From a bacterium (GTDB lineage: Bacteria > Armatimonadota > Zipacnadia > Zipacnadales > Zipacnadaceae), in contig JAUVZM010000019.1 of assembly GCA_030602615.1 (NCBI GenBank), positions 1 through 39,129 of the forward strand: DNA of 39,129 nt, written 5' to 3'. The notes under the pieces are model-generated. The model searched no databases and had not been told where the DNA came from. It saw nothing but the letters and a program-made list of their open reading frames with translations. The number at the start of each line of letters is the position of its first letter. Positions within the stretch are counted from its first letter, which is position 1. Position numbers and translations under genes: made by a program. Below, piece by piece: positions 1 to 39,129 of this stretch.

Positions 1-96
1 CAACAACGTACCTTTACCACCGAGCAGATTGCTCCATTGATCGAAGAGGCCCGCGAGAAGATTGCTGCGTCTTTGGCAGAGGAGGAGTCGAGATAG
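1..96 (+). CDS. C-terminal end of an unidentified protein (partial)
   Basis: Frame 1 is open from the first base to a TAG at 94-96, giving 31 residues that end in a charged, helix-like stretch (TEQIAPLIEEAREKIAASLA, then EEESR). The start lies outside the window. The composition and clean frame look coding, but the tail is too short to assign to a family, so no function is proposed. A hairpin follows 12 bases after the stop. Confidence 0.6.
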   Translation, partial: QQRTFTTEQIAPLIEEAREKIAASLAEEESR

Positions 97-108
97 CAAT
101 ACGGCTGA

Positions 109-129
109 GCCTGCTTTTCGAAAGTGGGC
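109..129 (+). terminator. Hairpin after the partial gene, possible terminator
   Basis: Bases 109-117 can pair with 121-129 (9 pairs including two G-U, 3-base loop). GCCTGC at 109-114 can alternatively pair with GCAGGC at 147-152. No U-run follows, so this is not a canonical intrinsic terminator. It could be a 3' end-stabilising structure or chance pairing. Confidence 0.25.
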
Positions 130-225
130 AACCGATGCCAACCATAGCAGGCGGGTCACGGGGATCGTTTTATCCTGAAGTTGGCGCAGAATCCCGCGCT
201 ATCTGCCATATATTGCTCGAGTTAG

Positions 226-254
226 TTGACAAAGACTTCCTGTATCATTATAAT
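226..254 (+). promoter_or_regulatory. Consensus sigma-70/sigma-A promoter for hpt-rho
   Basis: TTGACA at 226-231 and TATAAT at 249-254 are both perfect consensus hexamers separated by 17 bases. The predicted transcription start is near 261. The first gene downstream is hpt, so the transcript would carry a leader of about 365 nt. A strong promoter fits a housekeeping hpt-rho unit. Confidence 0.8.
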
Positions 255-625
255 ACTGTATGATTCATGGTAACCCTCGGCTGATTTTCACGCCTTCCAG
301 AGTTTGATATATCAATAGCGAAACTGCGACGAGTAGGTACACCTCCTCTTTCTGCTGGCGTTCCGAGGTAGGTTTAGATATGGGCGGCCGGTTACAGTTA
401 CGACCTAATGGTTTCTTTAGTTAATCCTTCACGTAGTTTCCATAGTGTGTGTGGTTCCCCCGTGGGTTGTTGAGCTGGTGGTAGGCGAGCCGATGGCAAA
501 CCTTGAAGATTTGAGCTTTATGGCCAATATACGAGATAGACTTCTCCATGGGGGAAAGACCAGCTATCATCGTCGGGCAGTGTACTCCCGCAATATTGCA
601 GCAGGCTGCGCTTAGAGGGTCATCG
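255..625 (+). other. Long non-coding leader upstream of hpt
   Basis: This stretch lies between the promoter and the preferred hpt start and holds no convincing gene. It contains a perfect 12-bp palindrome at 304-315 and a short potential stem (ACCTC 341-345 with GAGGT 365-369). I looked for T-box, purine, guanidine, tmRNA and RNase P signatures and found none of their conserved cores. The upstream part, 97-225, shows only the hairpin at 109-129. Confidence 0.4.
304..315. promoter_or_regulatory. 12-bp palindrome, possible operator
   Basis: TTGATATATCAA is a perfect palindrome lying about 45 bases downstream of the predicted start of the hpt-rho transcript. That position would suit a roadblock repressor site. 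AT-rich palindromes of this length also occur by chance, and no cognate regulator is identified. Confidence 0.25.
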
Positions 626-1192
626 GTGCCATACTGCGACGGAGACATCATTGAAGTAATTATTACCCAACAGCAGATTGCTGCGCGCATCGCCGAGCTT
701 GCCCAGCAGATTGCTGCTGATTATCGGGATAAGCAGTTGGTGCTGATAGGGGTGCTTACGGGCAGCTTTGTGTTCCTGTCCGATCTGATGCGCCAGCTCG
801 ACAGGCCCTGCGAAGTTGATTTCCTGGATGCTTCCAGCTATGGAAACAGTACAGTCTCCCGCGGTCAGGTCTCGATTACCACGAGCTTGAATTTGTCGCT
901 GACTGGTAAGGATGTACTGGTTATTGAAGATATTGTTGACAGCGGTCGGACAGTTTCCGAGTTGGTGCGGTTGCTCCAGGCTCACCACCCTGCTTCTGTG
1001 AAGGTTTGTACGCTGATAGACAAGCCCGCCCGCCGGGAGATACCTGTGGAACTTGACTATATCGGTTTCGTGATTCCTGACCAATTTGTGGTGGGCTACG
1101 GTCTGGATTATGCCCAGTGCTTTCGCAATTTGCCCTTTGTAGCAGTGCTTGATGAAGATGTTGCAGTACCCAAACCACCAACCAGTGAGTAA
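626..1192 (+). CDS. hpt: Hypoxanthine (guanine) phosphoribosyltransferase
   Basis: Purine salvage enzyme that joins hypoxanthine or guanine to PRPP to give IMP or GMP in the cytoplasm. The type I PRTase PRPP loop is clear (IEDIVDSGRT, about residues 100-109), as are the flexible-loop region (SSYGNSTVSRG) and the upstream GVLTGSFVFLSDL motif typical of HPRT. I prefer the GTG at 626: AGAGGG lies six bases upstream, the product is 188 residues (the family is about 180), and it begins shortly before the conserved DIIEVIIT segment. An in-frame ATG at 548 would add 26 residues unlike the family and has no good ribosome site. rho follows 18 bases after the stop, so the two are probably co-transcribed. 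The family is certain; the start is likely but not proven. Confidence 0.9.
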   Translation: MPYCDGDIIEVIITQQQIAARIAELAQQIAADYRDKQLVLIGVLTGSFVFLSDLMRQLDRPCEVDFLDASSYGNSTVSRGQVSITTSLNLSLTGKDVLVIEDIVDSGRTVSELVRLLQAHHPASVKVCTLIDKPARREIPVELDYIGFVIPDQFVVGYGLDYAQCFRNLPFVAVLDEDVAVPKPPTSE

Positions 1193-1210
1193 GCTGTCGA
1201 GAGGTGCGCT

Positions 1211-2473
1211 ATGTTAGACCTATCAGATCTGAAGGAAAAGACGGTAGACGAGCTGAAAGAAGTGGCCGCTACTATGGATGTGGCTGGCTACTCGAACCTT
1301 AAGAAATTTGACCTGTGTATGAAGATACTTAAGGCCCAAAGTGAACAAGATGGGAATAAGTATCAGTACGGAGTCCTGGAGGTGCAGGCTGACGGGCGCG
1401 GCTACCTGCGGGTCAACGGTTACGTGCCGGATCCGGCTGTGGATGTCTACGTTGCTGACAGCCAGATTCGCCGTTTCGACCTGCGCACTGGTGACGTGAT
1501 TAGCGGACCGGTGCGGCCGCCTAAGAACAGCGAGCGCTACTGGTCACTGCTGCGGGTGCAGACCATCAACGGCGTCCCTCCTGAAGAGGTTGGGCACCGC
1601 CCTGACTTCGAAGACCTTACCCCGGTTTATCCGGATGAGCGCATTCACCTGGAGACCGACGACCCCACCAACATAACGGGCCGCTTGCTGGACATCATAA
1701 CTCCAATCGGCCGGGGACAACGGGGCCTGATTGTCTCGCCTCCTAAAGCCGGTAAGACCACCATCATTAAGCAGCTTGCTAACTGCATGACCGCCAACTA
1801 TGACGACCTGCGCTTGCTGATCCTGCTTGTTGATGAGCGCCCCGAGGAGGTCACTGATATTGCCCGGTCGGTTGAAGGCGAGGTCATCAGTTCCACTTTC
1901 GACGAACTGCCGGAAAACCATATGAGAGTCGCCGAGCTTGTTCTAACTCGTGCCAAGCGCCTCGTCGAGCAAGGGGAGGACGTGGTGGTGCTACTGGACA
2001 GCATTACCCGCCTGTCACGGGCCAGCAACCTGACTATAGACCCTAGTGGTCGAACGCTCTCCGGAGGGCTAGATCCCATCGCGCTATATCGACCCAAGAG
2101 CTTCCTCGGTGCGGCTCGGAACATCGAAGCAGGCGGAAGTCTCACCATCCTGGCCACTATTCTCGTCGAAACAGGCAGCCGTATGGACGATATGATCTTC
2201 GAGGAATTCAAAGCAACCGGCAATCTTGATCTGATACTCTCCCGGGACCTGGCCGACCGGGGAATATTCCCGGCAGTGGACATCATCCGTTCTTCTACCC
2301 GGCATCAGGAGCTGCTGTTCAATGATGAGGAGATGCAGTCCGTATATCAGCTTCGCCAGGCATTGCACAACATGGAACCTCCTGAGGCTCTGGAAACTCT
2401 ATTGGCCGGGCTGGGCAAGATGAAGACTAACGCCGAGTTCCTCCAGATGGCTGCTGAGTCGTTCGCCAGATAA
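1211..2473 (+). CDS. rho: Transcription termination factor Rho
   Basis: Hexameric RNA-dependent ATPase that ends transcription at rut-dependent sites. The 420 residues match the usual length. An N-terminal helical Rho_N segment (about 1-45) is followed by the RNA-binding cold-shock-like domain (about 50-125: YGVLEVQADGRGYLR) and a RecA-type motor. The P-loop is SPPKAGKTT (about 176-184), Walker B ends at VVVLLDSITRL (about 258-268), and the hexamer-pore region follows. Purine-rich GAGAGG precedes the ATG. It lies directly behind hpt. The window has almost no intrinsic terminators with U-runs, which would suit an organism relying on Rho, although that is inference. No unusual insertion is present in the RNA-binding domain. 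Confidence 0.98.
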   Translation: MLDLSDLKEKTVDELKEVAATMDVAGYSNLKKFDLCMKILKAQSEQDGNKYQYGVLEVQADGRGYLRVNGYVPDPAVDVYVADSQIRRFDLRTGDVISGPVRPPKNSERYWSLLRVQTINGVPPEEVGHRPDFEDLTPVYPDERIHLETDDPTNITGRLLDIITPIGRGQRGLIVSPPKAGKTTIIKQLANCMTANYDDLRLLILLVDERPEEVTDIARSVEGEVISSTFDELPENHMRVAELVLTRAKRLVEQGEDVVVLLDSITRLSRASNLTIDPSGRTLSGGLDPIALYRPKSFLGAARNIEAGGSLTILATILVETGSRMDDMIFEEFKATGNLDLILSRDLADRGIFPAVDIIRSSTRHQELLFNDEEMQSVYQLRQALHNMEPPEALETLLAGLGKMKTNAEFLQMAAESFAR

Positions 2474-2517
2474 CTCCATTACGTCCCGAAGCAGGACCGA
2501 ACGGAGCTGAACCCAAA

Positions 2518-2763
2518 ATGGCAGATGTCACTGTCCCTCAGCGAGCGTTGCCCGGCTCGCTGATACTTTGCCTGCTGCTAGCCACCAGCGCAATCCTCAC
2601 CTCTTGTCGGCCCCAATACTCGTCGGACCGGCGGCTGGCTGGACGGATTGCTGCGCTGTATAGTGCTGCCGATGAAGCGGAACCCCGCGCTATAGTGGAG
2701 CCTTTCAACAACCGGCGGATGGCAGCAATCCTTCGCGAGAAGGCGGAGGCTATGGCAAAATAG
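2518..2763 (+). CDS. Small putative lipoprotein, unknown function
   Basis: This 81-residue protein has a hydrophobic N-terminal segment (about 13-28) ending in a lipobox, LTSC, with the lipidated Cys at about residue 30; the mature part would be about 51 residues. The mature sequence is charged, predicted helical and matches no family I recognise. GGAG lies 11 bases before the ATG. The stop is only two bases before the glycosyltransferase start, so the two genes look translationally linked. It could be an envelope accessory to that glycosyltransferase, which is inference only. The lipobox and tight spacing argue that it is a real gene. Confidence 0.6.
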   Translation: MADVTVPQRALPGSLILCLLLATSAILTSCRPQYSSDRRLAGRIAALYSAADEAEPRAIVEPFNNRRMAAILREKAEAMAK

Positions 2764-2765
2764 CT

Positions 2766-3935
2766 ATGCGAGTAGCCATCTTCACCAATACATATCACCC
2801 GGCCGTCAACGGCGTGGCTAACTGTGTGGCTGCGTATCGGGAGGGACTGCTTGATGCTGGCCACGAGGTCACTGTCTTTGCGCCAGCTCCCCAAGAATAC
2901 GATTCGCGCAGTGATCCCGACAATATTTCCCGCTTTCCGGCGTTGCCGCTTCCCCTGGACATGGACTATTCCATTGCTATGCCGTATTCCTCTGCGGTGA
3001 TGAAAGCTCTTCGGGGTCGCCAGTTTGATGTTGTCCATACTCAGCACCCGGTGTGGGTGGGAGCCTGGGGGGCCTGGTATGCGCGCTGGAGTGACATACC
3101 GCTGGTCACCACCGTTCACACTGAGTACGAACTGTTTGCCCCGCTGGTTCCCCTGCCCACTGCCCTGGTCGAGATGTATCTGAATCTGCGGGTAACCTCT
3201 TACTGCAACAAATGCCAGGTAGTGACCACGCCGGTCCAATCCACTCGTCGCCGGCTCGAAGAACAGGGCGTCACTACGCCGGTCGAGATCCTGCCTAATC
3301 CCATTCGAGTCAGCAATTTTGCCGGGGTAGACGGCAGTAGGGTACGCCAGGAGTTGGGCATTGGCGATGAAGTGGTGTTGATTGGCTTCGTTGGGCGGCT
3401 GTCGCGTGAGAAGAACCTGAGAGTGTTGGTCGAAGCCGTCGGACGGGTGCTGGGCCAGCGCAAAGAAGCTGCCTTCGTGTTGGTGGGAGCCGGACCAGAA
3501 ATGGAGAACATTAGACGGCAGGTCCGTGACATCCCTGGGGGGAAGAGCGTTTCCCTTGTTGGTAGTGTCCCCTATGAAGATATTCCGCCTTATCAGGCGG
3601 CTATAGATGTCATGGTGACGACTAGTCTGAGTGAGACACAACCGCTGGCGTATACGGAGGCGATGGCCGCCGGCACACCGATTGTGGCTCTGCGGACACC
3701 GGGTGCCGCAGATATGGTTGACGACGGCGTCAATGGCCTGCTTAGTGAAGTCGAAGATGGCCCTAAGGGACTGGCCCAGAAGGTATTGAGACTGGTGGAT
3801 GATTCCGCCCTGCGTAGCAAATTGGCCCAGGGGGCGCACCAGTCAGCTCAGCAATTTGACGTGGCCCATGTAACTGATCGATTGGTGGCTATCTACAATC
3901 GCGCCCTCGAGCTAGGCGGCGAGTTGGCACTATAG
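2766..3935 (+). CDS. GT4-family glycosyltransferase (GT-B fold)
   Basis: Retaining GT-B enzyme, most likely transferring a sugar from a nucleotide donor to a lipid or polysaccharide acceptor at the cytoplasmic membrane face. The N-terminal Rossmann half begins MRVAIFTNTYHPAVNGVAN, the glycine-rich loop pattern of GT4 enzymes. The donor-binding half has FVGRLSREKN, then the E-x7-E motif (SETQPLAYTEAMAAGTP, glutamates near 290 and 298). Length (389) is normal. It resembles the group containing MgtA/PimB-like and diacylglycerol glucosyltransferases, but the substrate cannot be read from sequence. It follows a putative lipoprotein gene by two bases. A leader of about 195 bases separates it from carB. 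Confidence 0.9.
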   Translation: MRVAIFTNTYHPAVNGVANCVAAYREGLLDAGHEVTVFAPAPQEYDSRSDPDNISRFPALPLPLDMDYSIAMPYSSAVMKALRGRQFDVVHTQHPVWVGAWGAWYARWSDIPLVTTVHTEYELFAPLVPLPTALVEMYLNLRVTSYCNKCQVVTTPVQSTRRRLEEQGVTTPVEILPNPIRVSNFAGVDGSRVRQELGIGDEVVLIGFVGRLSREKNLRVLVEAVGRVLGQRKEAAFVLVGAGPEMENIRRQVRDIPGGKSVSLVGSVPYEDIPPYQAAIDVMVTTSLSETQPLAYTEAMAAGTPIVALRTPGAADMVDDGVNGLLSEVEDGPKGLAQKVLRLVDDSALRSKLAQGAHQSAQQFDVAHVTDRLVAIYNRALELGGELAL

Positions 3936-4130
3936 CTTAAACAGACGAGGCCTCTGCTCGGCAGCTTGGGCAGCTACTGATCTGTCTGCCGACCGGTGGG
4001 AAGGAACATCGGGGTTGGACAGCGAACTACGTGGAGGAAACTGCGCAGGCGTCTGCACTTGCACTGCCCAAACAGCCAGAAGCGGTAATCTGCGGCTAGT
4101 CTGCCTTACTTGGGCGAATTTGGGGTATCT
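3936..4130 (+). other. Structured-looking intergenic leader of carB
   Basis: No gene is visible here. A stem can form between 3989-3998 and 4007-4018 (10 pairs, two-base bulge) capped by the purine loop GGAAGGAA at 3999-4006. A competing stem pairs GGCAG 3969-3973 with CTGCC 3986-3990, and the two share 3989-3990, so they exclude each other. I see no PyrR-type loop, B12 box, SRP or RNase P core. No clear promoter was found, so carB may be transcribed from upstream. Confidence 0.35.
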
Positions 4131-7415
<3,285 letters not shown>

Positions 7416-7462
7416 GCATAGACAGTAAGCGTTGCCTTGGACAAAGGAGGGGGTCTAGTACA

Positions 7463-8089
7463 GTGGCACAGATTGATATTGACGAAGAGATTGAAAGATT
7501 CAAGAAGTCTGCCTACTTTGCCCAGGAGCGGGAGAACGAGAAAAAGGTCATCACCCGCTTCCAACCTATCTTCACTCCCGAAAATTTGGACAATCTTACG
7601 GCCGAGGATTTCAAATCGTTTCTCCGATCCAAGAATAATAAGCATTGGTGGGGCATCCAGCGGCAAAGTGGGCGATTGACGACCGATATGGGTCATCTTC
7701 GGAGTGCACTACGGATACTACTTGACGAAACCAAGCCGATTGAAGAACGCTTGGATACGCTTTTCCCCGCGAACAGGCCCAACTACATCAAGTTCCTGGG
7801 GCGCGCAGTCGCTACTCCCATCCTGCTCGTCGTCTATCCCAACAAGTACAGCGTGTACAATCGCAAAGTCGAGCTGTCTCTGAAAGCTTGTGATCTGCAT
7901 CCGGCCGAGCGCGGGATGAGTTTGGCCCAGCGATATGTGAAAGTCAACCAGGTATTGACAGATTTAGCCCAGCGCCACCATATTTCCCGATTCTTGCTTG
8001 ATTGGGTTTTTCATAGAATAACCGTACAGGTTGAGCACGGAAAGGGGCCGCCGTCACATTGGACGTCAGCAATGCACCCGGAACTGTAA
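7463..8089 (+). CDS. Orphan protein resembling the N-terminal domain of McrB-like AAA proteins
   Basis: This 208-residue protein has no AAA or nuclease motif. Its middle, about residues 33-185, recalls the helical N-terminal domain found in McrB-type AAA proteins and related restriction proteins: LDNLTAEDFKSFL, the KNNKHWWGIQRQ motif, an LLDETKPIEERL segment and VVYPNKYSVYN. The GTG at 7463 is well supported by AAAGGAGGGGG nine bases upstream. It lies between two housekeeping genes and overlaps mtnA by 31 bases. Its wording is more A+T-rich than its neighbours, which fits an acquired gene. It may be a remnant of a larger restriction-type protein or a stand-alone adaptor. The family link comes from memory of motif patterns, not a search. 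Confidence 0.65.
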   Translation: MAQIDIDEEIERFKKSAYFAQERENEKKVITRFQPIFTPENLDNLTAEDFKSFLRSKNNKHWWGIQRQSGRLTTDMGHLRSALRILLDETKPIEERLDTLFPANRPNYIKFLGRAVATPILLVVYPNKYSVYNRKVELSLKACDLHPAERGMSLAQRYVKVNQVLTDLAQRHHISRFLLDWVFHRITVQVEHGKGPPSHWTSAMHPEL

Positions 8090-9162
8090 CTTGGGCCGAG
8101 ACACGTGAGAGACCCGCTGTTCGCCTGATTGACCAGACTCTCTTGCCCGGCGAGCTGGTTCTGAAGGATTGCTATGTGCTTGAGGAGGTCTGCGAGGCTA
8201 TCAAATCGCTGCGCGTGCGCGGAGCACCGGCCATCGGCTGCAGTGCGGCATTGGGTGTAGCCCTGGCTGTGTACACCAGCGGGGCCGACTCCACCGGTGA
8301 GCTTGTTTCAGTCGTGGAGGAGGCCGCCGAGCAACTGGCGGCGACGCGACCGACCGCAGTGAACCTCTTCTGGGCCCTGGAACGGATGCGCCGGGTTGCC
8401 CAGGGATCCACTGATCTGCCCCCGGAGGCCTTTCGCCACGTGTTACTAGAAGAAGCTCAGGAGATTGTTGGCGATGATCTGGACCACTGCCGGCGCATAG
8501 GCGAGTATGGTGCCGAGCTTATTCCGCAAGGGGCTAACATTCTTACTCACTGCAACGCCGGGGCGCTGGCTACTGCCGGATATGGGACGGCTCTGGGAGT
8601 GATTCGCGCCGCTCACCAGCAGGGCAAAGATATACATGTCTGGGCCGACGAGACGCGGCCGCTGCTGCAGGGCGCCCGGCTCACCGCCTGGGAACTGGAG
8701 CAGGAGGGCATTGCTTGCACAATCATCTGCGACAGCGTTGCCGCTTCGCTTATGCAGGCGGGTAAGGTGGATTGTGTGGTGGTGGGGGCCGACCGCATCG
8801 CCGCCAATGGTGATGTTGCCAATAAGATTGGTACTTACGCAGTGGCGATAGCAGCCGACCGACACGATGTCCCCTTCTACGTCGCCGCGCCACTGTCAAC
8901 CCTGGATTTGTCGCTGGCGAGCGGTCAGGAAATTCCCATCGAGCAGCGCAGTCCCGAGGAGGTCTGCTACCTGGCCGGTCGGGTGGCCGCGCCGATATGT
9001 CCGGAGGGTGCTGATGTCTACAACCCGGCTTTTGATGTCACGCCCGCTGAGCTGATTGCGGCGATAATCACCGAAGTGGGGATCGCCCGTCAGCCACTGG
9101 CTGCCTCACTGGCGGGGCTTTCCTCCGGAGACTCCTCGACTGGCTCTTGTTCCTCTTCCTGA
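8059..9162 (+). CDS. mtnA: S-methyl-5-thioribose-1-phosphate isomerase
   Basis: Converts methylthioribose-1-phosphate to methylthioribulose-1-phosphate in methionine salvage; eIF2B-like fold. Diagnostic motifs are RVRGAPAIG, ILTHCNAGALATAGYGTALG (catalytic Cys), ADETRPLLQGARLTAWEL and VVGADRIAANGDVANKIGT (catalytic Asp). The start is a TTG at 8059 with AAAGGGG about 11 bases upstream; no ATG or GTG fits between it and the conserved VRLIDQTLLPGEL. It overlaps the preceding gene by 31 bases. The last roughly 24 codons overlap the end of the convergent S55 gene by 73 bases, giving a serine-rich tail beyond the usual family end. No other methionine-salvage gene is in the window. Confidence 0.93.
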   Translation: MDVSNAPGTVTWAETRERPAVRLIDQTLLPGELVLKDCYVLEEVCEAIKSLRVRGAPAIGCSAALGVALAVYTSGADSTGELVSVVEEAAEQLAATRPTAVNLFWALERMRRVAQGSTDLPPEAFRHVLLEEAQEIVGDDLDHCRRIGEYGAELIPQGANILTHCNAGALATAGYGTALGVIRAAHQQGKDIHVWADETRPLLQGARLTAWELEQEGIACTIICDSVAASLMQAGKVDCVVVGADRIAANGDVANKIGTYAVAIAADRHDVPFYVAAPLSTLDLSLASGQEIPIEQRSPEEVCYLAGRVAAPICPEGADVYNPAFDVTPAELIAAIITEVGIARQPLAASLAGLSSGDSSTGSCSSS

Positions 9163-12100
9163 GGGGCCTCCGGCTTTTCTTCATCTTCGGCAATATCCTC
9201 TTCAGAGATCCAGGGCAGGTGCACCTTCTGATCCGTGGTGTTGCCGGCCTCATCCCACACCCGCACTACGATCTGCTCTGCATCCTCGGGGAGCTGTCCA
9301 GTAGCTATCTCGAAGCTTTCGATCAGTTCGTCGTAGGCGCCATCGGCGGGCTGAGCTGCCCACCACTCATCACTATCCTCGACTTGCCAGGAGACTGAGG
9401 CGATGGCAGTCTGCTCGTCGCTGGCAATGCCTTCCAGGCTTACCTTAGCCTCTTCCTGCTCGCCGCGCGGCGGCTGCATTCTCAGCATTGGCGGTTCGTT
9501 GTCAATGCGTACACCGGTGACTACCTGACTTACTTGCCACTGGCTGTCCGGATTGCTGGGCCGGTCGGTTATGGTTATTTTGATCTCGTAATTGCCGGGT
9601 TCCTGTTCGGTCGTGTCCAGTTCGTATGAGTCTTCTTGGATAGGGCCGGCGATCTGTTCCCATTCTCCGTCGGTCGGCCGCAGATACACGGTGGCGGCAA
9701 TATTGTCATCGTCCGGGTCATCCGCTGACCATTCGATCTTGGCTTTGTTGCGCAGCGCTGCGCCCTGGGTGGGAGCCTTTACCTTCAGCTTGGGCTTCTG
9801 GTTGGCAGGCAGATAGCTGATTCTTATGGCTTTCAAACGAGTATTGGCATTCTCGGTATCCGCCGGAACCTGCACGCGGTATTGCAGGTAACGCCCGGCC
9901 GGCACATCAATTTGCATGCCGCTGTGATACGGACGCGACCAGCTACTCCAACTGCCCTCGTCGCGGTCGCGAGTGTTGCCCGAGCGGCAGTGGACCACGA
10001 CCTCACTGGCCTGCTGGCCTTGCGCCCACCATCGGACGCGCTGCCACTGGCTCAGACGCTCTGCATCCAGTACATCCGAGATATACCGGCCAGTCTCAGC
10101 GCCAGACAAGTTGCATGAAAGCAGCCGGCCGGGGTTGTTGCCGCCGGCGAAGAGCAGACCTTTGCCTCCGGCGGCCAGACACAGGATCGCTCCCGCGTCT
10201 TTGTTGCGATAGACCGTAGTACAGTGTTCATCGTCGGTGAACGTGAGGATGATTCCCTTCGAGGCCGCCCCGCCGTAGACGCGTCCGTCGGCCGCCAGTA
10301 GCGCCAATACAGGGTGTTCGCTATTCTGGTAGATAGCCTGCGGGATGCCGGCCGAATCAATGCGATACACGTAGCCCTTGCTACGCTCACCAAATGTCGC
10401 CGCATACAGCGCGCCATTGCAAGAGACCAGATCTGCTATATCATTGTCACCGGCGTCGAGCACTCCCAGAAGTTGTCGCTGCTGGCCTATCTGGTAGACA
10501 GCGCCGGGCGCCGAGGTGCCTGCGTAGACGACTCCGTCGCGTACAGCGAGGCACAGGACATGGGATTGGGGCACATCAGCGTATAGCGAGTATTTGCCCT
10601 GTTCGTCAACCAGGTAGATGAGTCCGTGCGGGCCGGTGGCGACCAGCAGGCCACCGTTAGGCGCTGGCAGGATGTCCCATATGTATTCGGCGGGAAGCTC
10701 ACAGAATACCTCGCCCTGGTCCTGCTGGGTGATGAGAAAGATCTTCCCCTCCCCGCAGGTCCCTGCGTACAACTGGCCGTCGCTGCCGACCAGAAGCGCG
10801 CTGACCGGCGCTTCCCCGGCTTCAAAGTAAGTTATGAGTTTGCCCTCCTGCCAGGCATATATGTCCCCGTCACTCGCCTCTCCAGCAAAGACAGTGCCTG
10901 ACGAGTCCACAGCCAGGCTCCACCAGGTATTGCCCGGTGCTGTCACCTCCACTTGCCACGGGGGCGTGGTAATCAGCAGGCCGTCGTCGCGCACACCCAG
11001 GCCGGCGAGAGTGCCATCTTCGTAGTCTTCAGGTGAATCGTGCAGCCACGAGCTACTGCCCCGAATGACCTTGCCATCGGCCTCCTTCTCTTCTTCCTTT
11101 GCTTCAGTCTTCTTTTCTTCTTCGGTCTCACCGGGAGCTTCCTGCTTGGCTTTTTCCAGTAGTTCCTTGATCTCCTCGGGCATCGGGGGCATTTCGGGCT
11201 GGAGCTGTTTGACTGCTGGCGGTAGTGGGGGCTGATCCACCTGCTTGCTGGCAAAAGCAGAGCGGGCCCACCACATTGCCGACGGCACCCGGCCGCTTGC
11301 AATGGCTCCAACCCATTCTGAGCTTTCCCCGGTGCTGGGCATCGCCGGGCCACCTGGGCCAGGGGGGGCCCCCCTCGACGGTATTCTTAGTGTGGCCCGC
11401 TCGCCCTGGCGATCTTCCGTCGGTAGCATCATCACGGCCAGGCCGTCCAGCACATACGGGGTATCAATGACCTCGGACAGTTCCGAGTAGCCTGTGGCGA
11501 TGTCCGTACGCGTAGCTGATGAGATGACAGACACTGCTGTCTTCGGCAGATTGTTGAGCAGTATATCGCCGATTCGCAAGCCCACCGTGGGCATGGCAGC
11601 CAGCGTTAGCAGTTGCGTGTTTTGCTCCCTCTGCTGGTACTCGTTGATGACTGTTTCCAGCTTATTAAACTCCGGGGTCAACAGCCGGAGGGTCGAGCGC
11701 AGCATCCAGCCGTAGCCGCCGCTGCTGACCGCCAGGCGCAGGTAGCCTTTGGGCAGCTCCAGAGGCATATGCAGCCGAACCACTTTCTCAGTTGCTTCTT
11801 CACCGATCGGGCGGATTAGCACATGCAAAGTGACGTCTTCTCCAGCGCGAGCGACGGCCTCTTCGGCCCAGACTCGCTCAATAGTGGCAGTGCGGTTCTC
11901 GCGGCTGATCGTGGCGGACAGTTTTACGGCGCTGACCCGCTGGGGGGTGAAGCGATTCTTCTCCAGCAGCGTGACCGTCGACAGCATATCCCATAGGATG
12001 TCGAAAGACGGTTCCCCTTGGTATGCGAAGGTATCGGTTCGGCTGACCGTCGAACCTTTTTCGCCCTCGACGGTAAAGGAGACTTCCACGGTGCCTTCGT

Positions 12101-13238
12101 CATTAGCATCATAAGCGGCATAGATCGCGTCAAAGCCGCACATAAGAATAAGCATTTGCCGCAGGGCCGGGTCGTTGCAGATCTGGACCCTATAAGTGTG
12201 CGAGAGGTCATTGTCCAGGTCATGAATCTCAAAGGTAGCGGGAATCGTCTCGGGAACCGAGCCAAGCTGGCCTGCTATTGACCACGCGGTGTCCTGGGCC
12301 AGGGTACCCACCGGGGTGATGCCGGAGGCCATCCGAAATGAGAAGTCCATCTTTGCTATCACCTGGTGAACCCAGGCAGTGGTCAGCGGAAGTTGAGTCT
12401 GCCCCAGCTTCATCAGAGGATGCCCAAAGGCCAGGAGGCGATCGCCCTCGCGGTAGGTCACTGTTCCTACCGAATTGATATCGAAGTCCCCGGAGACAAA
12501 CTGAACTCCCATGGCGGCGCCGGGTTGTAGCTCAGTGTCTATCTCGCGGCGCATATTCCCCGGGCCGGCAATGGCCTCGATGCCGTAGCTACCGAAGAAG
12601 TCAGCCAGGTGCTGAACAGTCTTGTCGCCGAAGCCTGCGCAGAATATCGGCGTTGTCACCGGGCGCAGTGCCAGAGTGTTGTCATCCACGAAAGCCCTGT
12701 CAAACTCACTACTGACCACTCGCACGCCCGTGACATTGCGGCCAGCGAGTTTTACTGGGCTGCGGCGGCGGTGCGCGACTGCTGACGACTCTTCCTCGAT
12801 ATGGCTGTCCTGCTTCTCAAAGGCGCGTAGCATGCTCTCAATAGGTGTCACCCCGGCAATAGGCTGCCTCTCAAAGGCCCAGGTAAAGGCCATGGCGCCT
12901 ATCAGCCGTCCGCCTATGTACACTGGAGTGCCGCTCATCCCCGAGAAAATGCCCATCTTCTGTTCTACCACAGGCCCGTCCAGTATTCTGATCAAGATGA
13001 CGTCCGAGCCTTCCTGGAACTTGGGTAGTACACCTAGAACCTCGATGTTGAACTCTTCGATGTCAACACCGGAAAAGACAGTGCGAGCAGTGCCCTTCAT
13101 CCCGGCGCGCACTGCACTAGTCGGCATCATTCTGGCGATGTCAAACCCGGAAGAATCCGACCAGCTTGGCACTACTGACAGCAGAGCCACTACTGACACG
13201 GCCAGGCTAGTTGATATTATTGAGGAACGTATGGCCAT
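9090..13238 (-). CDS. Exported peptidase-S55 (SpoIVB-type) protein fused to beta-propeller and Ig-like domains
   Basis: 1382 residues. A signal peptide (about 1-27) is followed by an S55-type domain with GMSGTPVYIGG (candidate nucleophile Ser near 102) and, later, LLAFGHPLM (candidate His near 273). About 400-600 is beta-rich. A low-complexity linker follows (about 660-720, Pro-rich then Glu/Lys-rich). Residues about 770-1060 contain repeated strands with YAG/FAG and GxVY motifs typical of a beta-propeller, then one or two Ig/FnIII-like modules and an acidic tail. GAAAGGA precedes the ATG. In sporulation SpoIVB is a signalling protease; no sporulation context exists here, so the role is unknown, probably at the cell envelope. 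The gene overlaps mtnA by 73 bases tail-to-tail and diverges from the GntR gene. Confidence 0.88.
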   Translation of the reverse strand: MAIRSSIISTSLAVSVVALLSVVPSWSDSSGFDIARMMPTSAVRAGMKGTARTVFSGVDIEEFNIEVLGVLPKFQEGSDVILIRILDGPVVEQKMGIFSGMSGTPVYIGGRLIGAMAFTWAFERQPIAGVTPIESMLRAFEKQDSHIEEESSAVAHRRRSPVKLAGRNVTGVRVVSSEFDRAFVDDNTLALRPVTTPIFCAGFGDKTVQHLADFFGSYGIEAIAGPGNMRREIDTELQPGAAMGVQFVSGDFDINSVGTVTYREGDRLLAFGHPLMKLGQTQLPLTTAWVHQVIAKMDFSFRMASGITPVGTLAQDTAWSIAGQLGSVPETIPATFEIHDLDNDLSHTYRVQICNDPALRQMLILMCGFDAIYAAYDANDEGTVEVSFTVEGEKGSTVSRTDTFAYQGEPSFDILWDMLSTVTLLEKNRFTPQRVSAVKLSATISRENRTATIERVWAEEAVARAGEDVTLHVLIRPIGEEATEKVVRLHMPLELPKGYLRLAVSSGGYGWMLRSTLRLLTPEFNKLETVINEYQQREQNTQLLTLAAMPTVGLRIGDILLNNLPKTAVSVISSATRTDIATGYSELSEVIDTPYVLDGLAVMMLPTEDRQGERATLRIPSRGAPPGPGGPAMPSTGESSEWVGAIASGRVPSAMWWARSAFASKQVDQPPLPPAVKQLQPEMPPMPEEIKELLEKAKQEAPGETEEEKKTEAKEEEKEADGKVIRGSSSWLHDSPEDYEDGTLAGLGVRDDGLLITTPPWQVEVTAPGNTWWSLAVDSSGTVFAGEASDGDIYAWQEGKLITYFEAGEAPVSALLVGSDGQLYAGTCGEGKIFLITQQDQGEVFCELPAEYIWDILPAPNGGLLVATGPHGLIYLVDEQGKYSLYADVPQSHVLCLAVRDGVVYAGTSAPGAVYQIGQQRQLLGVLDAGDNDIADLVSCNGALYAATFGERSKGYVYRIDSAGIPQAIYQNSEHPVLALLAADGRVYGGAASKGIILTFTDDEHCTTVYRNKDAGAILCLAAGGKGLLFAGGNNPGRLLSCNLSGAETGRYISDVLDAERLSQWQRVRWWAQGQQASEVVVHCRSGNTRDRDEGSWSSWSRPYHSGMQIDVPAGRYLQYRVQVPADTENANTRLKAIRISYLPANQKPKLKVKAPTQGAALRNKAKIEWSADDPDDDNIAATVYLRPTDGEWEQIAGPIQEDSYELDTTEQEPGNYEIKITITDRPSNPDSQWQVSQVVTGVRIDNEPPMLRMQPPRGEQEEAKVSLEGIASDEQTAIASVSWQVEDSDEWWAAQPADGAYDELIESFEIATGQLPEDAEQIVVRVWDEAGNTTDQKVHLPWISEEDIAEDEEKPEAPQEEEQEPVEESPEESPASEAASG

Positions 13239-13311
13239 AGAGCAGTCCTTTCATTCACTGCCGATTGTTTGATGAGCTTTGTATGCAATTGAACCCCAAC
13301 ATTGGTTGTTT

Positions 13312-13378
13312 TGTCAAGCTTCGACCGCTGTGTGGTTATGCACCTCCCGCCGATGTGGTGTGATAAATCAGCTTGACA
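13312..13378. repeat. 9-bp inverted repeat bracketing divergent -35 boxes
   Basis: TGTCAAGCT at 13312-13320 is the exact reverse complement of AGCTTGACA at 13370-13378, with 49 bases between. Each arm contains a TTGACA hexamer pointing outward toward its own gene (S55 leftward, GntR rightward). For the leftward side the best -10 match, TTCAAT at 18-base spacing, is weak. Confidence 0.4.
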
Positions 13379-13410
13379 GTTGCTGCGGAAAAGAGTATAT
13401 TTGGTATAAT
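13373..13410 (+). promoter_or_regulatory. Promoter region of the GntR-family gene
   Basis: TTGACA at 13373-13378 is followed after 17 bases by TATATT at 13396-13401. A second, extended -10 (TGGTATAAT, 13402-13410) overlaps it but lacks a good -35. Transcription would start near 13408-13417, which excludes the upstream in-frame start at 13279 and supports translation from 13453. Confidence 0.7.
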
Positions 13411-13420
13411 CAGTATACAA
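13401..13420. promoter_or_regulatory. Candidate GntR autoregulatory operator
   Basis: An imperfect palindrome, TTGGTATA then a five-base gap then TATACAA, overlaps the extended -10 of the regulator's own promoter. HutC-type GntR proteins often bind GT-rich/AC-rich palindromes of this size and repress themselves. That this is the operator is inference from position and symmetry. Confidence 0.4.
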
Positions 13421-13452
13421 TTTTGTGCTCTATTTTGATCGGGTGTTACTTA

Positions 13453-14220
13453 ATGCCTCCTCTGGAACTGGATCGACTTTCACAGCACAATGGCGGGCCG
13501 CTGTATGTGCAGATAATGCGCATCCTCGAAGAGCAGATCCGTCTGGCTCATTGGAAGCCGGGCGACAAACTGCCCACTCAGCAGCAGCTTGCTGAGCACT
13601 TCGAGGTGAGTCTTGCCCCCGTTAAGCAGGCCCTGCGCGAGCTGGAAAAGCGCGGTATTGTCTCTCCTCGGCAGGGGCGGGGGACCTATGTCACTGACAC
13701 CACGCCACTGTTTCAGGAGCTTATCGAAAAAGACCGCATTCCGTCTTTCACGCGAGAGATGGCCGAAAGGGGACGCCAGGCCCACTCGATAGTATTGACT
13801 TTGGAGCGGATGTCCCCCGATGATATGCCCAAAGCCAGCGAGCAATTGCAGCTTGCCGATGATGACAGCTTGGTATTTATTGAGCGCGTGCGTCTGGCCA
13901 ACGGTAAGCCCCTGGCGCTGCAGAGCAGCTACTTACCTAATAGTCGGCTTGGGCAGATAATTGAGCGGGGCCTGGAGGGCACCGAAGCTCTTTCTGAGGT
14001 GCTCCGAGATGACTTCGGGACTGCAATTACAGCCTCTCATCAGACCATCACCGCCACCGCCGCCACACCTCGTGATGCCGAGCATCTGAATATTCCCGTT
14101 GATTCACCGTTGCTGCTGGTCGAACGGACTTCGTACCTGGACAGTGGCAATCCCATCGAGTTTGTCATTGATCGTCGCCTGCCCGAATTCAATTTTGCTG
14201 TGTGGCTGCGCTGCAGCTAG
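13453..14220 (+). CDS. GntR-family (HutC/UTRA) transcriptional regulator
   Basis: Ligand-responsive DNA-binding regulator of 255 residues. The N-terminal winged helix runs about 15-80 (PLYVQIMRILEEQI, LPTQQQLAEHFEVSLAPVKQ, GIVSPRQGRGTYV). The C-terminal UTRA effector domain runs about 95-250 (FIERVRLANGKPLALQSSYL, LLLVERTSYL, IEFVIDRRLPEF), placing it in the HutC subfamily. UTRA domains commonly sense sugar phosphates or small carboxylates; the ligand cannot be told here. The ATG at 13453 lies downstream of its own promoter. It stands 133 bases before yfhO and diverges from the S55 gene, so either or both could be targets. Confidence 0.92.
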   Translation: MPPLELDRLSQHNGGPLYVQIMRILEEQIRLAHWKPGDKLPTQQQLAEHFEVSLAPVKQALRELEKRGIVSPRQGRGTYVTDTTPLFQELIEKDRIPSFTREMAERGRQAHSIVLTLERMSPDDMPKASEQLQLADDDSLVFIERVRLANGKPLALQSSYLPNSRLGQIIERGLEGTEALSEVLRDDFGTAITASHQTITATAATPRDAEHLNIPVDSPLLLVERTSYLDSGNPIEFVIDRRLPEFNFAVWLRCS

Positions 14221-14353
14221 CCAGCCTGAACTGTGGTGTAACTGCCGCCTCAGGTGACTGCGCTGGATGGCAGGTAAGAACCGCTGCCATCGCGAACTAC
14301 TGTCCTTATCTACCTCAAAGACGTGAGACAGGCTTTGTCTGAGGGTATGGGGC

Positions 14354-16822
14354 ATGCGCCGCGGTGGTCTACTTACAATTCTGGTGCTGGTTGGTTTCGG
14401 TCTGCTGCTGTTCTGGCGGGTGTTACTAGCTGGGCAGGTCTTTTTCTGGCATGATGTCACCGTCGCGTATATGCCGCTGCGCAAGTTGGCCCAGGAGGCT
14501 ATCCGCTACGGCCACCTGCCTGTGTGGACGATGAAGCTGGGCTGCGGCTTTCCCCTGTTAGCTGAGGGGCAGTGCGCCACTTTCTACCCTCTGCACATTA
14601 TTGCCTACCTCGGCTTGCCCTACTACTATACCTACTCGTTGCTGGTCTACCTGCATTGTCTGTTGGCTGCTGTTTTCGCTGCGCTGCTGGGGCGGAAGCT
14701 GAACCTGGGTTGGTCGGCGGCGGCTTTTTGCGGGCTGGTTTACGGCTTCTCCGGCTATTTCGTCTCCAAAGTGTTGTTCATCACTGTGCTGGAAAGCGGC
14801 GCCTGGCTGCCGTTGATTCTATACTTCATAGTTGCCGGGCTGGACAGCGCCAACTATCGCTACTTCCTGGGCGCTGCCCTGGCCCTGGCGCTGTCAATTC
14901 TGGGCGGCCACCCCCAGATTGTATTCTACGAACTGCTCGCGGTGGTGATTCTGCTTATCGCTTACCTGCTAAGGAGTCGCGCCGGGATGGTGCGGAAACG
15001 CCTCGTCCGGCTGTCCGTGGCTGCCGTGGTGATAGTTGGACTTGGCGTTGGGCTGGCGGCTGTGCAGTTGGTGCCCACCGCTGGCCTGGCCCGGTTTGCC
15101 CAGCGCCACGCGCAGCGAACGCCCGAAGACTTGCGCGCGCTGGGGATGAGTGCTCGCAATCTGGCCTATTACATCCATCCTACCATCCTGGGTTCCTATG
15201 CTGAGAACGACTACTTCGGTCACGATCACTACTACGAGGTGTGCGGCTATGCGGGTGGCCTCACCGTGCTCCTGGCCATACTGTTCCTATTCGGCCGCCA
15301 GTCTACCTGCAGGTACCGCTGGTATTTTGTATTCCTGATCTTCTTTGGTCTCTTTATGGCTTTGGCCAAATACAATCCTCTATACGAAATATTGCCAGCC
15401 GTACCCGGCTTCAACTATTTCCGGGCGCCAGGCCGATACTTACTGTTGACCACGCTGGGACTGGCGGTGTTGGGCGGCGCCGGGTTGCAGTCACTGGCCG
15501 GCGCCCACGGTACCCAGCAGGCCAGAAGGCTCGTTGCGCTGTGTCTGGCGGCGCTTGTGGTCGGAGGCCTGGTTATGCTGGGCTTGCGTCTCGGCCGTGC
15601 TCAGGCCAAGCAAGGGCTAACCGGGCTGATTCGGCGAGATGCGGCCAGCGCGGATATATCGCAGGCCCAAGTAGAGCAAAAGGCCACCGAAAAGTACCGC
15701 TTTTTTGTCGGGCGGCTGAGCCTGAGCAATTCTGACTGGCGGGCGCTGCTCGTCGGCACTGCTGCAGTTGCCATCGCGGCGGGGCTGCTCGCTATAGGTG
15801 CTGCAGATTATCGCGTGGTCGCTACGGTGTGCCTTGTGGTCCTCGCCTGGCAACTGCTGGCCTTTGGGATGCCGCACAACGGCACCGCCCCGCCCAGCTA
15901 CTTTACCGACCCGCCGCAGACGGCTAAGATCATTCACGCTGATCCCAATCCCGGCCGCCAGTACACCGACCCGCGGCTATACTCGATAGATTTCACACCG
16001 CCGGATTACCAGGGATGGATAAGCGGGGACCTGGCTCCGTATCTGGCAGATCGCGAAATATTGCACGCCAATACTGCGGTGTTATATGATGTGGCGGCCG
16101 TCGAGGGCTACCGTTACGCGCTGCTGCCTCGGCGCCAGTACGAGGTCTTTGAGAAATACATTCCCGATGGTCTTGCCGGCAAGCCCGGTGGCGCCGCCCG
16201 GCCGCTTCAATTGTTGCGCATGCTCGGCGTCGAGTATCTCGTTGGAGTGCCTGGTTTGGAATCAGGTGAGGTCGAGCCAGTTCATATCGAACCAATGTTC
16301 ACGATGTACCGGATCAAGGAGCCGATGCCGCTGGCCTGGGTGAGCGATGGGGTCAAGTACTGCGAGACCCCAGAAGAGGCGAAGAAAGTCATTCTGTCGC
16401 CTACTTTTCGTCCGGAAGTGGAGCCTGCCGTCGAGGGTCTGCAGCAACCGCTTTCCTCGGTCTACTCCGGCTACGGCACAAACCGAGTTGTAGCCCACGT
16501 CGAAGAGCGCGGCATTTCTGCGAGGGTCACTATTTCCGGAGTTAGTCCTCGTATGCCTTCGCTTTTGCTGGTGGTGTCAATGGCCTATAATCCTAACCTC
16601 GTCGCTCGTGTGGATGGAAAACCTGCTCCCATCTACCGCGCCAACTACGTGCTCTGTGGCGTGCCTGTCCCACCGGGCGAGCACACCATCACCGTTCGCT
16701 ATGAGTCTAGGCCCCTGCGCTGGGGGCTGGCTATTTCACTGATTAGCGTACTAGTTGTGGTGGTTGTGCTGATCACAACGACTAGATACGAGCAAAGGCA
16801 GAATGCAACCAACGATGCCTAA
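14354..16822 (+). CDS. YfhO-family polytopic membrane protein (GT-C-like glycosyltransferase)
   Basis: 822 residues with about a dozen hydrophobic segments, the first at about 5-23, then an outside loop holding the acidic WHDVTVAYMPL motif (Asp near 34), where GT-C enzymes carry a catalytic Asp. The N-terminal region (LGCGFPLLAEGQCATFYPL, GFSGYFVSKV) matches the YfhO family pattern. A C-terminal soluble beta-rich domain (about 560-780) is followed by a last TM helix. In Bacillus and Listeria, YfhO-type proteins transfer a sugar from a lipid carrier to an envelope polymer, working with a CsbB-like GT2 and a flippase. Here GT2 and 4-TM genes follow directly, with a 20-base overlap to GT2. GAGGG lies upstream of the ATG. 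The acceptor is unknown. Confidence 0.85.
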   Translation: MRRGGLLTILVLVGFGLLLFWRVLLAGQVFFWHDVTVAYMPLRKLAQEAIRYGHLPVWTMKLGCGFPLLAEGQCATFYPLHIIAYLGLPYYYTYSLLVYLHCLLAAVFAALLGRKLNLGWSAAAFCGLVYGFSGYFVSKVLFITVLESGAWLPLILYFIVAGLDSANYRYFLGAALALALSILGGHPQIVFYELLAVVILLIAYLLRSRAGMVRKRLVRLSVAAVVIVGLGVGLAAVQLVPTAGLARFAQRHAQRTPEDLRALGMSARNLAYYIHPTILGSYAENDYFGHDHYYEVCGYAGGLTVLLAILFLFGRQSTCRYRWYFVFLIFFGLFMALAKYNPLYEILPAVPGFNYFRAPGRYLLLTTLGLAVLGGAGLQSLAGAHGTQQARRLVALCLAALVVGGLVMLGLRLGRAQAKQGLTGLIRRDAASADISQAQVEQKATEKYRFFVGRLSLSNSDWRALLVGTAAVAIAAGLLAIGAADYRVVATVCLVVLAWQLLAFGMPHNGTAPPSYFTDPPQTAKIIHADPNPGRQYTDPRLYSIDFTPPDYQGWISGDLAPYLADREILHANTAVLYDVAAVEGYRYALLPRRQYEVFEKYIPDGLAGKPGGAARPLQLLRMLGVEYLVGVPGLESGEVEPVHIEPMFTMYRIKEPMPLAWVSDGVKYCETPEEAKKVILSPTFRPEVEPAVEGLQQPLSSVYSGYGTNRVVAHVEERGISARVTISGVSPRMPSLLLVVSMAYNPNLVARVDGKPAPIYRANYVLCGVPVPPGEHTITVRYESRPLRWGLAISLISVLVVVVVLITTTRYEQRQNATNDA

Positions 16823-17528
16823 GATATCCATTGTCTACCCGATGTACAACGAAGAAGATAATATCCATCGTGCGGTACAGATGGCTCAGCGAGAGTTGGG
16901 TTTAGCTGCCGACGGCGATTATCAGATCGTTATCGTCAATGATGCCAGTACCGATCGTACCGGTGAGATGGCCCAGCAGTTAGCTGCCTGCGATCCCCGA
17001 ATTAAGGTTGTTCACCACCTGATCAACCGCAAGCTGGGCGGTAGCCTACGTACCGGTCTTGCTAACAGTAGCGGAGATATCGTCATCTACATGGACGCTG
17101 ACATTCCTTGCGATCTGGCTCACGTCCATGAGGCTCTGCCCGAGTTTGAACAGGCCGATGTAGTTGTCGGCTACCGGACAAATCGTCATGAGGGCGTGCT
17201 GCGCTGGCTGTACACGCGCACGTACAATTTCCTGGTGCGAATATTGCTGAAGGTGGCTGTTGGGGATGTGAACTGTCCTTTCAAACTGTTCAAGCGGCAA
17301 GTAGTCGAGGCGATGGATCTGCGCTCGGAGGGCTCGTTCATTGATGCTGAGATGCTGGCCGAGGCTCGGCGACTGGGCTTTACCATTGAGCAGATTCCGG
17401 TCGAGTTCATCCCCCGCCAGGCGGGAGAGTCCACTCTGGCCCGCCCTGATGTCATAGTCAAGATAATACGAGAGTTCGTTCAATATCTATTCCGTCGCAA
17501 AGATACCGCCAAGGAGACTAAGAGATGA
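16803..17528 (+). CDS. GT2 glycosyltransferase, polyprenyl-phosphate sugar synthase type
   Basis: 241-residue GT-A enzyme of the dolichyl-phosphate mannose synthase/CsbB group, expected to load a sugar onto a polyprenyl phosphate on the cytoplasmic side. Visible motifs are the start ISIVYPMYNEEDN, VNDASTDRTGE (about 46-55), the metal-binding DAD at 98-100, and the later NCPFKLFKRQVVE and FIDAEMLAEARRLG segments. Unlike CsbB or ArnC it ends without C-terminal TM helices, closing with a basic tail. AAAGG lies just before ATG 16803; ATG 16815 is an alternative. It overlaps yfhO by 20 bases, and its stop overlaps the next start as ATGA, so the three are tightly coupled. Confidence 0.92.
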   Translation: MQPTMPKISIVYPMYNEEDNIHRAVQMAQRELGLAADGDYQIVIVNDASTDRTGEMAQQLAACDPRIKVVHHLINRKLGGSLRTGLANSSGDIVIYMDADIPCDLAHVHEALPEFEQADVVVGYRTNRHEGVLRWLYTRTYNFLVRILLKVAVGDVNCPFKLFKRQVVEAMDLRSEGSFIDAEMLAEARRLGFTIEQIPVEFIPRQAGESTLARPDVIVKIIREFVQYLFRRKDTAKETKR

Positions 17529-18001
17529 TACGTATTCTGCTATTGTTAGGCTGCATTATCCTCGCCCCAACCGGCAACTTGCTGCTGAAGTGGGGGGTAA
17601 ACGAGTGTGACAGTATCGCGGAGACGAACCTGGGCGTGGTGCAATACTACTTGCATGTGCTGTCCAAGCCGCAGGTGCTGGTCGGGGCGGTTGTCTACGT
17701 CGTATCAGCTCTGCTGTGGCTGGCCGTTTTGGGAATGATGGACATCACTGCTGCTTATCCGATATTTGTCAGTGGGGCCTTTCTGATCGTCACAGTGGCG
17801 GCCGTGTTGCTCTTCCAGGAGCACGTCAACTGGGTGCGCATATTGGGGATATTGGTCGTGGTGCTGGGCATCTTTCTGGTCTCGCAGTCGGCCCGCTGGT
17901 ATGAGCCCCGCCCGGCGGCCGCATCAATAGGTTTATCCGCCAAAATGCAGGATAGCAACGACCGTCACAGTGTACAGCAGAACATTGATCAGCAGGGGTG
18001 A
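17525..18001 (+). CDS. Four-TM EamA/SMR-like transporter, probable lipid-linked sugar flippase subunit
   Basis: 158 residues with four hydrophobic helices (about 3-20, 50-72, 78-98, 104-120) in the half-EamA or small-multidrug-resistance layout: LLLKWGVN after TM1, DITAAYPIFVSGAFL before TM3, VNWVRILGILVVVLGIFLV as TM4. Related ArnE/ArnF proteins flip undecaprenyl-phosphate-aminoarabinose. Position directly behind a GT2 gene (ATGA overlap) and yfhO supports a flippase role, which is inference. The roughly 35-residue hydrophilic tail is longer than usual, and its last 23 codons overlap the end of the convergent UbiA gene by 69 bases. Confidence 0.8.
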   Translation: MIRILLLLGCIILAPTGNLLLKWGVNECDSIAETNLGVVQYYLHVLSKPQVLVGAVVYVVSALLWLAVLGMMDITAAYPIFVSGAFLIVTVAAVLLFQEHVNWVRILGILVVVLGIFLVSQSARWYEPRPAAASIGLSAKMQDSNDRHSVQQNIDQQG

Positions 18002-18844
18002 GTCGGTCAGCAGCACCCGGTCAGGGGCTGCGCCCTGGTTCTTTTGGTGGACGAGATATAGATAGCGGAATATGCCATAGAGTACAAAGGGTATGGTGTA
18101 CATCAGCCGGTAGGAACCGACTTCCTGCACGGTTCTTTCGTGAACAGTATACACAGCGTATGACATCACCGTTGACGCCGTGACCACCGCAATCATCTGA
18201 TCCAACAGATAAGAGCTGTATTCCCCCAGAATGGGCCGATGCGCGACAGCACCTTCCTCCAGGCCAACCAGCTCCTGACGACGCTTCGACAGTACCAAGA
18301 ATAGCGCCAGCAGGATGGTACAGATCAACAGCCACGGGGAAATAACCACTGGGATTGCCGTCGCCCCGGCCGCCGCTCGCAGCACGTATCCTGCCGCCAC
18401 CGCCAGTACGTCAATTATGACTATTTGTTTGAAGAGGAAAGTATAAACCAGCGTGAGTATAAGGTAGCCGCAGGCAACATGACCGGTCGGAATGTTAATC
18501 AGGTAGCACCCGACTACGCCACCGGGAGCAAGTATGGCGGCGGCTGCCGTTGCCACTGGTACCGGCAACTGCCCCGAGGCAATCGGGCGGTGGCGCTTGG
18601 TGGGATGTTTCTGATCCTCTTCGCGGTCTGCTATGTCGTTTATCAGATAGATGCTGCCTGAAATTAGACAAAATAGCGCAAAGGCCAACGCCACCGTCAC
18701 TACCGCACCCACATCGTCAAAACGTCGGGCAAAGATGAGCGCAGCGAACACCAGCAGGTTCTTAGTCCACTGTTTGGGTCGCATCCCCCGCAGTAGCGCC
18801 ACCAGGGGGAAGCGGGCTGGGCGCCGAACTTCTTCGTATTGCAC
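17933..18844 (-). CDS. UbiA-family prenyltransferase, decaprenyl-phosphate phosphoribosyltransferase-like
   Basis: Integral membrane enzyme likely to transfer 5-phosphoribose from PRPP to a polyprenyl phosphate. The DPPR-synthase pattern is clear: MRPKQWTKNLLVFAAL near the start, then SIYLINDIADREEDQKHP with KRHRPIASG (first Asp-rich motif), LSKRRQELVGL later, and about eight or nine TM helices. I chose GTG 18842-18844 because AAGGAGG lies four bases upstream; a TTG at 18874 directly abutting the lysS stop has no ribosome site. In mycobacteria this step starts arabinofuranose-donor synthesis with DprE1/DprE2, which are not seen here. It is the last gene of a long leftward unit, after lysS, and converges with the 4-TM gene. 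Confidence 0.85.
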   Translation of the reverse strand: MQYEEVRRPARFPLVALLRGMRPKQWTKNLLVFAALIFARRFDDVGAVVTVALAFALFCLISGSIYLINDIADREEDQKHPTKRHRPIASGQLPVPVATAAAAILAPGGVVGCYLINIPTGHVACGYLILTLVYTFLFKQIVIIDVLAVAAGYVLRAAAGATAIPVVISPWLLICTILLALFLVLSKRRQELVGLEEGAVAHRPILGEYSSYLLDQMIAVVTASTVMSYAVYTVHERTVQEVGSYRLMYTIPFVLYGIFRYLYLVHQKNQGAAPDRVLLTDSPLLINVLLYTVTVVAILHFGG

Positions 18845-18874
18845 GATGCCTCCTTGGCTTTCAGGTTTGCTCAA

Positions 18875-20353
18875 TCAGGGCTGATCATCAACTGGGCGCA
18901 GCAGTGGGAACAGGATTACCTCTCGCAGGTTGGGCTGGTCGGTCAGCAGCATTACCAGCCGATCAATGCCCAGACCCAGACCGCCGGTCGGCGGCATCCC
19001 GTATTCCAGGGCCTGCACGAACTCCTCGTCAAGCGGATGGGCTTCTTCGTCGCCGGCAGCGCGGGCGGCTGCCTGAGCTTCGAAGCGCTGGCGCTGGTCC
19101 AGCGGGTCGTTAAGCTCGCTGAAGGCGTTGCCCACCTCTTCGCCGCCGATGAAGGGCTCGAAGCGTGCAGTAAGCTGCGGGCTGTCAGATTTGCGCTTGG
19201 CCAGCGGCGAGATTGATACCGGGTAGTCGGTGATAAATGTTGGCTGGATGAGATTTGGTTGTACAAAGCGATCGCATAGCTTCTCAATAATATAACCCAG
19301 CGGCTGCCCCGCCAATCTTTCCGCCTCGAGGCCAGCTTTGATAGCCTGTCGGCGAGCTGCCTCGGTATCCTCCAAATTGGTCAAATCTACGCCGCTGTAC
19401 TCACTGATAGCCTCAAGCAGTAACAGTCGCTGCCACGGCGGACTCAGATCAATTTCATTTCCCTGGTAAGTGAAGGTAAGCCCCCGGTGCACTGCCTGGC
19501 ACATCGCCGCCACCAGATTCTCGGTCAGCGCCATCATGTCCTCGTAGTCGGCGTACGCCTGGTAGGCTTCCAGGATGGTGAATTCCGGATTGTGGCGCGT
19601 GTCTATGCCCTCGTTGCGAAAGACTCGCCCGATTTCAAAGACGCGTTCGCAGCCGCCGATGATTAGCCGTTTCAGGTACAGCTCCGGGGCGATACGCATA
19701 TATAGCTGCATATCGAGCGCATTGTGATGGGTGGTGAAGGGCCGGGCTGCCGCGCCGCCGTAGATGGGCTGCAGAACTGGTGTTTCGACCTCCAGAAAAT
19801 CGTGCTCAGTCAGGTAATCGCGGGCCGCCTTGATTATGTGGCTGCGTGCCGCAAATATCTGGCTAACTTCATCGTTGGCCAGCAAGTCGAGGTAGCGCTG
19901 TCGGTAGCGCAGCTCGGGGTCTTGGAGGCCGTGGAACTTTTCGGGCAGTGGCCGCAGTGCCTTGGCCAACAGCACAAACTTCTCGCAGCGGATCGTCACT
20001 TCTCCGGTGCGGGTTCCAAATAGCTCTCCGCTGGCACCGACTATATCGCCCAGATCTAGTCCGCAGTAATCTTCGTACCGTTCTTCGCCCAGCACATCTA
20101 TTCGGACGTGAATTTGAATGGTCCCGCTGGCGTCCTGCAAGTCGGCAAATGTGGACTTGCCGTGGCTGCGCATTGCTATCAGCCGTCCGGCCACAGCCAC
20201 TGATTGGCCCTCAAGCTCCGCGGATTTCTCCTGCAATTGCCTGCTGGAGTGCGTGCGCTGATATGAGTGGCAACCAAAAGGATCCTGGCCCTTGTGTTTG
20301 AGTTCCTGCAGTTTTTCCAGCCTGCGCTGGTATTCGTCGGAGGTCTCCGACAT
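18875..20353 (-). CDS. lysS: Lysyl-tRNA synthetase, class II
   Basis: Charges tRNA-Lys. 492 residues: an N-terminal OB-fold anticodon-binding domain (about 50-150: VAVAGRLIAMRSHGKSTFAD), then the class II catalytic core. Motif 2 is FEIGRVFRNEGIDTRHNPEF with the following TILEAYQAYADY; motif 3 is GLGLGIDRLVMLLTD near the C-terminus. AGGAGAA precedes the ATG. The length and all catalytic segments are normal. It sits between an acyl-ACP-reductase-like gene and the UbiA gene in a leftward unit; the combination looks like simple read-through packing rather than a pathway. Confidence 0.97.
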   Translation of the reverse strand: MSETSDEYQRRLEKLQELKHKGQDPFGCHSYQRTHSSRQLQEKSAELEGQSVAVAGRLIAMRSHGKSTFADLQDASGTIQIHVRIDVLGEERYEDYCGLDLGDIVGASGELFGTRTGEVTIRCEKFVLLAKALRPLPEKFHGLQDPELRYRQRYLDLLANDEVSQIFAARSHIIKAARDYLTEHDFLEVETPVLQPIYGGAAARPFTTHHNALDMQLYMRIAPELYLKRLIIGGCERVFEIGRVFRNEGIDTRHNPEFTILEAYQAYADYEDMMALTENLVAAMCQAVHRGLTFTYQGNEIDLSPPWQRLLLLEAISEYSGVDLTNLEDTEAARRQAIKAGLEAERLAGQPLGYIIEKLCDRFVQPNLIQPTFITDYPVSISPLAKRKSDSPQLTARFEPFIGGEEVGNAFSELNDPLDQRQRFEAQAAARAAGDEEAHPLDEEFVQALEYGMPPTGGLGLGIDRLVMLLTDQPNLREVILFPLLRPVDDQP

Positions 20354-20376
20354 AATTGCTTCTCCTGCGGACTGCG

Positions 20377-21462
20377 CTAGTTCGACGCCTGCTGCTTGCT
20401 ACGCTGAGTCAGGTCTCGTACTCGTTGAATTTGCTCCTGGCTCACCACTTGCTCAAATGAGCGGAATCCGGCCAACCGGAAGCCATGTTTCTCGGCCAGC
20501 CGACCGATCTCCCTAACTTTGTCAGGCTGGAGCCTCTTGCCCAGTGAGAAATTCTCGCACCGGCCCTCCAGGGCCAGGATCATCGTCTCAGCCATGCAGG
20601 CATAGGCCATTCCTGGCGGAAACCCGAAGTCAAAATTGAACTGGACTTCCCCGGGCACCTTCACCACCCCGCCTTCGATGACTAGTACATCTTCTCGCTG
20701 GTCGGCCACTGCGCGCGAGACGTCGCGCGGGCGGGCTACATCGCATATCACCGCTCCCGGCTTGAGCATCTCAGGGTGGATGATGGCTTCCAGCGCCGAG
20801 GTCACCGTCACCACCAAATCGGCCTGTGCCAGGGCTTGGGCGATATCTGTGGTGATGTCAATCGCTTGTTGATGTTCGGCCAACTCCGCGCTGACCTGCT
20901 CCAGCGGCTGGTGACGGCGGTCGGCCAGGACCAGTGAACCTACGTTGGGAGCCAGCAGGTGTGCGCACACCCTGCCGATAGAGCCACTGGCGCCCAGCAC
21001 CACAGCCTGAGCCTGACTCGGCTCTATACCCACCTGACGGGCAGCCTCCAGCACCCCTTCGACAGCGGTGAACACCGTATAGCTGTTGCCAGTGGTCACA
21101 GCAATATCCAGAGCCTCGGCGACTTCGGTGCCGCCATCTCCGACGACCGCAGTGAATGCGCCCAGTCCCACGATCTGTGCGCCCAACTCCTCGGCCACGT
21201 GGCCGGCTTCGGTGATCTTGGCGATGGCTTGCTGAGGGTTGGAGTTGACCAGTTGCCGAGCGGTCATGGGGCACCCGACAAACCATCCGGTGGTCTGGGC
21301 CCCCGTTGCTGAGCGGATTCCGGTAATCTCGCTGATCTCTTGGACCGGAGTTTTAGTTATCAGCCATTCAATAATACCTGCCGGCAGCCAGGTAGCCCAC
21401 CGATACTTGCGGGCCATATCGCGGGCGGTAAGCGGATGGATTATGAAAGCAAACTTAGTCAC
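20377..21462 (-). CDS. Long-chain acyl-ACP reductase (AAR)-like dehydrogenase
   Basis: 361 residues. Databases often label such proteins shikimate dehydrogenase, but the sequence tracks cyanobacterial acyl-ACP reductase along its length: FAFIIHPLTARDMARKY at the start, GLGAFTAVVGDGG (about 99-111), TTGNSYTVFTAVEGV, the NAD(P)-binding VVLGASGSIGRV (about 155-166), DVARPRDVS, and MAYACMAETMILALEG, whose Cys near 289 aligns with the acyl-thioester Cys of AAR. Expected reaction: acyl-ACP or acyl-CoA to fatty aldehyde. I chose the GTG at 21460-21462, which overlaps the stop of the upstream 44-codon ORF by eight bases and fits the family start; TTG 21504 and ATG 21480 are alternatives. No aldehyde-deformylating oxygenase is nearby. 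Confidence 0.75.
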   Translation of the reverse strand: MTKFAFIIHPLTARDMARKYRWATWLPAGIIEWLITKTPVQEISEITGIRSATGAQTTGWFVGCPMTARQLVNSNPQQAIAKITEAGHVAEELGAQIVGLGAFTAVVGDGGTEVAEALDIAVTTGNSYTVFTAVEGVLEAARQVGIEPSQAQAVVLGASGSIGRVCAHLLAPNVGSLVLADRRHQPLEQVSAELAEHQQAIDITTDIAQALAQADLVVTVTSALEAIIHPEMLKPGAVICDVARPRDVSRAVADQREDVLVIEGGVVKVPGEVQFNFDFGFPPGMAYACMAETMILALEGRCENFSLGKRLQPDKVREIGRLAEKHGFRLAGFRSFEQVVSQEQIQRVRDLTQRSKQQASN

Positions 21463-21589
21463 GGGGCGGCCCACCTTCATCTTCCTCGGTACCCCGGCGC
21501 TCAATAAGAAATTCCTCGCCCAGAATTTCCTTCGGCACGGACTTGTCCCGACTGGCCGATCCCAGGCTGATGCTGAGTATGTGCTTCAT
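21455..21589 (-). pseudogene. 44-codon ORF resembling the N-terminus of quinate 5-dehydrogenase-like proteins
   Basis: Reading leftward from ATG 21587-21589 to TAA 21455-21457, the product begins MKHILSISLGSASRDKS and continues EILGEEFLIERRGTEED before stopping. From memory this matches the first roughly 38 residues of proteins annotated quinate 5-dehydrogenase (usual length about 370), in which the ERxGTxGD segment is followed by a long domain missing here. It lies 22 bases after coaX, and its stop overlaps the AAR-like start as GTGACTAA. It could be a deletion remnant, now perhaps serving translational coupling, or a real small protein. The weak ribosome site (ACGGA) favours a remnant. Confidence 0.5.
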
Positions 21590-21611
21590 ATCCGTTACTT
21601 TTCTGGCTATT

Positions 21612-22403
21612 TCAGTGATCTTGTGATGCCTCATATGCCAGACGCAGGCCGTCCAATGTCAGCATTTCGGCCGCAATCATTCGAGCTTCGCAGTGCGGCA
21701 TAACCAAGTGCATATCGCCGCCCGTGGCTATCACCGAAGCCTTGCGGCCCACTTTCCGGCGCATGATGCTGATCAGTCGGTCGGCGCTGCCCGCCAGTCC
21801 GCCTACGATTCCCAGCGTCAGCCCCTGGGCGGTGTTGTGTCCTGACGGCAGGGCATTTACACCGGACATGTTCATGGCCTCTTCAATCTCCGTATGCAGA
21901 TGAGGCACGAGCGCCCGCAGACCCGACAGCATTACCGGAAGTCCGGCGGCGATGGCTCCGGCGGTTAGCACACCTTGCCGCGTTATCGCCTCGCAGGTCA
22001 GGCAGCTTCCGAAGTCAACCACCACGCACGGCTTGCCGACCCTCTGAATCGCTGCCAGCGCATTGAGCAGCCGATCCACGCCAATTTGGGCCGGATCATA
22101 ATAGTCGGTGGCCACCTCAACAGGGAAATCATCGCCCGCGACTGCCACGTCCGTTTCGAGCTGATTGACCGCGAATTGCTCCGCCTGATTCCTTCGCGCC
22201 GGTGAGCTGAGGCATAGAACCGCCTTCTCGCAATCTGCCGTATTGAGTCCGGCCTCTTGTAGGGCTGTGAGCAGGAGGTCGTTGCCCTGCTGCGATCCCA
22301 GTAGGTCAGCCGCCAGGCGGTCCGAGGCCTGCCACTGTTGCTCAGCCCAAGCGCCCCAGTGCACGGTGCAGTTGCCGACATCAGCATACCAGACCCAGCT
22401 CAT
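21612..22403 (-). CDS. coaX: Type III pantothenate kinase
   Basis: First step of coenzyme A synthesis: pantothenate to 4'-phosphopantothenate, ASKHA fold. 263 residues with ADVGNC (phosphate-1-like loop, Asp near 8), QIGVDRLLNALAA, VVVDFGSCLTCEAI (phosphate-2-like loop), LTAGAIAAGLPVMLSGL and VIATGGD. Several usual Thr positions are changed (GNT to GNC, DFGTAxT to DFGSCLT), so this is a divergent member. The ATG overlaps the stop of the phosphoesterase gene as ATGA. It is part of the leftward unit after the KDO genes. Confidence 0.88.
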   Translation of the reverse strand: MSWVWYADVGNCTVHWGAWAEQQWQASDRLAADLLGSQQGNDLLLTALQEAGLNTADCEKAVLCLSSPARRNQAEQFAVNQLETDVAVAGDDFPVEVATDYYDPAQIGVDRLLNALAAIQRVGKPCVVVDFGSCLTCEAITRQGVLTAGAIAAGLPVMLSGLRALVPHLHTEIEEAMNMSGVNALPSGHNTAQGLTLGIVGGLAGSADRLISIMRRKVGRKASVIATGGDMHLVMPHCEARMIAAEMLTLDGLRLAYEASQDH

Positions 22404-23128
22404 AATAGCTCAATCACGCGGCTGTCATAATCAGTTGTGCCTTGCTGCCTGCCTAGCGTGATAAGCACAGCTTCCTTAGCATAGGGGCGGGGATAGCTGG
22501 CCAATGTTCCTGAAATCTCTTCTATTTCTGTCATCTGCGGATGGCTATGCCCACCGAGTATCACGTCAATTTCTGGAAACAGCTCCATCAGACGCTGGTC
22601 GCGCTCCTGGCCCAGATGGCTGAGTGCTATCAGCCAGTCCACCTGTCCGCGCAGCGCAGTTACCATCTGCTGCGCCGCCTCCTGCCAGGGAATAAAGCGC
22701 ATATCCGACAGCCGCTCCACCCAACTCCCCGGCGCAATCATAGTCGGGGTCAACCCGAACAGGCCCACGCGGCTACCATCGGAGGCTGCTACCGTTGTCC
22801 AGCGCTTGATGTGGCCCATATCTCCTTGCACCGGCTGAATGTTGGCACTGAGTGTGGCAAACGCCGCTGAGTGGGTCTTGTGAAGCATCCCGCGCTTGCG
22901 GAAAAAGTATTCGCGATTGCCGACGGCCATTGCCGTGTAGCCAGCCGCATTCATCAGCTCAATGATCGGTTCGGAGCGTCTCACCGTGACATTGAGCGCT
23001 CGGATGGCGTCGCCTGAATCGAGCAGCAGAGCATGGTTTTGCTCACGAATCTCACGCAGTTGCTGCGCTGCCTCCGCGGTCAGGCGGCTGTGCATATCGG
23101 CGGTATGGAGCAAGTTGACGGATGTCAT
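22400..23128 (-). CDS. Calcineurin-like metallophosphoesterase (5'-nucleotidase-type catalytic domain)
   Basis: 242 residues forming only the catalytic domain of the UshA/5'-nucleotidase group, with no C-terminal substrate domain and no signal peptide, so probably cytoplasmic. Metal-ligand motifs in order: HTADMHSRL (D-x-H), LLLDSGDA, AVGNREYFF, ALSHLG and GGHSHP. The usual GNHE is GNRE, replacing the general-acid or phosphate-contacting His with Arg. ATG 23128 is preferred over the adjacent TTG 23131. It lies 24 bases after kdsD and overlaps coaX by four bases. Being in the slot where kdsC often lies, it could dephosphorylate KDO-8-phosphate; that is a hypothesis. Confidence 0.85.
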   Translation of the reverse strand: MTSVNLLHTADMHSRLTAEAAQQLREIREQNHALLLDSGDAIRALNVTVRRSEPIIELMNAAGYTAMAVGNREYFFRKRGMLHKTHSAAFATLSANIQPVQGDMGHIKRWTTVAASDGSRVGLFGLTPTMIAPGSWVERLSDMRFIPWQEAAQQMVTALRGQVDWLIALSHLGQERDQRLMELFPEIDVILGGHSHPQMTEIEEISGTLASYPRPYAKEAVLITLGRQQGTTDYDSRVIELL

Positions 23129-23152
23129 CAAATCTGGGTGCTGCCACGGTGG

Positions 23153-24136
23153 TCAGAGCAGTCCAGCCTTCATCAGATCCTGGACGTCGAGTATGCCCAC
23201 TGCTCGCCCCTGCTCGTCAACTACCGGGATATTATCGAACTCTCGTTCGTCCATAATCTGGGCTGCTTCCGCCGCCAGAGCATCGGGCCCGATGGTGGTG
23301 GGATTAGCCGTCATCATTTCCGACACCGGCCACTCCATTATTTCGTTGCGATCTTTGACCTGGGGCATCACTCGGCGGAAATCACCGTCGGTGAACAGAC
23401 CCTGGAGATAGCCGGCCTCGTCCACCACGCTGACAACCCCGCGCAGCGCCGCATCGCTCATAGTCAACAGCGCTTCCAGCACCGTTGCCGAGGTCGGCAC
23501 CGTAGGATTCTCCTCTCCCGAATGCATCAGATCCCCCACCCGCAGCAGCACCCTGCGCCCCAGAGTGCCCATCGGGTGGCTGGCACCGTATTCTTCAACG
23601 GTGAAGCCTCGCGCCGCCATGGTGGCCATGGCCAGTGCATCGCCCAGCGCCATCGCTGCCGTGGTGCTGGCGGTGGGAGACAGACCCAGAGGGCAGGCCT
23701 CCTGCGCGACAGAGGCGTCCAGGGCCACGTCAGCCTCCACGGCTAGTGTCGAGGTGGGCCGGCCACATATACTGATAACGGCGGCTCCGCGTCGCTTGAC
23801 TGTGGGTAGAATGTTCAGTATTTCGTCCGTCTCTCCACTATTCGACAGCATGATAACCACGTCAGCTCCGGTGACCATGCCCAGGTCGCCGTGCATAGCC
23901 TCAGCGGGGTGCATAAAGAAGGCGGGAGTACCGGTGCTGGCCAGGGTGCCAGCTAGCTTGCGGGCCACTGCGCCTGACTTCCCCATGCCCGACAGCACCG
24001 CCCGCCCCTGCATCTTCAGCAGAAGCTGGACCGCCTGGACGAACTCTTCACCCAGCCGGTCGGATAGACACTTTACCGCGTCGGCTTCGATTGCCAGGGT
24101 CATCTGCGCCTGTTTGAGGATCTCTTGTTCAGTCAT
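23153..24136 (-). CDS. kdsD: Arabinose-5-phosphate isomerase (KpsF/GutQ family)
   Basis: Interconverts ribulose-5-phosphate and arabinose-5-phosphate, the first committed precursor of KDO. 327 residues: a SIS domain (about 35-170) with VLSGMGKSGAVARKLAGTLASTG, the MHPAEAMHGDLGM segment and MLSNSGETDEI; the family hallmark ASHPMGTLGRR near 205; then two CBS repeats (about 210-265 and 275-325). Length and motifs are standard. It is six bases downstream of kdsA, completing kdsB-kdsA-kdsD in that order. Confidence 0.96.
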   Translation of the reverse strand: MTEQEILKQAQMTLAIEADAVKCLSDRLGEEFVQAVQLLLKMQGRAVLSGMGKSGAVARKLAGTLASTGTPAFFMHPAEAMHGDLGMVTGADVVIMLSNSGETDEILNILPTVKRRGAAVISICGRPTSTLAVEADVALDASVAQEACPLGLSPTASTTAAMALGDALAMATMAARGFTVEEYGASHPMGTLGRRVLLRVGDLMHSGEENPTVPTSATVLEALLTMSDAALRGVVSVVDEAGYLQGLFTDGDFRRVMPQVKDRNEIMEWPVSEMMTANPTTIGPDALAAEAAQIMDEREFDNIPVVDEQGRAVGILDVQDLMKAGLL

Positions 24137-24142
24137 ATCGGC

Positions 24143-24979
24143 TTAACCCCAGGCGGCCTGGTGAATTGCCTGTAATCTCTCCAACAGGGGACGCAGTTCA
24201 TCAAGTGGCACCATATTAGGGCCGTCGCACGGCGCCTCATCGGGTCGGGGGTGGACCTCCAGGAAGATGCCGTCCACGCCGGTCGCTACCGCGGCTCGGG
24301 CCAGCGGGGCGACGAACTGGCGCTGACCGCCGGAAGCACCGTCCGCCCCGCCCGGCAGTTGTACGCTGTGGGTGGCATCAAAGATGACAGGACAGCCAAA
24401 ACTTCGCATTATTACCAGGCTCCGCATATCCACCACTAGGTTGTTGTAGCCAAAGCTGGTGCCTCGCTCGGTGACTATCACCTGCTGGTTACCTGTGGAG
24501 GTAACCTTCGCAATTGCGTGCGGGATGTCGGCGGGCGAAAGGAACTGCCCCTTCTTGATGTTTACTGGCAGGCCGGTGCGCCCCGCTTCGATCAGCAAAT
24601 CGGTCTGCCGGCATAGAAACGCCGGAATCTGCAAAATATCGGCCACCTGCGCCGCCTCGGCGACCTGCACCGTCTCGGGCACATCAGTCAGCAGCGGCAG
24701 GCCGCTGGCCTCTTTTACGGCGGCTAGAATTTCCAGTCCCTCCTGCCATCCTGGCCCGCGTGGCGAGCTTACCGAGGTGCGATTGGCTTTGTCATAGGAA
24801 GCCTTGAATATCAGGGGCATCGCCAGTGAGGTGGCCAATTCTGCCAGGCGCAGGGCGATAGCAACGGTGGTATCGTAGTCTTCCACCAGACAGGGGCCAG
24901 CAATGAGTGATAGCTGAGCACCACCGATACGGAACTTGCCGTCAGCCACCTCGATTTGCCGCACCTTGCCAGATACCAC
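24143..24979 (-). CDS. kdsA: 3-deoxy-8-phosphooctulonate synthase (KDO-8-P synthase)
   Basis: Condenses phosphoenolpyruvate with arabinose-5-phosphate to KDO-8-phosphate; TIM barrel. 278 residues with SLIAGPCLVED, FKASYDKANRTS (PEP and A5P contacts), GLEILAAVKEASGLPLLTDV, QIPAFLCRQTDLL, VNIKKGQFLSP, TERGTSFGYNNLVVDMRS and a C-terminal IFLEVHPRPDEAPCDGPNM. The start is GTG 24977-24979, sharing its last G with the kdsB stop (TAGTG), with GGAGGAAG upstream. The metal-site residue aligned with the Asn/Cys switch was not assigned with confidence, so metal dependence is left open. Confidence 0.97.
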   Translation of the reverse strand: MVSGKVRQIEVADGKFRIGGAQLSLIAGPCLVEDYDTTVAIALRLAELATSLAMPLIFKASYDKANRTSVSSPRGPGWQEGLEILAAVKEASGLPLLTDVPETVQVAEAAQVADILQIPAFLCRQTDLLIEAGRTGLPVNIKKGQFLSPADIPHAIAKVTSTGNQQVIVTERGTSFGYNNLVVDMRSLVIMRSFGCPVIFDATHSVQLPGGADGASGGQRQFVAPLARAAVATGVDGIFLEVHPRPDEAPCDGPNMVPLDELRPLLERLQAIHQAAWG

Positions 24980-25749
24980 TATTCTTCCTCCATGATTCGC
25001 CGCACCAGTTCGAGATCTTCGGGCGTGTCTACGGAAATGCCCTGGTATTTCACTTCAATTACCTTGATTGGACAGCCGTTTTCCAGCGCCCGCAACTGTT
25101 CAAGCCCCTCGGTAACTTCCAGAGGTGTTTGGGGCAGTGATGATAGCCACAGCAAAGTTGTGCGCGTGTACGCGTACAGCCCGAGGTGCCACAGCGGCCA
25201 CAACCCAGACTGCGGGTGCTGTCTGGGTCTATTATCAGGCCACTCGGGGCAGGTGTCAAGCCGAAAGTAGGGGATAGGAGCTCGCGAAAAGTACAGGGCA
25301 AAGCCTTCTTTGTCTACCACCACCTTCACCACCGAAGGTTTAAGGTGGTTGCTGCAGTCTTCCAGTCGAGTTGCCAGCGTGCTCATCCGCAGGTCGGGGA
25401 TGGTGGCAAACGGCTCGACCAGGGCATCTATCGCTGCTGGCTTAATCAGCGGCTCATCGCCCTGGATATTGACTACTACATCGCATTCAAGGTCCTCAGC
25501 TACCTCTGCGATGCGGTCGCTGCCGGACTTATGCTCCGGCGAAGTCATTACGGCTTGGCCGCCAAAGTCCCGGACGACCTGGGCAATATGCTCGTCGTCG
25601 GTGGCGACCAGCAGCTCATCAAGACTCTGCGCTTGGCTGGCGCGTTGGTAGACGTGCTGTATCATCGGCTTGCCAGCAATATGGGCCAACACCTTGCCAG
25701 GCAGACGCATCGCGCCGTAGCGGGCCGGTATTATGCCTACAATCTTCAC
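24979..25749 (-). CDS. kdsB: CMP-KDO synthetase (3-deoxy-manno-octulosonate cytidylyltransferase)
   Basis: Activates KDO with CTP for lipopolysaccharide inner-core assembly, evidence for an LPS-bearing outer membrane. 256 residues, with the nucleotide-binding start VGIIPARYGAMRLPGK, ATDDEHIAQVV, TSPEHKSGSDRIAEV, VVNIQGDEPLI and YFSRAPIPYFR. GTG at 25747-25749 is preferred because AGAGGAG lies 11 bases upstream and the product starts right at the conserved PARY strand; ATG 25776 would put that ribosome site inside the gene. It follows the broken rsmE and probably shares the rpoZ promoter. Confidence 0.96.
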   Translation of the reverse strand: MKIVGIIPARYGAMRLPGKVLAHIAGKPMIQHVYQRASQAQSLDELLVATDDEHIAQVVRDFGGQAVMTSPEHKSGSDRIAEVAEDLECDVVVNIQGDEPLIKPAAIDALVEPFATIPDLRMSTLATRLEDCSNHLKPSVVKVVVDKEGFALYFSRAPIPYFRLDTCPEWPDNRPRQHPQSGLWPLWHLGLYAYTRTTLLWLSSLPQTPLEVTEGLEQLRALENGCPIKVIEVKYQGISVDTPEDLELVRRIMEEE

Positions 25750-25780
25750 AGCGTATTTGTCTCCTCTTTGGATCATATAT

Positions 25781-26002
25781 CTAGATTGTGGAAGCTACGA
25801 TGGCTGCGGTCTCGGCGCGCATAGTACGCGGGGCCAGGTTTGCTTCTTCCCGGCCTGCACTGGTGGCTGTTTCCACTTCCGGGACGGTAAATCCTCCCTC
25901 CAGGCCCACGAAGATGCTCAGACGGTGGGTGCTGAACGAACAGACGCGATACGGGTTTGCTCCTCGTTGGGGGCGGCCGGGCAGTACTAACTGCTGTAGT
26001 GC
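25781..26002 (-). pseudogene. rsmE: C-terminal remnant of 16S rRNA m3U1498 methyltransferase
   Basis: The minus frame ending in TAG 25781-25783 encodes IFVGLEGGFTVPEVETATSA, then APRTMRAETAA close to the end. These are the SPOUT-knot signatures of RsmE (VGPEGGF and LGxRILRxETA), here with P-to-L and other changes. No usable start lies between the prmA stop (26005) and the motif, and roughly the first 165 of about 240 residues are gone. Position is right for rsmE, which often follows dnaJ-prmA. A working copy would have to be elsewhere. Confidence 0.75.
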
Positions 26003-26004
26003 GA

Positions 26005-26916
26005 TTACTGGGTATTGCCGGGGCGCTCGGCAACGATGGCGACCCAGCTTCCCTGGACGCGGGTCTCTGTCACCCACAAGCCAGCCTGGCGCAGCGTTGA
26101 AGTGACTCGGTCGGCACGTACAACTGGAATGCCCGACACTACCACACAGCCACCCCTGGCAGTGTGTTGCGCCAGATTGCCGCTCAACGCGACGATCGTG
26201 GGTGTATTGATATTGGCCAGGACAATATCGAACTGCTCGCCAGTAGCCTTCAGGGCCTCGCCGAGGATTACCTTCACTTGCCCGGCCACCAAGTTATCTG
26301 CAGCATTGGCCTGAGCTATCTGCACTGCGATGGGATCATTGTCGATGGCAACTGCTGTTGCCGCGCCTAACTTTACCGCTGCGATGCTCAATATTCCTGA
26401 ACCGCAGCCAACGTCAGCGACTGTGCAACCGGGACGAATGTTATCTTCGAGTACCTCCAGGCACGATTGGGTGGTAGGGTGGTTGCCGGTGCCGAAGGCC
26501 ATCTGCGGGTCCATCTCGATAACAATGTCATCATCGAAAGCAGGCAGGGACCCATCGGTGGGCGGCCAGGTATGCCAGGAGGGCTTTATTACCAGTCTTC
26601 TTCCCACTCGCAGAGGCCGGTACGAGTCTCGCCACTCTCCCAGCCAGTCAGCTTCCGCAACTTCGCTGACGCTAAGCTGAAAGGCACCGGCCATTCCCAG
26701 ATTCGCCGCCAGTTCGCTAAATTGCTCGCGCAGCTCAGCTTCGGCGTTTGGCTGGTGACCATAAAGGTATCCGGTGATCGTCATCTGCTCATCGGATTCA
26801 GTCAGACTGACTCCCCGGCCGGTAGCCTCGACCAGCAAGCTAGCGACACTTTCAGCCGCCAACGGAGGGACTCGCACGTGGATTACTCGCCATTGTCGGG
26901 GGGTGGCTATGGGCAA
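26005..26916 (-). CDS. prmA: Ribosomal protein L11 methyltransferase
   Basis: AdoMet-dependent trimethylation of ribosomal protein L11. The N-terminal L11-recognition domain begins WRVIHVRVPPLAAESVAS; a linker with EADWLGEWRDSYRPLRVGRR leads to the Rossmann core: EMDPQMAFGTGNHPTT, VADVGCGSGILSIAAVKLGA (AdoMet loop), AIDNDPIAVQIAQANA and VLANINTPTIVAL. I chose TTG 26914-26916 (303 residues), eight residues before the conserved Trp. A TTG at 26991 would overlap dnaJ by 29 bases and add a proline-rich stretch the family lacks. It lies between dnaJ and the rsmE remnant. Confidence 0.92.
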   Translation of the reverse strand: MPIATPRQWRVIHVRVPPLAAESVASLLVEATGRGVSLTESDEQMTITGYLYGHQPNAEAELREQFSELAANLGMAGAFQLSVSEVAEADWLGEWRDSYRPLRVGRRLVIKPSWHTWPPTDGSLPAFDDDIVIEMDPQMAFGTGNHPTTQSCLEVLEDNIRPGCTVADVGCGSGILSIAAVKLGAATAVAIDNDPIAVQIAQANAADNLVAGQVKVILGEALKATGEQFDIVLANINTPTIVALSGNLAQHTARGGCVVVSGIPVVRADRVTSTLRQAGLWVTETRVQGSWVAIVAERPGNTQ

Positions 26917-26962
26917 CTCACCGCTCTTGGTATTGGTAGCAATGCTCGGTGGCGGGTTGTGG

Positions 26963-28000
26963 CTATTGGGAATTGCGCTGCTCAGCGGCAAGTTCGCGAA
27001 GCAGTTCGTGCTGCCGGGTGGTCAGGCGATTGGGAACTGCTACCTGGATATGCACGATTAGGTCGCCGCGTCGCGGTGAATCCATGTCCACAACTCCGCA
27101 TTCAGCGACCTTCAGCTCTGTGCCCGGCTGAGTGCCCGGTGGTATCTGCAGCTTGGCCTCACCGTCAAGTGTGGGAATTGTTATCGTCTCGCCCAGAGCG
27201 GCCTGTGTAAAACTGATCGTCAGATCCGTATGCAGATCCCGGCCCTCGCGCTCAAACAGTTCATGGGGCTCAACGTGTACTACCACGTACAGATCGCCGC
27301 TGCGCCCCTCTGAGACAGCGTCGCCGGCGCCGCGCAGTACCAACTCTTGGCGGTCGGCGATGCCAGCGGGGGTGGAGATTTCTATCTCTTCATCAACTTC
27401 CCCCACACCTTGCCCAGCGCACGCTTGACAGACCTGTTCAGCCATTTCCCCCTGTCCGCCGCAGTCCGGACAGACGGTAACGGTTGTCATCACGCCCATA
27501 AAGGTGCGTTGCTGGCGGCGAACCTGCCCGATTCCGTTGCAGGTCAGGCAGCGTCTGGTTCCGGTACCTGGCTCCCTGCCGCTTCCGCTGCAGCGCTGGC
27601 ACTGGCCGATCCGCTGGTATTTGAGGGTGCGACTGGCGCCGGTAAGTACTTCCGCCAGGCTGATGGTTACCTCTGCCTGGATATTGTGTCCGCGAGTTCG
27701 CCGCGAGGTCCGTGCAAACGGGGAGCCACCGAAGGCTTGCTCAAAGATCTCAAAGATATCGGGCATCCCTCCGGGGAACCAGTCGCCGGGCGCTCCGCCC
27801 CGGTCGTATTGCCGGCGCTTCCTCGAATCTGACAGCACGGCGTAGGCTTCGCTGATCTGCTTGAACCTGCGCTCAGCGCTCGGGTCGCCGTTGTTCACAT
27901 CCGGGTGATACTTGCGGGCAAGGCGACGGTAAGCTCGTTTAATTTCCGTATTGGAGGCTCCCGGCTCAACGTCCAGAACCTCATAGTAATCCGTGGGCAC
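26963..28000 (-). CDS. dnaJ: Chaperone DnaJ (Hsp40)
   Basis: Co-chaperone that stimulates DnaK ATPase. 345 residues: J-domain 3-70 with YHPDV (HPD at 32-34), a short Gly/Phe region with [13 protein letters not shown], then the zinc domain with all four Cys motifs ([32 protein letters not shown]), and two C-terminal substrate-binding domains. It is a little shorter than the classical 370-380 because the G/F linker is brief. The start is GTG 27998-28000 with no clear ribosome site. dnaK and grpE are not adjacent; rpoZ lies 41 bases upstream. Confidence 0.97.
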
Positions 28001-28041
28001 GACGACTAATCACCACACTGCCGCAGGCTTATGCCCGAGAC

Positions 28042-28332
28042 CTAGCTTTCTTCCTCATTCTGGTCCATAATCTGTTCAATATCTCCGCGTCGCTCCAAGT
28101 ACGAGCTCTCCTCTGGCGCCGCAGAGTCTTCCGCGCTTGACTCTTCTATGGGCTTCAAGACAATGCTGCCTTCGGCAATCTCCTGCAAAGCAATTGTCAA
28201 CGGGTTCTTTGCGTCAGTATCAACCAGGGGTCTGGCTCCCCCACGAAGCTGTTTGGCGCGCTTGGCTGCTGCCACTACTAGATCGTATGAGCTCCCCAAT
28301 CGGTCGATCAATTCCTCGACAAATTCGTCCAT
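28042..28332 (-). CDS. rpoZ: RNA polymerase omega subunit
   Basis: 96-residue omega subunit, which helps fold beta-prime and assemble RNA polymerase. The core MDEFVEELIDRLGSSYDLVV, AAAKRAKQLRGG and KNPLTIALQEIAEGSIVL is typical; residues 62-96 form an acidic tail. ATG 28330-28332 is chosen because the product then starts at the usual omega N-terminus; a longer in-frame version from 28413 would add 27 unrelated residues. AGGGGG lies about 11 bases upstream. It leads the leftward unit behind its own promoter and a structured leader of about 195 nt. Confidence 0.88.
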   Translation of the reverse strand: MDEFVEELIDRLGSSYDLVVAAAKRAKQLRGGARPLVDTDAKNPLTIALQEIAEGSIVLKPIEESSAEDSAAPEESSYLERRGDIEQIMDQNEEES

Positions 28333-28358
28333 TAAGTAACTACCCCCTGAATCAGCAT
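28332..28358 (-). other. Possible 8-codon upstream ORF coupled to rpoZ
   Basis: Reading leftward, an ATG at 28356-28358 opens eight codons (MLIQGVVT) ending in a TAA whose last A is the first base of the rpoZ ATG (TAATG). Such an overlap can couple translation. It may be chance; the mini-ORF has no strong ribosome site of its own. Confidence 0.25.
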
Positions 28359-28375
28359 TCGTCCGTAACTTGGCA

Positions 28376-28410
28376 GTGCTGTTGGCTACCTGCCAACATA
28401 CAAACAGCAC
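28376..28410 (-). promoter_or_regulatory. Hairpin in the rpoZ leader
   Basis: GTTGGC 28381-28386 pairs with GCCAAC 28392-28397 around a five-base loop. The flanks GTGCTGTT 28376-28383 and AACAGCAC 28403-28410 are also exact complements and partly compete with the inner stem. It lies 44 bases before the rpoZ start. There is no U-run, so it is not a terminator; a regulatory or stabilising role is possible. Confidence 0.35.
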
Positions 28411-28531
28411 CACCGCGTCCCACTGCCGGCGGCATATACGCCCACCAGGTGCGCAAACTCGGTTTCAGCAGGATTACGTGGTGCGGCCGGTCACGTCGCC
28501 CAATCCGACAATTCTACTAAAGTAGGCTAAT

Positions 28532-28560
28532 AGTATAGACTAACCACGAAGGGCTGTCAA
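28532..28560 (-). promoter_or_regulatory. Near-consensus promoter for the rpoZ-dnaJ-prmA-kds unit
   Basis: On the minus strand TTGACA (28560 to 28555) is followed after 17 bases by TATACT (28537 to 28532). The -35 overlaps the purM stop codon, so the two leftward units abut. It is the only strong promoter seen before the leftward genes down to the UbiA gene. Confidence 0.8.
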
Positions 28561-29609
28561 ATATCTCGACCGGCCATCTGTACCGGCGGAGCCTCGGCTG
28601 GTGCCGTTTGCACCTCGCCGATCATCTGTACAGTGTGGCCGCGCTCGGCCAGATGGCTGACTGTTGCATCGGCCTCATCTGGGGCGACAACTGCAATCAT
28701 GCCCACGCCCATATTGAAGGTCCGCCACATATCGTCAGTGGGGACATTGCCTAACTGTTGGATCAGCCCGAATATGGGCTGAGGCGGGAGGGGAGAGGTA
28801 TCCACCTTAGCGGTCAGGTTATTAGGAATTACCCGGGCCAGGTTGCCGGCGATGCCGCCGCCGGTCACATGTACCAGCGCGTGCGGGCGGATGCCTGTCT
28901 CCTGCAGGGACACCAGGTCCTGAGCGTAGACCTTGGTAGGCTCGAGCAGCTCCTCGCCCAGCGTCCGGCCCAACTCGGGGATATGCTTCTCCAGCGGCAG
29001 CTTGGCCACCTCCAGCAGCACTTTTCGCGCCAGCGAGTAACCGTTGCTGTGTAGACCCGAGGAGGCCAGGCCAATGATGACATCACCGGCTGCTACTGCT
29101 GATCCATCAATGATTTGGTCGCGCTCCACCACACCGGTGGCAAAGCCCACCAGATCGTACTCGCCTTCCTGATAAAATCCGGGCAGCTCAGCGGTTTCCC
29201 CACCGATCAGGGCGCAACCGGCAATCTGGCAGGCCTCCGCAACTCCCCGGACGACTTCGGCGGCCACGTGCGGCTTCAGTTTGCCCACGCCCAGATAATC
29301 CAGAAAGAAGAGCGGCCGGGCGCCCTGACAGACGATATCATCCACACACATCGCCACGCAGTCCTGCCCGATGGTATCGTGCCTGTCGAGTGCGAAGGCG
29401 ATCTTGAGCTTTGTGCCCACTGAGTCGGTGCCGGAGACCAATACCGGCTCGCGCCATCCCTCGCCCAGCGCGAACATTCCGCCAAAGTCAGCCAGCCCTG
29501 TCAGAACGTTTTCGTTGTGAGTGGCGCGCACCGCCTCGCTCATCAGCTCTACAGCGCGCTGGCCGGCCTCAATATCCACACCAGCATCCTTATATGTAAA
29601 CTGGCGCAT
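28557..29609 (-). CDS. purM: Phosphoribosylformylglycinamidine cyclo-ligase (AIR synthetase)
   Basis: ATP-dependent ring closure of FGAM to aminoimidazole ribotide, step five of purine synthesis. 350 residues with the start YKDAGVDIEAGQRAVELM, VSGTDSVGTKLKIAF, DCVAMCVDDIVCQGARPLFF, ALIGGETAELPGFY, VIIGLASSGLHSNGYSLAR and HVTGGGIAGNLARV, all PurM signatures. AAGGAG seven bases before ATG 29609. It is the last gene of mlaE-...-purDEFM; purF ends 46 bases upstream. Confidence 0.98.
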   Translation of the reverse strand: MRQFTYKDAGVDIEAGQRAVELMSEAVRATHNENVLTGLADFGGMFALGEGWREPVLVSGTDSVGTKLKIAFALDRHDTIGQDCVAMCVDDIVCQGARPLFFLDYLGVGKLKPHVAAEVVRGVAEACQIAGCALIGGETAELPGFYQEGEYDLVGFATGVVERDQIIDGSAVAAGDVIIGLASSGLHSNGYSLARKVLLEVAKLPLEKHIPELGRTLGEELLEPTKVYAQDLVSLQETGIRPHALVHVTGGGIAGNLARVIPNNLTAKVDTSPLPPQPIFGLIQQLGNVPTDDMWRTFNMGVGMIAVVAPDEADATVSHLAERGHTVQMIGEVQTAPAEAPPVQMAGRDI

Positions 29610-29641
29610 CAGGTGGCTCCTTTTCCTAGCTGGGTGTGCGG

Positions 29642-29653
29642 CTCAGATCTGAG
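29642..29653. repeat. 12-bp palindrome in the purF-purM gap
   Basis: CTCAGATCTGAG is a perfect palindrome just after the purF stop. It may fold as a small mRNA hairpin or be a protein site; there is no further support. Confidence 0.2.
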
Positions 29654-29655
29654 AC

Positions 29656-31125
29656 CTATTTCACGTCCTCCGTCTCCAGCATTGCCTTGGAGATCTTCAC
29701 AGCTTCGGGGATCGGAATAGGATAACGGGCGTCGAAGCAGGCGGTGCAGAAGTTATTCTTAGGCAGGCCCACTGCTTTGACCAGATTAGGCATAGTGAGG
29801 TATTCCAAGCTGTCAGCGCCCAGGTGGTCGCGGATCTCTTCTACGGTCATGCGGGCGGCAATAAGCTCCTCCTGGGTCGAGGTATCGATGCCGTAGAAGC
29901 ACGGATAGCGGAGCGGCGGGCAGTTGATGCGCAGGTGCACTTCTCGGGCTCCGGCTTCTCGCAGCAGGCTGATCTCCGGGCCGGTGGTGGTACCACGCAC
30001 AATGGAGTCGTCCACTACTACCAGTCGTTTTCCGGCAATGGCCTCTTTCAGCGGAGCCAGCTTGATATGTACCCCCAGGTCGCGCAGGCGCTGGTCAGGC
30101 GTGATGAAGGTGCGGTGAATATAGCGGTTCTTAATGAATCCTTGTCCGTAGGGAATACCGGAGACTTCCGCATATCCTACGGCATGCGGTATACCGGACT
30201 CGGGAACCGGGATGACCAGGTCGGCGTCGGCCGGGGCCTGCTGGGCCAGCAGATTGCCCATCCGCTGGCGAGTCGTGTAGATATTGCGGCCGTAGATATG
30301 GCTGTCGGGGCGGGCGAAGTAGATGAATTCGAAGATGCACATAGCCTTGCGTTCTGGCTCAAAGACTTGGATGGCCTCCATGCCCGATTTACTGAAAGTG
30401 ACTATCTGGCCCGGCTCGACCTCTCGCACGAACCTGGCTCCGATCACGTGCAGGGCACAACTCTCCGAGGAGATTACCCATCCGTCGTTATTTAGGCGGC
30501 CGATGCACAAAGGCCGTACCCCGTGGGGATCACGAACCGCGATGATTCGATCCGGCACCATTATCCCCAGTGAATAAGCTCCCTGCATCCTGTGCATTGC
30601 CTCAGCAATGGCCAATTCCAGGCTGGGCGCACTGGATTGCTCGATCAGGCGCAGGATTACTTCCGTATCTGTAGTGGAGCTGAACTCAACGCCCTCCTCG
30701 GATAGCTGCTCACGGAGGTGGAAAGTATTTACCAGGTTTCCGTTGTGGCCGATGGCAAACGGCCCGCTGCGGTGTTCCCCTATCAGTGGCTGAGCGTTAG
30801 CTGCGCTGGTGGTGCCGGTGGTTGAGTAGCGAACGTGTCCCAAGGCGACTTGTCCGCGCAGCCGCTCGATAGTCTCTTCGTCAAATACTGTCGAGACCAG
30901 TCCCATGCCGGTGTGATACTCGATTTTGCCGTTGTGCCCGACCGCAATGCCGGCACTTTCCTGCCCCCGATGCTGCAGAGCGTACAGACCAAAATAAGAA
31001 AGGCGAGCGACATCGTGAGTGGGAGCGTATATTCCGAAGACCCCGCATTTCTCGTGGCAGCTTGGATGTGCCAGCAGCCGGTGCTGTGCCTGCTTCTCAC
31101 GGGCTGAGCTCCTTGCGTCTGCCAT
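29656..31125 (-). CDS. purF: Amidophosphoribosyltransferase
   Basis: First committed step of purine synthesis: PRPP and glutamine to phosphoribosylamine. 489 residues. A propeptide of 26 residues precedes the catalytic Cys27 (CGVFGIYAP), as in Bacillus-type enzymes that self-process. The glutaminase half has LQHRGQESAGIAV and the GHNGNLVN segment; the PRTase half has the PRPP loop VVVDDSIVRGTTTGPE. Cys residues in CIFEFIYFARPDS, RYPCFYGID and NFCTACFDARYP match the four ligands of the 4Fe-4S type. The window also encodes an Fe-S scaffold protein. purE lies 54 bases upstream. Confidence 0.98.
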   Translation of the reverse strand: MADARSSAREKQAQHRLLAHPSCHEKCGVFGIYAPTHDVARLSYFGLYALQHRGQESAGIAVGHNGKIEYHTGMGLVSTVFDEETIERLRGQVALGHVRYSTTGTTSAANAQPLIGEHRSGPFAIGHNGNLVNTFHLREQLSEEGVEFSSTTDTEVILRLIEQSSAPSLELAIAEAMHRMQGAYSLGIMVPDRIIAVRDPHGVRPLCIGRLNNDGWVISSESCALHVIGARFVREVEPGQIVTFSKSGMEAIQVFEPERKAMCIFEFIYFARPDSHIYGRNIYTTRQRMGNLLAQQAPADADLVIPVPESGIPHAVGYAEVSGIPYGQGFIKNRYIHRTFITPDQRLRDLGVHIKLAPLKEAIAGKRLVVVDDSIVRGTTTGPEISLLREAGAREVHLRINCPPLRYPCFYGIDTSTQEELIAARMTVEEIRDHLGADSLEYLTMPNLVKAVGLPKNNFCTACFDARYPIPIPEAVKISKAMLETEDVK

Positions 31126-31179
31126 TATGTCACCCGACCTTGTAGTTGGTGAAGTCTCTTGGGTCAGTGTTTGAATCCA

Positions 31180-31692
31180 TTATCGGCTGTCCCGGGCGGA
31201 TTCTTCGACGCGGGTTGCCTTTTCTTCAGTCGATCTGCGCATCTGCTCTTTGAGGTCATGTAGTCTTTCGGCTAGCTGAGTATCGCTGAGGGCCAGGATT
31301 TGCGCGGCCAGCAGACCAGCATTTTGCGCAGTGTCAACTCCCACGGTCGCCACGGGCACGCCTGGTGGCATCTGTACGATAGAATACAGTGCGTCCAACC
31401 CACCAATCGGGGAACTGGATATGGGTACGCCGATCACGGGCAATATAGTGTGAGCCGCTATCACACCGGGGAGGTGGGCGGCCCAGCCGGCTGCGGCAAT
31501 AATAACCTTGATGCCCCGCTGCTGGGCTGTCTGGGCATACTCGGCAGCCCGCTGCGGACTGCGGTGGGCGGAAGCGACCGTGGCCGCAAAGGTGATCTGG
31601 AGTTGGTGCAGCACCTCCAGAGCCGGACGCATAATCTCCAGGTCCGAGTCGCTGCCCAGTACGATGCCAACCTGCGGTGATTCGTCAGCCAC
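31180..31692 (-). CDS. purE: N5-carboxyaminoimidazole ribonucleotide mutase
   Basis: Converts N5-CAIR to CAIR in purine synthesis (class I PurE). 170 residues with VGIVLGSDSDLEIMRPALEV, TVASAHRSPQRAAEYA (catalytic His-Arg), IIAAAGWAAHLPGVIAAHT and VIGVPISSSPIGGLDALYSI. The start is GTG 31690-31692, with GGAGG nine bases upstream inside purD and an eight-base overlap with the purD stop. A longer in-frame version to 31755 adds 21 unrelated residues. The ATP-dependent partner PurK is not nearby. Confidence 0.95.
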   Translation of the reverse strand: MADESPQVGIVLGSDSDLEIMRPALEVLHQLQITFAATVASAHRSPQRAAEYAQTAQQRGIKVIIAAAGWAAHLPGVIAAHTILPVIGVPISSSPIGGLDALYSIVQMPPGVPVATVGVDTAQNAGLLAAQILALSDTQLAERLHDLKEQMRRSTEEKATRVEESARDSR

Positions 31693-32968
31693 TGTGTTCG
31701 GCCTCCACTGCTCGCTGTGCAATGTCAGTGCGGTGGTATTTGCTCTCAAAATCAATTATTGCTGCGGCCTGATAGGCACGCTCGCGGGCCGCCTCGTAGC
31801 TTGCGCCCAGCGCAGTTACCCCCAGCACCCGCCCACCGTCAGTTACTAATTGTCCGTTCTGGCGGGCTGTGCCGGCGTGGAAGATCATCACATCTTCCCG
31901 GCCTGCTACCTGGGCCAGTCCGCTGATAGGCTTGCCGGTCTCGTAGCTGCGTGGATAACCACCTGAGGCCAGCACCACACACACGCAGCGATCCTCGGTC
32001 CAGTGGATATCAACCTCATCGAGACGGCCCTCGACGGTAGCTTGCAGTATTGCGACCAGGTCGCCGTCAAGTCGGGGCAGGACCACCTGGGTTTCGGGGT
32101 CGCCGAAACGGCAGTTATATTCCAGCAGCTTGGGGCCCTGATCGGTAAGGATGCAGCCGGCATAGAGCGTTCCCACATAGGGGGTACCTTCGGCGGCCAT
32201 TGCCTCGATCGTCGGCCTGATCAGTTGGTTGATGATGTAGTCAAATATCTCGCTGTCCACTGCGGGAACCGGTGAATAGCAGCCCATTCCACCAGTATTG
32301 GGGCCGACATCACCGTCACCGATGGGTTTGTAGTCCTGGGAGGGCACCATGGGCACGACGGTTTCTCCGTCAGTAAAAACCTTTATCGAGCATTCCTGGC
32401 CGATCAGACATTCTTCAACAATCACCGTCTCGCCGGCGCTGCCGTACTCTCCCTGCTCCAGGCACAGGTCAATGTGGGCTTCGGCCTCGGCTACCGTTTG
32501 CGCCACTTCGACGCCCTTCCCGCTGGCCAGTCCGTCGGCCTTCACTACAATAGGCGCGCCCTGCTGGCGCACGTAGGTCTTGGCTGCCGAACTGTCGGTG
32601 AAGACTTCAAACTGGATATGATCAATGTCGTGCTTGCGTAGCAGCTCGCGGGTAAACGACTTGCTGCCCTCCAGGCGGGCGGCTGCTTGAGAGGGGCCAT
32701 ATATGGTCAGGCCCCGCTCAGCAAATAGATCGGCAATACCCGCGACCAGTGGGGCTTCCGGCCCGGCGACGGTTAGATCAATACTCTCCTGCTCGGCAAA
32801 GTCAGCCAATCCGGGCAGGTCATCCGCTGGCAGGTCTACGCAGGTGGCAATCTGTGCCATTCCGCCGTTGCCCGGCGCGCAGTAGATCTGGTCAACCATC
32901 GGACTCTGGGCCAGTTTCCAGGTAAGTGTGTGCTCACGGCCACCAGAGCCAACAATTAGTATCTTCAT
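31685..32968 (-). CDS. purD: Phosphoribosylamine-glycine ligase (GAR synthetase)
   Basis: ATP-grasp enzyme joining glycine to phosphoribosylamine. 427 residues: N-terminal domain MKILIVGSGGREHTLTWKL, then ATP-grasp with VVKADGLASGKGVEVAQT, IVEECLIGQECSIKVFTDG, GPNTGGMGCYSPVPA and LLEYNCRFGDPETQVVLPRL. ATG 32966-32968 shares its A with the dnaB stop (TGATG), with GAGGA six bases upstream. Standard length. It is the first purine gene in the unit. Confidence 0.98.
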   Translation of the reverse strand: MKILIVGSGGREHTLTWKLAQSPMVDQIYCAPGNGGMAQIATCVDLPADDLPGLADFAEQESIDLTVAGPEAPLVAGIADLFAERGLTIYGPSQAAARLEGSKSFTRELLRKHDIDHIQFEVFTDSSAAKTYVRQQGAPIVVKADGLASGKGVEVAQTVAEAEAHIDLCLEQGEYGSAGETVIVEECLIGQECSIKVFTDGETVVPMVPSQDYKPIGDGDVGPNTGGMGCYSPVPAVDSEIFDYIINQLIRPTIEAMAAEGTPYVGTLYAGCILTDQGPKLLEYNCRFGDPETQVVLPRLDGDLVAILQATVEGRLDEVDIHWTEDRCVCVVLASGGYPRSYETGKPISGLAQVAGREDVMIFHAGTARQNGQLVTDGGRVLGVTALGASYEAARERAYQAAAIIDFESKYHRTDIAQRAVEAEHSG

Positions 32969-34398
32969 CAACGGTCCTCGTCATCTCTGTGTGGGGTAGT
33001 GTCGAAGAATAGCCGGTAGGCCGGATGAAAGATCACGTCAACAGTGCCGACCGGGCCGTTGCGGTGCTTGGCAATGATAACTTCCGCTTTGTCAGGCTGG
33101 GTGAAATCAGCGGTGGATGGCTCTGCTTCGCCACCTTCCCATTCTTGCGGCTTTTTTCGCTGATAATATTGTGGTCGGAACAGAAAGCAGACCAGGTCGG
33201 CTTCCGCCTCTATCGAGCCACTTTCGGCCAGATCAGAGAGGATGGGGCGTTTGTCCTCACGCTGCTCAACGCGGCGGCTGAGCTGGGACAGCACTACCAC
33301 GGGAATGTCTAACTCTCGCGATAGCGCTTTCAGCGACCTGGCCACCAGCGACACTTCTTGATGACGGCTGTCGCCGGCATAACGCCCGCCGCCCGAAATG
33401 AGCTGCAGATAGTCCACGATTATCAATCCGATGTCGTACTGTGACTTCAATCGGCGAGCCTTCGAGCGCAGCTCCAGGATCGGTATTGCGGGGGTGTCGT
33501 CCACGAAGATCGGCGCCTGGGGCAGGTAGGTCAATGCCTGACCGATGTTGCTCCAGTCCTCTTCGCGGGCCATACCCTGGCGCAGCGCCCAGCCATTTAC
33601 TCGGGCTTGCGCGCATAGCAGCAGTTCCGCCAACTGACCTTTGGACATCTCCAGGCTGAATATCCCTACCCCCACTTGGTGCTGGACGGCGGCGTGGAGG
33701 GCAAAGTTGGCCACGGCCATAGAGGTTTTGCCCATTGACGGCCTTCCCGCCACGATAATCAGGTCGCCGTCCTGGAGGCCCGCGGTACGCTTGTCTAGCT
33801 CCCTTAGCCCCGTGGGCACCCCCGTGAGGTAGCCGGGCTGGCGGAAGATCCTGTCGAGCTTCTCAAATGTCTCGGTGACCAACGGCCCCACTGATACGAA
33901 GTCGGCGGAAATGCGCCGCTGCGCCACCTCAAAGATATTCTGCTCGGCACGGTCTAGCACTTCGCCGACATCCTCGGGGTTTTCGTAGGCCAGGCCCTGG
34001 ATGTCGGCTCCGGCTCGAATGAGCTTGCGCAGCAGCGACTTCTCCGCCACGATATTGGCGTAGCGCGTCACGTGGGCTGCCGTGGGCACCTTGCCAATCA
34101 GCGCGGTAAGGTAGTCCCCACCCCCCACGGTCTCAATATGGCCGGTGCGGCGCAACTCGGCACTGACGGTGATCAGATCCACAGGCTCATTGCGCTGGGC
34201 CACGGCCGACATTGCCCGGAATATCAGGCGGTGGGCTTCGGGATAGAAGTCGTCTTCTTCGACTATGGACATAGCCCGGGCAGTCGCGCCTGGCTCGATA
34301 AGCATAGCTCCGAGTGTGGCCTGCTCGGCCTCCAGGTCGTGCGGTGGTGCCTTGTCCGCGAGTTGCTTGAGTTCGTCAGTAATATCACTGACTGCCAT
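32968..34398 (-). CDS. dnaB: Replicative DNA helicase
   Basis: Hexameric 5'-3' helicase of the replication fork. 476 residues: N-terminal helical domain (DLEAEQATLGAMLIEP, AHRLIFRAMSAV), linker, and RecA-like domain with P-loop VAGRPSMGKTSMA, FSLEMSKGQL, Walker B LIIVDYLQLISGG, VVVLSQLSRRVEQR and SDLAESGSIEAEADLVCFL. ATG 34396-34398 starts the product shortly before the conserved PPHDLEAEQ; an in-frame start at 34461 would add 21 unlike residues. No intein is seen. rplI-dnaB is a common neighbourhood. Confidence 0.97.
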   Translation of the reverse strand: MAVSDITDELKQLADKAPPHDLEAEQATLGAMLIEPGATARAMSIVEEDDFYPEAHRLIFRAMSAVAQRNEPVDLITVSAELRRTGHIETVGGGDYLTALIGKVPTAAHVTRYANIVAEKSLLRKLIRAGADIQGLAYENPEDVGEVLDRAEQNIFEVAQRRISADFVSVGPLVTETFEKLDRIFRQPGYLTGVPTGLRELDKRTAGLQDGDLIIVAGRPSMGKTSMAVANFALHAAVQHQVGVGIFSLEMSKGQLAELLLCAQARVNGWALRQGMAREEDWSNIGQALTYLPQAPIFVDDTPAIPILELRSKARRLKSQYDIGLIIVDYLQLISGGGRYAGDSRHQEVSLVARSLKALSRELDIPVVVLSQLSRRVEQREDKRPILSDLAESGSIEAEADLVCFLFRPQYYQRKKPQEWEGGEAEPSTADFTQPDKAEVIIAKHRNGPVGTVDVIFHPAYRLFFDTTPHRDDEDR

Positions 34399-34484
34399 GA
34401 CTATCAGTCCCCACAAGTTTTTTTGCCTGGCAGTGAATCGGCAAAGCCGAGCCGCCTGCAAGCGCCGCAGCGCAACAACACTAC

Positions 34485-35072
34485 CTACTCGGCGCTGTCT
34501 TGTTGTTGCCCGGAATCCTCAATCTCCTCAGGTGTCTCGGATTCTTCAGTGGCAGCAGCGGCTTGCTGCGGCTGTGGTTGCTGTTCGGTCTGTTCGAGCT
34601 CTGGTTGCGCCTGCTCTTCGTCCTCCGTCAATCCAATTACTCTAACCGGCAGCTCAACGGTAACATCCTGATACAGCGACGCACTGATCAAGTAAGCGCC
34701 CTTCTCGCGGATGGGCGTAGGAATATCTACATCATGGCGGCTGATCTCAACTGCATGTTGCTCAGCCACTGCCTCCGCGATATTCTGGGCGGTGACCTCC
34801 CCGTGCAGCCGACCACCTTCACCCACCGAAGCCCGGACGATAAGTGACTTATCCTTCAGTTCTTCCGCCAGTTCCACGGCTTGGGTGCGTTTTTGCTCTT
34901 CACGATCTTCGATGGCTCGTCGTCGGTGCTCAAGTTGCTTGAGATTTCCGGCGGTAGCCTCTACAACCAACTTCTGGGGGATCAGATAGTTGCGAGCGTG
35001 TCCGTCGGCTACCCTGACCACGTCCCCTTCGCGACCCAGATCCGTAATGTCGTCAAGCAATATTACTTCCAT
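34485..35072 (-). CDS. rplI: 50S ribosomal protein L9 with acidic C-terminal extension
   Basis: 195 residues. The first roughly 150 are ordinary L9: MEVILLDDITDLGREGDVVR, VADGHARNYLIPQKLVVEAT, a long central helix and the C-domain VGEGGRLHGEVTAQNIAEAV. The last roughly 45 are Glu/Gln/Pro-rich (LEQTEQQPQPQQ, then EESETPEEIED) with no family match. The ribosome site GAGGAG is formed by the last codons of the MCE gene, two bases apart from this start, so translation is coupled. dnaB follows after 86 bases. Confidence 0.97.
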   Translation of the reverse strand: MEVILLDDITDLGREGDVVRVADGHARNYLIPQKLVVEATAGNLKQLEHRRRAIEDREEQKRTQAVELAEELKDKSLIVRASVGEGGRLHGEVTAQNIAEAVAEQHAVEISRHDVDIPTPIREKGAYLISASLYQDVTVELPVRVIGLTEDEEQAQPELEQTEQQPQPQQAAAATEESETPEEIEDSGQQQDSAE

Positions 35073-35074
35073 CT

Positions 35075-36712
35075 TTACTCCTCGCTATTGGTCTGTGATG
35101 TCAGATTGGTGCTGTGCCTCAAGCCGACAAAGGGCTGCTTCCTGTCAAAGGAATCGGCCAGTCCGAAAGTAAAATACCAGTCGGGATAGGCCTGGTAGAT
35201 ACCGCGCAGATCTATATTGGTGTCATCGGGGTCATATGCCTGCAATTGCCACCTCAGCGCAGGCGTCATCTGATAGTTGAGGCCTGCTGCGATCTCTGAG
35301 CTCAGCAGGCCTACTTCGCCCCACAGCCGCCGGCCCAAAGGCACCGATTTTTGAAGATTTAGCGTCTCATTGTCACCCAGATCACGGATCCCAAGCCGCC
35401 AGTAGTCCAGAGGGTCGTTGCCGTAGCGCAGGCGCAGATTCAAATCAGCGCGCAGACCGCGGTCCTCGGTGCCTTCCAGGCCCCAGTATGTGGCAGCGTA
35501 GGGAGGCTGGAAGGGCCGAGCTATCCCTCCCAGCTTGTCCATAGTATTGTCCACTCGCTGCAACACACCCTGGGCCGCTCGCGTCGCCTTCACGCCCTCT
35601 TCGGACAACACCCGGATGTTGCGTAGGCTGGTTTCGATATTCTCCATTGTCTGTTCGTCGAGCAAGAACTCCTCGGCCACGCCACTGACCGCTTTGAGGC
35701 TCTCGGAGGTCGTCCGCAGGTTGGCCAACGTCGCCTTCAGATCGCTGGTAATCTGTCCATCGCCGACCAGCTCTTCAAGCTGAGCGGTCAGCCGTTCCAC
35801 ATTCCGCGAGGCGCTGGTCAAGCTGGCCATCATTTCTTGAATGCGCGGGGCACCCTCAGGGCCCTCCACACTCTCGCGAACCAGCTCGGTGGTGGCTTTG
35901 ATATTCTGGCTGGCGGCGTGAATGTTGGCCGTCGTCAGCGCTATCTGCTGGGGAATCGGCCCCTTGGTCAGGGCGGTTACCATTCCTTGTATCTGCTGAG
36001 ATGACTTGTGCAGTTCTTGTGCAGTCTGTGAGATGCTGTCCAGCGTCATCGTTACCTGCGGCCGGCCGGTTTCCGCCGTTTCGGTGAGCACCTCAGCAAG
36101 GTGCAGGACCCGCTCAGCAATCAGATTGGTCTGGGCCGTGGCCTTGTTTATGTTCTGAAGGATCATGCGTACCTGCTCGCGAGTGTAAGTGTCTGCGAAA
36201 GTGCTTTGGATCTGCTTCAGAGTCTGGTCAGCCTGCTCCAGAAGCTGCTGGGTTTTGCTGGCCACCTCGCCGAAGCCGACCACGCCCTTTCCGGAACAGT
36301 GTTCAGCGGGGGCCAGTGCTCTGGAGTGGTAATCCTCCCCATACTTCTCGGCAATCTTCTCGGCATCGGGCCGGTGCACATTCAGATACTGCTCGCCAAT
36401 AACACTGGACTGTTCTATTATGAACTCATCGGTGTCGTACAGCGTTACCTGCTGGTCAACCATCATATGAACAGCCACGGGCAGGTCGAGATAGTCCTTG
36501 TGCCGCTGGAGCCTAACACCGGCGACCTTGCCAATCTTCACACCGGCCAGACGCACTTCGGCTCCCGCTGAGAGTCCCTTGACATCGGCGAAATGGGCGA
36601 CCAACGGGTACTGCCCTATGCCCACTGCGTACTGGCCCAGGAAGATCACTATCGCGCCGATGAGCAGCACGGCCAGCAGGAATAAAGCTCCAACTTTCGC
36701 TTCCGGCGCCAT
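35075..36712 (-). CDS. mlaD: MCE/MlaD-family lipid-transport protein with coiled-coil and beta-rich C-terminus
   Basis: Periplasmic substrate-binding part of an Mla-type phospholipid transporter. 545 residues: one N-terminal TM anchor (about 8-27), an MCE domain (about 35-115: FADVKGLSAGAEVRLAGVKI, then VIGEQYLNV), a long helical/coiled-coil region (about 150-390, rich in repeated TxxNI and QxxL), and a beta-rich C-terminus (about 395-540) with RADLNLRLRYG, YWRLGIRDL and alternating patterns ending FVGLRHS, resembling outer-membrane strands. ATG 36712 preferred over GTG 36718. Classical MlaD is about 180 residues, so the extra part may span toward the outer membrane. mlaA, mlaB and mlaC are not here. 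Confidence 0.9.
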   Translation of the reverse strand: MAPEAKVGALFLLAVLLIGAIVIFLGQYAVGIGQYPLVAHFADVKGLSAGAEVRLAGVKIGKVAGVRLQRHKDYLDLPVAVHMMVDQQVTLYDTDEFIIEQSSVIGEQYLNVHRPDAEKIAEKYGEDYHSRALAPAEHCSGKGVVGFGEVASKTQQLLEQADQTLKQIQSTFADTYTREQVRMILQNINKATAQTNLIAERVLHLAEVLTETAETGRPQVTMTLDSISQTAQELHKSSQQIQGMVTALTKGPIPQQIALTTANIHAASQNIKATTELVRESVEGPEGAPRIQEMMASLTSASRNVERLTAQLEELVGDGQITSDLKATLANLRTTSESLKAVSGVAEEFLLDEQTMENIETSLRNIRVLSEEGVKATRAAQGVLQRVDNTMDKLGGIARPFQPPYAATYWGLEGTEDRGLRADLNLRLRYGNDPLDYWRLGIRDLGDNETLNLQKSVPLGRRLWGEVGLLSSEIAAGLNYQMTPALRWQLQAYDPDDTNIDLRGIYQAYPDWYFTFGLADSFDRKQPFVGLRHSTNLTSQTNSEE

Positions 36713-36780
36713 ACGCACATCTCTCCCGCTTGTTGCAGGCTTGAGCTTCGGTAGAAACTTGCTGGTTCCCGCTATTTCCC

Positions 36781-37572
36781 CTACACAGTCACCGGGCCCT
36801 CGGCCTGGCCTTGTACGAATTGCTGCACGTAGGCATTTTCGCTCTCGCGAAGTGCCACGGGGCTATCGGAGGCAATGACCCTGCCCTGGTAGATCATCAT
36901 TATCCGGTCGGCTATGGCAAACAACTCGTCAACCTCGTGAGTGACCACCACTGATGTCATCTGAAACTCTTCGCGCAGCCGCACGATCAGCTCATCTATC
37001 ACCGAGGCCATAATGGGGTCCAGCCCGGCGCTGGGCTCGTCGTAGAGCATTATTTGTGGATTGGTGGCCAGCGCCCGGGCGATACCCACCCGCTTTTTCA
37101 TACCTCCGGACAACTCCGCCGGCATCTTCTCTTCGTGGCCGGCCATGCCTACTATTTCCAGATGCTCGGCGACTTTCCTCTTGATTTCATCGTTGGACAG
37201 CTCAGTACGTCGGCGCAGAGTAAAGGCCACGTTTTCGGCCACCGTCAGCGAATCCAGCAGTGCGGAGTACTGAAAGCACATCCCCATCTCCATCCGCACT
37301 TCGTTCAACTGTTGCTCGGACATACCCACGATCGACTGTCCCAGCACTTCAATATCGCCACTGCCGACGGGCACCAGGCCCATTAGCAGACGCAATATTG
37401 AGGTCTTGCCCGCTCCGGACATCCCCATTATGCCGAAGACTTCTCCTGGGTAGACCTGGAAACTTATGCCATCCAGGATCGGCTTGAAGCCGGCGCCGTC
37501 CAGCACGCTCGGCTCTTCGGCATAGTAGACCATATCGCGAACCCGGATTATTGGTGCTTCGGCTGTGGCCAT
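36781..37572 (-). CDS. mlaF: ABC transporter ATP-binding protein, MlaF type
   Basis: ATPase of the Mla-type lipid transporter. 263 residues with Walker [16 protein letters not shown]-loop [13 protein letters not shown], signature [16 protein letters not shown], Walker [14 protein letters not shown] and the H-loop [11 protein letters not shown]. The MlaF-specific wording [18 protein letters not shown] is present. ATG 37572 with GAGGTG upstream. It lies between the permease (8 bases upstream) and the MCE gene, the standard mlaE-mlaF-mlaD style grouping. Confidence 0.95.
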
Positions 37573-37580
37573 GGCCCACC

Positions 37581-38360
37581 TCAGCCCGGGTAGAGTATAG
37601 TCGTCAGGATCAGATTGGCAGCGTAGATGAGCATAATGCTATATACGACTGAGCGGGTAGTGGCGCGGCCCACTTCCTCGGTGGCCATTCGCGTGGTCAG
37701 CCCCTGGTGGCATCCGACAATCGCAATTATCACCCCGAAGACGGCCGCCTTTATTATTCCAGCCAGCACTGTCCAACTCTCCAGATTCCCCGGGATACTG
37801 TCAAAGAACACAGTCTGGTTAATATCAGGACTAATCACGGCCATAAGATATCCGCCACTCACCCCCATAGTATCCCCGATCAGGACCAGCAAAGGTACCA
37901 TCACCAGGCAGGCCAGATAGCGGGGAGCGACCAGGTAATCAATGGGGTCGGTGGCCATCGCCCGCAGCGCATCAATCTGCTCGGTTACCTTCATTGAGCC
38001 TATCTCCGCCGCCATCGCCGAACCGGCCCGCGCCACCACCACAAAGGCCACCAGCACCGGCGACAGTTCCCGGCACATCGTCTCGGCTACCAGCCAGCCG
38101 ACCAGCTCACTGACCCCCATCTTCCCCGCCTGCACCGACATATGGTAGCCGATAACCATGCCGGAAAACAGCAGGGTAACCACTGCAATCGGCAGAGAGT
38201 TGACGCCAATTTCAGCTAGCTGCCGCACGGAGGTGCGATACTCGAGTCGCCTGCCGACGAGCGCGCGCCATATACCGAATTGCAACGTAGTGGTCTCGCC
38301 AAAGTAAGTAAGAAACCCAATAACTTGCCGTCCCAGTGCGGTGAACAATTCGGTAAGCAC
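37581..38360 (-). CDS. mlaE: ABC transporter permease, MlaE type
   Basis: Inner-membrane permease of the lipid transporter. 259 residues with five or six hydrophobic helices and the MlaE family motifs [59 protein letters not shown] and the C-terminal [20 protein letters not shown]. The start is GTG 38360; a TTG nine bases in is an alternative. It is the first gene of the leftward unit, directly behind a perfect-consensus promoter. Confidence 0.93.
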
Positions 38361-38398
38361 CTGCTTTTGCGGCGGAGGCTGCGGCTAAGCTTGTGCTC

Positions 38399-38428
38399 AT
38401 TATATGCTGGCTAAACTGGCTCTGTCAA
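38399..38428 (-). promoter_or_regulatory. Consensus promoter for mlaE...purM unit
   Basis: On the minus strand TTGACA (38428 to 38423) and TATAAT (38404 to 38399) are perfect hexamers separated by 18 bases. The transcript would start about 30 bases before the mlaE GTG. All genes from mlaE to purM overlap or are less than 90 bases apart, so they may form one unit. Confidence 0.8.
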
Positions 38429-38497
38429 GCGGACCTTAAATGAAAGAAAATCCTGCGGAAAGCCTCTTAAATTGGGGCCTGCACATCACCTGGTAAG

Positions 38498-38526
38498 TGG
38501 ACAATCAGGGACGAAACTGCTATACT
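38498..38526 (+). promoter_or_regulatory. Promoter of the NifU/IscU gene
   Basis: TGGACA at 38498-38503 (five of six) and TATACT at 38521-38526 (five of six) are 17 bases apart. The leader of about 120 bases to the ATG shows no recognisable IscR or other site. The region between this and the mlaE promoter (38429-38497) holds no gene. Confidence 0.7.
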
Positions 38527-38654
38527 GCATATCGTCCGACGGTTGGCTCATGTTGTGCGTGAACTGACTGGCTGGTGAGTTGCTGAATCACGTAAGTCTG
38601 ATAGAGCTTCTGGCCTTGTTTCACTAATTACTTGACCAAGAGAAGAGACTAACA

Positions 38655-39128
38655 ATGGCGCCGATGTACACTGAAAAAGTTCTCGAGCATTTCCGCAATC
38701 CCCGCAATATGGGGGAGATTGAAGACCCCGACGGCGTCGGCGAGGTCGGCAGTCCGATATGCGGAGATGTAATGCGGATTACCCTTAAAGTGGACGACGC
38801 AACCGAGACCATCACTGACATCAAGTTCAAGACTTTCGGCTGCGGCGCGGCTATCGCCAGCAGTTCAGTGGTGACTGACCTTATTAAGGGCAAGACACTG
38901 CGTGAGGCTCTGGAGGTCAGTAACAAGACGGTTGTTGAAGAGTTAGGTGGGCTTCCGCCAGTTAAACTGCACTGCTCGATGCTGGCAGAGCAGGGCATAG
39001 CTGCGGCGATAAAGGATTACTACGAACGTCGCCCTGACAAGCAGATACCCCCGCAGGTAGAAGAGAAACTGCGCAACCTCCAGGATATCGATCCCCACGG
39101 ACTGACCACCCAGCAGTCAGAAAAGTAG
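38655..39128 (+). CDS. NifU/IscU-type Fe-S cluster assembly scaffold
   Basis: Scaffold on which a cysteine desulfurase builds Fe-S clusters. 157 residues with MYTEKVLEHFRNPRNMGEIE and the three ligand Cys at about 36 (SPICGD, followed by the conserved Asp), 63 (FGCGAAIASS) and 107 (KLHCSML). The roughly 25-residue C-terminal tail beyond the core is hydrophilic and lacks a NifU thioredoxin-like CxxC domain. Purine-rich AGAAGAG lies upstream; ATG 38664 is an alternative start. The stop is at 39126-39128, so the gene is complete. The desulfurase partner lies outside the window. Confidence 0.94.
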   Translation: MAPMYTEKVLEHFRNPRNMGEIEDPDGVGEVGSPICGDVMRITLKVDDATETITDIKFKTFGCGAAIASSSVVTDLIKGKTLREALEVSNKTVVEELGGLPPVKLHCSMLAEQGIAAAIKDYYERRPDKQIPPQVEEKLRNLQDIDPHGLTTQQSEK

Positions 39129-39129
39129 C

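Follow-up and report, generated by a model that had tools for sequence, protein, structure and literature searches.

Three overlapping genes in an Armatimonadota genome probably encode a three-component transmembrane glycosylation system in which an ArnE/ArnF-type flippase occupies the place usually held by GtrA. The genes lie within a 39,129-nucleotide stretch of DNA (the window) from a marine-sediment bacterium of 'Ca. Zipacnadia' and encode, in order, a YfhO-family membrane protein, a GT2 and a small four-helix (4-TM) protein of the SMR type. No paper pairing YfhO with an ArnE/ArnF-type SMR was found in the open-access literature.

The gene cluster and its neighbors

The features of the cluster and its flanks are:

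13453..14220, + strand, GntR/UTRA transcription regulator (PF07702, 1.4e-31; PF00392, 2.4e-19)
14354..16822, + strand, YfhO-family membrane protein, 822 aa, predicted GT-C glycosyltransferase (PF09586)
16803..17528, + strand, GT2 (GT-A fold), 241 aa, polyprenyl-phosphate sugar synthase-like (PF00535, 9e-28)
17525..18001, + strand, 4-TM SMR protein, 158 aa, ArnE/ArnF lipid subtype, predicted polyprenyl-phosphate-sugar flippase (NCBIfam ArnF, 1.6e-12)
17933..18874, - strand, UbiA-family decaprenyl-phosphate phosphoribosyltransferase (PPPRS), module membership uncertain (NF008977)

The reading frames were confirmed at these coordinates, with the two overlaps noted in the original prediction: 20 bases between the YfhO and GT2 genes, and four bases (ATGA) between the GT2 and SMR genes. 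An alternative GT2 start at 16815 (MPKIS...), which is where the orthologue at locus L006 begins, would leave only 8 bases of overlap with YfhO. A GntR/UTRA regulator does precede the set, as had been claimed; its reading frame was called from a TTG at 13279, the ATG at 13453 is the likelier start, the gene ends 133 bases upstream of yfhO, and its product clears the cut-offs of both Pfam models. Such a gene also lies upstream of yfhO in several genomes of genus g1 and in one g4 genome, there with a Nudix gene in between; none was seen within 8 kb at the g3 locus L008. At the other end of the cluster, the last 69 bases of the SMR gene overlap a convergent UbiA gene on the minus strand, a neighbor that went unmentioned in the original prediction. 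Its product scores as a decaprenyl-phosphate phosphoribosyltransferase by NF008977 (287.6 bits against a cut-off of 234).

The YfhO protein and the GT2

Assignment of the first protein to the YfhO family held up, with 46.5 bits against PF09586 (cut-off, 28.5). Asp34, in the first outer loop, is kept in all 22 diverse homologues compared, where P41, W58, G65 and Y78-P79 are likewise invariant, and is a candidate catalytic residue. A beta-rich extracytoplasmic domain lies at the C terminus (approximately residues 628 to 783). The structure model, built from 9 sequence rows, has a mean pLDDT of 54.7, which is too poor to show whether Asp34 sits in a cavity; the best Foldseek matches of this low-confidence model are the GT-C enzymes STT3 (OST) and AftD, at E values of 0.05 or worse and none significant. 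A sequence search of the PDB returned no meaningful match to YfhO and no relative of solved structure.

The GT2 scores 97.7 bits against PF00535 (cut-off, 23.3). Its profile finds ArnC (3.2e-22), DPMS (2.1e-21) and GtrB (9.8e-19) as the best PDB matches, the hhalign probability with Escherichia coli ArnC is 99.3, and the DxD metal-binding motif, D98-x-D100, is invariant. By sequence, then, the protein resembles polyprenyl-phosphate sugar synthases of the ArnC/DPMS/GtrB type. Hydropathy predicts no membrane helix in its 241 residues, so that the C-terminal helices of ArnC and GtrB are absent, as originally predicted; the view that this is unusual did not stand, as most GT2 relatives in the phylum likewise have no predicted membrane helix.

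The 4-TM protein belongs to the ArnE/ArnF subtype

Four helices are predicted in the third protein, which stays below every Pfam cut-off (TMEM234, 28.4 against 30.1; SMR, 21.3 against 23.7; EamA, 18.6 against 28.2). The best NCBIfam model is ArnF, with an E value of 1.6e-12 and 48 of the 99 bits required, and ArnE reaches 24.3 of 92. All 12 members of the SMR alignment (A1) match the ArnF model, and the hhalign probability is 97.6 for ArnE, 92.3 for ArnF and 0.2 for GtrA. By these profiles the protein is of the same subtype as ArnE and ArnF and, with the equivalog cut-offs missed, is not an orthologue of either. The EamA/SMR, ArnE/F-like character proposed for it is thus borne out, as is the claim that it differs in family from GtrA: with no Pfam match to PF04138 and an hhalign value of 0.2, membership in GtrA/GtcA was rejected. 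Foldseek aligns it with EmrE and Gdx at a probability of about 1 and a TM score of 0.7 on the target, with E above 0.05.

A drug-efflux SMR clade had been named as the outcome that would count against a flippase. Glu14 of EmrE, which drug SMRs need, is missing in all 46 SMR relatives; the position is Ala in the window protein and Gly, Ala, Thr, Leu or Val in the relatives. Trp63 and the TM3 GXG motif of EmrE are gone as well, from the window protein and from all or nearly all of the 46. The same residues are missing in ArnE and ArnF, and the pattern of loss agrees with the lipid subtype of SMR already described (PMC9574504). These absences, together with the ArnF-type profile, led us to reject a drug-efflux SMR.

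The arrangement is conserved among relatives

The linkage of the three genes, for which a co-occurrence check had been proposed, is conserved. Three of the four genera of the family retain the order YfhO-GT2-SMR, down to approximately 43% YfhO identity and with overlaps or short gaps between the genes; because the order is kept in three genera, the arrangement is not due to chance. Of the three genes, the GT2 is the one least well kept at the locus, and it is absent in the fourth genus (g4), where one genome (G009) keeps YfhO-SMR and another (G012) only GntR and YfhO. The donor in g4 would therefore have to be supplied from outside the locus.

Across the 61 genomes compared, 48 of 66 strong SMR relatives, in 38 genomes, have a YfhO gene less than 3 kb away, against approximately 0.3 expected by chance, although the genomes are related and these counts are not independent events. 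All 48 pairs are on the same strand, and none of 38 weak EamA-type matches lies within 3 kb of a YfhO gene. Further SMR-YfhO cases are interrupted by contig ends. SMR relatives also adjoin a GT2 together with other GT-C genes (G037, G041), or a GT2 (G050, G060).

SMR and GtrA alternate beside YfhO

GtrA is above cut-off in none of the 15 genomes of the family. In the order it is found in 1 of 41 genomes and SMR relatives in 40 of 41; outside the order alone, the exclusion between the two is not significant (p = 0.17). At a second conserved locus, def-fmt-TPR, the gene ahead of YfhO is an SMR gene in most relatives and a GtrA gene in G051, G046 and G060, with a divergent GtrA in G049. In the tree of YfhO, the YfhO proteins of G049 and G051 branch among the SMR-adjacent ones. 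SMR has thus been replaced by GtrA beside related YfhO genes.

The genome that contains the window has a second SMR-YfhO pair, on contig C5. The idea that the window module is a copy of that pair is not supported, as both trees place the two apart. We lean, by a modest degree, toward a broader reading, in which ArnE/F-type SMR proteins and GtrA, which are unrelated families, can stand in for each other as flippases of YfhO-type transferases, with the swap seen at one conserved Armatimonadota locus. In this reading, SMR genes came to be paired with YfhO on two or more occasions: at def-fmt-TPR, and in the window module, where an SMR of GT2-linked origin would have joined a YfhO that had stood alone. 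The outcome would be YfhO-based decoration of envelope glycans in LPS-bearing bacteria.

Alternative explanations

The UbiA neighbor suggests a pentofuranose variant, which we consider unlikely. Here UbiA would make polyprenyl-phospho-ribose-5-phosphate from PRPP, a putative phosphatase would trim it, the SMR protein would flip polyprenyl-phosphate-ribofuranose and YfhO would transfer the ribofuranose, leaving the GT2 to serve another step or a second donor. UbiA is over the curated phosphoribosyltransferase cut-off, and three-component pentofuranose systems in which a MATE protein serves as the flippase are already established (PMC11127046). Moreover, UbiA adjoins the SMR gene in genera g1 to g3 and in G014, and is next but one to it in G009, even where there is no GT2; in other families the next gene after UbiA, in the same orientation, is SMR (G046, G060, the latter in the order GT2-UbiA-SMR) or GtrA (G048). 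However, the neighbor of UbiA is lysS in 29 of 30 relatives, in those that lack the module as in those that have it, and UbiA is convergent with the SMR gene rather than co-directional. The UbiA-linked SMR proteins of G046 and G060 also group apart from that of the window, which has its nearest relatives among SMR proteins linked to a GT2. UbiA was downgraded as a firm fourth part, since it follows lysS regardless of the module and its linked SMR proteins are of another lineage. An arabinose donor made via DprE1 was rejected, with no PF04030 match in the 15 family genomes; the missing DprE1-type oxidase domain limits the arabinose branch only.

Little weight falls on a protein acceptor (pilin, S-layer or lipoprotein) for the same three components, as in streptococcal Pgf with its GT2 PgfS and its YfhO-family proteins PgfM1 and PgfM2, a reading that departs from the preferred one in the acceptor only. 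The best NCBIfam match of the GT2 is PgfS (5.8e-22) and the only ones of YfhO are PgfM1 and PgfM2, all far below cut-off; the cluster differs from Pgf in the SMR gene in its neighborhood, and no candidate acceptor protein lies in or beside it. It is similarly improbable that the GT2 and the SMR protein supply a different GT-C enzyme while YfhO acts apart. Relatives of this GT2 and SMR lineage often adjoin PMT-type GT-C genes, and a sister family has a solitary YfhO, but the overlapping reading frames and the order kept in three genera count against this reading. As for an exporter of drugs, guanidinium or polyamines lying beside glycosyltransferase genes by accident, the SMR fold and weak matches to EmrE, EbrB and MdtJ models speak for it; the lost central Glu, Trp63 and GXG, the ArnF matches of all 12 members and the recurrent same-strand linkage to YfhO leave it close to refuted.

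Proposed pathway and comparison with known systems

In the preferred three-component reading, the GT2 would transfer a sugar from a nucleotide sugar onto polyprenyl phosphate on the cytoplasmic side, as its homology to ArnC, DPMS and GtrB suggests. The SMR protein, presumably an antiparallel homodimer, would move the polyprenyl-phosphate-sugar to the periplasmic leaflet; having no central glutamate, it probably does not act by proton antiport. Direct flippase activity of the small flippases in such pathways had not been shown as of PMC11127046. YfhO, a GT-C-like enzyme, would use Asp34 as the base and pass the sugar to an acceptor that may be held by its C-terminal beta domain. Genes for LpxC, LptA/LptC, Kdo and MlaD/MlaE support the original view of the host as a diderm with LPS. 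The acceptor would be an envelope glycan, perhaps LPS, since this is a producer of lipid A, for which there is no need to invoke teichoic acid.

A close parallel is the CsbB-GtcA-YfhO multi-component transmembrane glycosylation of Bacillus, Staphylococcus and Listeria (PMC7389260, PMC8035078), which likewise combines a GT2 synthase with a small flippase of four helices and a YfhO transferase. There, however, the flippase is GtrA/GtcA, to which the SMR protein has no detectable relation, and the acceptor is teichoic acid in a monoderm, whereas the window comes from a lipid A-bearing host, and its GT2 is without membrane helices. The ArnC-ArnE/ArnF-ArnT pathway of E. coli (lipid A aminoarabinose) shares an ArnC-like GT2 and an ArnE/F-like SMR. 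In contrast to that pathway, the transferase is YfhO rather than ArnT (hhalign, 0.1), there is one SMR gene instead of two, and no ArnA, ArnB or ArnD gene lies in the immediate cluster. O-antigen glucosylation by GtrA-GtrB-Gtr(type) follows the same three-step logic, and the GT2 profile matches GtrB, but flippase and transferase both differ in family. PPPRS-MATE-GT136 (PMC11127046) and mycobacterial Rv3806c-Rv3789-Emb likewise have a PPPRS (UbiA) gene beside genes for a small flippase and a GT-C-like protein; here there is no MATE or GT136, a GT2 synthase is present, and UbiA is convergent and anchored to lysS.

The occurrence at one locus of either of two unrelated families of small membrane proteins, in each case next to related transferases, provides independent comparative evidence for a common function. 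YfhO systems are known from Gram-positives, in which they glycosylate teichoic acid; the proposed system would add diderms with LPS to their range, and an SMR gene beside YfhO may serve as a genome rule for finding uncharacterized envelope glycosylation.

Components of the module and envelope of the host

The original prediction described three overlapping reading frames downstream of a GntR/UTRA gene as a glycosylation module, and the frames, their overlaps and the upstream gene all match that description. The features considered here are:

14354-16822, plus strand: YfhO, proposed GT-C-like transferase
16803-17528, plus strand: GT2, proposed polyprenyl-phosphate-sugar synthase
17525-18001, plus strand: 4-TM protein, proposed flippase
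17933-18874, minus strand: UbiA, decaprenyl-phosphate phosphoribosyltransferase
9090-13238, minus strand: protein of 1382 aa whose N-terminal domain is SpoIVB S55 peptidase-like and which also has a beta-propeller-like region

The GT2 profile finds its best structure matches in ArnC, DPMS and GtrB (hhalign probability with E. coli ArnC, 99.3). YfhO scores over the Pfam cut-off, and Asp34, Pro41, Trp58, Gly65 and Tyr78-Pro79 are invariant among 22 aligned sequences, the others being 22-82% identical to the window protein. As a member of the SMR superfamily, the 4-TM protein has a predicted model resembling EmrE and Gdx, and all 12 of its family members match the ArnF model. With hhalign it reaches 97.6 over 102 columns against ArnE, 92.3 against ArnF, and 95.1 against EmrE, but the last over 73 columns only; the probability for GtrA is 0.2, which bears out the earlier view that the flippase is of another family. 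When 46 relatives were aligned with E. coli EmrE, Gdx, ArnE and ArnF, the central glutamate was found in none of the 46, and Trp63 and the GXG fulcrum were likewise gone; EmrE position 18 is nearly constantly Asn or Gln (Gln in ArnE and ArnF). A review of SMR proteins gives a replaced central glutamate as a feature of the lipid subtype (PMC9574504). The C-terminal tail of the window SMR, about 33 residues long (17900-18001), present in some genomes of genus g1 only, overlaps the 3' end of UbiA in antisense.

The nearest named relatives of this genome are metagenome-assembled genomes of 'Candidatus Zipacnadia' (Armatimonadota), a class from marine sediments (PMC10290634). Since the genome has LpxC, LptC and LptA genes and the window encodes KdsD, KdsA, KdsB, MlaD and MlaE, the host very likely has an LPS-bearing outer membrane, as originally proposed.

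Linkage and origin of the gene set

Linkage of the three genes is conserved. Within the family, genera g1, g2 and g3 all keep YfhO, GT2 and SMR in this order, with UbiA convergent to them; in g4, GT2 is missing from G009 and both GT2 and SMR from G012. G009 also carries a Wzt/TagH-like ABC ATPase gene between UbiA and SMR (L213:7124-7924).

The 61 genomes searched hold 66 strong SMR relatives, spread over 50 genomes. Forty-eight, in 38 genomes, lie within 3 kb of YfhO among the YfhO matches listed, against about 0.3 expected by chance, and every pair is co-directional; the same comparison placed none of 38 weak EamA-type matches near YfhO. Another five or six also have YfhO (at contig ends, or with a YfhO outside the matches listed), and the other remaining relatives adjoin GT2, UbiA or DUF6541.

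Most YfhO-linked relatives sit at one conserved locus, def-fmt-TPR-RACo-corrinoid protein-SMR-YfhO, often continuing with genes for a B12 radical SAM protein and a DUF6541 protein, then GT2, a second YfhO and PMT_2. A corrinoid protein and its activator here adjoin a glycan cluster. The genome of the window also carries the def-fmt locus, with lptC and lptA a few genes away:

L132-L143, L187 and L199: order-wide def-fmt cluster, with variations
L075:2987-10195 (contig C5, own genome): second SMR-YfhO pair, near LptC- and LptA-like genes

A link of the C5 pair to LPS modification is possible. The pair is followed by a 580-aa membrane protein, which matches nothing in Pfam, and by an M48-like peptidase.

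In the SMR tree the window clade joins GT2-linked proteins of G037 and G041 (97/94 and 97/90), not the YfhO-linked ones of the def-fmt locus; in the YfhO tree it joins sister-family genes with neither SMR nor GT2 beside them. The simplest reading of these trees is that the SMR-YfhO pairing likely arose twice, which is not settled because support in the SMR tree is modest and the protein short.

Donor and flippase

UbiA, found in 59 of 61 genomes, raises the question of whether the module's donor is ribose. Pentofuranose three-component systems begin with such a UbiA (PMC11127046), and co-directional sets occur elsewhere: GT2-UbiA-SMR in G060, UbiA-SMR in G046, and UbiA followed by GtrA in G048. 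The G060 set (L184:6715-8806) is tight and has no transferase beside it. However, UbiA adjoins lysS in 29 of 30 relatives examined, so its place beside SMR in the window may be accidental. Given the sets elsewhere and the pentofuranose systems, we retain ribose as an improbable donor.

GtrA exceeds the cut-off in none of 15 family genomes, in 1 of the 41 genomes of the order and, beyond the order, in 12 of 20; the corresponding counts of genomes with SMR relatives are 40 of 41 in the order and 10 of 20 beyond it. The negative association has p = 5.5e-5 over all 61 genomes, uncorrected for relatedness, and p = 0.17 in the 20 outside the order alone. Gene orders include def-fmt-TPR-GtrA-YfhO on one strand (G051), def-fmt plus divergent GtrA-YfhO (G049), and TPR-GtrA-YfhO (G060, G046). 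The YfhO proteins of G049 and G051 fall among SMR-adjacent ones (fork 98/95), and those of G046 and G060 join the second YfhO weakly (81/73). Related YfhO genes at one locus, def-fmt-TPR, thus have either putative flippase. In G044, GT2 and GtrA are fused in one 498-aa frame (L151:1417-2913), with a GT2 half that is fairly closely related to the GT2 of the window; fusion in one frame is the arrangement of DPMS-type proteins.

Overall, the original interpretation is supported, with corrections. The module is not an Arn system, because its transferase, YfhO, is unrelated to ArnT by sequence. Sequence comparisons instead support a module that would work as CsbB-GtcA-YfhO systems do, differing in a predicted flippase outside the GtrA family; the strongest argument that SMR would do GtrA's job, a comparative one, is the alternation of the two beside related YfhO genes.

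Follow-up and report, generated by a model that had tools for sequence, protein, structure and literature searches.

The 228-base gap between prmA and kdsB in the window (the whole stretch of DNA that was analysed, 39,129 nucleotides, contig C46 of genome G000) very probably holds a unitary pseudogene of rsmE, the gene for the 16S rRNA m3U1498 methyltransferase, at the ancestral site prmA-rsmE-kdsB. An intact orthologue occupies this site in relatives, the disabling lesions are shared with a second genome, the surviving codons are unconstrained, and no copy was found elsewhere in the genome, which is 93% complete. G000 is a draft of 2.45 Mb in 83 contigs (completeness, 93.2%). Among the genomes compared with it, G001, G002, G003, G004, and G006 belong to the same genus and G008 and G011 to the same family, and the closest relative is G006 (89% identity in PrmA and 94% in KdsB). 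Candidatus Zipacnadia is a class of Armatimonadota according to a published description (PMC10290634). The genus of G000 is placed in Candidatus Zipacnadia, from which we infer the class of G000 itself.

The genes around the gap form a leftward unit in the order dnaJ, prmA, gap, kdsB, and kdsA, names that we assign by recognition of the translations. The upstream neighbor, prmA (positions 26005 to 26991, minus strand), is an intact open reading frame with orthologues in 20 of the 21 genomes searched, and its start codon is uncertain. The downstream neighbor, kdsB (24979 to 25776, minus strand), is likewise intact, as judged from its reading frame, orthologues, and alignment; its start is likely the GTG at 25749-25747, as in G002. 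An AGGAG at 25761 to 25765 (minus strand), retained in G000, G006, G002, and G003, is the likely ribosome-binding site of kdsB.

The first-pass annotation had recognized the C-terminal knot motifs of RsmE, VGLEGGF and MRAETAA, in this gap, and we confirmed that both lie within 25781-25933, on the minus strand. The motifs belong to a 3' remnant of rsmE (25769 to 25933, minus strand), which was identified by a match to Pfam PF04452 (profile positions 114-162 or 114-163 of 165; 40-42 bits; E values of 3.5e-10 to 6.6e-11) and by alignment. With intact G002 RsmE as the query, residues 192-246 of its 255 residues matched the remnant at an E value of 1.1e-13 with one TAG stop inside the match. The match to RsmE is not due to chance. 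The stop itself (25781 to 25783, minus strand) was found in the open reading frame list, the alignment, and the RsmE query search.

RsmE (YggJ) consists of a PUA domain (PF20260) and a SPOUT domain (PF04452). The remnant occupies the position that the intact genes of G002, G003, G008, and G011 have in the gene order, and the last third of its SPOUT domain is still recognizable; it differs from RsmE in lacking the PUA domain, most of the SPOUT domain, the proline of the GPEGG loop, and any intact frame from a start codon, and in carrying a TAG ahead of the C terminus. PF20260 matched the G002 protein and none of the window frames, and the SPOUT match is confined to positions 114-163 of the 165-position profile. 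The loop reads GPEGG in G002, G003, G008, and G011, VGLEGG in G000, and GGVEGG in G006, so that the proline has been replaced by leucine in G000 (codon 25903-25901) and by valine in G006. The N-terminal PUA-like domain is needed for methylation by RsmE, according to PMC9508554. The 3' end is damaged as well, by the TAG and by a 25-base deletion directly ahead of the kdsB ribosome-binding site.

The same annotation held that the N-terminal two-thirds of the gene and any start codon were missing. The loss of the PUA domain and of most of the SPOUT domain stands, whereas the damage looks like an internal deletion and not like simple removal of the 5' part, since a 5' piece can be aligned as well. 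Past the prmA stop, 70 bases (26004 to 25935) show moderate similarity to the G002 sequence that comprises the prmA-rsmE spacer, the ribosome-binding site, and the first six codons of rsmE. We assign 25953 to 26004 (minus strand) as a probable remnant of the spacer, including the former ribosome-binding site of rsmE (AGGAG, 25964-25960), on the strength of moderate alignment with G002 and G003, and 25935 to 25952 (minus strand) as the probable remnant of the first six codons, in which the alignment suggests that the start codon has become GTA and that the frame differs from that of the 3' piece. Shuffled sequences scored equally well in 11 of 5,000 trials for G002 and 91 of 5,000 for G003, figures that carry the choice of trying the leader and first codons only after comparison with the gene body had failed. 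In that comparison, the 62 bases that precede the 3' remnant resembled neither the whole of rsmE nor its bases 470-590 (for G002, 434 and 456 of 500 shuffles, respectively, were equally good; for G003, 194 and 162 of 500). A position control backed the 5' assignment with G002, where the best windows among 60 were at the rsmE start, and gave it no backing with G003, where, among 59 windows, the start scored 20 and the best window elsewhere 26. Thus, the rsmE gene of G000 has probably lost about 180 codons from its interior and, in addition, its start codon, and its 3' end has been eroded.

The first-pass annotation had called for comparison with relatives. Between prmA and kdsB, intact rsmE genes of 255-261 codons are present in G002 and G003, which share the genus of G000, and in two other members of the family, G008 and G011. 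A full rsmE was found in 14 of the 21 genomes searched and adjoins prmA on one contig in 12 of these 14 (including G010, counted with only a C-terminal piece of prmA), and in G019 and G020 the two genes are on different contigs. G006 has the same wreck as G000: in both genomes, similarity to rsmE begins again near codon 190, and an identical deletion has removed 25 bases at the 3' end. Each genome also has damage of its own, namely, the TAG in G000 and, in G006, a one-base deletion and the disappearance of the 5' leader; a search of G006 with intact RsmE returned two pieces at this site that overlap and lie in different frames. Since the two deletions are shared, the gene was most simply broken in a common ancestor.

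These comparisons also bear on the case that had been named as a refutation, namely, that some 500 bases were dropped in assembly and that the real genome carries a full rsmE. G000 is indeed a fragmented draft of 83 contigs. Against this, both deletions recur in G006, which is a separate genome and is damaged further, and a collapse in one assembly is unlikely when two genomes share the lesions. Moreover, substitutions and a stop are not products of collapse, the remnants of G000 and G006 have diverged at an unconstrained rate, and the corresponding junctions of G001 and G004 have no rsmE. An assembly collapse is therefore scarcely credible.

We compared the remnants of G000 and G006 by rsmE codon position and counted 7 differences in 54 first positions, 11 in 52 second positions, and 12 in 53 third positions. 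The second positions of prmA and kdsB differ at only 14 of 549 sites (P = 1.3e-6 versus the 11 of 52 in the remnant), whereas their third positions differ at 83 of 549, which is not different from the remnant total of 30 of 159 (P = 0.27). The intact rsmE genes of G002 and G003 are constrained, with 48, 45, and 109 differences at positions 1, 2, and 3, respectively, over 255 codons. Thus, the remnant evolves without codon constraint, at the rate of the third positions of its neighbors.

An open frame of 98 codons, which starts with a GTG at 26077 inside prmA and overlaps the prmA end, runs across the remnant, and the bases around the AGGAG ahead of kdsB are conserved; the leftover might accordingly function, either as a short gene or as a regulatory spacer of kdsB, instead of being debris. 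This is very improbable. The frame is broken in G006 by the one-base deletion, the remnant has no codon-position bias, and we rejected a functional short open reading frame on these grounds together with a simple consensus scan, in which no promoter-like or terminator-like site appeared in 25700-26100. The scan speaks equally against a regulatory spacer, as does the absence of the leader stretch from G006.

Under the preferred reading, a unitary pseudogene, the large deletion, which extends to about codon 190, and the 25-base deletion at the 3' end would have arisen in the common ancestor of G000 and G006, and the TAG in G000 and the one-base deletion and leader loss in G006 would represent later decay. 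The deletions end at the prmA stop and at the kdsB ribosome-binding site, and therefore the flanking genes can keep working. Deletions that spare both neighbors would be expected if only those genes were under selection.

In G001 and G004, prmA and kdsB meet at a junction without rsmE, the distance between the prmA and kdsB matches being about 87 and 33 bases, respectively. In a KdsB tree of eight rows (G007 and G010 were left out), G000 and G006 are sisters, joined in turn by G002 and then by G003, and G001 and G004 fall outside in an order that is open (bootstrap supports, 93-100). The retention of rsmE in G002 and G003 makes its loss in G000 and G006 an event distinct from the one that left G001 and G004 without it, and rsmE has been lost at least twice in this genus. 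The gap of G001 (L036, 1655-1765) contains a stretch like the tail of G003 RsmE (score, 44; 0 of 2,000 shuffles equally good); against G002, this stretch aligned elsewhere (score, 30; 120 of 2,000 shuffles equally good). It may perhaps be a second, more eroded rsmE relic, for which the alignments are suggestive only. No rsmE trace was recognized by eye in the gap of G004. The genus thus displays the loss of rsmE in unusually clear steps, since some members have an intact copy, some a wrecked one, and others one that is almost or entirely erased.

It had also been proposed that either m3U1498 methylation was lost or a second rsmE copy exists elsewhere. Neither PF04452 nor the G002 RsmE query detected RsmE-like sequence beyond the remnant in G000, of which about 7% is missing, and loss of m3U1498 is therefore expected. 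We infer that U1498 is unmethylated in this organism that RsmE is dispensable in the lineage, and that rsmE was lost separately in the G001/G004 part of the genus. There is precedent for such loss. According to PMC4014445, RsmE is patchily lost in Mollicutes, some members of which lack it and keep enzymes of the RsmA and RsmH types. The lineage of G000 differs from these organisms, as they appear there, in its genome of about 2.4-3 Mb, which is not that of a sub-Mb parasite, in that the gene remains visible, and in a change of the neighboring rRNA pair. Among the 15 genomes of the family, PF01795 (RsmH type) was matched in 12, including all 6 good ones (the G000 match is partial), and PF00398 (RsmA type) in all 15, some by weak hits.

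Across the phylum, PF04452 was matched in 240 of 291 genomes and, at a cut-off of at least 90% completeness and at most 5% contamination, in 167 of 194, the G000 remnant being counted as a match. At that cut-off, all four genomes of the genus are without a working rsmE, and 24 of 190 genomes elsewhere in the phylum have no match (Fisher P = 3.6e-4, relatedness ignored). No surveyed genome of families f33 (eight genomes), f38 (eight), f24 (four), or f12 (two) had a PF04452 match, which suggests that entire families of Armatimonadota lack rsmE.

The pseudogene is thus ordinary and has precedent, and the part worth following up is an exchange in the rRNA. 16S rRNA was found in 6 of the 15 family genomes, at full length in G000, G004, G006, and G009 and as partial genes without the 1404-1497 region in G008 and G011; it was not found in the assemblies of G001, G002, G003, and G005. 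The three genomes without a working rsmE (G000, G004, and G006) read CCGCC-T-GTC and AAGTC-A-TAAC, whereas G009, which has rsmE, reads CCGCC-C-GTC and AAGTC-G-TAAC. In G000, these sites lie at 9241-9257 and 9327-9342 of C4, a contig other than the one studied here. We take them to be E. coli positions 1404 and 1497, the pair beside U1498, an assignment consistent with the Rfam alignment, in which U1404-A1497 is still a standard pair. In PMC3900107, C1404 and G1497 are called universally conserved, and disruption of the pair impairs tRNA binding according to work cited there; the genus differs from this description of 16S helix 44 at the same positions, with the pair exchanged to U-A and not disrupted. 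In the literature on these positions that we could cover, with subscription journals mostly out of scope, no report of a natural U1404-A1497 pair was found.

The U1404 pattern occurred in 4 of the 291 phylum genomes (G000, G004, G006, and G036), with A1497 on the same four contigs and no others matched. The C1404 pattern occurred in 120 of 291, including G036, and 168 matched neither 1404 pattern. G036 belongs to another family, is rsmE positive, and comes from a bin rated 8% contaminated; its U1404-A1497 gene lies on contig C374 (L160), and its C509 copy and a 273-base piece on C260 have C1404. The C374 gene groups with G004 (95.1% identity; support, 0.968) and the C509 copy with G016, a congener of G036 (support, 1.000), for which reason we take C374 to be a stray contig of the genus of G000 and its presence in G036 to be a probable binning error. 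On this count, each of the four genus-type 16S genes detected, that on C374 included, carries U1404-A1497 where C1404-G1497 would be expected. The exchange is on both sides of the 16S split between G000/G006 and G004/C374 and is therefore most simply older than the losses of rsmE.

Could the exchange explain these losses? RsmE acts on assembled 30S subunits, according to PMC9508554, which makes a causal link attractive, and we considered that U1404-A1497 rendered methylation by RsmE useless or impossible and so led to its repeated loss in the genus. The restriction of U1404 with A1497 to the four genus-type genes, with no other matched contig among the 291 genomes, the lack of a working rsmE in all four good genus genomes as against 24 of 190 without a match elsewhere, and the probable priority of the exchange all speak for such a link. 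RsmE was absent in all three U1404 genomes and in 12 of 120 C1404 genomes (P = 0.0015, with related genomes treated as independent and G036 counted on the C1404 side only; had it been placed with the U1404 genomes, the proportion would be three of four). Those 12 genomes (G015, G031, G047, G059, G103, G116, G122, G156, G180, G250, G252, and G254), which have no PF04452 match, argue the other way: loss needs no exchange. Besides, G002 and G003 keep a constrained rsmE and probably inherited the exchange, which therefore does not force loss, and the genomes are related, so that perhaps two or three losses followed one exchange. We regard the link as possible yet doubtful. The full history, in which the genus is a natural exception to C1404-G1497, a compensated U1404-A1497 pair arose in its ancestor and made methylation by RsmE unprofitable or impossible, and rsmE then died at least twice, strikes us as rather improbable on present evidence; if true, it would mean that the methyl group on U1498 tunes a geometry set by the 1404-1497 pair. 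The genus nevertheless offers a natural experiment on the role of m3U1498 and on the fixity of the decoding site, with the exchange and the enzyme predicted to occur together in G002 and G003 and the exchange without the enzyme in G000, G004, and G006. Universal 16S primers spanning position 1404 would presumably mismatch this genus.

The first-pass annotation had further described a 44-codon stump as a second decayed gene of the unit; we sought it only between rpoZ and purM and did not locate it there, so that the proposal of two decayed genes in the unit finds no support here. At that place, contig C25 of G006 (L181, about 1816-3843) carries approximately 2 kb that are absent from G000, G002, and G003 in the aligned stretch, with open reading frames of 312 and 201 amino acids that have the look of membrane proteins by eye. 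In G005 (contig C24), prmA has an 82-base deletion relative to G000 that shifts its frame, close to the contig end (L037, about 2020-2120), and this reflects either decay or an assembly fault.
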